Assembly (NCBI GenBank): GCA_030442055.1
Contig: JAUJEB010000004.1
Location: 744,001-808,000 of the forward strand
Reading direction: 5' to 3'
DNA: 64,000 bases
DNA from: Agaribacillus aureus
GTDB taxonomy: Bacteria > Bacteroidota > Bacteroidia > Cytophagales > Cyclobacteriaceae
The first letter of the stretch is position 1. Every line of letters begins with the position of its first letter. This document shows, piece by piece, positions 1 to 64,000 of the stretch. A program made the position numbers and the translations under genes. A model generated the notes under the pieces. That model did not search any database. It saw nothing but the letters and a program-made list of their open reading frames with translations, and was not told where the DNA came from.

Positions 1-762
1 ATTGAAACCAAGGAATATCAAAAAATACAAAATTAACATGAGGGGTATGTAAGGCATGTGAAGGATGGCTTTCCATGGAATGCCATTGTCACCTTTTGGT
101 CTCTGATGCTCCTCACGTATCTTCAATTCCGGTAACCAAAAATAGATCAAAGACAGGCCTATCACCGAAATTAAAGCTGCTGCTATCACTGGGACAACAT
201 ACCCGTAGCTAGTAGATCCTAAAATACCGGCCATCGCCGGCCCCACAATAAACCCGATCCCGGATGAGGCGGACATTTTGCCAAAATTGCTTTTACGGTT
301 TCCCTCTTTCGAGATGTCTGCTAAATAAGCATTGGCCACTGATATATTGCCGCCTGTGAGACCGTCCAGCACCCTTGCCAGTATTAACATAATAATAGGT
401 AAAGTGAGCACCAACCCTCCCAGCAAACCGGAATCAAAACTGATAAGCACCGTGCGTTTCACATAAAAAGCCAACAGAAATACCAACCATGAAAACAGTG
501 TGCCCGCCTGACTCAGTGCCAGAATCTTTCTGCGACCATATTTGTCTGACCAGTTGCCAAGAACCGGCGATCCGATCAACTGAAAAAAGGGATAGGCAGC
601 CAATATAAACCCATACAGTATACCATTGCCACCAAAATCATCCACCACAAATACCAAAAACGGAATAACGATGCTGAAACCCAGTGAATTAATAAAATTG
701 ACCACCAGCAATGGCACTATTTGCCTGTTGCCGGAAACGGTCAAATCAGATGGTTTATTCAA
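1..762 (-). CDS. MFS drug-efflux type transporter (partial, C-terminus outside window)
   Basis: Reverse-strand reading frame that runs off the left edge. It encodes a run of hydrophobic helices; the first is at about residues 14-36, after a short polar N-terminus. The MFS loop 2-3 signature is visible as GSPVLGNWSDKYGRRK, placing it among TetA-like H+ antiporters of the inner membrane. About 254 residues of an expected ~400 are present. No in-frame ATG lies between the upstream stop (784-786) and the first helix, so the start is taken as the TTG at 762, which is common in this genome but not proven. Substrate cannot be told from sequence. It looks monocistronic and points away from the window interior. 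Confidence 0.8.
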   Translation of the reverse strand, partial: MNKPSDLTVSGNRQIVPLLVVNFINSLGFSIVIPFLVFVVDDFGGNGILYGFILAAYPFFQLIGSPVLGNWSDKYGRRKILALSQAGTLFSWLVFLLAFYVKRTVLISFDSGLLGGLVLTLPIIMLILARVLDGLTGGNISVANAYLADISKEGNRKSNFGKMSASSGIGFIVGPAMAGILGSTSYGYVVPVIAAALISVIGLSLIYFWLPELKIREEHQRPKGDNGIPWKAILHMPYIPLMLILYFLIFLGFN

Positions 763-905
763 AGCCTTACATTTTCTACTAAGCTAATTAATTTGCTTAT
801 AAAACGGCTAATTTCACTATTAATTAAAGATCAACTTTTTTAATTATCTGCCCCGGCCGGCAAGCGACGGACAAGATGGCAACGCTTTTGTGATCCTGAC
901 ATTAC

Positions 906-1784
906 CTATCCATAGTTAAATTTTAAAATCTGCCTTAATTGCCTTTTTACCAAATGTCGATTGTCACTGTTGAGATAAATGATATAGGAATGATACCTGT
1001 TACACAGGATTAAGAGAAAGTGTAATACCGGCAACGGAAACTTTTTATGCATCCTCAATATCCTGTCCTGTGAAAAAATATTGTAGCCCTTCAGCAAAAA
1101 AAATATATTTTTCTCAAGATAATACCTGGCAATTTTAGCCTTCCTTCCAACTTTCATGGGACGGTCACTTAAAAAATGTACCTGCCGGATCCTGCCTGTA
1201 TCCCTTGTATGGAAATCTATTACTTCAGTGGTTCCCAACGGTTGCTTATTGTCCTTGCTTTCAAAATATACCCCAAAGAAAGGATCGAATAATATCCACT
1301 TTTTCCATTGATGGCAGTAGATCTCATTAAACGAATGGCCTAAATTTTTGCCGGTGTTTTTATATTTAAGACTCCCAACCAATCCCCACTCTCTAACCCT
1401 AATATTCAGGGCAAGACATAAAGCCGTAAAAATGTTGGAATAATCGCTGCAGGTCCCACCCCCATTATTTTTAAGCAAACGCAATATTTCGACGGTAGAA
1501 TATCCCAGCCCCCTGCCTTTTCCATAGTGCTTATTCATATACCGAATAATTTTTTTTGCAGCTACAAACGAAGAATTACCCTTCTTTACACCTATCCGTT
1601 TAATCTCCTCCCTGAATTCAATGGGAATTTTATCTTTGCGAACATACTTATTGCAATGCTCCTCATAGAAGTCATTTTTGCCCGGCTTTTTGATAGTAAG
1701 CCAAAACCTGGTTGAATAAAAGACCGGGTGTCTTTTTAAAAAATAGGGAAATTTCATTTTCACAGCTAAAAAATAGGTTGTCAT
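906..1784 (-). CDS. Transglutaminase-like cysteine protease-fold protein
   Basis: 292 residues without a recognisable signal peptide. The transglutaminase-like core spans roughly residues 70-170. The Cys-His-Asp triad can be placed at C112 (in GGTCSDYSNIF), H150 (in GHSFNEIY) and D167 (in ILFDPFFGV). Members of this superfamily are mostly peptidases, amidases or crosslinkers; the substrate here is unknown. The C-terminal ~90 residues are basic, aromatic and unlike known domains. An internal Met at residue 10 is an alternative start. It stands alone between the MFS gene and a divergent small gene, with no sign of an operon. Confidence 0.7.
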   Translation of the reverse strand: MTTYFLAVKMKFPYFLKRHPVFYSTRFWLTIKKPGKNDFYEEHCNKYVRKDKIPIEFREEIKRIGVKKGNSSFVAAKKIIRYMNKHYGKGRGLGYSTVEILRLLKNNGGGTCSDYSNIFTALCLALNIRVREWGLVGSLKYKNTGKNLGHSFNEIYCHQWKKWILFDPFFGVYFESKDNKQPLGTTEVIDFHTRDTGRIRQVHFLSDRPMKVGRKAKIARYYLEKNIFFLLKGYNIFSQDRILRMHKKFPLPVLHFLLILCNRYHSYIIYLNSDNRHLVKRQLRQILKFNYG

Positions 1785-2063
1785 CCAATAGTCTAAAAAA
1801 CAGCCCTACACAATTTTAAGATACGAAAAAGTTTTGATTCTCTCAATTTAAAAGGTTTTTTATTTCCCCGAATACCGGTGACACCTCATTGAATTGATTA
1901 TTCCCGAATTTGTTATACAAACGCTAAAAAGTGTGTTTAAAAAGCAGCCGTTCAACCATACTATTTTCCGATCAACATCAATTACCCTCAATTAACATTT
2001 TATTGATACCCGTAAATTATTCCATTGCGTATATTTAATGTAAACCTATAAGAATGATTGAAT

Positions 2064-2330
2064 ATGAAATTTAATCAAGCTATTACTATCGTTTGCCTGG
2101 CGCTTAGCTTTTGCGTCTTTGATCAAATGAAGGATAAGGTGATTGAAAGAATCGGAGATCCGGATGATAATCACAAAATTTTAACGAGCAGTGTCAGTAA
2201 GGCTCAGGCCATAATTCCTGAAACATGTTCTGTCGGCCTGAAAAAGGACTGTTCCGTAAGAAATAGCGATATGACTCTGGTTGGTCTTGGTAAAAAGGTT
2301 TACAAAGTAATACTGTTTTCAGCGCTTTAA
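2064..2330 (+). CDS. Small secreted protein of unknown function
   Basis: 88 residues if the ATG at 2064 is used; an upstream TTG at 2058 would add two residues. The N-terminus (K then about 15 hydrophobic residues up to FCVFDQ) resembles a Sec signal peptide. The rest is polar, with two cysteines in the stretch CSVGLKKDCS that could form a disulfide after export. I recognise no family. A TATATTTA box at about 2031-2038 differs from the TAnnTTTG promoter consensus only in its last base. It is short and lacks homology support, so it may not be a real gene. Confidence 0.4.
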   Translation: MKFNQAITIVCLALSFCVFDQMKDKVIERIGDPDDNHKILTSSVSKAQAIIPETCSVGLKKDCSVRNSDMTLVGLGKKVYKVILFSAL

Positions 2331-2489
2331 TCACCAACAACAATATTATCGCGGGCTATATTTCAAGAAAAATTGAAATATAGCCAATTGCGATAAATCT
2401 CGCCATCCGCTAAATTTGCATCCCAAAGGTCAGCTTAGAATAGCAATGCATTCTACTTGACTCATTGGTGATAGATAATTTTCTCTTTC

Positions 2490-3506
2490 ATGGCTTACTA
2501 CATCAAAAAAAAATTATGGCAAATTGACGGCCTCAGGCCGACCCCTGAAAAAATTTATTATAGGAGACGAACTGTCCTTAAAAAACTGGGGATCATTTCA
2601 GGGGGCTTGTTGGGTGGTTCCACTTTGCTCAGTGGCTGTACACAAAAACCAAATAGAGAAAAATCCAATCCGGAACAACCAGGGGTCATTTCCAATCATT
2701 TTAATTTTGACGGGATGGCAGATCTGTATCCTGCCAGGAGGAATGAGAAATACGCACTTGACCGTCCGCTTACAGATGAATACCACGCCACTCATAAAAA
2801 CAACTTTTATGAATTCATAAGCCGCCAGGATCCCGATATCTACAATGTATATAAATTTGTATCAGATTTTGAAAACCGGGATTGGAAAATTGAGGTTTCC
2901 GGACTGGCTGATAACACAGGTACGTTTTACCTGGAAGATCTGATCAAAAAAATGGGGCTTGAGGAACGGACCTATCGTTTTCGCTGCGTGGAAAGGTGGT
3001 CAATGGCGGTGCCGTGGACAGGTTTTCCGCTGGCAAAGCTTATTAAATATTTTGCCCCAAAAAATGAGGCCAGATTTGTGGCTATGGTTTCCTATTCCAA
3101 CGCTGAACAAATGGAAGGCGTCAGGAACCTCACCCATTATCCATGGCCCTATTCGGAAGGTTTGACCATGGAGGAGGCCACTAATGAACTGGCTTTTATG
3201 GCTACAGGGCTCTATGGAAAACCAATTCCCAAACAGAACGGAGCTCCGATCAGACTGGTGGTACCCTGGAAATATGGCTATAAAAATATAAAGTCCATTG
3301 TCAAAATCACCTTTACCGACCAACAGCCAAAAACATTTTGGAATCAGGTAGCTCCAACAGAATATCCCTTTACTTCCAATGTGGATCCCAGCGTTCCCCA
3401 CCCCAGGTGGTCGCAGGCCTTTGAACAAATGATCCCCGATGGCGAAAAAAGGCCTACTTTGAAGTACAACGGTTACGAAAAACTCGTCGCCCACCTATAC
3501 ACCTGA
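2490..3506 (+). CDS. msrP: Protein-methionine-sulfoxide reductase catalytic subunit MsrP (molybdopterin enzyme)
   Basis: 338 residues matching the YedY/MsrP family along its length. It reduces oxidised methionine in envelope proteins using a mononuclear molybdopterin cofactor. The Mo-ligating cysteine is C166 in YRFRCVERWSM; the family blocks PWTGFPL, NGAPIRLVVPWKYG and HPRWSQA are all present. The N-terminus has a twin-arginine motif (RRRTVLKKLG) for folded export, followed by LLSGC (C50), which looks like a lipobox. The mature enzyme may therefore be membrane-anchored, unlike the soluble E. coli protein. The usual partner, the haem membrane subunit MsrQ, is not next to it; the next gene is unrelated and on the other strand. 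A MogA gene for its cofactor lies at 26 kb. Confidence 0.93.
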   Translation: MAYYIKKKLWQIDGLRPTPEKIYYRRRTVLKKLGIISGGLLGGSTLLSGCTQKPNREKSNPEQPGVISNHFNFDGMADLYPARRNEKYALDRPLTDEYHATHKNNFYEFISRQDPDIYNVYKFVSDFENRDWKIEVSGLADNTGTFYLEDLIKKMGLEERTYRFRCVERWSMAVPWTGFPLAKLIKYFAPKNEARFVAMVSYSNAEQMEGVRNLTHYPWPYSEGLTMEEATNELAFMATGLYGKPIPKQNGAPIRLVVPWKYGYKNIKSIVKITFTDQQPKTFWNQVAPTEYPFTSNVDPSVPHPRWSQAFEQMIPDGEKRPTLKYNGYEKLVAHLYT

Positions 3507-3510
3507 CCCA

Positions 3511-3796
3511 TACTCACTAATTACCCCTTCCGGCCAATTCATTCATCTTAATCGACCTATACCCGTCGGGCCACCTTCCCCGGGGAAGGAATTAATTATC
3601 CCTTTTTAAATAAGGAACAAAAAAAGCAACTAAGACAACCCACACTTCACACTCACTCACGAATTACCCCTTCCGGCCAATTCATTTGTCCTAATCGACA
3701 CATTCCCACCAGGCCACCTTCCCCAGGGAAGGATTAGTTATCCCTTTTAAATAAGAACAAAAAACAGTTACTAAGCCCATACTTCACACTCACACT
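3511..3796. repeat. Two tandem copies of a 143-bp intergenic repeat with a central palindrome
   Basis: Unit 1 is about 3511-3653 and unit 2 about 3654-3796; matching landmarks are exactly 143 bp apart. Shared blocks include TTACCCCTTCCGGCCAATTC (3521 and 3664), the palindrome CCTTCCCCGGGGAAGG (3574-3589, perfect) and its one-mismatch copy (3717-3732), and a following T/A-rich run. The CACACTCACT-type block at the end of each unit recurs a third time at about 3784-3800, where it overlaps the stop codon of the next gene. Each palindrome could fold into a hairpin followed by a T-rich stretch, so the units might also act as transcription terminators between the converging genes. Confidence 0.8.
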
Positions 3797-4050
3797 CACT
3801 CTCCTCCGCCTCCCAGCCTATGTCCGGACTTCTGCCACCTGTCCAGTAAAGGTTGCTCCAGCTTAAATTCACGATATTCGTCCGGATTCATAATCGGAAT
3901 TCCCTTTATGATCGGAAACAGGCGTTTACAATCCTGGCAGGAAAGAAACCCTTCTATAACATTACCATCGACATCTTTGGTAATACTTGTTAAGGTCAGC
4001 TCCGCTTTATCAAAAGGACAACACAGTTTTTTTATGGTCTCAAGTTTCAT
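3796..4050 (-). CDS. Trm112-like small zinc-binding protein
   Basis: 84 residues starting at MKLETIKKLCCP; an in-frame upstream start would add 17 residues of atypical sequence and is rejected. Trm112/YcaR-type proteins are small zinc-ribbon proteins; eukaryotic and archaeal Trm112 binds and activates several methyltransferases. Candidate ligands are C10/C11 near the N-terminus and the CQDC pair C38/C41, followed by the family-typical FPIIKGIPIM. It lies on the same strand as the ThiE-like, AIR-synthase-like and methyltransferase genes but is separated from them by a ~160-bp repeat element. Co-expression and a partnership with the methyltransferase are inferences. Confidence 0.75.
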   Translation of the reverse strand: MKLETIKKLCCPFDKAELTLTSITKDVDGNVIEGFLSCQDCKRLFPIIKGIPIMNPDEYREFKLEQPLLDRWQKSGHRLGGGGE

Positions 4051-4099
4051 GTGTTTATAATTTATTTTTTTGTCAGATGGAACCTCACATATTATAATC

Positions 4100-4262
4100 A
4101 TTGCGCTGCGCCTCTGCTAAAGCTTTCTCCGGTCTCTTACGCTTTAGCTTCAGCGACAGCGTGCGGCCGAAGCCTTGCTCCTCCGCTGAAGCTTCGACGA
4201 CACGCGGATGGCGAAGGACTCAGCGACATGCGGTGTGTGTCGATTACGTCATGCTCGGTTTC
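4100..4262. repeat. GC-rich intergenic element with nested inverted repeats
   Basis: A clearly GC-richer block than its flanks, directly after the ThiE-like stop codon. It contains inverted pairs CTAAAGC (4117-4123) with GCTTTAG (4141-4147), and GCTTCAGCG (4147-4155) with CGCTGAAGC (4184-4192). Short GCTT/AAGC and CGAAG words recur throughout. No convincing protein is encoded. It resembles dispersed palindromic intergenic repeats of the type that spread without carrying their own transposase. It may fold in the mRNA between the ThiE-like and Trm112-like genes. Confidence 0.6.
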
Positions 4263-4911
4263 ATGTTTTATTTGCTTTTAATTGTTTTGAATATTTTTGA
4301 ATTGCCAGGTCCGGCTTGTCCGAATTCATGATCCCTGAAATGACCGCTATGCCGTCAAACGGAAGCGCAGCCAATTCCGGCACATTTTCAGGTTTTATGC
4401 CGCCCGCTAAAAACACCGGCATGGACGTTAGACTTTTTGCTTTTTGAATGGTTTCAAATTTTACCAGCTCGCAGCTATTGGAAGTAGTGGACGGAAAAAC
4501 CGAGCAGAAAGAGATGTAATCAAAACCATTTTCATTGGCCCACTGCACCAGTGAAAGATCATTATTACAGGTCAGGCCACTTACAAATTCTCTGTTAATA
4601 GTCTGCTTAATATACTGGAAATTATGCGGTATCCTATCAAAGTGAACCCCGTCTAATGCTGTTGCACGAAGCCATTCCCATTGATTATTAATAAGTACGG
4701 GCACACACTTCTCATGACAGCGCTCAGTGATATTCTGGATTAATTTCAGAGGATCACGTTGCGCTGGGAAATTATCCCATAACTGTACTGCCACAATTTT
4801 TTCTTGCAAAATTAATGTCAGCTTATCCATTAAAACGCTTTCATCCTGTGATGGGTCTATGACCAGGTAAATACCCTGACCTATTTTTCTCTTCCCTTTC
4901 ATTATTTCCAT
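4261..4911 (-). CDS. ThiE/TenI-family protein (thiamine phosphate synthase-like)
   Basis: 216 residues with the TIM-barrel pattern of ThiE/TenI: VAVQLWDN (usual QLREK position), DGVHFDRI, VSGLTCNND, a CSVFPSTTSNSCE loop where ThiE has its GPIFPT-type phosphate loop, MPVFLAGGIKPENV and FDGIAVISGI. True ThiE joins hydroxymethylpyrimidine pyrophosphate and thiazole phosphate to make thiamine phosphate. Here the K of QLREK and the usual T/K of the phosphate loop are replaced, so activity may differ. The gene overlaps the end of the AIR-synthase-like gene by 10 bp, indicating translational coupling in the TPP-riboswitch operon. The family is clear; the exact reaction is uncertain. Confidence 0.8.
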   Translation of the reverse strand: MEIMKGKRKIGQGIYLVIDPSQDESVLMDKLTLILQEKIVAVQLWDNFPAQRDPLKLIQNITERCHEKCVPVLINNQWEWLRATALDGVHFDRIPHNFQYIKQTINREFVSGLTCNNDLSLVQWANENGFDYISFCSVFPSTTSNSCELVKFETIQKAKSLTSMPVFLAGGIKPENVPELAALPFDGIAVISGIMNSDKPDLAIQKYSKQLKANKT

Positions 4912-5957
4912 CCTTTACGAAGTGCCCCAAAGAATGCCTCCCAGTAGGGATCTTCACGGAGATAAGTTAAATTCTTGGCCAGGCCATTTTCCACCAGCTT
5001 GACACCATTTTCTTTCTCCTTGATTTCACCAACCACACAGCAGGGGATGTTTTCCTTTTTCAGACGTTCTATTATCAATGATGCGCTGTCTTTTTTACAG
5101 GTAATAATCATTGATCCCGCACCTACACAATGGCGTGGATCGATTGAGAACAGCGCGCAAACATTCTGCTGTACTTTACCTACCGGAAGGTGGTCACTAA
5201 AAATAAGGGCGCCGCTGTCGGAAGCACTGGCTAATTCATAAATAGCGCCCAGTAGGCCGCCTTCGGTCACGTCATGCATGGCCGTTACATCGTTGTACCG
5301 GGTGTGTTGACCAACAGCGGTCAAAGCATCCCGTAATGATGAAGTGTCATAAAACATGGCACAGGCTTTTTGATAAGCTTCAGCACCAATATAGTTTTTT
5401 ACCGTTTGCGGAAAACTCATGGCCAGTATGGACGTGGCGGAAAGAGCAGCCTGTTTTGTCACTAAAATAGTATCTCCGGGTCTGGCATTTTGAGAAGTGA
5501 GCACCTGCTGCCGGGGAGCGATGGTGAAAAGCGTGCCTCCGCCGGCAATCGTGGAGTTTTGCCCCTCGATAAACCCGGTATGTCCGCCGGTGATAGCAAT
5601 GCCAATGTCGGCACAAAATTTATGAATGTAATTCCAATACGTTTTAAAATCCTGTTTGGAAAGCGTTGGCGGAAGATTTAATACAAACTGTCCATACATC
5701 GGAGCAAAACCCGTCGTCGCCATGTCATTGGCCATCAGGTGCACTGACAGCCAGGCAGATTCTTCCAAACCCAGAGAAGGAATAAGCGACAGCGGATCGC
5801 TCGTGATGGCCATGGCCATACCTCCGGGCAAATCGGTTACGGAAACATCTACGCCAAACCGGGGGCCAACACGCACCTCATTCCTTTGATGTCCACACTG
5901 TGTTCTGACAATATCTGTAAACAGGTGGTGATCTATTTTTCCAAGCTTGTCTTCCAT
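4902..5957 (-). CDS. AIR synthase-related protein (PurM/HypE/ThiL superfamily)
   Basis: 351 residues. Superfamily marks are SDPLSLIPSLG near residue 55, ANDMATTGFAP (the usual ND-metal/ATP segment), ITGGHTGF, RPGDTILVTK and AMHDVTEGGLLGA at the start of the second domain. These proteins bind ATP and phosphorylate or dehydrate a substrate; relatives include PurM, ThiL (thiamine phosphate kinase), SelD and HypE. It lacks the HypE C-terminal cysteine tail and the SelD N-terminal Cys/Sec loop. Sitting between a methyltransferase and a ThiE-like gene under a TPP riboswitch, a ThiL-like kinase role is a reasonable guess but not shown. Its start codon directly abuts the methyltransferase stop (zero gap). 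Confidence 0.8.
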   Translation of the reverse strand: MEDKLGKIDHHLFTDIVRTQCGHQRNEVRVGPRFGVDVSVTDLPGGMAMAITSDPLSLIPSLGLEESAWLSVHLMANDMATTGFAPMYGQFVLNLPPTLSKQDFKTYWNYIHKFCADIGIAITGGHTGFIEGQNSTIAGGGTLFTIAPRQQVLTSQNARPGDTILVTKQAALSATSILAMSFPQTVKNYIGAEAYQKACAMFYDTSSLRDALTAVGQHTRYNDVTAMHDVTEGGLLGAIYELASASDSGALIFSDHLPVGKVQQNVCALFSIDPRHCVGAGSMIITCKKDSASLIIERLKKENIPCCVVGEIKEKENGVKLVENGLAKNLTYLREDPYWEAFFGALRKGWK

Positions 5958-6680
5958 TTATGCAGCATCATTTAATTTAACATAAAGACCAAAAAAATCG
6001 CCATAGGGCAATCCCCATTGTTGCACCGGAAACCACCTTGGCAATCCGGTACACGTCCATTCGATTGAAAAGGACCTGCCCTCCAGGGCCTGATTGATGA
6101 TGTTGATTAATTTTTGCGGCGTATAAAACGTAGCTGTGATGTAAAACGGATTCTTCCCAAAAACCTGTTGAACACGCCTTCTTACTACCTTGGTTGAATT
6201 TCTGTTCATCATGCCCATGGCAATGCCGTACCTGGCAACCCTGGCCGCCTCCTGTATTACTTTGACAGGATCTTTGTAATATTCAAAAGTGGTGATAAAG
6301 GCCAGGGCATCAAAGGTGTGGTCTTTAAAAGGCATATGATGGGAATCAGCCATCACCAGATCGCCGTCAAATAAATGTATGGCTTGTGACAACATAAGTG
6401 GTGAAATATCACCCCCGGTGGCCTGTATTCCGATTTCCTGCCACCATCTTGTAAAACGCGTAGTGCCACAGCCAAACTCCAGTAGTGTTTTGATACGACT
6501 GTCTTTGGACACAAGCTGCTCCATTACCTTTTTCTGCCAGACCTCTGCCCGTTTGTACCGTCCCTCATACCATTGTTCATAAGTATCGGTATATACGCGA
6601 TTGAAAAACCATTCAGGTCTGTTTTGCCAGTTTTGCTGGTTTTGGGGAATTAATTCAAAAGATTTTTTCTCTAACGCCAT
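5958..6680 (-). CDS. Class I SAM-dependent methyltransferase, first gene of TPP-riboswitch operon
   Basis: 240 residues with a Methyltransf_11-type Rossmann fold: motif I LLEFGCGTTRFTRW (about residues 65-78), GGDISPLML (the acidic SAM ribose-binding strand), VMADSHHMPFKDHTFDAL and the FEYYKDP helix. The C-terminal part with repeated aromatic residues probably shapes the substrate pocket. The substrate is unknown; relatives act on small molecules and quinones as well as on proteins and RNA. It is the first gene after the riboswitch and is followed without gap by the AIR-synthase-like gene, so it should respond to thiamine pyrophosphate. A Trm112-like protein at the end of the cluster is a candidate activating partner. 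Confidence 0.82.
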   Translation of the reverse strand: MALEKKSFELIPQNQQNWQNRPEWFFNRVYTDTYEQWYEGRYKRAEVWQKKVMEQLVSKDSRIKTLLEFGCGTTRFTRWWQEIGIQATGGDISPLMLSQAIHLFDGDLVMADSHHMPFKDHTFDALAFITTFEYYKDPVKVIQEAARVARYGIAMGMMNRNSTKVVRRRVQQVFGKNPFYITATFYTPQKLINIINQALEGRSFSIEWTCTGLPRWFPVQQWGLPYGDFFGLYVKLNDAA

Positions 6681-6760
6681 CTTTTTATTTGTTTAAAACA
6701 AAAATTCAACCCTGATGGAAGGCCCAAAAGGATGGCGTATAAAATGGGGTTTTTTAGTAC

Positions 6761-6839
6761 TGCATCCCTACGTTGGCATTATCCAAATCAGGTGTCGGGT
6801 ATAATCTCAGCCAGACTAAGCGTCGGGCACCCCGTGCAT
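6761..6839 (-). promoter_or_regulatory. TPP riboswitch (THI element)
   Basis: Read on the minus strand, the stretch holds all the conserved parts of a thiamine pyrophosphate aptamer in order: ACGGGGTGC, GGCTGAGATTATACCC (pyrimidine-sensor side, CTGAGA at 6810-6805), ACCTGATTTGGATAATGCC (6793-6775) and AACGTAGGGA (to 6765), closed by TGCA/TGCA at the two ends. In the 3' flank, ACCCC (6750-6746) could pair with GGGGT of the 5' half (6833-6829) as an alternative structure, a possible expression platform. About 80 nt separate the aptamer from the methyltransferase ATG. High TPP would be expected to lower expression of the downstream operon. Confidence 0.95.
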
Positions 6840-6849
6840 CTATTAGATA

Positions 6850-6857
6850 CAAACATA
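6850..6857 (-). promoter_or_regulatory. Promoter -7 element (TATGTTTG) of riboswitch operon
   Basis: A perfect TAnnTTTG box on the minus strand, ending about 10 nt before the 5' end of the TPP aptamer. That puts the transcript start just upstream of the closing stem, where a riboswitch leader should begin. Confidence 0.75.
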
Positions 6858-7156
6858 GTTAATTTTGATAAAGACATGTTGATTTTACCCACCTCTTTTT
6901 TTACTATCTCTTCAAGGTGCCGGTAAAAAGCTAAGTAGCAGTCATTTCGGGAATATGGCAGTGCCAGGCGACCTGGATTCATTTGGCTGGTTGAAGAATT
7001 GCTGTGCCAAATCAGGTATCCTCGGCACCCAATTGCGCAAAGACAGACCTTGCCGTTTCCTGACTTCTCAAAGGGATTTTCGGATCTAAAACTGCCTATG
7101 GACGGTTTTTAATTGTAACCTTTTCGTCTGGATAGCAGTCAAATAAAGAGAGGACA

Positions 7157-7164
7157 TACCTTTG
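7157..7164 (+). promoter_or_regulatory. Promoter -7 element (TACCTTTG)
   Basis: Matches the Bacteroidota TAnnTTTG consensus 16 nt before the ATG of the DUF697 gene, implying a very short 5' leader. Confidence 0.6.
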
Positions 7165-7180
7165 ATTTAACACCTGACTT

Positions 7181-8206
7181 ATGAAAAAACAGTTTAAAAC
7201 CCTGGCTATATTTATTAGTGTGGCAGTGGTGCTAGCCTTTATTTTATTTGTAATCAACCAGGTCGCTGCCGTTTATGCCAACCTTTCGGCGGTGAACCCA
7301 GCGCTGGCTAAAGTGGTATTAGGCATATTGGTGCTTATCTTTGCAGCTATGCTTATTACGCCGGTGGTGATTTATGTTAAACTCCCAAAACCAATCACCT
7401 TCCCAGACAATGATGCTGAAAAAGAAAAATATTTCAGACAATTGGCCAAAAGACTTGAGAAAAATAAACATCTCCAAGGCCTGAATTTAGACCTGACTAA
7501 CAAAGAAGGATTAGAAAAGGCACTGGGGATATTGCAGGAGAAAGCCAACGATACCATCCAGAAAACGGCAACCAGCGTATTTTTGACCACGGCAGTATCG
7601 CAAAATGGTAAGCTGGATGCTTTGACCGTGTTAGTGACACAAACAAAAATGGTGTGGGAAATCGCTCATATCTACTGGCAAAGACCAGCCTTACGAGATA
7701 TGATCCATTTATACGCCAACGTCGGTGGCACTACCTTTCTGGCATCTGAAATTGAAGATCTGGATATCAGCAGGCAGATCGAACCAATTTTGAGCGCCAT
7801 GTTCAAAAGCCCCGGTAAATCATTGCCCATTGTGGGGCATGCTGCCCATATTATCATGGACTCTATTCTGGAAGGTTCGGTAAATGCCTTTTTGACCCTA
7901 AGGGTTGGAATTATTGCTAAAAGATATTGCGGTGCTCAGGAGGCATTTGACAGAAAAAAGGCCAGGAAAAATGCTTTTATCGAGGCTTCGGGATTGTTGA
8001 AGGTTCTCGTTGTAAAATCGTCAGGCAACGTCATAAACAGCCTGATAAAGGCCACCAAACGTACAGGTATCAATACCGTAAAGTCGGGTGTAAGCGCCCT
8101 GGAAAATGCAGCACAAAATATCAAGGAAAGTCTGGGTGGGCTGGCGGAAAAAATGGGAATCAGCAAAAAGGAAATGGAAAAAATCGGAGAAGAGGAAGGG
8201 TCTTGA
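7181..8206 (+). CDS. DUF697-family inner membrane protein
   Basis: 341 residues. Two transmembrane helices near the N-terminus (about 7-29 and 43-67) are followed by a charged region (70-110) and a DUF697-like hydrophobic domain (about 125-250) with TTAVSQNGKLDALTVL, YANVGGTTF and a SVNAFLTLRVGIIAKRYC segment. The C-terminal ~70 residues are basic and probably helical. DUF697 occurs in YcjF and, fused to GTPases, in other bacteria; its function is not established. Here no GTPase partner is adjacent. It appears monocistronic with its own promoter. Confidence 0.75.
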   Translation: MKKQFKTLAIFISVAVVLAFILFVINQVAAVYANLSAVNPALAKVVLGILVLIFAAMLITPVVIYVKLPKPITFPDNDAEKEKYFRQLAKRLEKNKHLQGLNLDLTNKEGLEKALGILQEKANDTIQKTATSVFLTTAVSQNGKLDALTVLVTQTKMVWEIAHIYWQRPALRDMIHLYANVGGTTFLASEIEDLDISRQIEPILSAMFKSPGKSLPIVGHAAHIIMDSILEGSVNAFLTLRVGIIAKRYCGAQEAFDRKKARKNAFIEASGLLKVLVVKSSGNVINSLIKATKRTGINTVKSGVSALENAAQNIKESLGGLAEKMGISKKEMEKIGEEEGS

Positions 8207-8298
8207 GAAAATTGTTCACACCAACACTTTCAAACCTGTAACCCACCGGGTTAAGTAAATTTTTTTGATCCGTAAATTTTTCAAAAAAAGCCAACCTA

Positions 8299-8322
8299 AT
8301 AATTAAATGATCGTTTAATTAT
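8299..8322. promoter_or_regulatory. Palindromic operator upstream of tetR
   Basis: A 24-bp perfect inverted repeat: ATAATTAAA and TTTAATTAT arms around TGATCG. It lies immediately upstream of the TAACTTTG promoter box of the TetR gene, so bound repressor would block RNA polymerase. Autoregulation by the adjacent TetR protein is the natural reading. Confidence 0.7.
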
Positions 8323-8323
8323 C

Positions 8324-8331
8324 TAACTTTG
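8324..8331 (+). promoter_or_regulatory. Promoter -7 element (TAACTTTG), probably leaderless
   Basis: TAnnTTTG box ending only 4 nt before the TetR ATG, so the predicted transcript start coincides with the start codon. Confidence 0.65.
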
Positions 8332-8335
8332 CCCT

Positions 8336-8911
8336 ATGGCAAGACACAAATCGGCAAAAAAGCAGGATGCGATCATGCAGGCCACCCTCCACTTGGTAAT
8401 TGAGGAAGGCTTTCATGGTTTGTCAATGTCAAAAATTGCCAAAAAAGCAGGGATAGCAACGGCCACTATTTACGTTTATTTTAAAAATACCGGAGAGATC
8501 ATCAACCTTTTATATTTGAATTTAAAAGAGTTGATTTCAGCAGACATTATGAAGGGATACAAGGATACCATGACCACAGAAAAAGGATTTAAGGTAATCT
8601 GGCGTAATTATTTCGATAGTATCAGGAAATACGCCAGGGAGTTCCAATACCTGGAACAATTTGCCAATAGTCCCTACATCACCCAGGTATCGAAGGAAGA
8701 GGGAAGAAAACAGTTTAAACCTTTTTTGGATTTTTTTGATCAGGCCATGGCACATGGAGATATCAAAAAAATGTCACAGGGATTGGTACTTGCCTTATTC
8801 ATTGCACCGATGTCCTCTTTGGCTAAAAACATCAATTCCGGCCAAAGCCAGATCGACGAAACAGCCATTGAACTAGCGATGCACAGTACCTGGCTGGCTA
8901 TGAAAAAGTAA
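8336..8911 (+). CDS. TetR/AcrR family transcriptional regulator
   Basis: 191 residues. The N-terminal HTH (about 10-57) reads AIMQATLHLVIEEGFHGLSM, then SKIAKKAGIATATIYVYFKN, the typical TetR recognition-helix region. The C-terminal helices bind an unknown ligand. A 24-bp palindrome overlaps its promoter, and an AT-rich palindrome of related sequence sits in the 58-bp gap before the aldo/keto reductase. This suggests it represses itself and the reductase. The inducer cannot be inferred. The start is fixed by the promoter and by the HTH beginning close to the N-terminus. Confidence 0.9.
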   Translation: MARHKSAKKQDAIMQATLHLVIEEGFHGLSMSKIAKKAGIATATIYVYFKNTGEIINLLYLNLKELISADIMKGYKDTMTTEKGFKVIWRNYFDSIRKYAREFQYLEQFANSPYITQVSKEEGRKQFKPFLDFFDQAMAHGDIKKMSQGLVLALFIAPMSSLAKNINSGQSQIDETAIELAMHSTWLAMKK

Positions 8912-8925
8912 AAATTTTTGCAATT

Positions 8926-8949
8926 AATTAAATAAACATTCATTTAATT
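8926..8949. promoter_or_regulatory. Palindromic operator upstream of aldo/keto reductase
   Basis: Inverted repeat with arms AATTAAAT (8926-8933) and ATTTAATT (8942-8949) around AAACATTC. The right half resembles the operator in front of the TetR gene (12 of 16 positions match when aligned on TTTAATT), though arm spacing differs. Likely a second binding site of the TetR regulator. Confidence 0.55.
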
Positions 8950-8969
8950 TCAAAACCTTATTATTAAAG

Positions 8970-10004
8970 ATGAAATATAGAACTTTAGGAAACACCGGAT
9001 TAATGGTATCCGAATTATGCATGGGCACGATGACCTTTGGTGGCGATGGTATATTTAAGTTCATCGGCGCGCTGGGCCAGCAGGATGCCAATGCCCTGGT
9101 AGACAAGGCCCTGGATGCGGGCATCAATTTTTTTGATACCGCCGACTCTTATGCCATGCACCAATCAGAGCAAATGTTGGGAAAAGCCCTGGGTGACCGT
9201 AGAAAGGAGGTAATTGTAGCCACCAAAGCCAGGTTTCGCATGAATGACAATGTCAATGCCGTCGGTTTAACACGTCATCACTTATTTAACCAGGTAGAAA
9301 AAAGTCTGCAGGCATTGAATACAGATTATATCGACCTGTTTCAGATCCACAGTGTAGACCCGATTACACCCCTGGAAGAAACGTTGCGCGCACTAAACGA
9401 TCTGGTACAACAGGGCAAAGTGCGTTATATCGGCTACAGTAACCTCACTGCCTGGCAGGCCATGAAGGCTTTGTCCATATCAAGGCAGCATGGCTGGAAT
9501 GAATTTAAATCCGCACAAGTTTACTACTCTATAGCCGGGCGCGAGTTGGAAAGAAGTACCGTTCCGTTTGCACTGGATCAGTCCATTGCCATCCTTCCAT
9601 GGAGTCCGCTGGCCGGTGGTTTTCTTAGCGGTAAGTTTACCCGGGAAAATCAGTCTGCGGAAGGATCCAGAAGAACCGACTTTGACTTCCCCCCTATCGA
9701 CAAAGAAAAAGCCTTTGACATTGTAGAGGTCATGCGTGACATTGCCGACAATAAAAACGTCAGCGTACCACAAATAGCACTGGCATGGCTACTGCACAAG
9801 CCGGGGGTTACAAGCGTCATTATAGGCGCCAAAAAAATGAGTCAACTGGAGGATAATTTGAAATCAGTAGATGTTTCGCTAAATGCAGAAGAAATGACCC
9901 GCCTTGACGAAGTCAGCCAACTCGGACTGGAATACCCCGGTTGGTTTGGGCTGTCACCCAGTGACCGTATGCCTGGCGAAAGAGGCTGGTCGCAGCAAGA
10001 GTAA
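8970..10004 (+). CDS. Aldo/keto reductase
   Basis: 344 residues forming a complete AKR (beta/alpha)8 barrel. The catalytic tetrad is readable: D56 and Y61 (FFDTADSY), K86 (VATKARF) and H127 (FQIHSVD). The NADPH-binding end contains ILPWSPLAGGFLSG and SVIIGAKKMSQLEDN. These enzymes reduce aldehydes or ketones with NADPH in the cytosol; the native substrate is unknown. It lies 58 bp downstream of the TetR gene on the same strand with an operator-like palindrome between them. Probable role in stress or xenobiotic carbonyl reduction, by analogy with other TetR-AKR pairs. Confidence 0.92.
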   Translation: MKYRTLGNTGLMVSELCMGTMTFGGDGIFKFIGALGQQDANALVDKALDAGINFFDTADSYAMHQSEQMLGKALGDRRKEVIVATKARFRMNDNVNAVGLTRHHLFNQVEKSLQALNTDYIDLFQIHSVDPITPLEETLRALNDLVQQGKVRYIGYSNLTAWQAMKALSISRQHGWNEFKSAQVYYSIAGRELERSTVPFALDQSIAILPWSPLAGGFLSGKFTRENQSAEGSRRTDFDFPPIDKEKAFDIVEVMRDIADNKNVSVPQIALAWLLHKPGVTSVIIGAKKMSQLEDNLKSVDVSLNAEEMTRLDEVSQLGLEYPGWFGLSPSDRMPGERGWSQQE

Positions 10005-10110
10005 CAAACAGATTGTATTTAAATTCAATCCCACCATCCTGGCCTGTTACTTTATTGTCAAAGTTTCCGTGGAAACCACGGATTTGACGAATAAATGCCA
10101 ATAGATTATA

Positions 10111-10188
10111 AAGGCTGTCCCGAAGGTTTATCTGATCGAAAAAATCAACCTCGTTAAAAGATAAAACATAGCACCTTCCGGACAGCCT
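10111..10188. repeat. Long imperfect inverted repeat (hairpin terminator or MITE remnant)
   Basis: AAGGCTGTCCCGAAGG (10111-10126) and CCTTCCGGACAGCCTT (10173-10188) are inverted copies with 15 of 16 matches and a ~46-nt loop. The rest of the 372-bp gap between the aldo/keto reductase and the amidohydrolase fusion shows no gene. The right arm is followed by CTTTC rather than a clean T-run, so terminator function is uncertain. GGCTGTCC-type ends also occur in insertion sequences, making a miniature element possible. Confidence 0.55.
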
Positions 10189-10376
10189 TCTTTCATTAAA
10201 CTTAAATAAACGGGTACAGGACGAAATAAAGATCATTACTCGCCTTATCAACCATTTATGTCCATTTTCTTGCCGTATCTGTAAATTCACCTCTCAAAAA
10301 CCTTCTAAATCTTTATCTTTAGTGTTAAAATATTTGAACACTAACATAAGTCAAACCCAATTAACATTACCCAAAA

Positions 10377-13300
10377 ATGGCAAAGTTAACCCTTTACTTC
10401 ATCAGCTTTTTTTTAATGGTCAGCCCCATGGCCAGTGGCCTGGTTTTACAGGAGGAGACAACTAAAAGCGACTCTACCAAAAAGGATAAAAAGAAAGGGC
10501 TTCCTCTGGAAGCGGAAAGAAAAATCAAAATTAAAACCGATGAGGGCACCTGGATGTCACTGGATGTGAGCCCGGACGGCCAGACCATCGTCTTTGATTT
10601 TCTGGGCGACCTGTATACCCTGCCGATAACGGGAGGTAAGGCGGAAAGAATTACCGAAGGGCTGGCCTTTGACAACCACCCGAGATTCAGTCCGGATGGA
10701 AAAAGTCTCGTTTTCATATCGGATGAAGACGGTGCGGAAAATGTCTGGCTTATGAAATTGTCGGACAAGAAAAAGACGCAGATCAGCAAAGAAAAAAATA
10801 ACAAATTCCAATCAGCAGAGTTCAGCCCTGACGGAAAATACCTGGTAGCGGCAAAAGGAAAGCTCAATGCAAAATTGCATATATACCATGTAGACGGAGG
10901 GTCAGGTGCCAGCCTTATCAGCAAACCGGCTGGATTGAAAAGCATAGAACCCGCTTTTGGACCTGATGAACGTTATATCTGGTTTTCAAAACGCAATGGA
11001 GACTGGAATTACAATGCCCAATTTCCCCAATATCAACTGGCGGTTTACGACCGCGAAACCGGTAAAACGCACAATAAAACCGCCAGATACGGCTCCGCTT
11101 TTGCCCCCACACTATCGCCGGATGGCCAGTATCTGGTTTATAGTACCCGTTACAACACAGAAACCGGATTGATCATTCGAAACTTAAAAACTGAAGAAGA
11201 GCGGTGGTTGGCCTATCCGGTACAGCGAGACGACCAGGAAGCAAGGGCTACGCTGGGGGTTATGCCTGGCATGTCCTTTACACCGGACAGCAAGTTTTTT
11301 GTGACTTCCTATGGCGGTAAAATTTATAAGATCCCGGTGTCAGGCGGTGACGCTATAAACATCCCCTTCGAAATTGATGAAGAATTGGCTATTGGTCCCA
11401 GGTTGGATTTTGACTATCCCATCAGCGATGATAAAACCATGACTGTCACACAAATTCGCGACGCGATTGCCTCACCGGATGGAAAAATGTTGGCTTTCAC
11501 CGCTTTGAACAAGTTGTACGTCATGGATTTCCCAAACGGCTCTCCCAAACGTCTCCTTGAAATGGATGGCGTTCAGGCGCAACCAAGCTGGTCACCTGAC
11601 GGTAATTATTTGGTCTTTACGACCTGGGCCAACAATGAAGGTCACATTTACAAAGTCAATCTGAAGGGAAAGGCCAAAGCGCTAAAATTAACACAACAAT
11701 CCGGTTTATACCTCGAGCCTACATTTAACCCACAGGGAAGCCGGGTGGTATATGTGAAAGGGTCGGCCCGGGAGTTTCAAAACGCTTCCAGCATCTATTC
11801 ATTCGACCGCAGGTCGGAAATCGCCTGGATAAACGCTAACAGCGGGCCTGAAAACTTCATTGTAGAAGCCGAGGGCCGCATGAAACCACATTTTGTAAAA
11901 GGAAAAGATCGTATCTTTTTATTTAGCAGCAGTAAAGGATTAGTATCCATAAAATGGGATGGTACTGACGAAAAAGCGCATGTAAAGGTAAAAGGAATTA
12001 CCACTTACGGGATCAGTAATTGGGAAGACCATGACCACACACTGTATACGGAAAATATGGAGCCTAAAAGACAACCCTCAAACGCGACCATCATCATGAT
12101 GTCACCGGAAGGGGACCAGGCGATGGCGCAGGTAAACAATGATATTTACGTACTTACCGTCCCTTACCTCGGCGGCCAGACACCAGAAATTTCCGTAGCA
12201 AATCCCTCATCATCACAATTCCCGGCCAGAAAATTAACCAAAATTGGCGGGCAGTTTCCGCATTGGACCAGCGATGGTAAAAACGTCAACTGGTCTATTG
12301 GCAATGCTTATTTTTCCTACAATTTAGCCGATGCCAAAGCCCGGGAAGAAGCATTGAAAAAGGAAAAAGAGGAGAAGGAAAAAAAGGAAAAGGAAGAAAA
12401 GAAAGATGAGCAGAACAAAACCGATGAAAAATCGAATGACCCCGAAAGCAAAGAAGAGGAAAAGAAGGAGGATAAAGGATACCAGCCCAACGAGGTAAGA
12501 GTCAAGGTTACCGTCGCAAGGGATATTCCCGAGGGCGTCATGGCATTTAAAGGGGCGAGAATAATTACCATGAATGGTGAAGAAGTACTGGAAAAAGGAG
12601 ACCTGCTGATCGTCAACAATCGCATCAAGGCCGTTGGAAAAAGCGGAGAAGTCAACATTCCGGCCAATGTTACCGTTATAGACGCCGCTGGTAAAACCAT
12701 CACGCCTGGCTTTATCGACACCCATGCCCATATGTGGCCCATGTGGGAAATTCACAAAAAAGATGTGTGGCTTTACGCTGCAAACCTCGCCTACGGCGTC
12801 ACAACAACCCGCGATCCACAAACCGCCACCACTGATGTCCTGACCTACGCGGACATGGTAGAAACCGGGGAAATTCCAGGACCAAGAATCTATTCTACCG
12901 GCCCGGGCGTTGGTTTCTGGATGTACAATATTAAAGATTTGGAGCATGCCAAGAATGTCCTGAAACAATATTCGGAATACTACAAAACCAAGACAATTAA
13001 AATGTATATGGTAGGTAACAGGCAGCAACGCCAGTGGATTATTATGGCTGCCAGGGAACAAAAATTAATGCCTACCACTGAAGGAGCACTCGATTTCAAA
13101 TTAAATCTCAGCCAGGCCCTGGACGGCTACCCCGGGCATGAGCATAGCTTCCCCATTTACCCGATTTACAACGACGTGTTAAAATTAGTTTCCGAATCCA
13201 AAATGGCCTACACACCAACCCTGCTGGTCACCTATGGAGGCCCCTGGGCGGAGAATTATTTTTACGCCACAGAAAATGTAAATAATGATAAAAAACTAAA

Positions 13301-13790
13301 CTTTTTCACGCCTAAAGCCGAGTTGGATGCACGGTCCAGAAGAAGGCCGGGATGGTTTATGGAAGAGGAATACATGTTTAAAAAACACGCTGAATTTGTC
13401 AAGGAACTGGTAGAAAATGATGGTATTTCAGGTGTTGGTTCACATGGGCAATTGCAGGGACTGGGTTATCATTGGGAATTGTGGTCAGTGGCTTCCGGTG
13501 GTATAAGCGAACATAACGCTTTAAAGACCGCCACCATTTTGGGCGCCAAAGCACTCGGTTTATCCAAGGATCTTGGAACTATAGAACCGGGCAAACTGGC
13601 TGACCTGGTGGTCATGGACAAAAACCCCCTGGACAATATCAGAAATACAAATACCATCAAGTGGGTAATGAAAAATGGGAGATTGTACAAAGGGGATGAT
13701 TTGAGCGAGGTATATCCCGACCAGAAACCCTCCAAACAGCCCAACTGGTTACAAGCTTCACCAACAGGGGTACCAGGCATAGCAAGGTAA
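10377..13790 (+). CDS. Secreted TolB-like beta-propeller / amidohydrolase fusion protein
   Basis: 1137 residues. A signal peptide (about 1-22) is followed by a WD40-like PD40/TolB propeller (about 45-640) with repeated SPDG motifs (SPDGQTIVF, SPDGKSLVF, SPDGKYLVA, SPDGNYLVF). Residues about 652-704 form an extremely Lys/Glu-rich linker. The C-terminal amidohydrolase domain carries the HxH metal motif (DTHAHM, H783/H785) and the composite-domain ending GTIEPGKLADLVVMDKNPL. The family hydrolyses amide or ester bonds in small molecules or peptides; this fused arrangement is seen in other Bacteroidota, with unknown substrate. It is likely periplasmic or secreted. The following small secreted gene (48-bp gap) may be co-transcribed. 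Confidence 0.9.
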   Translation: MAKLTLYFISFFLMVSPMASGLVLQEETTKSDSTKKDKKKGLPLEAERKIKIKTDEGTWMSLDVSPDGQTIVFDFLGDLYTLPITGGKAERITEGLAFDNHPRFSPDGKSLVFISDEDGAENVWLMKLSDKKKTQISKEKNNKFQSAEFSPDGKYLVAAKGKLNAKLHIYHVDGGSGASLISKPAGLKSIEPAFGPDERYIWFSKRNGDWNYNAQFPQYQLAVYDRETGKTHNKTARYGSAFAPTLSPDGQYLVYSTRYNTETGLIIRNLKTEEERWLAYPVQRDDQEARATLGVMPGMSFTPDSKFFVTSYGGKIYKIPVSGGDAINIPFEIDEELAIGPRLDFDYPISDDKTMTVTQIRDAIASPDGKMLAFTALNKLYVMDFPNGSPKRLLEMDGVQAQPSWSPDGNYLVFTTWANNEGHIYKVNLKGKAKALKLTQQSGLYLEPTFNPQGSRVVYVKGSAREFQNASSIYSFDRRSEIAWINANSGPENFIVEAEGRMKPHFVKGKDRIFLFSSSKGLVSIKWDGTDEKAHVKVKGITTYGISNWEDHDHTLYTENMEPKRQPSNATIIMMSPEGDQAMAQVNNDIYVLTVPYLGGQTPEISVANPSSSQFPARKLTKIGGQFPHWTSDGKNVNWSIGNAYFSYNLADAKAREEALKKEKEEKEKKEKEEKKDEQNKTDEKSNDPESKEEEKKEDKGYQPNEVRVKVTVARDIPEGVMAFKGARIITMNGEEVLEKGDLLIVNNRIKAVGKSGEVNIPANVTVIDAAGKTITPGFIDTHAHMWPMWEIHKKDVWLYAANLAYGVTTTRDPQTATTDVLTYADMVETGEIPGPRIYSTGPGVGFWMYNIKDLEHAKNVLKQYSEYYKTKTIKMYMVGNRQQRQWIIMAAREQKLMPTTEGALDFKLNLSQALDGYPGHEHSFPIYPIYNDVLKLVSESKMAYTPTLLVTYGGPWAENYFYATENVNNDKKLNFFTPKAELDARSRRRPGWFMEEEYMFKKHAEFVKELVENDGISGVGSHGQLQGLGYHWELWSVASGGISEHNALKTATILGAKALGLSKDLGTIEPGKLADLVVMDKNPLDNIRNTNTIKWVMKNGRLYKGDDLSEVYPDQKPSKQPNWLQASPTGVPGIAR

Positions 13791-13838
13791 GCATGGATAA
13801 TAAATCATGTAAAATAAGGTTTTAGACGTCTCCCTGGC

Positions 13839-14354
13839 ATGAAATCAGCAATATGGTTATTGGTGCTTTTTGCTTTTGGACAGGCATTGCGTGCCCAGGA
13901 AAAGACAGCGTGTCAGGACGATCCGCTGTATCAAATGATGAATTTCTGGGTCGGTTCCTGGCAAGTCTATGACGAGGAGGGAAAACTGGTCGGCAGTAAT
14001 CGCATTGAGAAAATCCTGGATCAATGCGCTGTCATGGAGCATTGGCGCTCTGCAGAAGGCAATGAAGGGAAAAGCCTGTTTTATGTTGATAATAATACCG
14101 GCACGTGGAAGCAGGTATGGGTCACTACCAATGCCAAATTACCCTGGGGGCAAAAAGAAAAAACACTGATTTTTAGCAAGGAAAAAGAACAATTGCTGTT
14201 TCAGGGTGCTTATATGATGAATAATCAAAAGGTGCTGGACAGAACTTTGTTGACAAGGATCAACACTGATGAAGTGAAACAGGAAATCCAAATATCACGC
14301 GACGGAGGCCTTCACTGGCAAAGTGCCTTTGTAGGAATATACAAAAGAAACTAA
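13839..14354 (+). CDS. Secreted DUF1579-like protein
   Basis: 171 residues with a clear Sec signal peptide (MKSAIWLLVLFAFGQALRAQ). The mature part begins with MMNFWVGSWQVYDEEGK and continues as predicted beta strands (NRIEKILDQCAVMEHW, NNTGTWKQVWVT), the pattern of DUF1579 and lipocalin-like proteins. Such proteins are small beta barrels that may bind hydrophobic ligands, but no role is established. It follows the amidohydrolase fusion by 48 bp and could share its transcript. Confidence 0.75.
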   Translation: MKSAIWLLVLFAFGQALRAQEKTACQDDPLYQMMNFWVGSWQVYDEEGKLVGSNRIEKILDQCAVMEHWRSAEGNEGKSLFYVDNNTGTWKQVWVTTNAKLPWGQKEKTLIFSKEKEQLLFQGAYMMNNQKVLDRTLLTRINTDEVKQEIQISRDGGLHWQSAFVGIYKRN

Positions 14355-14558
14355 AGGAGTGTGAGTGTGTATTCTTAGCGGATGTACCTGTATTTCTCCA
14401 GGTAACCCCACCTACTTTCAAAAACCGAATAGCCGCGCCATTTGCACTCAAATGCCGGAGAAATCCTGGAAAAGCATAGTAGCATAAGCCAAAGGACAGC
14501 TTCAGACCAACACTACAGGATAGCCTATTTGTAAAATCCAGTTTAAATTTTTTAATGA

Positions 14559-14588
14559 AATTTATTTAGCAGTTTCGCTAAATAAATT
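14559..14588. promoter_or_regulatory. 30-bp perfect palindromic operator of ArsR regulator
   Basis: Arms AATTTATTTAGC (14559-14570) and GCTAAATAAATT (14577-14588) are exact inverted copies around AGTTTC. The right arm runs into a TATCTTTA box (14588-14595), a one-mismatch TAnnTTTG promoter, just before the ATG at 14599. The position indicates autorepression by the ArsR protein. Confidence 0.75.
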
Positions 14589-14598
14589 ATCTTTATAT

Positions 14599-14883
14599 AT
14601 GAGCAAAGCTGAAAGACAACTTGAGGACTTCGAAAAAGTCTTTAAAGCACTGGCACACGCATCGCGAAGAAATATCCTGGTTGTGCTGAAAACCCGGGAA
14701 AAAATGACGGCGGGAGAGATTGTGGAGCGGTTTACACACAAATGGCCGACAATTACCCGGCATTTAAAGCAATTGGAAGACGCCGGTCTGGTGCAGGTCA
14801 GGAAAGTAAGCAGGGAACAATATTATTCCTTAAATACAAAACGACTCACCGGGGTTGTTAATGAATGGTTAAAATGGTTTTAG
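14599..14883 (+). CDS. ArsR/SmtB family winged-helix repressor
   Basis: 94 residues consisting of one ArsR-type winged helix: FKALAHASRRNILVVLKTRE, then MTAGEIVERF and the recognition helix WPTITRHLKQLEDAGLV. No cysteine metal site (CVC or similar) is present, so it belongs to the non-metal or small-molecule-responsive type. The protein covers almost exactly the DNA-binding domain. A 30-bp palindrome overlaps its promoter. It is followed 19 bp later by a small same-strand gene, probably its regulated partner. Confidence 0.92.
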   Translation: MSKAERQLEDFEKVFKALAHASRRNILVVLKTREKMTAGEIVERFTHKWPTITRHLKQLEDAGLVQVRKVSREQYYSLNTKRLTGVVNEWLKWF

Positions 14884-14902
14884 AACAATAAATGAAAAAA
14901 AT

Positions 14903-15229
14903 ATGCAAACTAAAATGGCATTTTGTATGTACCGCCCCAAACACGGAAAAGAAAAAGCGTTGAAAGAACTCGTAAGACAGCACTTTCCCACGCTAAAAGC
15001 CTATGAGCTAGTTACAGATAAGCACAACTTCATAGCCCAGTCAGAAGACGGGACTATTATTGAAATCTTTGAGTGGACTGGTGATAGCGCCATCGACGCA
15101 GCCCACCAGCATCCTGCTGTTACAGCCATTTGGGAAAAGATGGCGCCTATCTGTGACTTTCCCGTCCTGCGTGAGCTGGAAGAGGCGGAGACGAGCTTTC
15201 CGGATTTTAAAGTAATCAACCTGGAATAA
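14903..15229 (+). CDS. Small protein, possible dimeric alpha/beta-barrel (ABM-like)
   Basis: 108 residues, no signal peptide. The start FCMYRPKHGKEKALKELVRQHFPTLKAYELVTD (strand, helix, strand), then GTIIEIFEWTGDSAIDAAHQHPAVTAIWEKM, matches the secondary-structure pattern of antibiotic-biosynthesis-monooxygenase-like or ferredoxin-like dimers. I do not recognise a specific family. Coupled to the ArsR gene with a 19-bp gap, it is presumably the repressor's target. Internal Met at residue 5 is an alternative start. Confidence 0.65.
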   Translation: MQTKMAFCMYRPKHGKEKALKELVRQHFPTLKAYELVTDKHNFIAQSEDGTIIEIFEWTGDSAIDAAHQHPAVTAIWEKMAPICDFPVLRELEEAETSFPDFKVINLE

Positions 15230-15363
15230 TGAGATTGTAGCAGGCTGCTGCTTTTCCCGGGGACATCTTCTTCGACAACGTTGCATTTCCGCATAGCGAT
15301 TCCAACGATTATCATGACGTTAGTGTCTGAGTATAAGAAAATAAACTTTAATAAATTTTTACT

Positions 15364-16065
15364 ATGCGAAACTATTTTTCGACCCTATTTTTCGCACTGT
15401 TAATTTTCAATGTTGGCTGTAGCGAAGATGATAATGCACCAGTGAAAAAAACAATGTCACTGAAATTTGAATTTGCCTCAGATAAAGAGGGATGGACGGA
15501 AGGCTTTGCTGATTATCCACAAGGCGAGGAAAGTTCTTATGAGCTTTCCTATACTCATGCAAATCTGCCTGATGAATTGGATACATCTCAGGGTTCCCTG
15601 AAGATATCAGGCAACAATCATAGCGATGATTTGTTTATGTATATCAAACGAAAGATTACCGGATTGACGCCGAATGGATCTTACCAGGTAAAGTTTAATG
15701 TAGAGGTGGCCTCCAATGCCCCCAGTAATGCCTTTGGCGTCGGAGGGGCTCCCGGAGAAAGTGTTTATTTAAAAGCAGGCGCCACCACCGGGGAGATCAC
15801 TACAACGGTTGACAATTCCGGGCATCACAGAATGACCCTCGATAAAGGCAACCAGGAAGAAGACGGAAAAGATATGGTCTTAATCGGCAATGTCGCCAAC
15901 GGAACTGACAAAGACCAGTATGTCCTGATTTCTAAAAGTAACAAAGACGCATTTCCTGTCACCGCAGATAGTAATGGCGAGTTGTGGGTGGTGATAGGTA
16001 CGGACTCAGGATTTGAGTCGGTGACGACTTTGTATTACAACAAAATCAGCATCTTATTTGAGTAA
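15364..16065 (+). CDS. Lipoprotein of unknown function
   Basis: 233 residues with a lipoprotein signal (MRNYFSTLFFALLIFNVGCSEDD, lipid attachment at C19). The acidic residues after the Cys (SEDD) fit export to the outer membrane surface in this phylum. The mature part is rich in Gly, Asn and Thr with predicted beta strands (YQVKFNVEVASNAPSNAFGVGG), resembling a jelly-roll or carbohydrate-binding-like fold. No family recognised. Monocistronic. Confidence 0.75.
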   Translation: MRNYFSTLFFALLIFNVGCSEDDNAPVKKTMSLKFEFASDKEGWTEGFADYPQGEESSYELSYTHANLPDELDTSQGSLKISGNNHSDDLFMYIKRKITGLTPNGSYQVKFNVEVASNAPSNAFGVGGAPGESVYLKAGATTGEITTTVDNSGHHRMTLDKGNQEEDGKDMVLIGNVANGTDKDQYVLISKSNKDAFPVTADSNGELWVVIGTDSGFESVTTLYYNKISILFE

Positions 16066-16159
16066 ATCGGTTAATCTTTTTCCATAAGAGACAATCCTCC
16101 CTTGTTTGGGCCACAGGCGCAGAGAGGGAGGGTTTCTCAAACTGGTTTTGGTCTTCAGT

Positions 16160-16178
16160 ACTGGTTTCAGTTTTCAAC
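16160..16178. repeat. Direct repeat copy 1 (19 bp)
   Basis: ACTGGTTTCAGTTTTCAAC, repeated exactly at 16985-17003 on the same strand. In this copy the next bases (TGAAA) let TTTCAGTT pair with AACTGAAA to give an 8-bp hairpin. Confidence 0.6.
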
Positions 16179-16194
16179 TGAAATCCAAAATGCC

Positions 16195-16337
16195 CCACTA
16201 GGCAGGTCCTCCTCCGATCCTGTGCGGGTTAAGTAAGATTTACGAAATTACACTGACCTTATCTGGTCATAAGTTGCCCTCTTTCAGTTATCACTTTCTT
16301 TCACGATTAGCACAGGACCGGAGGACCTGCGCCAGTG
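16195..16337. mobile_element. MITE-like element with ~30-bp terminal inverted repeats
   Basis: Left arm (about 16195-16225, core GCAGGTCCTCC then TCCTGTGC) and right arm (16310-16337, core GCACAGGA then GGAGGACCTGC) are inverted copies with a few mismatches and indels. They enclose about 85 bp with no coding potential. Outermost bases CCACT and AGTGG also pair. No transposase gene is nearby. No target-site duplication could be fixed by eye. An alternative explanation is a long structured intergenic RNA. Confidence 0.55.
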
Positions 16338-16341
16338 GTTG

Positions 16342-16542
16342 CTAACCCAAAACATAATGCAGCGTATAATTTCTTTCCCGACATTTAAAACCTAAAACCT
16401 GGAAATCGTAGCCATCCTTAAAGGGAAATTTTTCTTTGAAAACAGCCATAATTTTGTTAAGCGTTTTTTTGTTGTCTATCCCGTTTTTGTCGGTACTAAA
16501 TAGCAGTACATCATTGTAGTAAACATTTATTTGATAAGTCAT
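16342..16542 (-). CDS. Small hypothetical protein
   Basis: 66 residues, reading MTYQINVYYNDVLLFSTD then an amphipathic helix (KTLNKIMAVFKEKFPF) and beta strands (YDFQVLGFKCRERNYTLHYV). No signal peptide or membrane segment. Family not recognised. The balanced composition and ordered strand-helix-strand pattern support a real gene, but no promoter box was found. It lies between two inverted or direct repeats. Confidence 0.45.
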   Translation of the reverse strand: MTYQINVYYNDVLLFSTDKNGIDNKKTLNKIMAVFKEKFPFKDGYDFQVLGFKCRERNYTLHYVLG

Positions 16543-16719
16543 AACAAGAAATTTTAGTTAAAAAAATATGGATTGATGTCCTGAAAAGTGACATTATAAA
16601 ATAAAAATATAAGCTATGCAGGTTCGAAGATCCATTATATGACCAATATTCATTTTAATTATTAAATATATTAAAAGTGCACCAATTTGTTACACAAAAA
16701 GTTAAAAATTTTTTTTTCT

Positions 16720-16923
16720 TTACAATTCTACCGTAATATTATTGTTGACTTTTCCTCCATAGTTTTTTATCAGGCTTATCTTCGTGTCAGTACTCAAGGT
16801 TTCACTTTTAAACCTTATCTTATAATTTCGCATTTTAGACCTATCCGACTTACTAAGCGATAAATAATATTCCCGGTCATCAAATAATATTTGAACTGCT
16901 TCGTCAAGTGAATAAACTGCCAT
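16720..16923 (-). CDS. Small hypothetical protein, possibly DNA-binding
   Basis: 67 residues, MAVYSLDEAVQILFDDREYYLSL, then a basic stretch (SKSDRSKMRNYKIRFK) and ETLSTDTKISLIKNYGGKV. The pattern resembles small Bacteroidota helix-turn-helix-like proteins, but no named family is certain. A perfect TATATTTG promoter box on the same strand ends 4 nt before the ATG, which supports expression from a leaderless transcript. Confidence 0.55.
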   Translation of the reverse strand: MAVYSLDEAVQILFDDREYYLSLSKSDRSKMRNYKIRFKSETLSTDTKISLIKNYGGKVNNNITVEL

Positions 16924-16927
16924 AACT

Positions 16928-16935
16928 CAAATATA
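16928..16935 (-). promoter_or_regulatory. Promoter -7 element (TATATTTG), probably leaderless
   Basis: TAnnTTTG on the minus strand, 4 nt before the ATG of the 67-residue ORF. Confidence 0.55.
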
Positions 16936-16984
16936 TTAATCTTTCTTTCGATGACAATATTCAGGAAGGTAATAAAACATCAGA

Positions 16985-17003
16985 ACTGGTTTCAGTTTTC
17001 AAC
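16985..17003. repeat. Direct repeat copy 2 (19 bp)
   Basis: Exact second copy of the 19-bp sequence at 16160-16178; similarity extends a few bases to the left (TCAG-x-ACTGG). The two copies bracket the MITE-like element and both small ORFs. Confidence 0.6.
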
Positions 17004-17090
17004 CATAGCCGTCAGTTAAAGAATTATTTATAAAATTAAAAAGGGAATGCTATATCACATCCCCTTTCTTACAAACTCAATCCACTAAAG

Positions 17091-17555
17091 CTAATAGGTG
17101 TTTTTTAACTTGGCCCAGTTAGTGTTAGCCGTTTTTATTAATTTGGGATCATTATTTTCAGCCAGCCACAATTGTTTGGCATCCAGCTCCACATCGTAAA
17201 GGAACAGGTATAGTTTGCCATTTTTCACCAGAAATTTGTTGGGATCTGTTCTGAATTTTGCCCCTGCATATACCCCAAAAGCGCAGTAACCACCATATTG
17301 GGGCAAGTATTTATCCGGATTAGCCTCGAATCTGGATTTCTGTTTGGCATCGGTAAAGTAGTATTTTACTTCCTTATGCGTAGATACAAACTGTTTTGAG
17401 CCTTTCTGTGCCAGTCCAAGATCAACATATGAAACAGGGCTGTAGCCTTGTAAAGCGATTTTGCTGTCATCGACATTATAACGTGTTTTTAATGATTGCC
17501 CATTGACAGTCATGGCGAATAAAAACAGGATCGCACTAATAATAATAGCTTTCAT
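17091..17555 (-). CDS. Secreted YHS-domain protein
   Basis: 154 residues: signal peptide (MKAIIISAILFLFAMTVNGQ) then a YHS-type domain with ALQGYSPVSYVDLG, GSKQFVSTHKEVKYYFTD and AKQKSRFEANPDKYLPQYGGYCAFGV. YHS domains occur in metal-handling ATPases and oxidoreductases; stand-alone secreted versions have no assigned role and may bind metal. It lies 25 bp downstream of the SnoaL-like gene on the same strand and is probably its operon partner. Confidence 0.85.
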   Translation of the reverse strand: MKAIIISAILFLFAMTVNGQSLKTRYNVDDSKIALQGYSPVSYVDLGLAQKGSKQFVSTHKEVKYYFTDAKQKSRFEANPDKYLPQYGGYCAFGVYAGAKFRTDPNKFLVKNGKLYLFLYDVELDAKQLWLAENNDPKLIKTANTNWAKLKNTY

Positions 17556-17580
17556 CTTTAATTTTTTTTGATGCGTAAAA

Positions 17581-17928
17581 TTAGTTTTGGAAATAACGTT
17601 CTTCGATCACCTTGTCACCGGCCCATTTCCGGCTGATCACCTCATGCCAATCGATTTTTCCGCCGTCTTTCATGTCAAATTGAAAGGTATACTCGGAATA
17701 AGTGGTATCACCGACTATGGCACTGTTGTGAACAGTAATCCCTCTGACAGCTGCAATACTGTTCACAAAACCTACCAAGCCTTCTCTTTTGCCGGCTTTG
17801 CCTTCAACCGGATCGCTGCCAACTTCCTGGGTAAGAATATTGTCGTCGAAAAACCGGTCGACGGCCTCGATAATTTGCCCCTGACCAATCAGGTTATTCA
17901 TTTGATCTAAATTTTCCTGTATCATCAT
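17581..17928 (-). CDS. SnoaL-like / NTF2-fold protein
   Basis: 115 residues of the SnoaL-like cone-shaped alpha+beta barrel: N-terminal helix NLDQMNNLIGQGQIIEAVDRFFDDNI, then strands ITVHNSAIVGDTTYSEYTFQFDM and the C-terminal WAGDKVIEERYF. Family members are small-molecule isomerases, cyclases or binding proteins; the function here is unknown. No signal peptide, so cytoplasmic, in contrast to the secreted YHS protein that follows. Confidence 0.8.
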   Translation of the reverse strand: MMIQENLDQMNNLIGQGQIIEAVDRFFDDNILTQEVGSDPVEGKAGKREGLVGFVNSIAAVRGITVHNSAIVGDTTYSEYTFQFDMKDGGKIDWHEVISRKWAGDKVIEERYFQN

Positions 17929-18011
17929 TTAATTATTTTTATGATTAAAATTGATTTAATAATGGCACAAAGGTGGGCAAAACGGTGCCGGGTATTAATA
18001 CAAGAAATTCA

Positions 18012-19055
18012 CTAAAGATTGTACTTTTTGCCAAGGAAATCGGTGGGGGTTATCCCGGCATACTTTTTAAAAAAAGCTGAGAAATGATTGGGTTCTTCGA
18101 ATCCTAATTCAAACGCCACCTCCCGGATGGCCACGCCCTGAAGCAGCATTAGCTTAGCGGTTTGTAAAATTTCATTTCTAACTAGCTGGCCGACGGTCGT
18201 GTTAAGCTTTTCTTTGACCTTCCGGGAAAGTGTTTTGACACTCATATGGATTTTTTCCGCGTAAAAGGAGGTGGTATGATGCTGTGTATGGTTATTTTGT
18301 ATCAGCTCCAACAGGTCCTGGATAAAACTGTCGCGGTTTTCAAAACCAAAATGGCGTCTGAATTCCAGCGGTGTCAACCTGGTTTTATTTTTAAAAAACC
18401 GGTTCAAATAAGCCGGATCTTTAAATCCCAACTCATAGGCAATCTGTTGAATGGGTTTATCGGTAAAGGCGATGTCCTTCTGGGATTCCAGCAGCAACTT
18501 ATTGTGAACCATATTTTTAATGGTGAGCCCGACGCGGTTTTTAAATAACCGGGTCAGCTCGTAACTGTCATGGCTGATCGCCGAGAGTAATTGATCGGCA
18601 TTTAAATGATGGGTGAAATGTTCGTCAATCACTTCCTTCACATCAAAAATTATATTGTATTCCTCTTTACTGGCCTTAAACGGGTTTTGCCAGTACCACT
18701 GGCGGGAAGAAATATCGAGGATCTCAAGAAAGTTACTGGATAAGATGGTATTCAAAATGCCTTGATCCCCCTGATCAAATTGTATATAACCCAATGAGAC
18801 GAGGTGTTTAAACAAAACCCTGAAGTCCTGGGATTTGGAGACATATTGAGCGGGGATCTCCAGCTTGGCTACCTCAAAATCACCAAATACGAATTTAACA
18901 TATTGGCCGGGTGAAAGGTAAATCAGTTTGTCCTGAAAATCGTTATAATGCTGAAAATCTACTTCAATGAGCCCCTTTCCCGATTTAATCCATACTAACA
19001 CATGACTATCGAAAGTGTAGCTTTTATTAAATTCCGGTCTGAAATACTGAAGCAT
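18012..19055 (-). CDS. AraC-type regulator with two tandem HTH domains
   Basis: 347 residues. Residues 1-120 form an N-terminal cupin-like sensor region. Two complete AraC-type DNA-binding modules follow. The first (about 138-237) has IQQIAYELGFKDPAYLNRFFKNKTRLTPLEFRR. The second (about 246-343) has IREVAFELGFEEPNHFSAFFKKYAGITPTDF. Usual AraC proteins have one such module of two HTHs, so four HTHs in one chain is unusual. A TATCTTTG box at 19072-19065 precedes the ATG by 9 nt. It lies upstream of, and on the same strand as, the SnoaL/YHS genes, which may be targets. Confidence 0.88.
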   Translation of the reverse strand: MLQYFRPEFNKSYTFDSHVLVWIKSGKGLIEVDFQHYNDFQDKLIYLSPGQYVKFVFGDFEVAKLEIPAQYVSKSQDFRVLFKHLVSLGYIQFDQGDQGILNTILSSNFLEILDISSRQWYWQNPFKASKEEYNIIFDVKEVIDEHFTHHLNADQLLSAISHDSYELTRLFKNRVGLTIKNMVHNKLLLESQKDIAFTDKPIQQIAYELGFKDPAYLNRFFKNKTRLTPLEFRRHFGFENRDSFIQDLLELIQNNHTQHHTTSFYAEKIHMSVKTLSRKVKEKLNTTVGQLVRNEILQTAKLMLLQGVAIREVAFELGFEEPNHFSAFFKKYAGITPTDFLGKKYNL

Positions 19056-19064
19056 AAAGTGCTA

Positions 19065-19072
19065 CAAAGATA
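19065..19072 (-). promoter_or_regulatory. Promoter -7 element (TATCTTTG)
   Basis: TAnnTTTG on the minus strand, 9 nt before the AraC-type regulator start, giving a 5' leader of only a few nucleotides. Confidence 0.55.
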
Positions 19073-19146
19073 CAAACACACTTTTATATAAACCACTTCC
19101 TACCCATAGTGGTCGTGCGTATTCGGTTAGAACCCGGAATCCTTAC

Positions 19147-21594
19147 TTATTCATATCTGATGGACTCCACAGGATTGACCATTGCCGCTTTGATGGCCTG
19201 ATAGCAAATGGTAAATGCAGCAAGAAGCAGCACGCCAATACCTGTAAGCACATACACTAACCATGGAAAATCAATGTGATTAGCAAACCCGGCCAACCAG
19301 CCGTTAACGAGGTACCAGGTAATGGGGGTTGCTATTATAATGCCAATGCCCACCAGCTTCAGGAAATCCTGGGATAACAAAAGAAGCACCTGCCCGGCTG
19401 AGGCACCTAAAACTTTTCTTACCCCAATTTCCTTAAAGCGCTGTTTCGTGGTAAGCGCCGCCAGGCCAAACAGGCCAAAGCACGATATAAAAATGGCGAT
19501 AAAGGCAAAGTAGCTCACCATGGAAGACAATGCCTCCTCCAGCCGGTAGGTGTTGTTAAGTGCCTCTTCCAGAAATGTATATTCAAACACTTTGGCAGGA
19601 AAATATTTTTGCCATTGACTTTCTATATAAGCAATAGTATTGGGGATATCACTATTTTCAATTCGGATCGAGTAATAGGAAAATACGCCGGGATTAACCT
19701 CCATTATCAACGGCGAGATGGATTGCCGGAGACTTTGAAAATTATAATCTTTGACCACACCCACCACTTTTCCTTCTTTGCCTTCCACCACCAGTCTTTG
19801 ACCGATTGCCGCTTCAGGGCTTTCCCATTTAAAGGTTTTTACAGCCTGTTGATTGATGACAAAGCTTTCCAGGTGATCCGTGCCATAAGATACATCGAAA
19901 TCACGTCCAGCTGTTATTCCCAATTCAAAGGTCTCTACATAATCATAATCAACAGCCAGAACACTCACAAATAAGTTCTCCTCCGCATTAATTTCGTCTG
20001 TCCAAATTCTTCGATTGACCGCTCCAAAACCCGGTTGTGTCTGACATTGGGTAACCGCTTTGATCCTGGTATGGTTGGTCAGGGTCTCATCCAGCTGATT
20101 CATTCGCTTACGTATCTGCGGATCGCCCGGCCTGAATACAGCATTAAAATTGGCGCTGCTAATAGGCACACTCAGGATAAGATCTTTGTTAAAGCCCAGG
20201 GGTCTGTTCCGTAAATAATTGAGCTGGCCAAAAATACTCATGGCCCCACCGATAAACACAACAGCGGCAAGAAATTGCAGTGTAATCAAAGACTTTCGAA
20301 GCAAGGCTCCTCCGGGACGGTGGGCATTACCCTTGCTGCCTTTGAGTACCGTTACGGACTTAAACCGACTGACAAAAAATGCCGGATAACTGCCCGCCAA
20401 TACTCCCACTATCAGGAATATAGCACCAAATATCGCTGTCAACCCCGGATTCCCGATGGGTGTATATTTAATCTGTAAATCAGTCAAATCATTCAAAAAA
20501 GGCAAGCCTATTTTAACCAGTACAAGAGAAGTCAAAAAAGCTACGAAGCTTAGTAAAAGTGACTCGCCCAAAAACTGCCCCACAAGGTGACGCTTCCCCG
20601 AACCCATTATCTTTCGAACCCCCACTTCCTTAGCCCTGTTCATGGATCCGGCGGTGGACAGATTTATAAAATTGATACAGGCGATAAACAGCGTAATAAG
20701 TCCAATTCCCATAAAAAGATAGAGATAATCAAGATTAGCCGTTGGACGTGGCTCCGCATTGGCATTGGAATAAAGGTGTATGTCTTTTACCGGAAAAAGG
20801 TTAAAGCTTTGTTTATCCCTAAACTTCTCATCGCCAAATTTAAGCAGGAAATCATCAAATTTGGCATTCACATTTTCAGCCAGCTGGTTTTCTTTAAGCA
20901 AGACGTAGGTGGGAGAATGGGAGGCTACCTTGTTCTGTTGATGATTTTGGCGAATAGCCACTCGTGCTCCTTCGGGCTCCAGGTCATACATATTGTCGTA
21001 AGGAGCCAACATATTAAAAGTAATGTGAGAATTATCGGGCCAGTCTTCTATAACCCCTGTAATGGTAAACTCATCCCTATCGGCTAGTTGCAACCCCTTG
21101 CCCAGCACGTCGACACTTCCAAATAGCAATTCTGCCGTCTCCCGGGTAACCACAATGGAAAAGGGATTTCTTAAGGCGTTTTCAGCGTCACCAGCTATAA
21201 AGTTAACATCAAAAACAGTTGTAAATGAGCTATCTGCAAAGTAAACCCGCTCCAATTCAATTTGCCGCTGATTTTCAGGGACAGTAATACTGACATTCCT
21301 GGGAAATAACCTGACACTGGCTTCGATCTCGGGGAAATAATCGGGCAGCAAGGGGCCAAATGGCGGAGGTATCGCCGCTACTTCATATTCATTGCCAAAA
21401 TTAGCATGATAATGTACCCTGTAAAGCCGGTCTGCATTCTTATCAAAACGATCATAATCGTGTTCGTAGGATACATATAAAATGACCAAAAAGCAGCAAG
21501 CCATGCCCAGCCCAAGTCCCAGGACATTGATGGTAGAGAATAAACGTTGATTCCACAAATTCCGGAGGGCGATTTTGAAGAGGTTTTTAAGCAT
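19147..21594 (-). CDS. Large FtsX/MacB-type ABC transporter permease
   Basis: 815 residues with the Bacteroidota double-FtsX layout. TM1 (about 21-41) is followed by a MacB-like periplasmic domain (about 45-270), a bundle of three helices (about 285-410) with NRAKEVGVRKIMGSGKRHLV, a second start (ITLQFLAAVVFIGGAMSIFG), a second periplasmic domain, and three C-terminal helices with TKQRFKEIGVRKVLGAS. These permeases couple a cytoplasmic ATPase to periplasmic movements, exporting or extracting molecules, sometimes antimicrobials. No ATPase or HlyD-like gene is adjacent, so the partner must be elsewhere. Confidence 0.9.
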   Translation of the reverse strand: MLKNLFKIALRNLWNQRLFSTINVLGLGLGMACCFLVILYVSYEHDYDRFDKNADRLYRVHYHANFGNEYEVAAIPPPFGPLLPDYFPEIEASVRLFPRNVSITVPENQRQIELERVYFADSSFTTVFDVNFIAGDAENALRNPFSIVVTRETAELLFGSVDVLGKGLQLADRDEFTITGVIEDWPDNSHITFNMLAPYDNMYDLEPEGARVAIRQNHQQNKVASHSPTYVLLKENQLAENVNAKFDDFLLKFGDEKFRDKQSFNLFPVKDIHLYSNANAEPRPTANLDYLYLFMGIGLITLFIACINFINLSTAGSMNRAKEVGVRKIMGSGKRHLVGQFLGESLLLSFVAFLTSLVLVKIGLPFLNDLTDLQIKYTPIGNPGLTAIFGAIFLIVGVLAGSYPAFFVSRFKSVTVLKGSKGNAHRPGGALLRKSLITLQFLAAVVFIGGAMSIFGQLNYLRNRPLGFNKDLILSVPISSANFNAVFRPGDPQIRKRMNQLDETLTNHTRIKAVTQCQTQPGFGAVNRRIWTDEINAEENLFVSVLAVDYDYVETFELGITAGRDFDVSYGTDHLESFVINQQAVKTFKWESPEAAIGQRLVVEGKEGKVVGVVKDYNFQSLRQSISPLIMEVNPGVFSYYSIRIENSDIPNTIAYIESQWQKYFPAKVFEYTFLEEALNNTYRLEEALSSMVSYFAFIAIFISCFGLFGLAALTTKQRFKEIGVRKVLGASAGQVLLLLSQDFLKLVGIGIIIATPITWYLVNGWLAGFANHIDFPWLVYVLTGIGVLLLAAFTICYQAIKAAMVNPVESIRYE

Positions 21595-22150
21595 GTCAAG
21601 CTGTTTTAAATTGTTACGGTTAACTTAACACTGGAGACATAGCTCCAGTATGCACAATATCGCAATAATTCGGATTAATGTGCAGGTAAATAAATGAAAT
21701 CCTTTAGGCGGGGTAATAAATCCCGACTTCCAGGCTAAAATGTTATTTTCTGAACTAAACTGGAGGTGGGCTTGCCTGCAATACGTTTATTGATGTGCAA
21801 AAAATTCATCGTACTTCAAGCTTGTGGGTTAAATAGTCCTGATTACCGGCTACTATCCAATCGATCAGAATGCCATCATCATGACTGACTTTGTGTTAAT
21901 TAAAGGTATTGGGGAAGGTTGGCATTTGGTCTTCTGGCCTGTTAGCAGGGTATTAAGGCCGGGAGTTGGTTTAATCAAACCTCCGGCGGATCAACACATT
22001 AAGTGCCAATACCGCCGAAGATTTCAGGTCCCCTCTATGCCAAATACCACGTTGAAACAACAAATTTCATTATTATGTCCTGGGAAAAGCATCATTACGA
22101 AAGGTCAAAGTCATTCTGGTGTGATCTCCCTATCGTCTTTGACACAATTT
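21595..22150. other. 556-bp intergenic region
   Basis: No convincing gene. There is a 7-bp perfect hairpin (ACTGGAG 21630-21636 with CTCCAGT 21643-21649) about 35 nt upstream of the permease start, which may lie in its leader, and an imperfect hairpin at about 21959-21989 around GGTTTAATCAAACC. A 121-codon open frame on the plus strand extends antisense into the next gene and has no protein-like character. Confidence 0.5.
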
Positions 22151-23029
22151 TTACTGCCTGATATATCTGAATCCCAGGTTCAAAGAATATCCGGCCCCGT
22201 CCTGACGCGAGGCTACAAAGTTCCCGTAGGATACTTCAATTCCTAAATTAGGTATTAACTGATATTTTAAACCCGCTCCAACCTGGGTAAACCAATTTGA
22301 GAATCCGAATTGCTCTTCTATGCTGTTAGATATATTTTGAAATCTCGGAGAATACTGAGCAAAACCAAACAAGGTAGTTCTTGAATTGGGAAAGTAACTC
22401 AAAAAGCCGCTTACAGGTGTTCTGAAGAAATTCACCTGGTTACTATTTCTTTTTAGGCGATAGAGGAAGTCGGCTTCCAGGAAAATACGCCATTTGGCAC
22501 TAAGCTTTTTGTCGTAGAAAAATTGCGTAAACCAGGTATACCTGTCATGTGCGGTAAAGAAGGGCGTTTCCAGGTCGCTGGCCACCGGAAATAGAAAGGT
22601 GGACTGTACACTAAAATTAGGCAATGAGGCGAAAGGAACAAATTTTACTCTTGGACCTATGGCAGACACAACCGTTCTGCTCAAATCACTACCTCCGGAA
22701 AATACTTTAAATGGACTGCCGTTCTCGCTATCATAGAAGGCGCGGTTGAAGTTTACCTCAAAACCTACGTTTAACCTGCCTGACTCCGAAACACCGTAAG
22801 TAAACTGCAACATCGAATTCAGGAATGTTTGGCGTTGGCCTAATTGTACTTCGTCTCCCTGGTCGTTTCTGACTTGATTCTGAGTATAAATATTATTAAA
22901 GGAGGTCAAATCCCAGGTACCCTTTCCCAAAAGAGCCGAGGGTGTATATTTTTCAAGGTTGGACTCCTGCGCCTGCGCCGCAAACCCAATGAGCATCATC
23001 CATATAAAGCTTCTGATTCTAAGTTTCAT
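22151..23029 (-). CDS. Outer-membrane beta-barrel-like protein
   Basis: About 292 residues from MKLRIRSFIWMM; a longer frame begins 23 codons earlier, but its extra N-terminus lacks signal features. Signal peptide ends at AAQAQ. The mature part is alternating aromatic/hydrophobic strands (FGFAQYSPRFQNIS, AGLKYQLIPNLGIEVSYG) ending in F at YSLNLGFRYIRQ, typical of outer-membrane barrels. Function unknown, with some resemblance to transporter-like barrels. It is the last gene of a three-gene operon after a lipoprotein and a DUF547 protein, with a 13-bp gap to the latter. Confidence 0.75.
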   Translation of the reverse strand: MKLRIRSFIWMMLIGFAAQAQESNLEKYTPSALLGKGTWDLTSFNNIYTQNQVRNDQGDEVQLGQRQTFLNSMLQFTYGVSESGRLNVGFEVNFNRAFYDSENGSPFKVFSGGSDLSRTVVSAIGPRVKFVPFASLPNFSVQSTFLFPVASDLETPFFTAHDRYTWFTQFFYDKKLSAKWRIFLEADFLYRLKRNSNQVNFFRTPVSGFLSYFPNSRTTLFGFAQYSPRFQNISNSIEEQFGFSNWFTQVGAGLKYQLIPNLGIEVSYGNFVASRQDGAGYSLNLGFRYIRQ

Positions 23030-23042
23030 GGTCGTAGTAGTA

Positions 23043-23753
23043 TTATTGATCATTAATATTCCAGTTATAGGTATAGTACCCGATTTTGGTTTTATCATCT
23101 ACCTTTGTTTCCAGGTATTGATTAATATATCGAAGGATAGACTTGGCTTCTTTGGTAAAATCGCTTTTATACCAGTTGAAAATTTCAGAAACCTCAAGCT
23201 TGTTCCCCTTCACTCTGATAAATTCCGGGTCATTTAAAGTTTGCCTGGTGACGGCGTCAATTTGCTGCTCCAGTTTATCTGGCACGTAAGCATAGCTTGC
23301 CAGTTTCGGACAGCTTTGTGCCGCGCAGACCAACACAAAATGAAGGCGTGGGTCTTTGGCAACGGGATATAGTCTTTCTTTTTCCAGTTGGTTAAGTGAT
23401 AATTTTTCACCCGCTACCATATAACTTTTCTGATCGAAGAAGTTATTGATGTTCATCGGCGATTTCACCGGATACTTGTTGACTATACCTTTGATAGCCA
23501 GTATATTATAACTATTGATCATAAAGGCTTTGGCTGTATTCTTGTCTGCTCCCTTAAGATCAAAGGAGGCTATTTCTTTTAACAAAACATTTAGCTCTTT
23601 ATCCTGGTTACTTTTGATCGCAGCATAGGCTACTTTTCCATCTTTTACATATTTGGAAAAGAACTGATCAGCCAACGAGAAAAAATCACCAGCGCTTGCC
23701 TCAAATCCGTAGGAAATGAGCGTAATTAATAGAAGATGCTTTAACTTTTTCAT
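23043..23753 (-). CDS. Secreted DUF547 protein
   Basis: 236 residues with a signal peptide (MKKLKHLLLITLISYGFEASAG). The DUF547 domain shows AFMINSYNILAIKGIVNKYP, LSLNQLEKERLYP, DPRLHFVLVCAAQSCPKL (conserved Cys segment) and LNDPEFIRV, ending in IFNWYKSDF. DUF547 resembles papain/transglutaminase-like folds, but its activity is not established. It lies between the lipoprotein (2-bp gap) and the beta-barrel gene, suggesting joint action at the envelope. Confidence 0.88.
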   Translation of the reverse strand: MKKLKHLLLITLISYGFEASAGDFFSLADQFFSKYVKDGKVAYAAIKSNQDKELNVLLKEIASFDLKGADKNTAKAFMINSYNILAIKGIVNKYPVKSPMNINNFFDQKSYMVAGEKLSLNQLEKERLYPVAKDPRLHFVLVCAAQSCPKLASYAYVPDKLEQQIDAVTRQTLNDPEFIRVKGNKLEVSEIFNWYKSDFTKEAKSILRYINQYLETKVDDKTKIGYYTYNWNINDQ

Positions 23754-23755
23754 AA

Positions 23756-24250
23756 TTACTGTTGGGATGTGTAGATTCCTTTAATTTCCAGGCCCAGGTA
23801 GTCTCCTGACAATGAAATAGTACTATCTTCCAACCCATTCACTATGGCTGTATATTCTCTGCTAGTACCTTCATCAAATATAATATTACTGCCGTTACCA
23901 ATTATCCTCCAGGTTCCCGAGCGCATCTGCTCGGAATCTTCCGAGCCACACAAGGTGCCACCGGCATCATATTGGTAAGTACCATCTGCTTTCACGATGA
24001 TCACGTCATCAAGTCTGCAATCCTGGAGCCCCTCAAAACCGGCCAGGGTAAAGGCCACGGCCGACCAGGCAAGCTGTTCGCCTCCATGAAACTGTGTTTC
24101 AAACTCTCCAAGGCTCGGAGGAATAGTATTTGGCTGGAATACATCTATAGGAATTCCATCCGGCCCCAGTTCTTCCAGCGTGGTAAGCGTGCAAGAAGCG
24201 AAACCGAATACCATCAACGCAAATGCCAGGGGTTTTAGATATTTTTTCAT
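23756..24250 (-). CDS. Lipoprotein, lipocalin-like
   Basis: 164 residues from MKKYLKPLAFALMVFGFASC; a start four codons upstream is possible. The lipobox cysteine is in FASCTLTT. The mature part has CRLDDVIIVKADGTYQYDAGGTLCGSEDSEQMRSGTW and IIFDEGTSREYTAIVNGL, the pattern of lipocalin-like Bacteroidota lipoproteins that report how far a value departs from a null. It starts an envelope operon with DUF547 and a barrel protein. Confidence 0.7.
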   Translation of the reverse strand: MKKYLKPLAFALMVFGFASCTLTTLEELGPDGIPIDVFQPNTIPPSLGEFETQFHGGEQLAWSAVAFTLAGFEGLQDCRLDDVIIVKADGTYQYDAGGTLCGSEDSEQMRSGTWRIIGNGSNIIFDEGTSREYTAIVNGLEDSTISLSGDYLGLEIKGIYTSQQ

Positions 24251-24665
24251 TTCGTATTTCATTTTAATGAGATTTGTTTTTGTTTAAAATAAGTTACGCA
24301 TCCCCCCTGTTATTGATGCTAATTTTTAGCTATTAGAGCCTTATTGTCATCCACCATACAAATTACCCCTCTAAGTATCACAAATGTATCACGAGGCTAT
24401 CACAATATCATGGAGGCACAACTAATAAAATGCAAGTATTCTGCCAATCCAGGTAGCATAATCGCGGTTTACCGCGACACAATACAAGCGCATTTAGTCG
24501 AATCCCAACCCTATTTTTCTAAACGTTCAACAACTATTCGTCACCTCCGTCAGTGACTTTAATCATATTAATTTTGATTTTCCCAACGGACCTTGCGCCA
24601 TAGAAAAGGAACTTTGTGTTACTCACAAATCCCAATCACCATTTGAATTAGCTAATGTAACCAAA
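24251..24665. other. Intergenic region between divergent operons with 11-bp phased repeats
   Basis: Upstream of both the minus-strand lipoprotein operon and the plus-strand HD/Pycsar-like gene. It contains TATCAC at 24376, 24387 and 24398, spaced exactly 11 bp, and TATCAT at 24406. This helical phasing suggests a cooperative protein-binding site. A GAACTTTG sequence near 24611-24618 is an imperfect promoter box for the plus-strand gene. No gene seen. Confidence 0.5.
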
Positions 24666-25889
24666 ATGAAAGATGGTATCGAAACACAAAAGACTTCCCC
24701 TACCCTAGAGGCAGCAATTGCCTACGTGACACGTCTGTTGAAAGAGGAGTTAACCGATGAATATAAATTTCACAGTTATGCGCACACTTTTGAGGTAGCG
24801 GATTTATGTGAAAAGATGGGGGCTTACTATCACTTACCCGACGAAGACTTTGAAAATTTATTGATATCAGCCTGGTTTCACGATACCGGCTATACCTGTT
24901 GTTACAATGGACATGAAACCACCGGCGCAGAAATAGCGGAAAAATTTCTGGCATCCAGGGGCTTTGATCCCAAAAGAATTGAGATCGTTAAGGATTTGAT
25001 AATGTCTACCAAAATAGATGCAAAACCGGCCAATCTCCTGCAGGAGATCCTCCGTGATGCTGATATTCAACACGTTGGCAGGAAGAATTTCTTTGTAAAG
25101 GGGCAGTTGCTTCGGGAAGAGTGGCAGTCGATACTCGGCCATACCTTTAACGATCTTGAATGGGAGCTAACCCAGTACAAATTTTTAACTACTAGTCAGT
25201 TTCTAACAAAATACACCAAAGAGAAGTTTAAATCCAGAAAGAAAAAAAATATTGAAAAACAAGAAGCCATACTATACAAACTCTACGACGCAAAAAGTAA
25301 ATTACCGGATACCGGCAAAACGGGACGAGGTACCGAGACCATGTATAGAGTCAGTTATCGCAACCATATCAACCTGTCGGCCATTGCGGACCGAAAGGCC
25401 AATATGATGATGAGTATCAACACCCTTATTTTATCTGCTATCATTGCCATAGCCGGCTCCGGTTTTGCCATGGTAGGCGGGCAGCGGGTTGAATATTACC
25501 GTTTTGGCATTCCTATCGCCGTTTTGCTCTTAACCAGTCTTGGATCCGTCATTTTTGCCATTTTATCGGCAAAACCAAATGTTACCCACAATCTGGCCAG
25601 TGCTATCAGACTAAAAGAGCGGAAAAGCAGCATTTTGTATTTTGGCAATTTCACGCAGATGCCCCTGCAGGATTACCTGACAGATATGGAAACATTAAGA
25701 AGAGATAATAAACTTCTCTATGATAATATGTCTACGGATCTTTATTATCTGGGCCTGGTTTTAAAGAAAAAATTTAAATTATTGCAGGCCTCTTATACCG
25801 TATTTATGGCGGGTCTCATCCTGGCGGTTGTAATGCTTATATTAATACTTATTTACAGCAAATACATTTCAGAAAGTCCGATTCTCTGA
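24666..25889 (+). CDS. HD-domain phosphohydrolase fused to Pycsar-effector-type (PycTM) membrane domain
   Basis: 407 residues. The N-terminal HD domain has the metal ligands in order: H40 (YAHTFEV), H72-D73 (AWFHDTGY), H83 (GHETTGAE) and D133 (LRDADIQHV). After a basic linker comes a PycTM-like segment beginning at YRVSYRNHINLSAIADRKANMM (about 228-249), with helices at about 250-270 and 281-301 and a last one at about 378-398. PycTM proteins are membrane-damaging effectors of the cyclic-pyrimidine anti-phage systems called Pycsar; HD proteins often cleave nucleotides or cyclic nucleotides. No cyclase gene lies beside it, so whether it is a defence effector or a housekeeping enzyme is open. 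Confidence 0.85.
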   Translation: MKDGIETQKTSPTLEAAIAYVTRLLKEELTDEYKFHSYAHTFEVADLCEKMGAYYHLPDEDFENLLISAWFHDTGYTCCYNGHETTGAEIAEKFLASRGFDPKRIEIVKDLIMSTKIDAKPANLLQEILRDADIQHVGRKNFFVKGQLLREEWQSILGHTFNDLEWELTQYKFLTTSQFLTKYTKEKFKSRKKKNIEKQEAILYKLYDAKSKLPDTGKTGRGTETMYRVSYRNHINLSAIADRKANMMMSINTLILSAIIAIAGSGFAMVGGQRVEYYRFGIPIAVLLLTSLGSVIFAILSAKPNVTHNLASAIRLKERKSSILYFGNFTQMPLQDYLTDMETLRRDNKLLYDNMSTDLYYLGLVLKKKFKLLQASYTVFMAGLILAVVMLILILIYSKYISESPIL

Positions 25890-25948
25890 ACCGGCACCAC
25901 ATTTATCTTACCAACTAATTAATATAATCTCCGTGCCGGCGCCATAAA

Positions 25949-26479
25949 CTATACCTTGGGCCGAAATGGCTTCACGACGGACTCATTACATTCCAGGTAA
26001 GGCCCTTCAACCAGATCGATACAATAGGGAATGGCAGGAAAAACCGCATCCAGGCACTCGCGAATAGCCTTGGGTTTGCCAGGAAGGTTAACAATGAGTG
26101 TATTGTTTCTGATACCGGCGGTTTGTCTGGATAGAATGGCCGTAGGGACATATTTGAGACTTTCCTGGCGCATTAGTTCGCCAAATCCCGGCATCATTTT
26201 CTGGCACACGGCCTCCGTAGCCTCGGGGGTAACATCCCTTTTGGCTGGTCCGGTACCTCCGCTGGTGACAATAAGGCAACAACCCTGTTCATCAGCCATT
26301 TCAATCATTTTTGCAGCTATCTGGTTCTCCTCGTCGGGGATGACCGCATATACTGCTTCCCACGAAGAAATCAAGTACTCTTTCAGCGTAGCTACAATAG
26401 CCTTACCGGGAATATCTTCATAAATTCCCTTGCTGGCGCGGTCAGAAACATTGATAATGCCAATTTTGATCTTATCCAT
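25949..26479 (-). CDS. mogA: Molybdopterin adenylyltransferase MogA
   Basis: 176 residues, complete MogA/MoaB fold: IGIINVSDRASKGIYEDIPG at the N-terminus, LIVTSGGTGPAKRDVTPEAT (nucleotide and pterin loop) and LIVNLPGKPKAIRECLDAVFPAIP. It adenylates molybdopterin before molybdate insertion. It lies 6 bp downstream of trhO on the same strand, so the two are probably co-transcribed. The window holds a Mo-enzyme client, MsrP, but no other moa/moe genes. Confidence 0.9.
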   Translation of the reverse strand: MDKIKIGIINVSDRASKGIYEDIPGKAIVATLKEYLISSWEAVYAVIPDEENQIAAKMIEMADEQGCCLIVTSGGTGPAKRDVTPEATEAVCQKMMPGFGELMRQESLKYVPTAILSRQTAGIRNNTLIVNLPGKPKAIRECLDAVFPAIPYCIDLVEGPYLECNESVVKPFRPKV

Positions 26480-26485
26480 ATATCT

Positions 26486-27517
26486 CTATTTCTTATAAAG
26501 CAATTTTTCTGATCTGCCTTTGCGATAGATTTGCTGTCCCTTTTTTACGCCTTTTCTCAGCGCCTTTTTCTTTACTTCGGGAAGATTAATGATTTCCTTG
26601 CACTCATTGGAGCAACAGCTTTGATACTTTTCAGCACATTCATCACATTGAATAAAAAGCAGGTGGCAACCTTCATTTCGACAGTTGGTATGTGTATCGC
26701 ACGGCTTGCCGCACTGGTGGCATCGGCTGATTATTTCGTCGGAAATCCTTTCTCCTAACCTTTCGTCAAATACAAAGTTTTTACCTTTGAATTTATTGGT
26801 CAATCCCTTCTCCCTGACTTGTCTGGCATATTCAATGATGCCACCTTCCAATTGATAAACCTGCTTGAACCCCTTATGTTTATAATAGGCGCTGGCCTTC
26901 TCACACCGAATTCCCCCGGTGCAATACATAACCAGCGGGCGATCTTTTTTATCCTTCAATTGCGCTTCTACGGTACTTAAAGCTTCTCTGAAGGTATCAA
27001 CATCAGGGGTAATTGCCTTTTCAAAATGACCGACCTCACTCTCATAATGATTCCGCATGTCCACCACAATAGTATCTTCACGGTCCGTCAATTTGTTAAA
27101 ATTTTCTGCATCGAGATGAATGCCCTTATCGGTTACATCAAAGGTGTCGTCTTCAAGCCCGTCAGCTACGATTTTATTTTTGGTAATGATTTTTAGCTTA
27201 AAAAAAGATTTACCGTCATCCTCAATGGCTATATTCAGGCGAATATTTTCCAGAAAAGTGACTTCCTTTAGCTTGTCTTTAAATACCTCGAAATTTGCCT
27301 CGGGCACACTTATCTGAGCATTTACACCTTCAGAGGCTACATAAATCCTCCCTAACACACCAATAGGCGCCAGCAATGTATAAAAGTGATCTCTGAAAAG
27401 ATCCGGGTTTCCAATATGTGCATATTGATAGAATGACAATGTGACTCTCGTGATAGAATCCTGCCGCATTTTTTCCTTTAATTCCTTTCCGTTGACCCGA
27501 TTATGTAAATGTTTCAT
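26486..27517 (-). CDS. trhO: tRNA uridine(34) hydroxylase TrhO (rhodanese-like)
   Basis: 343 residues of the YceA/TrhO family: MKHLHNRVNGKELKEKM at the start, an N-terminal acylphosphatase-like part (ASEGVNAQIS), then a rhodanese domain with the active-site loop CTGGIRCEKAS and YQLEGGIIEYA, and a C-terminal cysteine-rich segment (CHQCGKPCDTHTNC) that likely binds zinc. TrhO makes 5-hydroxyuridine at tRNA position 34 in an oxygen-dependent reaction. mogA follows after 6 bp. Confidence 0.93.
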   Translation of the reverse strand: MKHLHNRVNGKELKEKMRQDSITRVTLSFYQYAHIGNPDLFRDHFYTLLAPIGVLGRIYVASEGVNAQISVPEANFEVFKDKLKEVTFLENIRLNIAIEDDGKSFFKLKIITKNKIVADGLEDDTFDVTDKGIHLDAENFNKLTDREDTIVVDMRNHYESEVGHFEKAITPDVDTFREALSTVEAQLKDKKDRPLVMYCTGGIRCEKASAYYKHKGFKQVYQLEGGIIEYARQVREKGLTNKFKGKNFVFDERLGERISDEIISRCHQCGKPCDTHTNCRNEGCHLLFIQCDECAEKYQSCCSNECKEIINLPEVKKKALRKGVKKGQQIYRKGRSEKLLYKK

Positions 27518-27533
27518 TTCGCAAGAACAATTA

Positions 27534-27836
27534 TTATCTCTTTGTATTTAAATTTGCTTTCATGCCCACTCCGACCGTTGACCTGTCAGCTTCTTCCTTT
27601 TTTGGTACTGGATCATATCCATGCCCTCCCCAAGGGTGACACCTGGAAAACCTTTTGATGGCCAGCCAAACTCCTTTTAATGGCCCCCACTCCCTGATAG
27701 CCTCCACACCGTATTGAGAACAAGTCGGTGTATACCGGCAGTTGGCTCCCAACAGTGGGGAAATGGCCAGTTGATAAAACCGGATCAATCCGGTAAAGAA
27801 TGCACTCAATATCCGATTTACCATGTATTTGATCAA
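27534..27836 (-). CDS. yidD: Membrane protein insertion efficiency factor YidD
   Basis: 100 residues with the whole YidD signature: [30 protein letters not shown] and [14 protein letters not shown]. The protein is a small amphipathic membrane-surface factor aiding the Sec/YidC insertion path. In many genomes it lies by rnpA and yidC; here it sits just upstream of trhO on the same strand instead. The basic, polar C-terminal tail is typical. Confidence 0.95.
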
Positions 27837-28047
27837 TTTAAGCCCGGTTCCGGACTGCGATTAAATCGATTCCCCCAAAATTAATTATTTTTGACCAATT
27901 CATTTTAAGATTTGGAATATTAGAATTTCGAAATCAAACACTAAAACAGTTAAGTTGCCGGATGTATCAACAATTGGCTTAAATAATCGTTAGCAATTTT
28001 GGAGATCATTTGTAACTTACGCAAGTTCAAAGTTGGAATCAGCTTCT

Positions 28048-30132
28048 ATGCAACAAGCAAAATTATTATTTGAGTATTCACCCTGGTTTATCTTTTTGTG
28101 TCTTGCCCTGGGGGCTTTCTACGCCTTTTTGCTTTATCAAAAAGAAGGGCCATGGGGTAAAAAGATAAACTATTCACTGGCCGTATTAAGATTCCTGCTT
28201 GCCAGCACTTTGGCTTTTTTATTGATAGGGCCATTTCTGAGGCAGGTAAACAATACGATAGAAAAGCCGTCCTATGTATTTGCCGTTGATAACTCCGCCT
28301 CTATCAGGGCCATGGTAGACAGCAGCGAGTTGAAACAAATTATAGATAATATTGCCGGCATAAAAGATCAGGTCACAACGCAAAATTACGCGACCGCTGT
28401 CAGGTCATTCAGTAACACCGAGGTGGACCCCACCAAAGACAACATCACGTTTGATTATCAGAGCACGGATTTGGATGGTATGCTAAAAAAAATTCAGGCT
28501 GATTATGAGGGGCGCAGCCTGGCAGGTGTTATTTTGCTTAGTGACGGCATCTACAATCAAGGCGTCTCCCCTACGTTTTCACCCTATAAATTTCCTGTAT
28601 ATGCAATTGGGGTTGGTGATACAATACCTAAAGCCGACATCAATGTCAATGCTATCTATTACAACAAAATAGCCTATCAGGGCAACAAGTTTCCCATATT
28701 GACGGAGATTGTCTCCAATGGTCTGTCAGGTAAAACAATCCAGGTCAATATCTCACAGGGCGGTAAGACGCTGGCTTCAAAAAGTCTTACCTTGAAAAGC
28801 AATAATACTCTGGACGAAGTGGAATTATTTGTAGAGGCCAAAAACAATGGGCTGCAACACTACCAGGTGACGGTTTCGGAAGTGGCCGGTGAATTTACAG
28901 CCGAAAATAACAGACGTGATGCCTACATAGATATTATTGAGGGAAAAGAAAAAGTGTTGCTGATAGGGAGGGCACCCCACCCCGATATCAAGGTCATTAG
29001 AAATGCCATCACCAAAAATGACAACTACGAATTTATTCTCCACATACCCGGCCTTAACACTTTCAAAAAAGATAAATATGACCTGGTAATTTTCCATCAG
29101 ATACCCGATGTCTCCAATACGGCGCAGCGTTTGATGGAAGATTTTCTAGCAGAAGGAGTGGCTACCTGGTTTATCATTGGCGGCCAAAGCAATCTTGACT
29201 ATTTCAACAGGGTCAACGGGATATTGGAATTCGAGTCGGGCAGCTGGCAAACCGACCGGGTAACACCGGCGTTTAATCCGGATTTTCAAAGATTTATTTA
29301 CGATCCTGCTTACCAGGGGCAGCTCAATCAGTTTTCGCCAATTATTGTCCCTTACAGCGAGATAAATATTAAGCCTGACGCTCAGGTGGTTCTTTATCAA
29401 AGGGTAGGCAGTATTGTCACCAAAAAGCCGCTGCTGGCTATCAGAAATGAAGATGATAAAAAACTTGGTGTATTGCTGGGTGAGGGATTCTGGCAGTGGC
29501 GAATTCAGGAATTTGCCAACAATCAGAATCATGAATCTTTTGATGATCTGATATCCAAGATTATTCAATACCTCTCGTCTAAAGAAGACAAAAGAAAGTT
29601 TAAGGTATATCCAATAAACAATGAGGTGTACGATACGGAAAGTGTGGTTTTTGAAACCGAAATTTATAACAATATTTATGAAAGGATTTACGATCAGGAA
29701 ATTGATCTGACCATTACCGATGAAAACAATACGCAGCAAAAGTTTACCTATAACATCAGTGCCAATAATTCAAGATATACCGTCACCGGGCTGCCTCATG
29801 GTATTTATAAATATTATGCTTCTACTGTCCTCGATGGTAAAAAAGAGGCCAGTGCCGGGGAGTTTACGGTAAAGGCGTTGCAAATTGAAGACTTAAACCT
29901 CACAGCCAATCATCAACTGTTGCGTTCTTTATCCATTCAAAACGGCGGTAAATTTTATTATCCGGACCAACTAAACCAATTGGCCGACGATCTTTCCAAC
30001 CAGAGAGTACAGGGCATCATTCGTTCCAGCGAGGCTTACCTCCCAATTATTAACCTCCCCTGGCTGTTTTTTCTTCTGGTCACCCTGGTTAGTGTTGAAT
30101 GGTTTACCAGAAAATACAATGGAGGGTACTGA
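28048..30132 (+). CDS. Membrane-anchored VWA-domain protein
   Basis: About 694 residues from the ATG at 28048; a TTG five codons earlier is less likely. Two N-terminal helices (about 12-30 and 42-62) are followed by a von Willebrand factor A domain with a MIDAS motif (VDNSASI) and LLSDGIYNQG, then a glutamine-amidotransferase-like region (KEKVLLIGRAPHPDIKVI, TWFIIGGQSN) and a last helix (LPWLFFLLVTLVSVEWF). Similar proteins in Bacteroidota are of unknown role, often near MoxR/BatA genes; none are adjacent here. Confidence 0.82.
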   Translation: MQQAKLLFEYSPWFIFLCLALGAFYAFLLYQKEGPWGKKINYSLAVLRFLLASTLAFLLIGPFLRQVNNTIEKPSYVFAVDNSASIRAMVDSSELKQIIDNIAGIKDQVTTQNYATAVRSFSNTEVDPTKDNITFDYQSTDLDGMLKKIQADYEGRSLAGVILLSDGIYNQGVSPTFSPYKFPVYAIGVGDTIPKADINVNAIYYNKIAYQGNKFPILTEIVSNGLSGKTIQVNISQGGKTLASKSLTLKSNNTLDEVELFVEAKNNGLQHYQVTVSEVAGEFTAENNRRDAYIDIIEGKEKVLLIGRAPHPDIKVIRNAITKNDNYEFILHIPGLNTFKKDKYDLVIFHQIPDVSNTAQRLMEDFLAEGVATWFIIGGQSNLDYFNRVNGILEFESGSWQTDRVTPAFNPDFQRFIYDPAYQGQLNQFSPIIVPYSEINIKPDAQVVLYQRVGSIVTKKPLLAIRNEDDKKLGVLLGEGFWQWRIQEFANNQNHESFDDLISKIIQYLSSKEDKRKFKVYPINNEVYDTESVVFETEIYNNIYERIYDQEIDLTITDENNTQQKFTYNISANNSRYTVTGLPHGIYKYYASTVLDGKKEASAGEFTVKALQIEDLNLTANHQLLRSLSIQNGGKFYYPDQLNQLADDLSNQRVQGIIRSSEAYLPIINLPWLFFLLVTLVSVEWFTRKYNGGY

Positions 30133-30193
30133 ACCGAAGGCTGAATTATCCTATTAAACCGACGAATTTACACTAAACCCGGAGCTATTTAAT

Positions 30194-31591
30194 TCAAGAC
30201 GCAACACTGTCCCAAGGACCGGTAATGGCCAATGTCAAACCAGCTCCCTGGATATTTACAAATAGTGTCTTTCCGGAAGGCGAAAAAGTGGCGCCGGCGA
30301 ATTCTGTTTCGTAACCTACGTTTTTAGCAAATTGATAAAACTTCCCTTTGGGAGTCAGTCCCACGATGGAAGGTGATGTGTTGTCCTCACACAAGATAAT
30401 GTCTCCCCAGGGCGCGACTGTTAAATTATCACAATTTCTCACCACATTGGTATCGTTGGGTTCAGCAAATAATTCCAGGTGACCGGGATTATCTATTTCC
30501 CTGGCCGTGCCTTCATCTTCGCTGGGAATATACCGGAATACCTGTCCCTGCGAAATATATCCTCCATTCGTGCAAGCAAAGTAACATTCATTTGTTCCAA
30601 ACCATATCCCTTCTCCCCTGGCAAAGCGTGCGGCGCCCGCGTCAAAGCCTCGATATCTCAGATCATCCTTGGGTGACTGGATGTCTTCCAAATCAATCCA
30701 GCTGACGGGCATTTTTTGCCCAATTGGAAATTTTTCACCATCCAAACCATCCCAATTTCTTGTATCCACACTTTTTTGATCCTTGATTGCCAGGGCCTGA
30801 AGTACGCCGCCTTTCGACAGTTGCCCTTTCTCATGAGGAATGTAGCGATAAATCAGGCCATCACCACGATCTTCGGTTTGATAGACAATACTGGTCTTGG
30901 GGTCTACCGCCACTGCTTCATGGTTAAATCTTCCCATGGCCTTCAGCGGCTCCGGTTTCACCGGACCAGGCCCTAACGTTACGGGAACTTCAAAAGGATA
31001 GCCATGATCTCTTTCCAGGACATCACCTGCGACACGCACATCCTCTTCGCATGAAATCCAACTATTCCACGGGGTAGGTCCTCCAGCACAATTCCTGATC
31101 GTTCCCGCCAGGCTCAAAAATTGTTTTTCAATTTTTTGCTTGTCCTCATTAAATATAAAAGTGGTGGTTCCTCCCAAACAAGGCATTTCTCCCCTGCCAA
31201 AGTCGTACAAATCTTCTTTGCGCAGTTTTTTTACTAACTTATTTTTTTTGCCATACGGCCCAAGTTTGGTGGTATCAGGACTAATCTCGTGGTTTCTTAT
31301 TACCACTGTTTCGTTTCCCGGTCCCAAAAAAGTAGCCATACCATCCGGTAAGCCAGGCAACCTCAGGCCGTCATCCATAACCTGCTTTGCCTTTGATATA
31401 ATCTTATAGCTAAATCCCTTAGGCAAATTTAATACTCCTTTCGGGTCATCTACCAGCGGGCCGTAACCTCCGCTGACGCGTTGATGAGAGGGTATGCCTG
31501 CATTGTTTACAAAATGATGAAGTCCTGAAAACCCCACACTGACCATACCTGCCAGCTTAATAAACTTTCTTCGGGAATTGGAAATTGTCAT
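30194..31591 (-). CDS. PhoX-family (DUF839) exported protein
   Basis: 465 residues. A twin-arginine signal (SRRKFIKLAGMVSVG) precedes the PhoX-like beta-propeller, with blocks GPLVDDPKGVLNLPKGFSYK, CAGGPTPWNSWISCEEDV, GRFNHEAVAVDPKT and CDNLTVAPWGDIILCEDN. PhoX enzymes are Ca/Fe-dependent alkaline phosphatases exported folded by Tat; the conserved Cys and acidic residues are present. Some members of this broad family are not phosphatases, so the activity is probable rather than proven. It is divergent to the alkyltransferase-like gene. Confidence 0.85.
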   Translation of the reverse strand: MTISNSRRKFIKLAGMVSVGFSGLHHFVNNAGIPSHQRVSGGYGPLVDDPKGVLNLPKGFSYKIISKAKQVMDDGLRLPGLPDGMATFLGPGNETVVIRNHEISPDTTKLGPYGKKNKLVKKLRKEDLYDFGRGEMPCLGGTTTFIFNEDKQKIEKQFLSLAGTIRNCAGGPTPWNSWISCEEDVRVAGDVLERDHGYPFEVPVTLGPGPVKPEPLKAMGRFNHEAVAVDPKTSIVYQTEDRGDGLIYRYIPHEKGQLSKGGVLQALAIKDQKSVDTRNWDGLDGEKFPIGQKMPVSWIDLEDIQSPKDDLRYRGFDAGAARFARGEGIWFGTNECYFACTNGGYISQGQVFRYIPSEDEGTAREIDNPGHLELFAEPNDTNVVRNCDNLTVAPWGDIILCEDNTSPSIVGLTPKGKFYQFAKNVGYETEFAGATFSPSGKTLFVNIQGAGLTLAITGPWDSVAS

Positions 31592-31682
31592 GCTTAATTC
31601 AATTAATTTCGGGCAATTTAGCTAAATTAACTCTTTTATTGATAATCGGCCTTAAACTTAATGAATTAATAATACCGAAACA

Positions 31683-32018
31683 TTGAAGAAAGAAAAAGGA
31701 CAATTTTTTAAAGACGTTTATGAGGTAGTAAAGCTGGTCCCTTATGGCAGGGTTACGTCCTATGGTGCCATTGCCCGCTACCTCGGAGCAAGCGGAAGTG
31801 CCCGAATGGTGGGCTGGGCTTTAAACGGGGCCGGTAAATATCCGTCAGTTCCGGCCCATCGGGTGGTTAACAGTAAAGGCATACTTTCAGGCAGGGCTCA
31901 TTTTGGCTCTTCAGACGAAATGAAAAACCAACTGGAGGCCGAGGGAGTAAAAGTAAAAGGTGACAAGATCACCAATTTTGCCGAATGTTTCTGGGATCCT
32001 GGCACGGAATTATTATAA
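31683..32018 (+). CDS. Alkyltransferase-like protein (ATL), MGMT family without active cysteine
   Basis: 111 residues starting at TTG (KKEKGQFFKDVYEVVKLVPYGRVTSYG). It matches the MGMT C-terminal domain, but the PCHRV active-site motif reads VPAHRV (A58), so it cannot accept an alkyl group. ATL proteins bind O6-alkylguanine and flag it for nucleotide excision repair. GYPAxHRV-type flanks (GAGKYPSVPAHRVVNSKG) and GSARMVGWALN are intact. Likely monocistronic. Confidence 0.92.
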   Translation: MKKEKGQFFKDVYEVVKLVPYGRVTSYGAIARYLGASGSARMVGWALNGAGKYPSVPAHRVVNSKGILSGRAHFGSSDEMKNQLEAEGVKVKGDKITNFAECFWDPGTELL

Positions 32019-32452
32019 CCTTTTTGTTTAAACACCACTATTTCGCCGTTGAGGTCAGGGTTAGAAAATACTTTTTTTAATTTTTTTTAAAAAAACTTAC
32101 ATGCCCTAAAAAATTCCATAACCAGAAGGTTTTTAACACTTTACCAAGCAGTCAGCATACATTTCGGCATCCAAATCAGCGCTATGACTTCACTTTCGGT
32201 TTTGATATTACAAAATAAAATCTGTACATTAGCATTCGAATTTGTACTATTTCACTAAAAAAATAGACTAATTCAACACAAAAACTGTAAAAAACTGACC
32301 CTTCTTTAGCCCGGATTTGAAATTGTCAAGTGGGCACACCTAGTTATAAAAGCATGTAATTTTCTTTCCCTAATTGTTATTTCGGGGAAAAATTATTGAA
32401 TATGCCTGAAATTATGACTAACTAAATTTAATCTAATATTACCAAGCGTCTT
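32019..32452. other. 434-bp AT-rich intergenic region
   Basis: Nothing gene-like found. It contains long A and T runs (near 32070-32095), which could include a terminator for the ATL gene. No recognised promoter box precedes the next small lipoprotein. Confidence 0.45.
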
Positions 32453-32671
32453 ATGAAAAAGTTATTAGCCGTGGTATTCATAGCCTTGATCATGCTTTCT
32501 TCTTGTGGCAGAAGGGTATATTTAAATGAATCCAACAAAATTACAGTGAGTAAAAAGAAAACAATGTCGCCAAGACCCAGGGCCAGTTCCGATGTATGGA
32601 TTGCCCTTTTGATAGCTGTGCCTAACCTGATATTTTTTGGCAGCACTATTTCTGATCAAAACGGTCATTAG
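32453..32671 (+). CDS. Small lipoprotein
   Basis: 72 residues, MKKLLAVVFIALIMLSSCGRRVYL with a clear lipobox (C18), a basic middle (SKKKTMSPRPRA) and a C-terminal hydrophobic segment (VWIALLIAVPNLIFF). The combination of an N-terminal lipid anchor and a second membrane-like helix is odd. Family not recognised. Confidence 0.6.
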   Translation: MKKLLAVVFIALIMLSSCGRRVYLNESNKITVSKKKTMSPRPRASSDVWIALLIAVPNLIFFGSTISDQNGH

Positions 32672-32764
32672 ATTTGGTTTTATGCAAGATAAGTTTCTTC
32701 CTTTTAATGCAACGCGGAACCTCTTTCACAATTAAAAAACTACCGAAACCTAAATTACCTATAC

Positions 32765-34237
32765 CTATACTTTCGCATTATTAGAGAAGGAGCTTATCAA
32801 CCATAATCCCAATAAAGTTAAAAAGCCGTTAACGATCAGAATAAAAAAACCAAAGCTAAACCCTGAAAACCATGCAGCGGAATTGGCGTCAAGAATGACG
32901 GAGATAACCGGTGCAGCCACACACACATAAGGTGTATATTTATCGACAACCTTGCCTTTAAAGAATAAACCAAAGGCATACAGCCCCAGCAAAGGCCCGT
33001 AAGTATAGCCCGCCACCTTAAAAATTGCGCTGATAACGCTTTGGTCATTAACCGCCTTGAAAACCAGGATGATCAAAAAGATCAACAAGGAAAAACCAAT
33101 ATGTACTTTCTGCCTGATTTTCTTTTTACTTGTCTCACTTCTGGGCGCCTTTCCATCTTTGTGATCGAAGTTCAAAAAATCAACGCAAAATGAGGTGGTA
33201 AGTGCCGTCAAAGCAGAATCGGCGCTGGAATACGCTGCGGCAATAATTCCCAGTAAAAAAATAATTCCGGCAAAAGTGCTAAAATTATTCAGCGCTAAAA
33301 CGGGATATAAATCATCGGAATTAGCCGGTATCGCTATGCCGGATTGTTCGGCATAAATATAGAGCATGGCCCCTAATCCAAGAAACAGTAAATTGACAAA
33401 GGCAAATACCACACTAAACCAAAAAATATTTTTCTGCGCATCTTTCAGGTTACGGCAGGTCAGGTGCTTCTGCATCATATCCTGGTCAAGTCCCATCATG
33501 ACAATAGAAATGAAAGCGCCTGCTAAGAATTGTTTGAAAAAGTTTTTGCCATCCTTTAGATCCCAGAAAAACATCTGGGAGTACTCGCTTTGTTCAATGG
33601 TATTGATCAGGGCACCGGTACTCAGGTCTAATCTGTCCTTAATGAGCCAGATGCTGATAGCAACAGCGGCTAGTATAAACAGCGTTTGCAACGTGTCAGT
33701 CCAGACAATAGTTTTAATGCCTCCCCTGAATGTATAGAGCCAGATCAATAAAATGGTAATCGCTACAGTAACCGCAAAAGGAATATTCCAGGCATCAAAT
33801 AAAGCGATTTGCAAAACCCCTGCCACTAGAAATAAGCGAAATGACGCGCCAATAGTCCGGGACAGCAGGAAAAAAAATGCACCTGTTTTGTAAGACCAGA
33901 ATCCAAACCGCTGCTCGAGATACGTATAGATTGAAACCAGATTCAAACGGTAATACATCGGCATCAATACCAGCCCTATCACAGCATAACCCACCAGGTT
34001 ACCCAAGACCATCTGCATATAAGAAAACTTACTATCAGCCACCCACCCGGGTACGGAAATAAAAGTAACCCCTGATAAAGAAGCGCCAATCATTCCAAAG
34101 GCCACCAGATACCAGGGAGATTGCTTGTCAGCCGTAAAAAAGGTGCTGGTATTTGCATTCTTCGAAGTTAATTGAGAAATTAATATGAGAATTAAGAAGT
34201 AAATTCCTATGACTGAAAGAACGATGGTTGGATTCAT
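32765..34237 (-). CDS. Sodium:solute symporter (SSS family)
   Basis: 490 residues with about 13 predicted helices and the SSS landmarks FGMIGASLSGVTFISVPG, RTIGASFRLFLVAGVLQ and TFRGGIKTIVWTDTLQT in the core, and AAYSSADSALTALTTSFCVD in the Na+-site region. These transporters use the sodium gradient to import sugars, amino acids, vitamins or ions. The substrate is not predictable. Its start is 70 bp from clpS on the opposite strand. Confidence 0.92.
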   Translation of the reverse strand: MNPTIVLSVIGIYFLILILISQLTSKNANTSTFFTADKQSPWYLVAFGMIGASLSGVTFISVPGWVADSKFSYMQMVLGNLVGYAVIGLVLMPMYYRLNLVSIYTYLEQRFGFWSYKTGAFFFLLSRTIGASFRLFLVAGVLQIALFDAWNIPFAVTVAITILLIWLYTFRGGIKTIVWTDTLQTLFILAAVAISIWLIKDRLDLSTGALINTIEQSEYSQMFFWDLKDGKNFFKQFLAGAFISIVMMGLDQDMMQKHLTCRNLKDAQKNIFWFSVVFAFVNLLFLGLGAMLYIYAEQSGIAIPANSDDLYPVLALNNFSTFAGIIFLLGIIAAAYSSADSALTALTTSFCVDFLNFDHKDGKAPRSETSKKKIRQKVHIGFSLLIFLIILVFKAVNDQSVISAIFKVAGYTYGPLLGLYAFGLFFKGKVVDKYTPYVCVAAPVISVILDANSAAWFSGFSFGFFILIVNGFLTLLGLWLISSFSNNAKV

Positions 34238-34273
34238 ATTAAAAATTTAAACCATAAAAATGCAAATTTTTAT

Positions 34274-34281
34274 TAATTTTG
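34274..34281 (+). promoter_or_regulatory. Promoter -7 element (TAATTTTG) of clpS
   Basis: TAnnTTTG box 26 nt before the clpS ATG. Confidence 0.5.
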
Positions 34282-34307
34282 ATAAATAATTAATTTATTT
34301 TAATAGC

Positions 34308-34589
34308 ATGAGATTTTCCTACCTTGAAGATGAATTAGTCGAAGTTTTGGAGGATAACGACTCCACCAAAATGAAAGATCTGGTAGTTTTTAACGATGAT
34401 TTCAATACTTTTGATCACGTCATCAATACTTTGGTAAAGGTATGCCGTCATTCCCTGCAACAAGCTGAACAATGCACTTATGTAATTCATTATAAGGGAA
34501 AGTGTGCGGTTAAAAAAGGGACTTATAACGAGTTAAAACCCATGAAGGATGGTATTAGTGAGGCGGGGATAGCTGTTGCCATCATGTAG
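34308..34589 (+). CDS. clpS: ATP-dependent Clp protease adaptor ClpS
   Basis: 93 residues: VVFNDDFNTFDHVINTLVKVC (substrate-binding NDD region) and CTYVIHYKGKCAVKKGTY are diagnostic. ClpS binds N-degron proteins and hands them to ClpAP-type proteases. It is followed 47 bp later by recR on the same strand. The N-terminal extension (about 20 residues, acidic) is typical of Bacteroidota members. Confidence 0.93.
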   Translation: MRFSYLEDELVEVLEDNDSTKMKDLVVFNDDFNTFDHVINTLVKVCRHSLQQAEQCTYVIHYKGKCAVKKGTYNELKPMKDGISEAGIAVAIM

Positions 34590-34636
34590 GCAGCCACTAA
34601 GAACCAGCCTTGGTCGTTTAACTTTTATAGCTTCAA

Positions 34637-35251
34637 ATGCAATATCCCTCCAAATTAATAGAAGACGCCGTCAATGAAATCTCCCAGCTCCCTGGTATCG
34701 GTAAAAAAACGGCATTGAGACTTGTTATTCATTTGTTAAAACAGGATAAAGAATCAACACTACACCTTTCGGAGGCCCTGGTTAACCTGAGAACGCAGGT
34801 AAAATATTGCAAAGTTTGTCACAATATTTCAGATGAGGAAGTCTGTAACATCTGTAGCAGCCATCGCAGAGATCACACTGTGATATGTGTGGTGGAAAAC
34901 CTTCCGGACCTGATGGCCATTGAAAATACGGCGCAATATAATGGCACCTACCATATCCTTGGAGGAATTATTTCACCCATTGAGGGGATAGGCCCCGACG
35001 ACCTGAAAATAGACTCTTTAATACAGCGGATAAAAAACAGGTCAAATGAAGTTAATGAGGTCATTCTGGCATTAAGTTCTACCATGGAAGGAGATACCAC
35101 TGCATTTTATCTCACCAAAAAATTGAAAGATTTCGATTTAAAAGTAAGCACAATTGCCCGGGGAATACCGGTAGGCGGTGAATTGGAATATGCTGATGAA
35201 ATAACCCTGGGCAGAAGTATCTTAAGCAGAACCGCTTATTTACATGGGTAA
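34637..35251 (+). CDS. recR: Recombination protein RecR
   Basis: 204 residues. Helix-hairpin-helix LPGIGKKTALRLVIHLL, a zinc finger with C58/C61/C70/C73 (CKVCHNISDEEVCNIC), a Toprim domain (VICVVENLPDLMAIE) and the C-terminal VSTIARGIPVGGELEYADEITLGRS. RecR works with RecO and RecF at gaps and replication forks. Complete. recO and recF are not in the window. Confidence 0.97.
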   Translation: MQYPSKLIEDAVNEISQLPGIGKKTALRLVIHLLKQDKESTLHLSEALVNLRTQVKYCKVCHNISDEEVCNICSSHRRDHTVICVVENLPDLMAIENTAQYNGTYHILGGIISPIEGIGPDDLKIDSLIQRIKNRSNEVNEVILALSSTMEGDTTAFYLTKKLKDFDLKVSTIARGIPVGGELEYADEITLGRSILSRTAYLHG

Positions 35252-35441
35252 ATTGGTAAATACCTCCTCAATCTGGTAACCCCATCCGTCAGAAAATAAA
35301 TTAAAATAGGGTATAATCTGTTTTTATAGCCATAAAAAAAATGTTTTGCACATCCACCCCGTTCAAAGAAAGGCCGGCATTTTCTTGGAAAAACACAATT
35401 TAGTAAAATATCATTAACATAATTGATCCATAAAAAATTAA

Positions 35442-35479
35442 ATCCAGGTATTATTTAATGCCTGGATCTCTTGTTTTTA
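35442..35479 (+). terminator. Hairpin with T-rich tail
   Basis: ATCCAGG (35442-35448) pairs with CCTGGAT (35461-35467) across a 12-nt loop, followed by CTCTTGTTTTT. It is about 190 bp after recR, in a 351-bp gap otherwise empty of genes. Confidence 0.5.
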
Positions 35480-35602
35480 TACAATTCCCCTCCCTTTCTT
35501 ACGCGTAAGCTGGCACACATAAAGTGCAAAAGTTTATCCAGCAAAGCATGTTAAATTGCATATACCATAAACCAAAATTCCAACTTTAACTATACATAAG
35601 CC

Positions 35603-36694
35603 ATGAGAGTTAAAAAGAGACATCCGTTTATCTCAAGTTTGCTCGTAACATTGCTAATGTGCATATTTGGGTGCGAGGATCCTTCCTCAAAAGTTATTCC
35701 TTCTGACAATGAATATCAGGTTACCACCCTGGCCGGGGGTGGACAGGCCGGTTTTTCTGACGGAGTAGGCGCAGATGCTAAATTTCACAACCCCACATCA
35801 CTGACTATCGGCCCACAAGGTATTCTTTATGTAGCCGATCGCGATAATCACCGTATCAGAAAGATTAGTCCAGAAGGTGAGGTAACCACTATTGCCGGTA
35901 ACGGAGAGACAGGGCTAATTGATGGCAACCTGCCAGAAGCTAAATTTACAAGTCCACAAGCTATTGCCTTTGACCTTGAAGGCAATTTATTGATTGCTGA
36001 AAAAACAGTATTAAGGAAAATTGACATCACTGACAACCTTGTAAACACCATCACCGGCAAACTTGATACATTCGGATATGAGGATGGCAATTTGGCTGAG
36101 GCAGTCTTCAACGATATCAAAGGAGTGGCCGTAGACAAATTCAATCACATTTACGTCTCCGATCACCTCAACCACGCTATTAGAAAAATTACCACTGATG
36201 GGCAGGTAACTACGTTTGCAGGCAACGGTACACCCGGCATTGAAAATGGTTTGCCCCAAAACTCAAGGTTTAATCACCCCCAGGGTGTTTTTATGACTTT
36301 AGATGGCATTCTCATGCTGGCTGATGAAGAAAATAACCTGGTCAGAAAAATCAATAGTGGCGGCGTTGTGGAAATACTGGCGGGAAGCATCTACGGATAC
36401 CGGGATGGAGTAAATGACAATGCCCGGTTCAGGTTACCTACCGCAGTGGCAGAAGACCTGGAGGGAAACATTTACGTGGCTGACGCTAAAAACTTCAGGA
36501 TAAGGATTATCAAAAAATCGGGATTGGTGGAGACTATTGCCGGCAGCGGTGTACAAGGTTTTAAAGATGCCATGGGCCAGGAGTCTTTACTTGGTAAAAT
36601 AACAGGTATTGCTATAGATAACGCCGGAAACATCTACCTGGCCGATCAATCAAACCACTGCATTCGAAAATTGATAAAGCCCGTAGATAATTGA
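35603..36694 (+). CDS. NHL-repeat lipoprotein
   Basis: 363 residues. A lipobox (LLMCIFGC, C24) precedes six NHL-like repeats, visible as recurring VTTIAGNG / DG / AxF / GNxYxAD / IRKI blocks (e.g. TTIAGNGETGLIDG, YVADRDNHRIRKI, YLADQSNHCIRKL). It forms a six-bladed propeller anchored to the envelope. Such propellers bind proteins, sugars or peptides; no catalytic role is visible. It lies between recR and the aminotransferase without being linked to either. Confidence 0.9.
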   Translation: MRVKKRHPFISSLLVTLLMCIFGCEDPSSKVIPSDNEYQVTTLAGGGQAGFSDGVGADAKFHNPTSLTIGPQGILYVADRDNHRIRKISPEGEVTTIAGNGETGLIDGNLPEAKFTSPQAIAFDLEGNLLIAEKTVLRKIDITDNLVNTITGKLDTFGYEDGNLAEAVFNDIKGVAVDKFNHIYVSDHLNHAIRKITTDGQVTTFAGNGTPGIENGLPQNSRFNHPQGVFMTLDGILMLADEENNLVRKINSGGVVEILAGSIYGYRDGVNDNARFRLPTAVAEDLEGNIYVADAKNFRIRIIKKSGLVETIAGSGVQGFKDAMGQESLLGKITGIAIDNAGNIYLADQSNHCIRKLIKPVDN

Positions 36695-36810
36695 CAAAAA
36701 GCAGGCGCGCTCCGGCTTGCCGATGGGAAAGAAATATCTGCCGGATCTGCCAAAACCGAACCTCTCGTTTTAAAAAATTTCAATTGCTGGTTTCAGAAAG
36801 TTAAAAATTC

Positions 36811-36818
36811 TATTTTTG
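36811..36818 (+). promoter_or_regulatory. Promoter -7 element (TATTTTTG)
   Basis: TAnnTTTG 27 nt before the aminotransferase ATG. Confidence 0.6.
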
Positions 36819-36845
36819 CCACGGAATTTTTAAAAACTAGAACCA

Positions 36846-38045
36846 ATGAGTCAAAATTTATCAGATCGCATAGCTAATTTAGCTGAGTCAGCTACATTAG
36901 CCATGGCAGCAAAAGCAAGAGCCTACAAAGAAAAAGGGATTGAAATAATCAGTTTGAGCCTAGGGGAGCCGGATTTCAAGACCCCTAAACACATTCAGGA
37001 AGGAGCCAAGCGTGCCATTGACGAAGGTAAATATTTTGCTTACCCCCCGGTTAATGGTTATCTTGACTTAAGACAGGCCATTTGTGATAAACTGGAAAGA
37101 GACAATAAAATAACTTATAGTCCTGAAAATATTGTCGTTTCCAACGGTGCCAAACAATCGATCGCCAACGTTTTTTTTAGTCTGCTTAATCCAGGGGACG
37201 AGGTTATAGTATATGCGCCTTATTGGGTGAGCTACACAGCCATGATTCAACTCGCAGAAGGAAAGCCCGTTTTCATCAAAGGAACTTTGGAAACTGACTT
37301 TAAGGCAAGCGCTGAGCAATTAAGAAATGCCATAACAGATAAAACCAAAGCTATCATATTTTCTTCTCCGTGCAATCCTACTGGCGCAGTTTTTACAAAA
37401 GAAGAATTTCAGGCTATGGCTGATGTTTTAAAAGATCATCCGGACATCTACGTTATCGCCGATGAAATATACGAGTACATTAATTACACTGGTGAACATG
37501 TCAGCATTGCTTCTATTGACGGCATGAAAGACAGGACCATAACCGTTAACGGGTTTGCCAAAGGATTTGCCATGACCGGTTGGCGGGTAGGATATATTGC
37601 CGCTCCTGCATGGATTGCCAAAGGCTGTAATAAAATGCAGGGACAGATCACCTCGGCCAACTGCTCCATTTCGCAAAGAGCGGCCTACACTGCGCTAACT
37701 GAAGATATGGGCCCTACTTATGAGATGAAAGAAGCGTATTTACGAAGAAGGGCTATGGTTTATGACCTCCTGAAAGATATACCTGGAATAAAGGTAAATA
37801 TGCCGAAGGGCGCTTTTTATTTCTTCCCCGACGTTAGTGCGTATTTTGGAAAATCCGATGGTAGCAACACCATTCATGACGCCAGTGATCTTTGTATGTA
37901 TCTTTTAGACCATGCCAACGTTTCTTTGGTTACCGGCCAGGCATTTGGAGATCCTGCTTGCGTAAGGTTGTCCTACGCAGCGTCGGAAGAAAATCTCCGC
38001 GAGGCCTTGAAGCGCATCAAGGAAGTGCTTTCCAGACTAAATTAA
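36846..38045 (+). CDS. Class I/II PLP-dependent aminotransferase (aspartate type)
   Basis: 399 residues, type-I aminotransferase. The PLP lysine is K239 (NGFAKGFAMTGWRVGY); also visible are IADEIYEYI (D206), SSPCNPTGAVF (N177) and RLSYAASEENL near the C-terminus. It is closest to bacterial aspartate/tyrosine-type AspC (Ib subgroup), transferring amino groups between aspartate or aromatic amino acids and 2-oxoglutarate. DUF4254 and GT9 genes follow at once. Confidence 0.93.
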   Translation: MSQNLSDRIANLAESATLAMAAKARAYKEKGIEIISLSLGEPDFKTPKHIQEGAKRAIDEGKYFAYPPVNGYLDLRQAICDKLERDNKITYSPENIVVSNGAKQSIANVFFSLLNPGDEVIVYAPYWVSYTAMIQLAEGKPVFIKGTLETDFKASAEQLRNAITDKTKAIIFSSPCNPTGAVFTKEEFQAMADVLKDHPDIYVIADEIYEYINYTGEHVSIASIDGMKDRTITVNGFAKGFAMTGWRVGYIAAPAWIAKGCNKMQGQITSANCSISQRAAYTALTEDMGPTYEMKEAYLRRRAMVYDLLKDIPGIKVNMPKGAFYFFPDVSAYFGKSDGSNTIHDASDLCMYLLDHANVSLVTGQAFGDPACVRLSYAASEENLREALKRIKEVLSRLN

Positions 38046-38047
38046 AT

Positions 38048-38659
38048 ATGAACGCAGATCACTGTAATCAAATTTTCAGGCAATGTATTGAAGATTATCA
38101 TCAGCTTGATCAGGTAGATCAAACGATTAAAAACCCCTTTTCAGCGGATAGTTTTGATCATTTGATCTATCTTAAAAACTGGATCGACACGGTACAATGG
38201 CATTACGAAGATCTTATCCGTGATCCCGAGCTCGACCCGGTGGAGGGTATGCAACTCAAAAGACGCATCGATGCCTCCAATCAGCAGCGAACAGATGTTG
38301 TTGAAAAGATAGATGATCAGTTTATGGCAATTTTTGAAAGCGTAGTTGCCGCCCCAAATGCGGGAGTGAATACGGAGAGCCCGGCCTGGGTGGTGGACCG
38401 CCTGTCAATTCTGGCATTAAAGATCTATCATATGGAGGAACAAGTATCGAGAACCGATGTGGAAGACCGCCATATACAAATACATCGCGATAAATTAAAT
38501 GTATTGCTAGAACAGCAGAAGGATCTTTCCAAAAGTTTTGATATCTTAATCGACGACTTAAAAAAGGGCCATAAGGTGATGAAGGTTTACCGGCAAATGA
38601 AATTATACAACGATCCCGAAACAAATCCGGTGCTTTACAAAAAGGACAAATCCGATTAA
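38048..38659 (+). CDS. DUF4254 family protein
   Basis: 203 residues from the ATG at 38048, only 2 nt after the aminotransferase stop; an overlapping longer open frame would begin inside that gene and is rejected. Predicted all-helical, with NPFSADSFDHLIYLKNWIDTVQWHYEDLIRDP, RIDASNQQRTDVVEKIDD and FDILIDDLKKGHKVMKVYRQMKLYNDP as family-typical blocks. DUF4254 is often next to GT9 genes in Bacteroidota, as here (20-bp gap), suggesting a shared task in surface polysaccharide assembly. Confidence 0.88.
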   Translation: MNADHCNQIFRQCIEDYHQLDQVDQTIKNPFSADSFDHLIYLKNWIDTVQWHYEDLIRDPELDPVEGMQLKRRIDASNQQRTDVVEKIDDQFMAIFESVVAAPNAGVNTESPAWVVDRLSILALKIYHMEEQVSRTDVEDRHIQIHRDKLNVLLEQQKDLSKSFDILIDDLKKGHKVMKVYRQMKLYNDPETNPVLYKKDKSD

Positions 38660-38679
38660 AGTCTGCAAAACCAGGTTTT

Positions 38680-39747
38680 ATGAATATACTGGTACTTAGG
38701 TTTTCTGCCATGGGTGATGTAGCATTAGCCCAGCCTGTCATAAAACAGATTCTCTCCCAAAACGCTAATGTTGAGATCACCCTGGTCACCAAACCTGAAT
38801 TTGCACCATTATTTGCGGGGCTGCCAAGATTCAAATTCTTCGGCGCCAATTTCAAAAGCGACTTCAAAGGCCTGTCGGGATTGGTAAAACTCCAAAAACA
38901 ACTCCTGACCGATGTGCCATACGATTCTGTTGTCGACCTGCACGATGTCGTCAGAACCTGGGTTTTGTGTTTTTTACTTTCCATTAAGGGAGTACCTTAT
39001 AAAAGAATTGATAAAGACCGTGCCTCAAGAAAAAAATTAACCAGAAAAAACAACAAAGTATTTAAACCCATTAAGCATACCAGTCAAAAGTACCTGGATG
39101 TATTCAGACAGCTAGGATTGCAGACAGGTGATCTCAGTGACCTGTATAGCGGTCCTTCACCTATGCCCCTCCACCCTGGTAACCGGGGGAAGGCGTTGCT
39201 GGATGCTGGTCATTTTCTTCCCAAGGACCGCCCCTGGGTCGGGCTTGCGCCCTTTTCAAAACACCCCCAAAAGGAATGGCCGCTGGAAAAAATAAAGATA
39301 TTGATAAAAGCATTAACTGACGAAAAAAAATTCCGGGTTCTTTTGTTCGGGGGTGGCAAAGAGGAGATCAGTCGGCTAAAACATTTGGCAGGAGATAACA
39401 ATGACGTTCTTAACCTTGCAGGATCCCTTAACCTGGCTGAGGAAATGGAGGTAGTCCGTCAATTAGATCTGATGATCACCATGGACTCTTTCAACATGCA
39501 CCTGGCAGGCCTCCTTGGTGTTAAAATAGTTTCCATTTGGGGCGCGACCCATCCATATGCCGGCTTTGGCCCTCTGGGTAAAAATGAAAAGTACCTGGTA
39601 CAAATTCCTCATCAGCACCTGCCATGCCGGCCTTGTTCTATATTTGGTAATCGTCCGTGCTGGCGGGGAGATTTTGCCTGCATGCAGCAAATTACACCCG
39701 ACATGGTAATGGAAAAAATAACCCTGGCACTATCAGCTAATCTTTAA
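38680..39747 (+). CDS. Glycosyltransferase family 9 (heptosyltransferase-like)
   Basis: 355 residues. The N-terminus MNILVLRFSAMGDVALAQPVIKQ is the GT9 start; the C-terminal half has VGLAPFSKHPQKEWPLEKIK, the nucleotide-sugar loop LITMDSFNMHLAGLLGVKIVSIWGATHP, and HLPCRPC. It transfers a sugar to a lipopolysaccharide core or related glycan at the inner face of the inner membrane. It is downstream of the DUF4254 gene in one operon. Confidence 0.93.
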   Translation: MNILVLRFSAMGDVALAQPVIKQILSQNANVEITLVTKPEFAPLFAGLPRFKFFGANFKSDFKGLSGLVKLQKQLLTDVPYDSVVDLHDVVRTWVLCFLLSIKGVPYKRIDKDRASRKKLTRKNNKVFKPIKHTSQKYLDVFRQLGLQTGDLSDLYSGPSPMPLHPGNRGKALLDAGHFLPKDRPWVGLAPFSKHPQKEWPLEKIKILIKALTDEKKFRVLLFGGGKEEISRLKHLAGDNNDVLNLAGSLNLAEEMEVVRQLDLMITMDSFNMHLAGLLGVKIVSIWGATHPYAGFGPLGKNEKYLVQIPHQHLPCRPCSIFGNRPCWRGDFACMQQITPDMVMEKITLALSANL

Positions 39748-39856
39748 GGGACGCTTTTTGGGTAATTATTACTTTAGGTTGAATTCTTTCCCATTTACGT
39801 GCCATAAATTGGAAAATTCTGGTTAATTTTAATGATTCATCTATTCACTAATTATT

Positions 39857-40234
39857 ATGATAGCAGGCATTGTGCTGATTGTGATCGATTGTCTTCCTAC
39901 CCCTTCCAAGCCATTTAGCGCCCTGGTGTTAGCCAAACACATCGCGGTTATCTTACCATTTATCTATATATTTATCCGCTATTTTGAAAAACGGTTGAGC
40001 CTGAAAGCAACGCAACTACATAAGATTTCTCAACCGCTCTATGAGGTCAAGGACGTATTGGAACAATCAAAACCACTGACACAGTCAGGCAAGCCATTGA
40101 AAGGGTATCTACCTATAAAGCAAGGTGTTTCTTTGGTGGCGAAAATGGTAATTTTTATTTTAATCCTGGCAATGATTTTTTCACCGATTGATTCCATACT
40201 AGATCCCAATGGCTTTCATCCATTTATCAATTAA
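39857..40234 (+). CDS. Small membrane protein
   Basis: 125 residues with helices at about 1-17, 24-43 and 103-121 and a basic soluble loop (EKRLSLKATQLHKIS). No family recognised. The N-terminus is immediately hydrophobic, so a start slightly upstream is possible. Confidence 0.5.
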   Translation: MIAGIVLIVIDCLPTPSKPFSALVLAKHIAVILPFIYIFIRYFEKRLSLKATQLHKISQPLYEVKDVLEQSKPLTQSGKPLKGYLPIKQGVSLVAKMVIFILILAMIFSPIDSILDPNGFHPFIN

Positions 40235-40257
40235 TCAAAAAAGCTTAAGGCAAAAAT

Positions 40258-40282
40258 TACCGGGAAATCACGACTTCCGGTA
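40258..40282. repeat. Inverted repeat after small membrane gene
   Basis: TACCGG-AA and TTCCGGTA form an imperfect stem (one bulged G), nested inside AAAGCTT/AAGCTTT motifs. Could be a terminator-like hairpin, without a clear T-run. Confidence 0.35.
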
Positions 40283-40453
40283 CCAATAATAGCATAAAGC
40301 TTTAAAATTAATCACACCATCCTGTACTGCCATTTGTTTATCATTATACATCATTCTCCAAAAAACGAAGAGATCATTACCATGTTCTTAACATATCCTT
40401 AAAATCAGGATGACCTTCTTCCCTATTTAAAGACCTATATTCGAGTCTCTGTT

Positions 40454-40957
40454 ATGAAATCAAGTACGCTACAACGCATTAAAGACATCTGCGCCGCCTT
40501 TAACCACGAGGTAGCCATGAAAAAATCGGTACTTCAAATTACCGGTACCCACCAAATCTCGATCACCAGCCCCGGCACCAACCTATATGATCTTACGTAT
40601 CACAGCGCACCGGACACATCAGATACCATCCACTGCAACGACAAGCACGTTACATACCTGATCCTGGAGATATTGTGCCGAACAACAATTTGTGCTGTTG
40701 CCAAAAAGGAGTATACCCTTGATCTATCCACCTTTCTGGCCGAAGAAGGCATGGCGCTGGCAAAAAAGTTTACCGCCCAATTAACTGATAATCCTCAATC
40801 AGCCCTCAAAATCGTGGGCAACCGCTATGTGCTGGAATATCACAACGGACGGATACTCATTGCCGATGATGTATTCTTTGACAAGACTTATCCACTTTTG
40901 ATGAAACTGGATACTTTTAAAAAAGAGCAGAAACGTTTTTTGAAAAGAAAGCTATGA
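40454..40957 (+). CDS. Hypothetical protein
   Basis: 167 residues, no signal peptide or membrane segment. It reads STLQRIKDICAAFNHEVAM (helix), then strands SVLQITGTHQISITSP and LYDLTYHSA, and later helices DLSTFLAEEGMALAKKF and VLEYHNGRILIADDVFF. Composition and periodicity look protein-like. Family unknown; no operon partner. Confidence 0.55.
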   Translation: MKSSTLQRIKDICAAFNHEVAMKKSVLQITGTHQISITSPGTNLYDLTYHSAPDTSDTIHCNDKHVTYLILEILCRTTICAVAKKEYTLDLSTFLAEEGMALAKKFTAQLTDNPQSALKIVGNRYVLEYHNGRILIADDVFFDKTYPLLMKLDTFKKEQKRFLKRKL

Positions 40958-41009
40958 ATTTTCAGCACCCCAATATTTAATTATCTTAGTCGGACTTTTA
41001 AACCGACGT

Positions 41010-41231
41010 ATGGATTTTATCTTAAAATTGAAACACTGGCAGGTATTTATTGTCTTTCTTCTCGCCTCACTGATGACGAACTTTACCTGGATGGGTCAGG
41101 AAATGATAACCACGTTAATTAATGTGATCGGAATGCTGTTATACTTCATTTGGTATTATGTGGCAGGGGAGATAGATGGTTCATTTACATGTTCTAACAA
41201 TCTATACTACTTCAACGATAAAAATGAGTAG
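41010..41231 (+). CDS. Short membrane protein, possibly truncated
   Basis: 73 residues, LKLKHWQVFIVFLLASLM then TTLINVIGMLLYFIWYYVAGEIDG: two membrane helices. Proteins beginning with a similar LKHWQ motif in this phylum are usually about 200 residues and have more helices, so this one may be a gene remnant cut short. Not certain, since small versions may also exist. Confidence 0.45.
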   Translation: MDFILKLKHWQVFIVFLLASLMTNFTWMGQEMITTLINVIGMLLYFIWYYVAGEIDGSFTCSNNLYYFNDKNE

Positions 41232-41275
41232 ATTTGTTTAGCTGAAGCAAATTAACGGATGTTTAATTTATCTCT

Positions 41276-41503
41276 ATGAGCCGATCGAGAAAAAAAACGT
41301 CGAAACGAGGTATTACCAGCGCTGACTCTGAAAAGCAAGATAAGCGCGATGCCAACCGCAAATACCGCAGGATTGTTAAGCAACAGGTCAATAGAGGGGA
41401 AGAGGAGCTACCTGAGGTAAGGGAAGTCTCCGATGTATGGGGATTTAGCAAAGACGGCAAGGTGTATGATCCTGACATGCGTGAAAAAGACAAAAGAAAA
41501 TGA
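41276..41503 (+). CDS. Small basic hypothetical protein
   Basis: 75 residues, highly charged: MSRSRKKTSKRGITSADSEKQDKRDANRKYRRIV, then VREVSDVWGFSKDGKVYDPDM. The start ATG is well placed. Such small basic proteins are frequent in Bacteroidota and carry no assigned role. Its stop overlaps the ATG of the following frame (ATGA type, 4 bp). Confidence 0.6.
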   Translation: MSRSRKKTSKRGITSADSEKQDKRDANRKYRRIVKQQVNRGEEELPEVREVSDVWGFSKDGKVYDPDMREKDKRK

Positions 41504-41966
41504 AAACAACTTCATTCAGTCTCCTGCCCATTACTTTTTTTGCCTGCTGGTCATTATTGTCATGTGCTCGCTCCAACGAGGTGGATACCGAAGCACTGAC
41601 ACTTTTGATAAAAGAAGGGGCCGTAAAGGACTCACTATGGTCAATGGTGAATTTGTTGAGATCCAACTCAATGAGTCAGTATTAGAGCGTACGCATTTAA
41701 ATAAAGACTTTGACACCGAGGTAGTATATACCATGGACATCGAATCCGCACAATCTTTCGAAAACTTTTATGCCGCTTTGGAAAAGTCCCTTCCTCCCGA
41801 AAAACAACTTTCCTATGTTATTGCCCACCGGTCTGGCTTGTGGCCATTCATCGGAAGCTGGCTGGTCTTGTTTGCCCTATCAGCAACTTTGATCATTCCA
41901 GTGTTTATTTTGCTGTTCCTAACCGGTAAGCTAAAATTTAAAGTCCGTGAAAATAAAGGACGTTGA
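41500..41966 (+). pseudogene. Lipoprotein gene with probable frameshift near 41617-41620
   Basis: The first frame (41500-41685, 61 codons) starts with a lipoprotein signal: MKTTSFSLLPITFFACWSLL then SCARSNE. The C-terminal part continues in the -1 frame (VNGEFVEIQLNESVL, DFDTEVVYTMDIE, then helix GSWLVLFALSATLIIPVFILLFLTG and KLKFKVRENKGR) to 41966. Adding one G at the GGGG run 41617-41620 joins the two into one ~155-residue lipoprotein with a C-terminal helix. This may be a sequencing or natural indel; a programmed shift is possible but has no clear slippery site. Confidence 0.5.
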
Positions 41967-42226
41967 ACAAAGTCTCACAGCTGAAAAACATTAAAAATTT
42001 TATCTATTAATGTTTTGCTGAAAAACGTGGTCAAACTGTCGACATAATTTGTAAAAGTGGCGATTTCCCATAAAGAAATCTGCATGTGATACAAAAATTA
42101 AACACCTGATGCTAACGCTTCTTCCGTGGCTGTTACCCAACTGGCTAAGAAAATCAGGATCCCCAAATCCATAATCTCTTTTTAACTTGTATTTGGTTTT
42201 TACTGTAGCCGCTTGTCAGGTAATTA

Positions 42227-43258
42227 TCACTTTGAAGTAAATTCCTTTACCGTTTCAATAAAGCATTTGACCTTTTCCGGGGAAGTATCAGGATAAACCC
42301 CATGTCCGAGATTGGCAATATGAGGGTGATCACCAAACTGGCGTAACATCTCCTCCGTCGTTTTTTTTATTTGATCATAAGAGCCATAAAGTGCGCAGGG
42401 ATCCAGGTTTCCCTGCAAGGTTTTCTCGGGCCCGATCAATTGTTTGGATTCCTCGATATCCATATTCCAATCAAGTCCCACGGTGTTGCACGCCAGTTGA
42501 CCAATGGCTTTTCTGGCAAAATAAGCTCCTTTGGCAAAAACTGTTACCGGAACCGAGTTAACGGCATCACAAATCTTCTCGATATATGCCAGGGAAAACC
42601 GTTCATATAAATCAGGGGGAAGGATTCCTGCCCATGAATCAAATATTTGTACCAAATCAGCCCCGGCTTCAACCTGGGCTTTCAGGTAGTGAATGGTGCT
42701 GTCAGTAATCTTGTCTAACAACTGTATTGATAAATCGGGATTGTTATAAAGCATTCTTCTTGCCTGGGAGAAAGTCTTACTCCCCTTCCCTTCCACCATA
42801 TAACAAAAGATGGTCCATGGAGCTCCTGCAAATCCAATCAAAGGCACCCGGCCGTTCAGCTCTTTTTTGGTTATCCGAATAGCCTCCAACACATAGGACA
42901 GGCTTTCTTCGGGATTCACGCGCTTCAATTTAGCTACCTGTTCGGCTGTTGTAATTACTTCCGGGAAAAATGGACCGGCTTTTTCTACCATTTCATAGGA
43001 CAATCCCATAGCCTCCGGAATCACCAAAATGTCGGAAAAGATAATAGCGGCATCTACTTTTAAATGATCTACAGGCTGAATCGTTACTTCAGCCGCTAGT
43101 TCAGGTGTTTTTACCAGCTCTATAAAACCACTTAGGCTGGCTCTTACTGCCCTGTATTCCGGTAATATACGACCGGCCTGACGCATGAGCCATACGGGTG
43201 TCCTCTCCACTTTTTCACCCCTGGCTGCTCTTAACAAGAGATCATTTTCCAATATCAT
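42227..43258 (-). CDS. hemE: Uroporphyrinogen decarboxylase
   Basis: 343 residues, full-length HemE. The signature [16 protein letters not shown] (N-terminal) and [21 protein letters not shown] are present, with [12 protein letters not shown] and [10 protein letters not shown]. It removes four carboxyl groups from uroporphyrinogen III to give coproporphyrinogen III in haem synthesis. A TATATTTG box sits 4 nt before the ATG. Other hem genes are not here. Confidence 0.97.
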
Positions 43259-43262
43259 AGCG

Positions 43263-43270
43263 CAAATATA
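43263..43270 (-). promoter_or_regulatory. Promoter -7 element (TATATTTG) of hemE, probably leaderless
   Basis: TAnnTTTG on the minus strand, exactly 4 nt before the hemE ATG. Confidence 0.6.
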
Positions 43271-43410
43271 ATCCGAAAATTAACTTTACGGCGCATTCCA
43301 TTTTTAAATTAATTGAAACGACCGCCTCAAATATGACATCTAATCATACCGAATAAATAAACATGCAAATGGTGGGGGTTCAAATGGTTTTCTTTTGTTA
43401 AATAAGTGGG

Positions 43411-43418
43411 TATTTTTG
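43411..43418 (+). promoter_or_regulatory. Promoter -7 element (TATTTTTG)
   Basis: TAnnTTTG 21 nt before the serine dehydratase ATG. Confidence 0.6.
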
Positions 43419-43439
43419 TGAATAGACAAAACATAAACC

Positions 43440-44351
43440 ATGAGCTTTTTATTTAATGATTTTTCCAGCTGGAAAAAATATTGTGAAGAAAAGCAATTAA
43501 ACCTCCATGAGGTAGTGCTGGAATATGAAGTGAAGCAAAAAGGAAAATCACCCCAGGAAATCTGGGACGGTCTCGCCGCGGCCTATCAGGTGATGAAAGA
43601 GGCCATACACACTGGCCTCAATGATGATATGACCTCCAGGTCGGGAATGGTGAATAACGGTGCAAAAAAAGTTTACCAAAATAAGCTTACCGTCCTCTCC
43701 CCTGAATTTCAACAGCTGATAGCCAGAGCGCTGGCGGCCAAGGAAGTCAATTCCTGTATGGGAAGGATCGTGGCGGCACCCACTGCCGGCGCGTCAGGGA
43801 TCTTACCTGGCACGCTGTATACACTTCAGGAAATCCACCAGTTGGACGACAAAAAAATATCCGAAGGACTCCTGGTGGGAGCCGGCATTGCACTGGTCAT
43901 AGAGGAAAAGGCGTCATTGGCAGGAGCGGTAGGAGGCTGCCAGGCTGAAACAGGAAGTGCGGCAGCCATGGCCTCCGGAGCCATTGTATATTGCCTCGGC
44001 GGAAATGTAGACCAGGTGTTCAATGCAGTGGCCATCACTATTCAATGTATGCTGGGACTGGTATGTGATCCCGTCGCCGGATTGGTGGAGGTACCCTGTA
44101 TTGTGAGAAATGCCAGTGCAGCAGCCATTGCCAACTCCTCCGCACAAATTGCCCTGTCTAATGTCAGCGCCGTTATTCCCGTTGATGAATGTGTGGAGGC
44201 TATGGGAGAAATCGGTCAAAGTATGGAGGATAAATACAAAGAAACAGCTCTGGGTGGCTTAGCTACCACGGCTACCGGCCAACAAATTGCTAAAAAGGTA
44301 CTGATTCAGGACATTGAAATTTTACCCGACCAACCTGACGAATCGTCTTAA
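43440..44351 (+). CDS. sdaAA: L-serine ammonia-lyase, iron-sulfur type, alpha subunit
   Basis: 303 residues covering the SdaAA (catalytic [4Fe-4S]) domain: MTSRSGMVNNGAKKVYQ, NSCMGRIVAAPTAGASGILPG and LGLVCDPVAGLVEVPCIVRN, containing the cluster cysteines. It deaminates L-serine to pyruvate and ammonia. The beta (SdaAB) domain fused in E. coli is absent here and no separate beta gene is adjacent; it may be elsewhere or not needed. Converges with a membrane protein gene (4-bp overlap). Confidence 0.92.
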   Translation: MSFLFNDFSSWKKYCEEKQLNLHEVVLEYEVKQKGKSPQEIWDGLAAAYQVMKEAIHTGLNDDMTSRSGMVNNGAKKVYQNKLTVLSPEFQQLIARALAAKEVNSCMGRIVAAPTAGASGILPGTLYTLQEIHQLDDKKISEGLLVGAGIALVIEEKASLAGAVGGCQAETGSAAAMASGAIVYCLGGNVDQVFNAVAITIQCMLGLVCDPVAGLVEVPCIVRNASAAAIANSSAQIALSNVSAVIPVDECVEAMGEIGQSMEDKYKETALGGLATTATGQQIAKKVLIQDIEILPDQPDESS

Positions 44352-44785
44352 AACTTGATTTCCGAAATAAAAAAATAAAAAACAGTAGAAAATATAAGCG
44401 ACCAAAACACGGCGCTAAACAGCATGTAGTAAATAATTTTCCTTCTACCGCCTCCCAGATAAGAAACCAGGATAGAGCCGCCAATAGGTGTGAAGATGAT
44501 CGGCGTCAGAAAAGACACGCCAAAAAGGCCATATTTCTTCCAGATCCCTACAAATCGCCGGTTTTTTTTTGTGAACTTCTTCCTTTTGCGCTTGAATATA
44601 GTAGGAATATTATTCTTAAATCTCTTGCTGGTAAATATAATTACAGACGTCATCATTCCAGCCACAGTAATGAGAACTGTTTCAACCCACGATAGTCCCG
44701 ATGCCGGACCCATAGTAGGTCCTGCGATGAACTTGACCATGCTCAAAAGGTAGATGGAAATATATTTTATTATCTCTGCCCACAT
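44348..44785 (-). CDS. Small integral membrane protein
   Basis: 145 residues with helices at about 5-22, 33-50, 87-105 and 120-140, separated by a very basic loop (KRFKNNIPTIFKRKRKKFTKKNRR). Glycine-proline pairs (AGPTMGPASG, TPIIFTPIGG) recur at mirrored positions, suggesting a small repeat-type transporter or DedA-like fold. Not recognised further. It follows the CaCA exchanger by 3 bp and is probably in its operon. Confidence 0.65.
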   Translation of the reverse strand: MWAEIIKYISIYLLSMVKFIAGPTMGPASGLSWVETVLITVAGMMTSVIIFTSKRFKNNIPTIFKRKRKKFTKKNRRFVGIWKKYGLFGVSFLTPIIFTPIGGSILVSYLGGGRRKIIYYMLFSAVFWSLIFSTVFYFFISEIKF

Positions 44786-44788
44786 GCC

Positions 44789-45739
44789 TTATCCGATTAC
44801 GATATAAGTATAAAAAACATAAATAGTTAATAACAAAAACCCTGAGGTACGCCCCATTTTTTTGTTAAATGCCATCATTGGCAAAATTATCAAGGTTACG
44901 CCAAGCATCCAAATCATATCCACATTTAAAATCGTCCCGCTTGCTTTGACGTCGGTTATCAAACCTGTAATTCCTAAGATAAACAGGATGTTGAAAATAT
45001 TGGACCCGATCAAATTTCCGATGGCGAGGTCCGTTTCCTTTTTAAAGGCGGCGACAAGGGAGGTCACCATTTCGGGAAGGCTTGTTCCTACAGCCAACAC
45101 CATTATGCCGATGACTCTTTCGCTAATTCCAAAGATCCAGGCCATATTTTTCGCTCCGGTAACAAACCACTCCGACCCAAAATACAGCCCCAGACTTCCT
45201 ATTATTAAAAACATGATTCCCAGCCAAAGGTTTCCCTTGAACGTGATTTCTTTTTCAACGGGGTAATGTTTTTCAACATTTTTCAGTTTTTCCTTTCTTG
45301 ATTTATCAATAATAAACAGGGTATAGGCCAGCAATAGAACCAGGAATAAGGTGCCTTCCATGTATCCGATGGTCCCTTTCAATAGCAGGAAGTACAATAA
45401 CAAAGTAGCGCTCATGGCTACAGGCCAATCCACTTTTATGCTATCCGAATTTATCTTCATCGGCCTGATCACGCTCGTCAACCCAAAAATCAGCGCCAGG
45501 TTACAGATGTTGGAGCCAATTACATTTCCCATGGTAAAATCTGAGCTACCCATTAGTGCCGCCTGTATGCTAATGAGCAACTCGGGAGAAGAGGTCCCGA
45601 ATGCCACAACAGTAGCACCAACCACTAAAGGCGATACACGTGCGCGCAATGCTATGTCCGTGGCGCCTTTGAGCAGCAAATTACTTCCAATAATCAGCAC
45701 GCCAAGCCCCACCAGCATCATCAACATTTCATACACCAT
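44789..45739 (-). CDS. Calcium/sodium antiporter (CaCA family, YrbG-like)
   Basis: 316 residues with ten helices in two inverted halves. The alpha repeats are clear: VVAFGTSSPELLISIQAAL (first) and VLAVGTSLPEMVTSLVAAF (second), each followed by GNVIGSNICN / GNLIGSNIFN. Exchanges Na+ or H+ for Ca2+ across the inner membrane. It is 14 bp downstream of upp on the same strand, an operon by spacing but without clear functional link. Confidence 0.94.
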   Translation of the reverse strand: MVYEMLMMLVGLGVLIIGSNLLLKGATDIALRARVSPLVVGATVVAFGTSSPELLISIQAALMGSSDFTMGNVIGSNICNLALIFGLTSVIRPMKINSDSIKVDWPVAMSATLLLYFLLLKGTIGYMEGTLFLVLLLAYTLFIIDKSRKEKLKNVEKHYPVEKEITFKGNLWLGIMFLIIGSLGLYFGSEWFVTGAKNMAWIFGISERVIGIMVLAVGTSLPEMVTSLVAAFKKETDLAIGNLIGSNIFNILFILGITGLITDVKASGTILNVDMIWMLGVTLIILPMMAFNKKMGRTSGFLLLTIYVFYTYIVIG

Positions 45740-45753
45740 ACCTCAGATAATCA

Positions 45754-46401
45754 TTAAAGTTTTTGACCAAAAGCAAGATCTCCGGCATCGCCAAGGCCGG
45801 GAACTATATAGGCCTTATTGTTAAGCTCCTCATCTACGGCGGCCACCCAAAGGTCAAACTTGAGATCAATATGCTCCCGCAAATAAGCAATGCCTTCCGG
45901 TGAAGCTATGGCACACATAATGTCAACATGATCCGGTTCCCCGTTTTGTCTTAAGGCACGCAAAGTCTTTAATATGGATTTGCCTGTTGCCAGCATGGGG
46001 TCGATAAGTATCAATCTCCTTCCTTCCAATGATGGCGTAGCCACATAATCCAGCTGGATCTCAAAATCATTATTATCATCACTTTTTCCTCTGTAGGCGC
46101 CAATAAATCCGCTGTCTGCGTGATCAAAGTAGTTGAGCACGCCCTGGTAAAACGGAATACCGGCTCTCATGATCGGTATGAGTAATGGTTGGCTGCTTAT
46201 AAGTTGAATGTCAGCACTGCCAAGAGGTGTATGAACGGTCTCGGTCCTGTAACTAAGTGATTTAGATAGCTCGTAAGCCAATAAACTCCCCAAACGCTCA
46301 AGATTCTTTCTAAAACGCATGCTGTCAAGCTGAATATTTTTGTCCCGGATTTCGGCCAGAAAATGATTTGCAATGGAGTTAGTCTTATTTAAAACAAACA
46401 T
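45754..46401 (-). CDS. upp: Uracil phosphoribosyltransferase
   Basis: 215 residues with the PRPP-binding motif LILIDPMLATGKSI and the uracil-binding VPGLGDAGDLAFG near the C-terminus. Makes UMP from uracil and PRPP, a salvage step. It is the first of three same-strand genes (with CaCA and a small membrane protein). A perfect 14-bp palindrome lies 45 bp upstream. Confidence 0.97.
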   Translation of the reverse strand: MFVLNKTNSIANHFLAEIRDKNIQLDSMRFRKNLERLGSLLAYELSKSLSYRTETVHTPLGSADIQLISSQPLLIPIMRAGIPFYQGVLNYFDHADSGFIGAYRGKSDDNNDFEIQLDYVATPSLEGRRLILIDPMLATGKSILKTLRALRQNGEPDHVDIMCAIASPEGIAYLREHIDLKFDLWVAAVDEELNNKAYIVPGLGDAGDLAFGQKL

Positions 46402-46445
46402 TATCGGGGTTTATTGATTGAAATTTAAATATAGCCAATAATTTA

Positions 46446-46459
46446 TAATCAATTGATTA
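46446..46459. promoter_or_regulatory. 14-bp perfect palindrome upstream of upp
   Basis: TAATCAATTGATTA, self-complementary, 45 bp from the upp ATG. Possible operator. The remaining ~290 bp to the next gene is AT-rich and holds no gene. Confidence 0.4.
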
Positions 46460-46752
46460 CCAATTATTTAAATCTATAAAAAACTTCCAAAGAAATTTTT
46501 TAATACTTTTTTGTTGCTGATTACCTGCCTCTTTGTACTTGCTTATCCGCTCAATCTAAAAGCAACCACTAATTTATTTAAATAAAGATCATTTTTATGA
46601 TTTAATTAAGAATTTATATGACATGGGTGTTATTTAAAGTTTTATAAAATAATCCGGAATTCATCGACAGCAAAAAACACAAAATCATGATAATGGTGTT
46701 GGTAAGATACTTTTATTTTGTGCCTTGATTGATACATAACTTTATAGCATCG

Positions 46753-47664
46753 ATGGAATTATTAAAAACACTTTGTCAGGTCCAGGCGCCCTCCGGAAAT
46801 GAGTTGCCTTTGAAAGAATTCATACTCAATTATGTCAATGAACGACGATCGAACTGGACGTGCCAGCCTGAAATAATTCATGGGGAAGAATTTCAGGATT
46901 GCCTGATCTTAAAATTCGGACAACCCAGAACTGCGGTCTATGCACATATGGATTCCGTCGGGTTTACGGTGCGGTATGAGAATCAACTTGTTCCTATCGG
47001 CAGTCCTGAAACGAGGACCGGTTCGCTGTTGGTTGGCCAGGATCAATTAGGCCCCATTGAATGCGGGTTGGTTGTAGATGAAAATAATATGATTCGATAT
47101 GATTTTGGCAGAACCATTCAACGGGGCACGAACCTGGTCTTTAAATGTGATTTTAAGGAAAACGAGGAATACGTTCAATCCTGCTACCTGGACAATCGGT
47201 TAGGTGTCTATAACTGCCTGAAGCTGGCAGAAAGCTTGGAAAACGGTGTACTGGTTTTTTCATGCTGGGAAGAACATGGTGGAGGGTCGGTGCCCTATCT
47301 GGTCAAATTTTTATATGAAAAATTCAACATTCGTCAATCCCTTATATCAGATATCACCTGGGTAACGGATGGCGTACATCCCGGCAAAGGAGTTGTCATC
47401 TCTTTACGCGACAAAAACATTCCCAGGAAAAGTTTTGTGGATAAAATCATCAGTATTGCCGATCGTTCCGGCGTTGATTACCAACTGGAAGTAGAAGGTT
47501 CCGGCTCGAGTGATGGCAGGGAGATCCAGGTCTCACCATACCCGGTCGACTGGTGCTTTATTGGCGCGCCGGAAGAAAACGTACATTCTCCAAGAGAAAA
47601 AGTTCATAAAAAAGATATCGCGGCTATGATCGCATTATATGGTGAATTGTTGAAAGAATTATAA
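46753..47664 (+). CDS. M42-like metallopeptidase (aminopeptidase family)
   Basis: About 303 residues from the ATG at 46753. Metal ligand motifs occur in order: VYAHMDSVGF (His/Asp), CYLDNRLGVYN (bridging Asp), SCWEEHGGG (catalytic Glu pair), WVTDGVHPGKGV (Asp) and ENVHSPREKVHKKD (His). M42 enzymes are large oligomeric aminopeptidases. The core is shorter than typical M42 (~350), so substrate and oligomer may differ. Cytosolic. Confidence 0.85.
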   Translation: MELLKTLCQVQAPSGNELPLKEFILNYVNERRSNWTCQPEIIHGEEFQDCLILKFGQPRTAVYAHMDSVGFTVRYENQLVPIGSPETRTGSLLVGQDQLGPIECGLVVDENNMIRYDFGRTIQRGTNLVFKCDFKENEEYVQSCYLDNRLGVYNCLKLAESLENGVLVFSCWEEHGGGSVPYLVKFLYEKFNIRQSLISDITWVTDGVHPGKGVVISLRDKNIPRKSFVDKIISIADRSGVDYQLEVEGSGSSDGREIQVSPYPVDWCFIGAPEENVHSPREKVHKKDIAAMIALYGELLKEL

Positions 47665-47696
47665 TCGTTTTAAAAAGACAGTTTAAAATTAATATC

Positions 47697-47704
47697 TATA
47701 TTTG
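47697..47704 (+). promoter_or_regulatory. Promoter -7 element (TATATTTG) of hpt
   Basis: TAnnTTTG about 46 nt before the hpt ATG at 47751. Confidence 0.55.
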
Positions 47705-47750
47705 CCGCCCGTGATTCCCGATTTTAAAATTGCGACTATTACCCTCAACT

Positions 47751-48278
47751 ATGAAAATTAAGGATAAACATTTTAAAGTACTGCTTGATTACGAGCAAAT
47801 TTCCAAACGGGTCATGGAGCTCGCTGCGGCAATAAATCATGATTACGAGGGTAAAAACCCCCTATTTATTGCGATTATGAATGGTGCCTTTATGTTTGCG
47901 GCAGATTTAATGAAGCACGTACACATCCCCTCCGAAATAACCTTTATCAAAGTCAATTCCTACCAGGCAACTAAAAGCACTGGTAACGTAAAGGAGCTGA
48001 TAGGATTACAGGAAAATATTTTCAAAAGAAATCTAATTATCATCGAGGACATTGTTGATACGGGTAATACCATATCGCACTTGTTGGAAGACTTCAACAC
48101 CTTAGGCGCTGATTCTATCGAGATCGTCGCTTTACTACATAAACCGGAAGCAGTCAAAAAAAAGGTAGCTATAAAATATCAGGGATTTTCCATCCCTAAC
48201 AAGTTTGTTGTCGGATACGGATTGGATTACGACGGGTATGGCAGAAACACCCGCGATATTTTTGAATTGCTGGAATAA
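47751..48278 (+). CDS. hpt: Hypoxanthine phosphoribosyltransferase
   Basis: 175 residues from MKIKDKHFKVLLDYEQI; an upstream TTG would add seven residues without family support. The PRPP motif is IIIEDIVDTGNTI, and the purine pocket includes KFVVGYGLDYDGYGRN. Salvages hypoxanthine/guanine to IMP/GMP. Followed 80 bp later by adk, which has its own promoter box. Confidence 0.96.
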   Translation: MKIKDKHFKVLLDYEQISKRVMELAAAINHDYEGKNPLFIAIMNGAFMFAADLMKHVHIPSEITFIKVNSYQATKSTGNVKELIGLQENIFKRNLIIIEDIVDTGNTISHLLEDFNTLGADSIEIVALLHKPEAVKKKVAIKYQGFSIPNKFVVGYGLDYDGYGRNTRDIFELLE

Positions 48279-48321
48279 TAGCATTCGGTCTTTACACCTT
48301 AGGATTAATTACTAAATAATT

Positions 48322-48329
48322 TATCTTTG
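48322..48329 (+). promoter_or_regulatory. Promoter -7 element (TATCTTTG) of adk
   Basis: TAnnTTTG 29 nt before the adk ATG. Confidence 0.6.
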
Positions 48330-48358
48330 CTTTTTTTAAAAAATCTAAATACCAAACT

Positions 48359-48934
48359 ATGCTTAACATCGTGCTATTTGGCCCTCCCGGCGCTGGAAAA
48401 GGAACGCAAAGCGAAAAGTTAATTGACAAATACAAGCTTGCCCATATTTCAACCGGGGATTTGTTTAGAAAAAACCTCAAAGAAGGCACCAAAATGGGCG
48501 TTTTGGCGCAGAAGTATATGGATGAAGGAAACCTGGTCCCGGATGAAGTTGTGATAGGAATGGTTGATGATAAAATTAAGGAGACTAGTAAATCCAATGG
48601 CTACATATTTGACGGTTTTCCAAGAACTGTTGAACAGGCAAAGGCCCTGGATGAATTGATGAATAAAAATGAAACGCCGATCTCTACCATGATATCGCTG
48701 GAGGTTCCCGAAGAGGAGTTAACGAAAAGATTATTGGAAAGAGGGAAAACTTCAGGACGGCCTGACGATCAGAATCTGGACAAAATCAAAACCAGGATAC
48801 AGGTTTATCAGGATGAAACACTCCCAGTAGCATCTTATTACCAACAACAGGAAAAGCACAACAAGGTGCTGGGTGTCGGAAAAATCGATGAAATATTTGA
48901 AAACATCTGCGAACAGGTTGACAAATATTTGTAA
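48359..48934 (+). CDS. adk: Adenylate kinase
   Basis: 191 residues. P-loop [14 protein letters not shown]-binding [11 protein letters not shown] and [13 protein letters not shown], and [14 protein letters not shown]. Its LID is the short type, lacking the four zinc cysteines. Catalyses ATP + AMP = 2 ADP. obgE follows after 47 bp and may be co-transcribed. Confidence 0.97.
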
Positions 48935-48981
48935 GCCCGCAAACGCCAAATCAACAAAAAAAGGCTGTAAAAAACCCATCT

Positions 48982-49974
48982 TTGGCCAACTCAAATTTTA
49001 TCGATCACGTAAAAATTTATCTCCGTTCGGGCAACGGAGGCCCGGGCTCCGTACACTTTAGAAGAGAAAAGCATGTGCCAAAAGGTGGGCCGGATGGTGG
49101 AAACGGTGGCCGCGGAGGGCACATCATCGTAAAAGGCAATCAGCAGTTGTGGACTTTGCTACACCTGAGATACAAAAAGCACCTGATTGCCCGTAACGGC
49201 CAACCGGGAGAGGGAGGCAGGCGAAGTGGCGCTAACGGAGAAGATGTCATTATTGAGGTTCCGCTGGGGACGGCCGTAAAAAATGCGGAAACCGACGCTT
49301 TCATTACAGAGATCACCGAAGAAGGCCAGGAAGCGATTATAGCCAAGGGAGGGCTTGGCGGACTCGGCAACGAAAACTTCAAAACCGCTACCCAACAGAC
49401 ACCCCGGTACGCCCAGCCAGGAGAACCCGGAGTAGAGATGCAGGTAATTCTGGAACTGAAACTTTTGGCAGATGTTGGTCTCGTCGGGTTTCCCAACGCG
49501 GGCAAATCTACCCTGCTTTCAGTCGTTTCGGCTGCCAAACCTGAAATTGCCGATTACCCGTTTACCACCCTTGTGCCAAACCTTGGTGTCGTAGCCTACC
49601 GCGATTACAAATCATTTGTGATGGCCGATATCCCGGGAATAATAGAGGGAGCAAGCGAAGGCAAAGGGCTGGGTTTGAGATTCCTTCGTCATATTGAAAG
49701 AAATGCCATCCTCCTGTTTCTGGTACCGGCCGACGCCCGGGATATAGCCATGGAATATAAGATTTTGTTAAAGGAACTGGAAAAATACAATCCCGAATTA
49801 CTGGACAAAAAAAGACTGCTGGCGATTTCCAAGTCGGATTTACTGGATGAAGAGTTGGAAGCAGCCCTTACCAATGAATTACCCGAACAGGTGAAATGGG
49901 TTTTCATTTCCTCCATAACCGGCAAAGGCATGCAGTCATTAAAAGATTTCATTTGGGAAGCCTTAAATGAATGA
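48982..49974 (+). CDS. obgE: GTPase ObgE/CgtA
   Basis: 330 residues starting at TTG ([22 protein letters not shown]), the right N-terminus for the Obg fold (glycine-rich to about 158). G motifs: GFPNAGKST (G1), [16 protein letters not shown] (G3), AISKSDLL (G4) and SSITGKG (G5). It is a ribosome-assembly and stress GTPase. No ATG matches the family start, so TTG is real here. The C-terminal OCT domain is absent, as in most Bacteroidota. Confidence 0.95.
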
Positions 49975-50163
49975 GCACGAATGACCGCCTTTTAAGCATA
50001 AAATCAGTCCAAACTTACCAATACCGAAACCGTTGTGTATTTTGATATAGCGGGTATTTAAATATTCGGGTAAGTTTCCCTTCTGCTGACAGGCGTTGCG
50101 GGATGGCAATAGCGTTAAGCACCTACCGGCATACGCTATTCGCTGAAAGATCTGATCCGATCG

Positions 50164-50192
50164 TGCCAATTTGGCATAAATAGCCAATTGGC
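50164..50192. promoter_or_regulatory. Two palindromes upstream of grpE (heat-shock operator candidate)
   Basis: TGCCAATTTGGCA (50164-50176, perfect with central T) and GCCAATTGGC (50183-50192, perfect) lie 70-90 bp before the promoter box of grpE-dnaJ. A related TGCCAATCTGTCA occurs upstream of dnaK. The rest of the 334-bp gap after obgE holds no gene. Confidence 0.55.
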
Positions 50193-50247
50193 AAAAAAAT
50201 TGTTTCTTTTGACAAAAATCAGGGTAGAAAAAAACTGAATTCGCCCT

Positions 50248-50255
50248 TAACTTTG
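50248..50255 (+). promoter_or_regulatory. Promoter -7 element (TAACTTTG) of grpE-dnaJ
   Basis: TAnnTTTG 53 nt before the grpE ATG. Confidence 0.55.
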
Positions 50256-50308
50256 CATAGAAGAAAAATTGAAATTGTAAGATTTAATTTGGTTTAAGCT
50301 GTTAAATC

Positions 50309-50899
50309 ATGAAAAAAGAACATTTAGAAGAACAGAAAGAAAATACCACCGCTGAAGAAAACGTGACAGAGGAGGGCGTCAAAACCAATAATAGTGAAGA
50401 AAATACAGTTGATAACAAAGAAATAACTGACGAAATTTCAGAAGAAAAATCAGAATTAGAGCAGGTGAAGTCAGAATTGGCAGAATCAAAAGATAAATAC
50501 CTGAGATTATATTCTGAATTTGAAAATTTCCGTAGAAGAACGGCCAAAGAAAGACTAAGCTTAATTGGTACAGCCAATGAAGAGATAATTAGTGCATTAC
50601 TCCCTGTACTGGATGATTTCGAGAGAGCCCAGGAGTCCAATAAAAAAGCCGAAGCCGAAAGTATGAAAGAAGGTTTTGCTTTGATTCATAACAAGTTAAA
50701 AAATATCCTGGAACAAAAAGGGCTTAAAGTAATGGAAAGCAAACAGGGTATGAGCTTTGACCCTGAATTACATGAGGCCATTACACAAACCCCGGCGCCC
50801 AAAAAGAAATTAGTTGGGAAAGTAGTAGATATCATAGAAAAGGGATATCACCTTGGAGATAAAGTTATTCGTTTTGCAAAAGTTGTGATAGGAACATAA
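50309..50899 (+). CDS. grpE: Nucleotide exchange factor GrpE
   Basis: 196 residues: an acidic N-terminal coiled coil (about 1-75), then [18 protein letters not shown] and the beta-wing [13 protein letters not shown] ending in [16 protein letters not shown]. Speeds ADP release from DnaK. Followed 2 bp later by dnaJ, a typical operon. dnaK lies 12 kb away on the same strand. Confidence 0.96.
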
Positions 50900-50901
50900 A
50901 T

Positions 50902-52011
50902 ATGGCTAAGAGAGACTATTATGAAGTATTAGGTGTTGACAGATCCGCTGCTCCTGAGGAGATAAAAAAGGCGTATAGAAAAATCGCCATAAAATATCAT
51001 CCGGACAAGAACCCCGACAACCCACAGGCTGAAGAAATGTTTAAAGAAGCGGCCGAGGCTTACGAGGTTTTAAGTAATGCGGAAAAGAAACAGCGCTACG
51101 ACCAGTTTGGTCACCAGGGTGTAAATGGTGGCGGATTCGGAGGAGGTGGCATGAATATGGAAGATATATTCTCTCAATTCGGCGACATCTTTGGATCCGG
51201 AAGTCCTTTTGAAAGCTTTTTTGGTGGTGGCGGAGGCCGGGCCAGGGGCAGAAAGGGTTCCAATCTACGCATTAAACTCAAGCTTACACTACAGGAAATA
51301 GCCAATGGTGTAGAGAAAAAAATAAAGGTGAACCGGCTGGTTCCGGCAGATGGCGTAACTTTCAAAACATGTAACTCCTGTCAGGGTACGGGTCAGGTGA
51401 GAAAGGTCGTTAACACGATGTTGGGTCAAATGGTATCCTCTAGTACCTGTCCTGCTTGTAACGGCTCGGGAAAAGTGGTTGATCACCGGCCTCCAGGGGT
51501 AGACAGCTCGGGACTGCATCAAAAAGAAGAGGTCATCAATATTAAAATACCCGGTGGCGTGACAGAAGGCATGCAACTTTCTATGTCAGGGAAAGGCAAT
51601 GCCGCGCCAGGTGGCGGAGCGCCGGGTGATTTATTGATCCTCATCGACGAAATCGAAGATCAGGATTTAAAAAGAGAAGGCAATAACATTACTTACGAAC
51701 TTTATATCAGCTTTATCGATGCTGCCCTGGGAAGTACCGTTGAAGTACCCACTATCGACAGCAGGGTGAAAATAAAAATTGAGCCCGGTACACAATCAGG
51801 AAAAATATTGCGACTACGCAACAAAGGTATCAAAGACATTAACGGTTACGGCCAGGGTGATCAGCTGATCCATGTAAATGTGTGGACGCCGAAGAAATTA
51901 ACACACGACGAAAAGGCTCAACTTGAATCACTCAGGGAATCACCTAATTTTAAACCTAGGCCGGAAAAGGGTGAAAAAGGCTTTTTTGATAAAATGAAAG
52001 ACTTTTTTTAA
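50902..52011 (+). CDS. dnaJ: Chaperone DnaJ with reduced zinc-finger domain
   Basis: 369 residues. J domain with HPD at 33-35 (KYHPDKNP), a glycine/phenylalanine region (about 70-110), a zinc region and the C-terminal substrate domains. Only two of the four CxxCxGxG motifs remain: CNSCQGTG (C157/C160) and CPACNGSG (C183/C186), the normal motifs 2 and 3 that form zinc centre II. Motifs 1 and 4, which form zinc centre I, are replaced by cysteine-free sequence ([13 protein letters not shown] and [11 protein letters not shown]). The rest is normal, so this looks like a lineage variant and not decay. Confidence 0.96.
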
Positions 52012-52134
52012 CAACCTTTCTCCATACATTTAAAAGTCACAGATTACTTTCGGTTTTGGGCTTCTGTGGAGCAAAATTACCTCGAATCACCTGTTTAACG
52101 CAACACATTTTTCCTTAAACACGTACATAGGGAC

Positions 52135-53022
52135 ATGTGGAGGAATAGTTTATTACTATTATTAGTTTTAGGAACTAATAGCGGGATTTTATTTGGGCAG
52201 ACTAAAAAACGATACACGGTAGATACGACATCGGAGTATAATAAATTAGCATTTAGTTTATATTCTCCTTCTGGTACCTGTCAAATAAGGCCTACCGATC
52301 ATCCTAAACTGGTAACCGTTTATTGTAAATCTGAAAACGACGATTACCATCCGGCCTTTGTTACAAGACAAAGTAATAAAACGAAGCTGGTTTCTCTCGA
52401 TATGGATGACGGTAAATCCGACGGCATTACCAGAACGCTTTCCGGAAAAGTTTTCAAATCTTCCTACATGGAATTTGAAAATAAATGTAACGTATACCTC
52501 TCGCACCATAAACCAATCATACTGGATTTAAAGTATGGTGTAGGCGAAGCCTTTGCCGACTTGTCCGGACTGGCGGTGGAACGACTTAAAATAGGTACCG
52601 GAAGCGCAGATGTGACGGTTGGCTACCAGGAAGGGAAAGAAAATCTGGTCAACATGGATACCTTTTCCATAAAGGTAGATCTCGGATCAGTCACCGTTCA
52701 ACGACTAAACCTCTCCAAAGCCTCTAATATTATCGCCGACGTAGGATTCGGTGATTTGACCCTCGAATTATCCGACACCCTGATGCTCAATACAAACGTC
52801 AAGGCCAGTGTAGGTGCCGGAACCATGGAAATTCTAATAGCCAATCAAAATACCCCCGCCATTATCTACGTCAATAACTCTATCCTCTGCCGGGTGAAAT
52901 TAAACAAACACTTCAAAGAAATCAGGAAAAACGTCTTTGTTAACGACAGTTACCACAAAGACGCCAAAAATCTGATCACCTTCAACCTGGATGTGGCTAT
53001 GGGAAATATTATTTTCAGATAG
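52135..53022 (+). CDS. Secreted hypothetical protein with beta-solenoid-like C-terminus
   Basis: 295 residues. A signal peptide (MWRNSLLLLLVLGTNSGILFGQ) is followed by strands with repeated patterns: LKYGVGEAFADLSGLAVERLKIGTGSADVTV, SIKVDLGSVTVQRLNLS, NIIADVGFGDLTLELS and VKASVGAGTMEILI, as in DUF4097/LiaF-like beta-helical proteins. Function unknown. Monocistronic. Confidence 0.75.
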   Translation: MWRNSLLLLLVLGTNSGILFGQTKKRYTVDTTSEYNKLAFSLYSPSGTCQIRPTDHPKLVTVYCKSENDDYHPAFVTRQSNKTKLVSLDMDDGKSDGITRTLSGKVFKSSYMEFENKCNVYLSHHKPIILDLKYGVGEAFADLSGLAVERLKIGTGSADVTVGYQEGKENLVNMDTFSIKVDLGSVTVQRLNLSKASNIIADVGFGDLTLELSDTLMLNTNVKASVGAGTMEILIANQNTPAIIYVNNSILCRVKLNKHFKEIRKNVFVNDSYHKDAKNLITFNLDVAMGNIIFR

Positions 53023-53204
53023 TAGTATATGGTTTTAGACCGGGTCCAGGTTAAAAGTTGATAGCATACATTTCAGGTCCGGCGCAAATAATCATTTGCT
53101 ATTATTCAAATTCCTGCCTTAAATGTCCACATGATACACAAGGCAATTTAAACCGGAGAATTACCTTTTATAACTATTTTACCCCAACCTCATTTTTTTA
53201 TGAG

Positions 53205-53212
53205 TAGATTTG
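53205..53212 (+). promoter_or_regulatory. Promoter -7 element (TAGATTTG)
   Basis: TAnnTTTG 21 nt before the TTG start of the ABC ATPase gene. Confidence 0.55.
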
Positions 53213-53233
53213 TAATTATCACCATTACAAAAA

Positions 53234-54163
53234 TTGCAAAAATTGAATATTGTTGTCGCAAAAAACATAAGTAAAAAATTTGGTGATCACCAGGCCTTGG
53301 ACCAGGTAGATCTAAACATACCACAAGGCGCTATTTTTGGTTTATTAGGTCCAAACGGAGCGGGAAAAACCACCTTCATCAGAATTGTAAATCAAATCAT
53401 CACTAATGACGAAGGAGAAATTTACATCAACGATGAAAAACTGGCTTCCCATCATATCAGAGACATTGGCTACTTGCCTGAGGAAAGAGGGCTTTACAAA
53501 AAAATGAAGGTCGGAGAGCAGCTCCTGTATCTGGCCCGGCTGAAGGGTGTTGCCAAAAGCGAAGCCACTAAAAAAATCAATGAGTGGTTGACTAAATTTG
53601 ACCTGAAGGAATGGAAGAACAAAAATATTGAAGACCTCTCAAAGGGAATGCAGCAAAAAATTCAATTTATTGCTACCATTATCCATAGTCCCAGTTTAAT
53701 CATCCTGGACGAGCCGTTTTCCGGGTTTGACCCTATTAATGCCAGCCTGATCAAAGATGAGATTCTCAAGATCAGGGATCAGGGCAGCACCATCATTTTT
53801 TCTACCCACCGAATGGAATCGGTAGAAGAGTTATGCGATCACATCGCGCTCATTAACCGGTCAAAAAAAATACTGGATGGTCCCAAATTAGCCATTAAGG
53901 AACAATTCAGAACTAATACATTTGAAGTAATACATAAAGGAGATATCAGCCGGTTAAACCCGTCTGACTACGATATTGGTGAAAATATAAGGTTTGACGG
54001 AGATACGGAAAAGGCCCTGATACAGATAAAAAACGGAAATTCCCCAAATCATTTATTAAGCGATCTGATCGCACTGACGGAGGTGCACGGGTTTACCGAA
54101 AAAATACCCAGTATCAACGATATTTTTATTGCGAAAGTCAAAGAGGAAAATAACCATGAATAA
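53234..54163 (+). CDS. ABC transporter ATP-binding protein (NatA-like)
   Basis: 309 residues from a TTG (QKLNIVVAKNISKKFGDHQALDQV). Walker A GPNGAGKTTF, signature DLSKGMQQKIQF, Walker B LIILDEPFSGFDP and switch STHRMES. C-terminal ~90 residues are the DUF4162-like tail of NatA types. Its stop overlaps the permease ATG by 8 bp. Likely exports Na+ or another small solute with the permease. Confidence 0.94.
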   Translation: MQKLNIVVAKNISKKFGDHQALDQVDLNIPQGAIFGLLGPNGAGKTTFIRIVNQIITNDEGEIYINDEKLASHHIRDIGYLPEERGLYKKMKVGEQLLYLARLKGVAKSEATKKINEWLTKFDLKEWKNKNIEDLSKGMQQKIQFIATIIHSPSLIILDEPFSGFDPINASLIKDEILKIRDQGSTIIFSTHRMESVEELCDHIALINRSKKILDGPKLAIKEQFRTNTFEVIHKGDISRLNPSDYDIGENIRFDGDTEKALIQIKNGNSPNHLLSDLIALTEVHGFTEKIPSINDIFIAKVKEENNHE

Positions 54164-55448
54164 AATATGGCTTATCATCAAGCGGGAATATTTTTCCAGG
54201 ATAAGGAAAAAATCTTTCATTATCATGTCCATTCTCGGGCCTTTGCTTTTTGGCGGCATATTGGTAGTTCCGATTTGGTTGGCTACCCGCGACAACCCGG
54301 AGAAGCTGGTGGTTGTGAAGGATGAAAGCGGTTTCTTTGACCATAAATTAAATGCCAACAACATTCAATTTGTCTACACCACCGAAAGAATAGAACATTT
54401 ATTGTTGCAGGATAGCACTATCCTACACATCCCCCCTATTGATTTAAAAAGGACGGTAGATATATTTTTGTATGGAGAAAATAATCACGGGATTGATTTT
54501 GAAAATCGTATCAAAAACAGCCTGGAAAGGGAGCTTCGAAAAATAAGACTTTCCAGGTTGGGGCTGAACCAAGGCAAACTCGATAGTCTCAATACCAGGG
54601 TCAACCTTCAAACCAAAAACTCGCAAACCGGTGAAGCGGAAGCCGACTCCGGCGTAGCCAGTATTGTTGGCTATATTGGCGCTTTTGCCATCTATATGTT
54701 TATATTTATTTACGGCGCCCAGGTAATGCGCGGCGTCGCGGAAGAAAAGACAAACAGGATCATTGAGATCATAATTTCTTCGGTAAAACCATTTCAATTG
54801 ATGATGGGAAAAATTGTGGGCATTGCCCTGGTAGTGCTCACACAATTAACCGTCTGGATCACCCTCACCTCCGCCATCTACCTGGGGATTTCAGCCTATT
54901 ATTCCGATGAAATGAAATTGCTAGCAGAAACCCAAAGCGCACAATCGACATTGAGCAGCCCCGGTATGAACAAAATCGAGCAGGCCAAAATGCTTAGTGA
55001 GGTAAAAGATAAAATTGAAGGCTTCCCTGTTTTTAAGACGGTTTTTTCCTTCATTTTCTATTTTTTAGCCGGTTATTTAATGTATGCGGCCTTGTTTGCC
55101 ATGGTGGGGTCAGCAGTGGATAGCATGGAGGATTCGCAACAATTTATGCTCCCAATCACCATTCCGCTTATCGGCTCCATCATTGTACTGGGCGCTGTAT
55201 TACAGGATCCCCATGGCTCCCTGGCTTTTTGGATGTCGATGATCCCGCTAACTTCCCCGGTAGTCATGATGATGCGGGTGCCATTCGATGTGCCTGACCT
55301 TGAATTATTATTATCTATGTTTCTTTTAATAGGGGGATTTATATCTACTACCTGGTTTGCCGGAAGAGTATATAGAATAGGTATTTTGATGCATGGCTCC
55401 AAAGTCAACTACAAAACCCTGTGGAAATGGTTTTTTATGAATAACTGA
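54156..55448 (+). CDS. ABC-2 type transporter permease (NatB-like)
   Basis: 430 residues from MNKIWLIIKREYFSRIRKKSF; nine residues of an earlier frame start are excluded since ATG 54156 gives the family N-terminus. TM1 at about 23-43, a large extracytoplasmic domain (45-175) and five to six helices in the C-terminal half (AIYMFIFIYGAQVMRGVAEEKTNRIIEI). Pairs with the ATPase gene just upstream. Confidence 0.92.
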   Translation: MNKIWLIIKREYFSRIRKKSFIIMSILGPLLFGGILVVPIWLATRDNPEKLVVVKDESGFFDHKLNANNIQFVYTTERIEHLLLQDSTILHIPPIDLKRTVDIFLYGENNHGIDFENRIKNSLERELRKIRLSRLGLNQGKLDSLNTRVNLQTKNSQTGEAEADSGVASIVGYIGAFAIYMFIFIYGAQVMRGVAEEKTNRIIEIIISSVKPFQLMMGKIVGIALVVLTQLTVWITLTSAIYLGISAYYSDEMKLLAETQSAQSTLSSPGMNKIEQAKMLSEVKDKIEGFPVFKTVFSFIFYFLAGYLMYAALFAMVGSAVDSMEDSQQFMLPITIPLIGSIIVLGAVLQDPHGSLAFWMSMIPLTSPVVMMMRVPFDVPDLELLLSMFLLIGGFISTTWFAGRVYRIGILMHGSKVNYKTLWKWFFMNN

Positions 55449-55459
55449 CCAATTGTAAT

Positions 55460-55684
55460 ATGGAACAAAATATAGGTAAATATATCATAGTCACCGGGGC
55501 TGTCATCCTGATAATAGGTATAATTTTCTATTTTTTCCACGACAAACTGCAATGGATCGGAAGGCTGCCAGGGGATATCAGGGTGGAGAAACCTAATTTT
55601 AGATTTTACTTCCCCATTACGACTATGATCCTGGCCAGCATCGTGCTAAGTCTTCTGTTATGGATATTCAGGAAAATCTTTTGA
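55460..55684 (+). CDS. DUF2905 small membrane protein
   Basis: 74 residues with two helices and the DUF2905 signature IGRLPGDIRVEKPNFRFYFPITTMIL. Function unknown, widely conserved. It starts 11 bp after the permease stop and is likely co-transcribed. Confidence 0.9.
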   Translation: MEQNIGKYIIVTGAVILIIGIIFYFFHDKLQWIGRLPGDIRVEKPNFRFYFPITTMILASIVLSLLLWIFRKIF

Positions 55685-55798
55685 CAGCATCCTCAGGCTA
55701 AAACGCCTAAAACAATAATAATTAATTAAATTAGCGATTTAAAATCCTCTAGACTTGCCTGAATACGCATTCTACGGGATAATTGCACTGATTTTTCT

Positions 55799-57004
55799 AT
55801 GGCACAGAACGATGGCTTTAATATCTACCAGAATAATTCCAGAATTAAATGGGTAGTATTGGTCGTTGCCGTAGTGATTAGCGCCACCTCAATTTACTAC
55901 ACCAACCTACTCGTAGAGGAGTTTAAATTGAGGGAGGAAAAGATGATAGAGCTACATGCCAACATCCTCGAATATACCGCCAATGTATTCGACTACGATG
56001 AAAATATAACATTTTACTCGGATATACTTACCTCTAACACTTCCGTACCACTGATCCTTACCGATTCCGTTGATAACATTCTATCAACACGCAACATTAA
56101 AATGCGCCCCGATATCACGGAAGAGGCACGGGTCAAGATTGAGAAAAAAGAGCTGGCCGTCATGAAGGAAGCCTATGAACCCATTCTGGTGACGGTACGC
56201 GACCTGGAAAATGATGAGGTGATCAACTATCAATACGTTTATTATCGAAACTCCGATTTATTATCCCAACTAAAATATTACCCGTACATTCAGCTGTCTG
56301 TTATATTTATATTCGGGTTGATTGTATATATGATCTTCAGCTATTCCAAAACCGCTGAGCAAAACAGGATTTGGGCCGGGCTTGCCAAAGAAACCGCCCA
56401 TCAGCTAGGCACACCCCTGTCATCCCTGATGGCCTGGGTGGAATACTTCAGGGCCGATGAAAATCAGGCCAACCAGGAAATTGCCATGGAATTGGACAAA
56501 GACATCAAAAGATTGGAGATGATCACATCCAGGTTTTCCAATATTGGTTCCGTACCCCTTCTCCAGGAAGAAAATGTCTATGAAATTATCAGGGATACAG
56601 TGAACTACCTGGAATCGAGAGTTTCCTCCAAGGTGAATTTTGATATTAATACCGTCACCACCGAAACCTATGCCGATTTGAACAAACCCTTATTCGAATG
56701 GGTGATAGAAAATATCTGCAAAAACGCGGTAGATGCCATGAGTGGGGTGGGTACTATTACAATTAACGTTATCAAAGCCAATGAAGGTAGAGTCATTATC
56801 GATATATCGGACACCGGAAAGGGCATTCCAAAAGCCAATATTAAAAAGATTTTTTCTCCCGGTTTCAGCACCAAAAAGAGAGGATGGGGATTGGGGCTAA
56901 CGCTCGTCAAAAGGATTATCAACAACTATCATAAGGGGCAAATTTTCGTAAAATCCTCAGAACCAGACGCGGGGACAACCTTTCGGATTATTTTGAAAAC
57001 TTAG
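55799..57004 (+). CDS. Membrane sensor histidine kinase
   Basis: 401 residues. TM1 17-35, periplasmic sensor (36-160), TM2 162-181. HisKA domain with H201 in KETAHQLGTPLSSL, then ATPase motifs NICKNAVDAM (N box), DISDTGKGIP (G1) and WGLGLTLVKRI (G2). No response regulator gene adjacent, so it is an orphan kinase here. Signal unknown. Confidence 0.93.
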   Translation: MAQNDGFNIYQNNSRIKWVVLVVAVVISATSIYYTNLLVEEFKLREEKMIELHANILEYTANVFDYDENITFYSDILTSNTSVPLILTDSVDNILSTRNIKMRPDITEEARVKIEKKELAVMKEAYEPILVTVRDLENDEVINYQYVYYRNSDLLSQLKYYPYIQLSVIFIFGLIVYMIFSYSKTAEQNRIWAGLAKETAHQLGTPLSSLMAWVEYFRADENQANQEIAMELDKDIKRLEMITSRFSNIGSVPLLQEENVYEIIRDTVNYLESRVSSKVNFDINTVTTETYADLNKPLFEWVIENICKNAVDAMSGVGTITINVIKANEGRVIIDISDTGKGIPKANIKKIFSPGFSTKKRGWGLGLTLVKRIINNYHKGQIFVKSSEPDAGTTFRIILKT

Positions 57005-57090
57005 GCGATTTGCGGCCTTTAAACACGCCATTTACTGCTTCAAACCCACTGTGAAACGAGCAAATAAATATTCTGAAATTCCTATCATAT

Positions 57091-57125
57091 TACCTTTGCT
57101 TTAAATAATTAATCGTTTAGATTTG
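57091..57125 (+). promoter_or_regulatory. Two promoter -7 elements upstream of atpD
   Basis: TACCTTTG (57091-57098) and TAGATTTG (57118-57125) both match TAnnTTTG; atpD starts at 57173. Either or both may be used. Confidence 0.5.
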
Positions 57126-57166
57126 CAGTCTGAAAATTTAACGTGAAAATTCAATTTAAGAATTAA

Positions 57167-58675
<1,509 letters not shown>

Positions 58676-58702
58676 AGTCGAACCGGTTACTATTTATTTG
58701 AT

Positions 58703-58948
58703 ATGCATTTAGAAATTATTACACCGGACAAAAAGGTCTTTGAAGGGGAGGTAGAATCTGCTACTTTCCCCGGGACTGACGGTTCTTTCCAGGTACTTAA
58801 GGATCACGCTCCATTAATTAGCTCTCTAAGCAAGGGAGATTTGGTTTACCAAGATACCGATGGCACTCATAGTTTGGTGGTCGATGGAGGCGTTGTGGAA
58901 GTACTTAATAATAATGTCATCGTTCTGGCTGAATCCGTCTTGGATTGA
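58703..58948 (+). CDS. atpC: ATP synthase F1 subunit epsilon (short form)
   Basis: 81 residues covering only the N-terminal beta sandwich (MHLEIITPDKKVFEGEVES, FPGTDGSFQVLKDHAPLISSL). The C-terminal helical hairpin that inhibits ATP hydrolysis in E. coli is absent, a common state in this phylum. Confidence 0.95.
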   Translation: MHLEIITPDKKVFEGEVESATFPGTDGSFQVLKDHAPLISSLSKGDLVYQDTDGTHSLVVDGGVVEVLNNNVIVLAESVLD

Positions 58949-58976
58949 TAGCTTCTGTCTGGAGTTTCTGATCTTT

Positions 58977-58994
58977 CATCCGCCCAAACGGATG
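58977..58994. terminator. Hairpin between converging atpC and membrane-protein gene
   Basis: CATCCG and CGGATG (6-bp stem, CCCAAA loop). No T-run follows on either strand, so terminator status is weak. Confidence 0.3.
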
Positions 58995-59033
58995 TATAAT
59001 CAACCGTTTATCTAAGAAAAAGCAAAACCAGCG

Positions 59034-59363
59034 TTACTGGGAGTTATCTTTTTTACCCGTGAAAATTTGTTGCATTCTTTTAAAGAACCTTTTTTCGAAT
59101 GCCCAGAAGAATTTAAACTGGCCGAAAAGAAATGCATAAACCAGCAGTACTACCTGGTATAGAGGCAATATTAACAAGTAATACAAAAAACTATAAAGGA
59201 TTGAATTGCGAGCCTCCTCTCCCAGCAACCCCAGAATAGGCCGCTTTAAGAACAAAACTGTAAAGCCGGTACATGCAAAAACCAACAATACCACGACTAC
59301 CTGAAAAAGGCTATTTAACTGCCATCGCTTTTTGAGCTTCTCAAAAAAGTTCTTTTCTTCCAT
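59034..59363 (-). CDS. Small membrane protein (unknown family)
   Basis: 109 residues with two membrane segments (VVVVLLVFACTGFTVLFL and FLYYLLILPLYQVVLLVYAFLFGQF) and a basic C-terminus (KRFFKRMQQIFTGKK). Similar proteins occur widely in Bacteroidota with no assigned role. 5 bp after the phosphatase gene, thus probably co-transcribed. Confidence 0.75.
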   Translation of the reverse strand: MEEKNFFEKLKKRWQLNSLFQVVVVLLVFACTGFTVLFLKRPILGLLGEEARNSILYSFLYYLLILPLYQVVLLVYAFLFGQFKFFWAFEKRFFKRMQQIFTGKKDNSQ

Positions 59364-59368
59364 AAACC

Positions 59369-59875
59369 TTAGAATTTTAATACCTGAACCTTGGCAACCC
59401 CCAACTCCACCAGGTTAACAACAAAAAGCTTGTCATATTCATTTTCATCCAACTGCTGAAAATCCTCCTTGCCGGTAAGATAGTTAACCAGTCCGGGAAT
59501 CGTATTTGAATGGCCGACAATCAGGTAATTATCGTTGCTGTTTTCTACAAGAATCTCCTGAAGAAAGTCTTTATCATGGGCATTATAAATCTCGATTGAC
59601 ATATTTTTACTGTCAGCCAGCGGGGCAACCGTATTTTTGGTCCGTAAAAAGTCAGTAGCATAAATAGTTTTAAAATCTACTTCTTCCAATAGCTCCATCA
59701 ATCGCATGGCTCTTTGCTTTCCCAACTCGTTTAACGCCGGGTCTTCTCCGCCATCCTTGGCCTTTTCCGCATGACGCAATAAGTAGAGGGTAGTTAATGA
59801 TGGTTGCTGACTTTTGACTGAACACGATTGTCCAAAAGTAATTGCCCAAATGAATATGACCAGATATCTGCCCAT
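59369..59875 (-). CDS. Secreted histidine phosphatase (SixA-like)
   Basis: 168 residues from MGRYLVIFIWAITF; an upstream frame start lacks signal character. The N-terminus ends in FGQSC, a lipobox-like site. Catalytic motif LLRHAEKA and C-terminal LIVGHSNT are present, as in the phosphoglycerate-mutase/SixA superfamily. Periplasmic lipoprotein phosphatase, substrate unknown. Confidence 0.85.
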   Translation of the reverse strand: MGRYLVIFIWAITFGQSCSVKSQQPSLTTLYLLRHAEKAKDGGEDPALNELGKQRAMRLMELLEEVDFKTIYATDFLRTKNTVAPLADSKNMSIEIYNAHDKDFLQEILVENSNDNYLIVGHSNTIPGLVNYLTGKEDFQQLDENEYDKLFVVNLVELGVAKVQVLKF

Positions 59876-59903
59876 AATGAAATTATTTAAATTTAAAATG
59901 TTC

Positions 59904-60599
59904 CTACCGGAAATCCCGGAACAATTTCCACATCTCACTATTTGTCGGACGGGTATCAAGTGTTACCAATTTATCTTTCACTGGATGGGAAAAACGCAAG
60001 GCCTTGGCATGTAACTGAATACTTCCATCCCTGTTGGCGCGATTGAACCCATATTTAACGTCGCCTACAATCGGACAACCAATCTCCGCCAGCTGAGCTC
60101 TTATCTGATGGGGCCTGCCTGTCAGAGGTTCGACCTCCAATAAATAAAATTCGCCGATCCGTCCTAACATCCGGTACTCTAAAATAGCTTTTTTGGCGCC
60201 ATTTTTATCGCTTTTGTGAACTCTGGCGATATTTTTTTGTCGATCTTTCAGCAGCCAGTGGGTCAACCTGCCCTCTTCATCAGGTGGCCGCTGCTTTACC
60301 ATCGCCCAATATGTCTTGGATATCTCTCTTCGCTGAAATAGTTTTGTCATTCTTTCCAGGGCCTTGGAGGTTTTAGCCAATATCACCAAACCACTAACAG
60401 GTCGATCAATTCTGTGTACCAGTCCCAAAAAGATGTTACCCGGTTTGTTGTAAGTATCCTTAAGATACTTCTTGTATAAATCAACTAGCGTAAAATCACC
60501 GGTTTTATCTCCCTGCACCAATATTCCTGCTGGCTTATGGACAATCAGCAAATGATTATCCTCATAGACTATTTCGTACTTAAGCTTCAAAACCGACAA
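59904..60599 (-). CDS. RluA-family pseudouridine synthase
   Basis: 231 residues, catalytic core only (no S4 domain). Motif VHRIDRPVSGLVILAKT contains the catalytic Asp; GRPHQIRAQLAEIGCPIVGDVKYG is the second signature. Isomerises uridine in rRNA or tRNA; the target cannot be told. Likely in an operon with the downstream phosphatase. Confidence 0.93.
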   Translation of the reverse strand: MSVLKLKYEIVYEDNHLLIVHKPAGILVQGDKTGDFTLVDLYKKYLKDTYNKPGNIFLGLVHRIDRPVSGLVILAKTSKALERMTKLFQRREISKTYWAMVKQRPPDEEGRLTHWLLKDRQKNIARVHKSDKNGAKKAILEYRMLGRIGEFYLLEVEPLTGRPHQIRAQLAEIGCPIVGDVKYGFNRANRDGSIQLHAKALRFSHPVKDKLVTLDTRPTNSEMWKLFRDFR

Positions 60600-60799
60600 A
60601 TTACTGTGGTATAGTTATAACACTGATTTTACTGTCACTTACCCAAGAGCTACCCTATAAAACACATATCCGAAGATTAAGATAGCCATGGACTCTTCAA
60701 AAAAAATAATAAAAAACCGGAAACCGGTATATTTTAAAATGTTTTTCGTCTATTTCTCAGGATGCACCGATATCAAAATTTCTTTTAAGATCACAGCCA

Positions 60800-62380
60800 T
60801 TAATATTCTGAGGTAAAATGAAAATTGATCTCCGGGAAATTGTCCTGAACCATCTGCAGCCAGGCTTTGGTTTCCGCCATGAATACCAGTTTGCCATCCT
60901 TGTCATGGGCAATATGCCGGTACTTTGACTTTATAAACTCGTCCAGTTTCTTTTTATCATTGCTGCTAACCCAGCACGCTTTGAATAAATTGATAGGAAC
61001 AAACCGGCAAGTGGCGCCATATTCATTTTTCAGTCTATGCTGGATGACCTCAAACTGTAATGCGCCAACAGTTCCAACTACCTTCCGGTTTCCCATTTCA
61101 TAGTTAAAGATTTGGGCTACCCCCTCTTCCATCAACTGATCCAGTCCTTTACTCAGCTGTTTTGATTTCATAGCATCCTGATTGATCACCTCTTTAAATA
61201 TCTCAGGAGAAAAACTGGGAATTCCTTTGTAGTTGGCTTTTTCCCCTTCTGTAAGCGCGTCCCCTATCTTCAGGTTGCCGGTGTCGTATATTCCGATGAT
61301 GTCGCCGGGCCAGGCTTCATCAATAGTTTCCCTATCCTGTGCGAGGAAGGCGGTGGCATTTGAAAATCTAAAGTTTTTTTCCAATCGCACGTGATGATAG
61401 TTTTTACCCCTTTCAAATTTTCCGGAGCACACCCTGATAAAGGCTATTCGGTTTCGGTGTCGCGGATCCATATTAGCATGGATCTTAAACACAAACCCAG
61501 AAAACTTATTTTCATCAGGTTGAACAATCCTTTGCTCGGTTTCTCTTGATTTAGGTGGTGGCGCAATATTAATAAAAGTGTCGAGCAACTCTTTTACACC
61601 AAAATTATTAACTGCACTGCCAAAAAATACCGGTGCCACATTGCCGGACAGATAGTCGTCGACGGCAAATTCGGGATAAACGCCCTCCACCAGTTCAATA
61701 TCCTCACGTAAACCTGCCGCATCCAGATCGCCTATCTTTTCCTCCAGTATGCTGTCATGAATGTTCTCAATGGCGATACCGGTCTCCTCGAGCTTCTTTT
61801 TGCTGGGCTCAAAAAGATAAAGACTTTTATCAAAAAGGTTATAAACACCCTTGAAACTTTTTCCCATACCGATCGGCCAACTTAACGGTCTGACCTTAAT
61901 AGACAACTTTTCCTCGATTTCATCCAGCAGTTCATAAGGATCCCTACCCTCCCTGTCCAGTTTGTTGATAAAACAAATGACCGGCGTATTGCGCATACGG
62001 CAGACCTCCATCAGCTTTTCGGTTTGCTTTTCCACTCCCTTGACGCAATCAATAACCATTATCACGCTGTCAACGGCTGTTAAGGTACGATAAGTATCTT
62101 CTGCAAAATCCTGGTGCCCCGGGGTATCCAGGATGTTAATTTTTTTGTCTTTATAATTAAATCCCATGACGGAGGTGGCCACCGAGATACCTCTTTGTTT
62201 TTCAATCTCCATCCAATCCGAGCGGGCATGATCTTTTATCTTATTAGATTTCACGGCACCGGCTGATTGAATTGCCCCGCCAAATAAAAGTAATTTCTCG
62301 GTAAGCGTGGTTTTACCGGCATCGGGGTGACTTATGATTCCGAATGTCCGTCTTTTTTCAATCTGTTTTGTTAATTCCAT
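60800..62380 (-). CDS. prfC: Peptide chain release factor 3
   Basis: 526 residues from [16 protein letters not shown]; the longer frame adds 17 residues without support. G1 [19 protein letters not shown] (G2), DTPGHQDF (G3), [10 protein letters not shown] (G4). RF3 recycles RF1/RF2. Ends in [14 protein letters not shown] as expected. Divergent from dnaK. Confidence 0.97.
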
Positions 62381-62651
62381 TTTTCTGTAATACTGCTTTA
62401 CAATCGTCTCCTCTCCTGTTTGGTTAGGCAAACTTTACCTGCTTTACCTTCTACATAGTCAACCGGGAGTATTTGAAAACACCTGTCAAGATAAATCAAA
62501 TGACATTACTCTTTTCGTAAAATAATGCCATCGACACATTTAACGGCTGCAAAAATAGGTATAATAACGACAATACTGCAATATTTTGAAGGGGATAGCT
62601 ATTATATAATGTCGTATTTTGTCGGCATATTCATTATTTAAAAACAAATTC

Positions 62652-62664
62652 TGCCAATCTGTCA
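62652..62664. promoter_or_regulatory. TGCCAATCTGTCA motif upstream of dnaK
   Basis: Imperfect palindrome resembling the TGCCAATTTGGCA upstream of grpE; 90 bp before the dnaK ATG. In the same gap (62381-62753) the word ATAGCTATT occurs twice about 80-90 bp apart, each followed by TATAA nearby. No gene in the gap. Confidence 0.5.
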
Positions 62665-62753
62665 CAAATGACCGTCTGAATAGCTATTGGTATAAACATT
62701 GATGAAAGGTTAAAAGTTGAACAGATTATTATAACCAAAGATAATTATATAAA

Positions 62754-64000
62754 ATGGGAAAAATTATAGGAATTGATTTAGGAACTACAAACTCTTGCGT
62801 GGCCGTGATGGAAGGGAATGAGCCGGTGGTTATTCCCAATAGTGAGGGAAGAAGAACCACACCATCAATTGTGGCTTTTTTAGACAATGGGAAAGGAGAA
62901 AGAAAAGTAGGTGATCCGGCCAAAAGGCAGGCTATTACCAATCCTAAAAATACCATCATGTCTGTGAAAAGATTCATGGGCAAAAAATATACGGATGTCG
63001 ATGCTGAAAGAAGGCATGTCTCCTACGATCTCGAAAAAGGTAATAACAACACAGTACGGATAAAAATCGGCGATAGACAATATACACCACAGGAAATCTC
63101 TGCTATGATTTTACAGAAAATGAAATCAACCGGCGAAGATTATCTTGGAACTTCCATTTCGGAGGCGGTGATCACAGTACCTGCTTATTTTAATGACGCC
63201 GAAAGACAGGCGACCAAAGAGGCAGGCCAAATCGCCGGTTTGGAAGTAAAAAGGATTATCAACGAACCTACGGCCGCCGCCCTGGCTTATGGCCTTGACA
63301 AAAAAAATCAGGATATGAAAATCGCCGTTTACGATTTGGGAGGCGGTACATTTGATATTTCAATCCTGGAATTGGGAGACGGTGTCTTTGAGGTAAAGTC
63401 CACCAACGGTGATGTACACCTGGGCGGTGACGATTTTGACATGGTTATTATTGACTGGCTAGCGGAAGAGTTCAAGAAAGACGAATCCATAGATCTGAGA
63501 AAAGATGCTATGGCATTACAAAGATTGAAAGAGGCTGCAGAAAAAGCAAAAATAGAATTATCAAGCTCTACCAGTACAGAAATCAACCTGCCTTATATCA
63601 TGCCGGTTGACGGAATTCCAAAACACCTTGTCAGAACATTAAGCCGGGCCAAATTTGAACAATTGGCAGATGAGTTGGTAAAACGAAGCCTGGAGCCCTG
63701 CAAAAAAGCATTAAGTGACGCCAACATGAGCACCTCGGAAATTGATGAAGTGATATTGGTAGGCGGATCTACCAGGATACCAAGGATCCAGGAAGAAGTA
63801 GAAAAATTCTTTGGCAAGAAACCATCAAAAGGTGTAAACCCTGATGAGGTAGTTGCCATAGGTGCTGCTATCCAGGGTGGGGTACTAACAGGAGAAGTAA
63901 AAGATGTGCTGTTGCTGGATGTGACGCCATTATCATTGGGGATTGAAACTATGGGAGGTGTGTTTACCAAATTAATTGAGGCCAATACTACCATCCCTAC
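62754..64000 (+). CDS. dnaK: Chaperone DnaK (partial, C-terminus outside window)
   Basis: 415 residues to the right edge of ~640. [18 protein letters not shown] (phosphate 1), [30 protein letters not shown] (phosphate 2), [14 protein letters not shown] (adenosine) and [16 protein letters not shown] (linker [10 protein letters not shown]) are all intact. HSP70 ATPase working with DnaJ/GrpE. Confidence 0.98.

Follow-up and report, generated by a model that had tools for sequence, protein, structure and literature searches.

A TPP riboswitch reliably marks thiamine genes, which raises the question of what is controlled at a locus where, as at nearly every related locus checked, a TPP riboswitch is followed by four proteins of which none passes as a characterised thiamine enzyme. 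Such an operon lies within the 64,000-nt stretch of Agaribacillus aureus DNA that was analysed here (the window). Three of its genes, encoding a methyltransferase (MT), an AIR-synthase-like protein (AIRS) and a Trm112-like protein, are not known to us as thiamine genes. The features of the locus are as follows.

6857 to 6850, minus strand: promoter-like TATGTTTG, read directly and a consensus match only, fitting TAnnTTTG
6844 to 6748, minus strand: TPP riboswitch aptamer RF00059, 64.6 bits (gathering score 54.3), E 2.1e-10
6705 to 6728, minus strand: terminator-like hairpin with a T run behind it, a candidate expression platform that is weak in the window
5958 to 6680, minus strand: class I SAM-dependent methyltransferase (MT), 240 aa, Pfam Methyltransf_11 63.3 bits
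4902 to 5957, minus strand: AIR-synthase/PurM-superfamily protein (AIRS), 351 aa, Pfam AIRS_C 67 bits and AIRS 37.7 bits
4261 to 4911, minus strand: ThiE-like TIM-barrel protein with an altered active site, 216 aa, Pfam TMP-TENI 104.8 bits
4102 to 4260, no strand assigned: GC-rich stretch between the ThiE-like and Trm112-like genes, 59.1% GC against 42.1% for the window
3796 to 4050, minus strand: Trm112-like zinc-knuckle protein, Pfam Trm112p 30.5 bits (cut-off 22)

The riboswitch and its leader

A preliminary description of this DNA had placed a TPP aptamer with its own TAnnTTTG promoter ahead of the MT, AIRS and ThiE-like genes. The aptamer was borne out by a full-length match to RF00059 (model positions 1-105), which belongs to the family by both score and length and is the sole Rfam match above gathering score within the window. 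The promoter consensus is likewise present, with five bases between TATGTTTG and the aptamer; no clear -33 box was seen near it in the window sequence. For 50 related loci the genome was searched, and at every one of them the aptamer lies upstream of the operon. Among the seven loci found via MT alone, it scored above the cut-off in six, and the seventh gave 47.8 bits, below the cut-off. A rule for a hairpin followed by a T run recognised 32 of 51 leaders, compared with 84 of 1020 composition-shuffled leaders, and many relatives have stronger hairpins in their leaders than the window has. We infer that the riboswitch acts in the host as an OFF switch responding to TPP.

Layout and conservation of the operon

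The MT and AIRS genes of the window adjoin with zero gap and the AIRS and ThiE-like genes overlap by 10 bases, as first described and in agreement with their coordinates (MT 6680-5958, AIRS 5957-4902, ThiE-like 4911-4261). The MT-AIRS pair is present at all 51 loci found with AIRS and the full set of four genes at 50 of them, so the search for the same order across Bacteroidota that had been proposed as a check returned a conserved, riboswitch-preceded unit. All seven loci found through MT alone also carry the four genes. The Trm112-like gene had been described as lying further on. It belongs to the operon: at 50 of the 51 related loci it comes after the ThiE-like gene, mostly overlapping or abutting it. 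In the window the GC-rich stretch at 4102 to 4260 separates it from the ThiE-like gene, whereas the corresponding gap ranges from -60 to +70 in the 50 related loci (gene starts behind the overlap and gap figures of the related loci were chosen by script).

Beside the operon, no other shared neighbour of at least 90 aa and no transporter was conserved across the 51 loci within about 5 kb (less at contig ends); of the 51 loci, the script used picked up MT itself at only 44 and Trm112 at 37, and it can therefore overlook short or odd neighbours. The next most frequent neighbour occurs at eight Chryseobacterium loci. These neighbourhoods bear on the idea of an operon product that is a modified thiamine or thiamine antimetabolite, for export or competition. 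The patchy spread of the unit and a methyltransferase adjoining thiamine-fold proteins would suit such a product, but these frames include no conserved neighbour of any kind, transporters included, and an OFF switch would shut the operon down at high TPP, the opposite of what a product derived from TPP would call for. We consider this very unlikely.

None of the four proteins passed a curated thiamine-enzyme equivalog cut-off in NCBIfam, and the operon contains no ThiC, ThiD, ThiG or transporter. The TPP-controlled thiamine operons of Bacteroidetes (PMC5613172) resemble the present one in having RF00059 ahead and one gene of the ThiE/TenI superfamily; they differ in being biosynthetic and transport operons, whereas here ThiC, ThiD, ThiG and a transporter are missing.

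The ThiE-like protein

The ThiE-like label holds at the superfamily level, the TMP-TENI score being well above the gathering score of 27 bits for a family that also holds TenI, but not at the pyrophosphate and Mg positions, which are changed in all 51 sequences. Against the thiE equivalog the protein scored 96.5 bits, below the cut-off of 145.1. We take the pyrophosphate and Mg ligands of ThiE to be Arg59, Lys61, Asp93, Asp112 and Lys159 (B. subtilis numbering and roles). Arg59 is replaced by Trp45 and Asp93 by Asn76 in 51 of 51 sequences. The position of Lys61 (47 in the ThiE-like protein) is occupied by Asn in 39, His in 11 and Cys in one, that of Lys159 (144) is never Lys, and Asp112 aligns with Pro95 in 46, with Gln in four and with Glu in one. 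The thiazole-phosphate end is kept, with GGI and Ser192 in 51 of 51 and Thr143 in 48 of 51 sequences. Thus the protein shares with ThiE of B. subtilis (1g4t/2tps, 77.7 bits by profile) the superfamily and the thiazole-phosphate end, and differs from it in the changed ligands and in two invariant cysteines, Cys136 and Cys147. TenI thiazole tautomerase (1yad) belongs to the same superfamily; however, it is the weaker match (51.3 bits by profile), and 47 of 49 carrier genomes have no full-length ThiG to supply the TenI substrate. The ligand residues disfavour the ThiE-like protein as the thiamine phosphate synthase of the cell.

The AIRS protein

AIRS shares the two-domain architecture and the conserved acidic positions of ThiL, HypE and SelD, but falls below the cut-off of every NCBIfam model (HypE, 75.2 against 251.6 bits; ThiL, 71.8 against 184.15 bits; SelD, 62.3 bits). 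The acidic residues D37, D54, D78 and D229 are present in 52 of 52 sequences and in six distant relatives, and AIRS is probably an ATP-dependent enzyme. A C-terminal cysteine, which we take to be the mark of HypE, is absent: AIRS ends in FGALRKGWK, and position 351 is Lys in 49, Gln in two and Arg in one of the 52 sequences.

The preliminary description had guessed at a ThiL-like kinase role and named the absence of thiL where AIRS is present as possible support. This was not borne out: of the 49 carrier genomes, 48 have a separate thiL above the cut-off, and AIRS as a missing ThiL was therefore rejected. The broader proposition, that AIRS is the ThiL and the ThiE-like protein the ThiE of the carriers, draws on superfamily membership only, and is set against this separate thiL, the sub-threshold scores of both proteins and the changed ligand residues; it is hardly credible.

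The nearest AIRS relatives in the plasmid collection are haloarchaeal proteins annotated as 'AIR synthase family'. On three Haloarcula plasmids, which hold the nearest relatives outside Bacteroidota within that collection (31% identity), they adjoin a thiamine-binding protein and a thiamine ABC substrate-binding protein; because the three loci come from one genus, they amount to one observation. Other haloarchaeal relatives and one from Acaryochloris have different neighbours.

The methyltransferase and the Trm112-like protein

MT reached no NCBIfam cut-off. It is strongly conserved, with 132 of 240 positions kept in at least 98% of 52 sequences and a mean pairwise identity of 82.3%, far above the conservation of its operon partners. 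As a candidate defence gene it was set aside, the only match (mad2, 23.7 bits) being taken as the common methyltransferase fold.

The conserved start of the Trm112-like protein is Met18 of the 4101-3796 ORF, at about position 4050. The archaeal Trm112 model of NCBIfam gave 55.6 bits, below its cut-off of 77. The protein nevertheless carries the Trm112 signature, [C/D]PX[C/D]X19-36CX2C in a review (PMC5372719), as C28 P29 F30 D31, 23 residues, then C55 x2 C58. C28, D31, C55 and C58 are present in 51 of 51 sequences and P29 in 46. MT and the Trm112-like protein probably form a two-subunit methyltransferase holoenzyme. The pair resembles the Trm112 activator network of eukaryotes and archaea, as covered by that review, in combining the zinc-knuckle signature with a class I SAM methyltransferase, here in the same operon; it differs in being bacterial and TPP-controlled and in that MT is below every NCBIfam cut-off. 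According to the same 2017 review (PMC5372719), both the function and the partner of bacterial Trm112 were unknown, so the operon would provide a concrete candidate partner and a regulatory context.

A rival reading is that the operon makes no thiamine and is instead a TPP-sparing or stress response induced at low TPP, in which MT-Trm112 methylates RNA or protein, or a compound made by the operon bypasses a TPP-dependent step. The characterised Trm112 partners have tRNA, rRNA and a release factor as their substrates (PMC5372719), and the identity among MT sequences is what a macromolecular partner might impose. Among solved structures, MT also resembles a Trm112 partner, the 18S rRNA (guanine-N7)-methyltransferase (E 5.2e-7 by sequence, 1.2e-6 by profile), but this match is limited to 80-92 residues within the common SAM fold, and other methyltransferases score above it, leaving it third by sequence and fourth by profile. 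Such a response would moreover leave the presence of ThiE-fold and AIRS proteins in one operon unexplained, and we regard it as rather unlikely.

Thiamine genes of the carriers and of the phylum

The thiamine genes searched for were thiC, ThiE, ThiD, ThiG and thiL; YjbQ is given as an alternative to ThiE in PMC5613172. In the window genome these searches found no thiC, no ThiG and no second ThiE match. The absence of ThiC, ThiG and ThiD from the locus, pointed out earlier, thus extends to the whole genome, apart from a partial ThiD match (49.8 bits) in a 305-aa frame. A normal thiL and thiE elsewhere, together with a unique cluster, had been named as evidence against the side-branch idea; a full thiL does lie elsewhere (326 bits), but there is no other ThiE match and the cluster is not unique.

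Full thiC, thiE and thiD occur in only four of 49 carrier genomes, the same four each time, and the other 45 have no full thiC, no full-length ThiD and no ThiE above cut-off. A product made from free HMP and thiazole via these enzymes is therefore unlikely. A second ThiE-family match was found in three more carriers (G006, G011 and G013; 108-126 bits), and ThiG is full-length in two of 49. The link between the operon and thiC absence is weak: thiC was found in only 18 of 122 sampled genera of the phylum, so four of 49 is close to background on raw counts, and the zero overlap in the phylum sample (none of eight operon genomes among 87 thiC genomes, again raw counts) excludes little. Retention of thiL says nothing about the operon either, since thiL is common without it (187 of 247 genomes, including operon-free, thiC-free relatives), and it was dropped as a sign of thiamine phosphate production.

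These counts bear on a further possibility, that the operon makes thiamine phosphate or one of its rings from precursors that ThiC and ThiG do not use, with ThiL then yielding TPP. The lack of full thiC, full-length ThiD and ThiE above cut-off in 45 carriers while 48 keep ThiL, the rarity of full-length ThiG, the ThiE fold and the TPP control are all consistent with it. However, operon-free, thiC-free relatives, among them the six other genomes of the window's family, keep thiL, so that its presence does not depend on the operon. To build two rings and couple them would also be much for only four genes, and the ThiE-like site is without HMP-PP ligands. We judge such synthesis quite improbable.

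Spread and proposed function

The carriers are scattered in Bacteroidota; among them are environmental bacteria such as Algoriphagus alkaliphilus and strains of Marivirga and Pedobacter, each with one copy found. The tree of the operon disagrees with taxonomy, from which the unit seems to be passed on in one piece, with horizontal transfer as the apparent cause. No close MT relatives were found on plasmids (10 records, all below 33% identity), nor close relatives of AIRS, only distant ones, or of the ThiE family among the 25 matches listed (all below 28% identity); Trm112 gave one haloarchaeal plasmid match, and MT was not found in viral contigs. No description of the operon was found in the literature searched, supplementary tables being outside its scope, and it is unnamed in the accessible parts of PMC5613172, PMC2211319, PMC3766115 and PMC5372719.

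Since most carriers checked have no usual B1-synthesis genes and the proteins match no characterised B1 gene, an undescribed response to thiamine shortage is probable. Our tentative proposal is that this mobile, TPP-repressed operon encodes such a pathway, most likely the salvage or repair of a thiamine-related compound; the earlier idea of a side branch is kept in its link to TPP, plausible with a conserved riboswitch, and abandoned in its use of AIRS as ThiL. TPP would turn the operon off through its own riboswitch, and the operon would therefore be expressed when TPP is low. The unit would move horizontally, and it occurs most often in bacteria without the usual thiamine-synthesis genes. 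MT and Trm112 would probably act as one holoenzyme, and AIRS would probably spend ATP on activating an oxygen or phosphate of a small molecule. Of the thiamine phosphate synthase pocket, the ThiE-like barrel has probably retained the phosphate end, and it probably carries out cysteine-dependent chemistry instead of HMP-PP coupling. Together the proteins would most likely salvage or repair the compound, and host kinases including ThiL would then finish TPP. Substrate, product and salvage role are here predicted from sequence. In favour of the proposal are the riboswitch and the terminator-like hairpins of the leaders, the conserved gene set, the lack of thiC, ThiD and ThiE in 45 carriers, the thiamine-binding neighbours of the Haloarcula relatives and the further TPP-model matches described below. 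A bolder version, in which the Trm112-dependent MT, the ATP-dependent AIRS and the cysteine-using ThiE-fold enzyme form a compact, transferable B1 pathway that yields thiamine phosphate from a novel source and feeds ThiL without ThiC, ThiD and ThiE, is improbable. The operon is of interest for the question of how Bacteroidota that lack the usual thiamine genes cover their need for the vitamin.

Against salvage, four of 49 carriers have thiC, thiE and thiD, three more have the second ThiE-family match, and the conservation of MT above that of its partners would also fit a macromolecular substrate.

Beyond the aptamer of the operon, at least one further TPP-model match, in some cases below the gathering score, occurs in all 49 carrier genomes except G003 (1.8 Mb). 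The window genome has two in tandem: the first scores 55.2 bits, the other 40.3 bits, below the gathering score. They precede a TonB receptor and have PnuC-like and NadR-like kinase genes just upstream; these neighbours are uptake-type genes.

Organization of the operon

The TPP aptamer and the four genes downstream are arranged as in the preliminary description, which was accurate in its coordinates, gap and overlap.

6857-6850, minus strand: TATGTTTG, 5' of the TPP aptamer
6844-6748, minus strand: TPP aptamer (RF00059, 64.6 bits)
6680-5958, minus strand: methyltransferase (MT) gene
5957-4902, minus strand: AIR-synthase-superfamily (AIRS) gene, zero gap to MT
4911-4261, minus strand: ThiE-like gene, 10-base overlap with AIRS
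about 4050 (conserved start) to 3796, minus strand: Trm112-like gene, beyond a GC-rich stretch

The GC-rich stretch (4102-4260, 59% GC vs. 42% in the window) separates the ThiE-like and Trm112-like genes in the window genome and may be a small insertion; one 31-base piece of it is found a single time within the window. An MsrP catalytic-subunit homologue (2490-3506, 370 bits vs. a cut-off of 207) lies on the opposite strand, convergent with the operon, and no link between the two was seen. Between them, two tandem copies of a ~143-base unit (3499-3775, 83% identity across 92 bases) each contain the palindrome CCTTCCCC[G/A]GGGAAGG.

Conservation of the operon and its riboswitch

Scanning genome contigs for close relatives of AIRS gave 51 distinct loci, 50 of which carry a Bacteroidota label; the remaining one (L046) belongs to Raineya, which we take to be Bacteroidota as well. 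MT and AIRS are present in all 51 loci. The ThiE-like and Trm112-like genes are present in 50, with the same order and strand, and the locus without them, L046, stops at the contig end. Among the 50 loci having both genes, 42 show an AIRS/ThiE-like overlap of exactly 10 bases, as judged from script-chosen starts. No fifth common gene was found beside the operon among frames of at least 90 aa within about 5 kb (less at contig ends), the next neighbour cluster comprising eight loci, all from Chryseobacterium; the script recognised MT in 44 and Trm112 in 37 of the 51 loci, so short or unusual neighbours may have escaped it. Searching a phylum sample with MT instead of AIRS, as an independent check, led to seven loci in other genomes. 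All seven have the four genes in order, and their proteins are further from those of the window (68-79% identity for MT and 50-55% for AIRS).

Immediately 5' of MT, an aptamer exceeding the gathering score was found in all 50 loci with searchable genomes (the genome of L057 was left out) and in six of the seven MT-found loci. The aptamer of the seventh (L070) is below the gathering score at 47.8 bits, yet it covers the full length of the model and sits at the expected place. In 32/51 leaders a hairpin precedes a T run, vs. 84/1020 composition-shuffled leaders, a pattern indicative of transcription-termination control in many lineages, and weakly so in the window itself. The 19 leaders failing this rule include all eight from Chryseobacterium (L019, L023, L027, L028, L030-L032 and L036), where the aptamer is kept; the riboswitch there may thus work through another platform.

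Spread of the operon

In the four-protein tree (51 rows, the window plus 50 loci, with L046 excluded for its two missing genes), starred branches join Ferruginibacter (Chitinophagaceae) with Pedobacter chinensis (Sphingobacteriaceae), Lacibacter (Chitinophagaceae) with Albibacterium (Sphingobacteriaceae), Arenibacter (Flavobacteriaceae) with Algoriphagus (Cyclobacteriaceae), and Membranihabitans (Saprospiraceae) with two Flavobacteriaceae. At an E-value of 1e-40, MT was found in 8 of the 247 genomes of the even phylum sample, including that of the window (6/122 genera), and in none of the six further genomes from the window's family. Because the groupings cross families and the spread is patchy, the simplest account would be transfer of the entire operon along with its riboswitch. 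Two copies each are present in Arenibacter sp. F26102 and A. arenosicollis, with 87-96% and 80-96% identity between copies, depending on the gene. These duplicates (L013 and L024; L018 and L022) have the riboswitch on both copies, and those of F26102 are separated by about 32 kb on a single contig.

Thiamine genes of the carriers

Thiamine genes were surveyed in 49 carrier genomes (the window's and 48 others), which together contain 50 of the 51 loci. Only four have thiC over the cut-off, with one more partial match below it (G021), and the same four have ThiE over the cut-off. Three other carriers (G006, G011 and G013), each with a second ThiE-family match of 108-126 bits, may have a working ThiE. 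Full-length ThiD-type matches, below the curated cut-off, were found in the same four carriers on the thiC contig, a few kb from thiC; the remaining carriers have partial matches only. Full-length ThiG is present in two of the four, and short partial matches over the 23-bit Pfam cut-off in 30 further carriers are taken to be other TIM barrels. Thus, judged from thiC, ThiE, ThiD and ThiG, most carriers look like thiamine auxotrophs. All carriers but one, a 2.5-Mb metagenome assembly, have the thiamine-phosphate kinase gene thiL over the cut-off (48/49). In the phylum sample, thiC occurs in 87/247 genomes but only 18/122 genera, and in none of the eight operon genomes, while thiL occurs in 187/247 genomes. 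Carriers thus stand out neither in lacking thiC nor in having thiL.

Besides thiL, the window genome contains a tandem pair of further TPP-model matches in front of a TonB receptor (L004 10119-10374; G000:C32:376118-376373), one of them under the gathering score. A DUF6687 gene follows the receptor, and genes for PnuC-like and NadR-like kinase proteins lie directly upstream of the tandem; that the NadR-like protein is a thiamine kinase is a guess.

Predicted function

Genes under a TPP riboswitch are normally shut off by abundant TPP, and the operon should therefore act during TPP shortage. For carriers without HMP and thiazole genes, useful acts would be salvage, repair or sparing. Since proteins with thiamine or ATP-phosphate connections sit under one TPP switch, we tentatively prefer a role in salvaging or repairing a thiamine-related compound. 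A bolder and much less likely reading would be a new synthetic route to thiamine phosphate. None of the four proteins reaches an NCBIfam cut-off. No description of the operon was found in the literature searched, which was largely limited to openly available main text.

Along its length, the ThiE-like protein resembles thiamine phosphate synthase (profile match to 1g4t, 77.7 bits). With residue roles presumed from the B. subtilis enzyme, GGI and Ser192 are kept in 51/51 sequences and Thr143 in 48/51. However, Arg59 is replaced by Trp and Asp93 by Asn in all 51, and neither the Lys61 nor the Lys159 position carries Lys in any of them. Cys136 and Cys147 are invariant. AIRS is below the cut-offs for HypE, ThiL and SelD alike. 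In the plasmid collection, its nearest relatives (31% identity) are 'AIR synthase family' proteins from haloarchaea. In three Haloarcula plasmids (L059 4499-7020, L063 and L064) the gene is divergent from those for a thiamine-binding protein, of the MTH1187 family in L064, and a thiamine ABC substrate-binding protein. The link to thiamine is weak, since the relatives in Halobacterium, Haloferax and Acaryochloris have other neighbours.

The main rival to salvage or repair, in which the operon spares TPP by methylating RNA or protein, appears rather unlikely. In its favour are the extreme conservation of MT, a class I SAM methyltransferase (mean pairwise identity 82.3%, vs. 64.9% in AIRS, 61.8% in Trm112 and 52.0% in the ThiE-like protein), and what Trm112 partners are known to act on. 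Among the matches of MT to solved structures, an 18S rRNA (guanine-N7)-methyltransferase, a Trm112 partner, ranks third (E 5.2e-7), behind two methyltransferases, and fourth in the profile search. The zinc-knuckle signature published for Trm112 (PMC5372719) is present in the Trm112-like protein. The authors of that review know of no function for bacterial Trm112 orthologues and note that some are fused to methyltransferases. Distance correlations are best between MT and Trm112 (0.77) and between AIRS and the ThiE-like protein (0.84), and are only suggestive because shared ancestry inflates all values.
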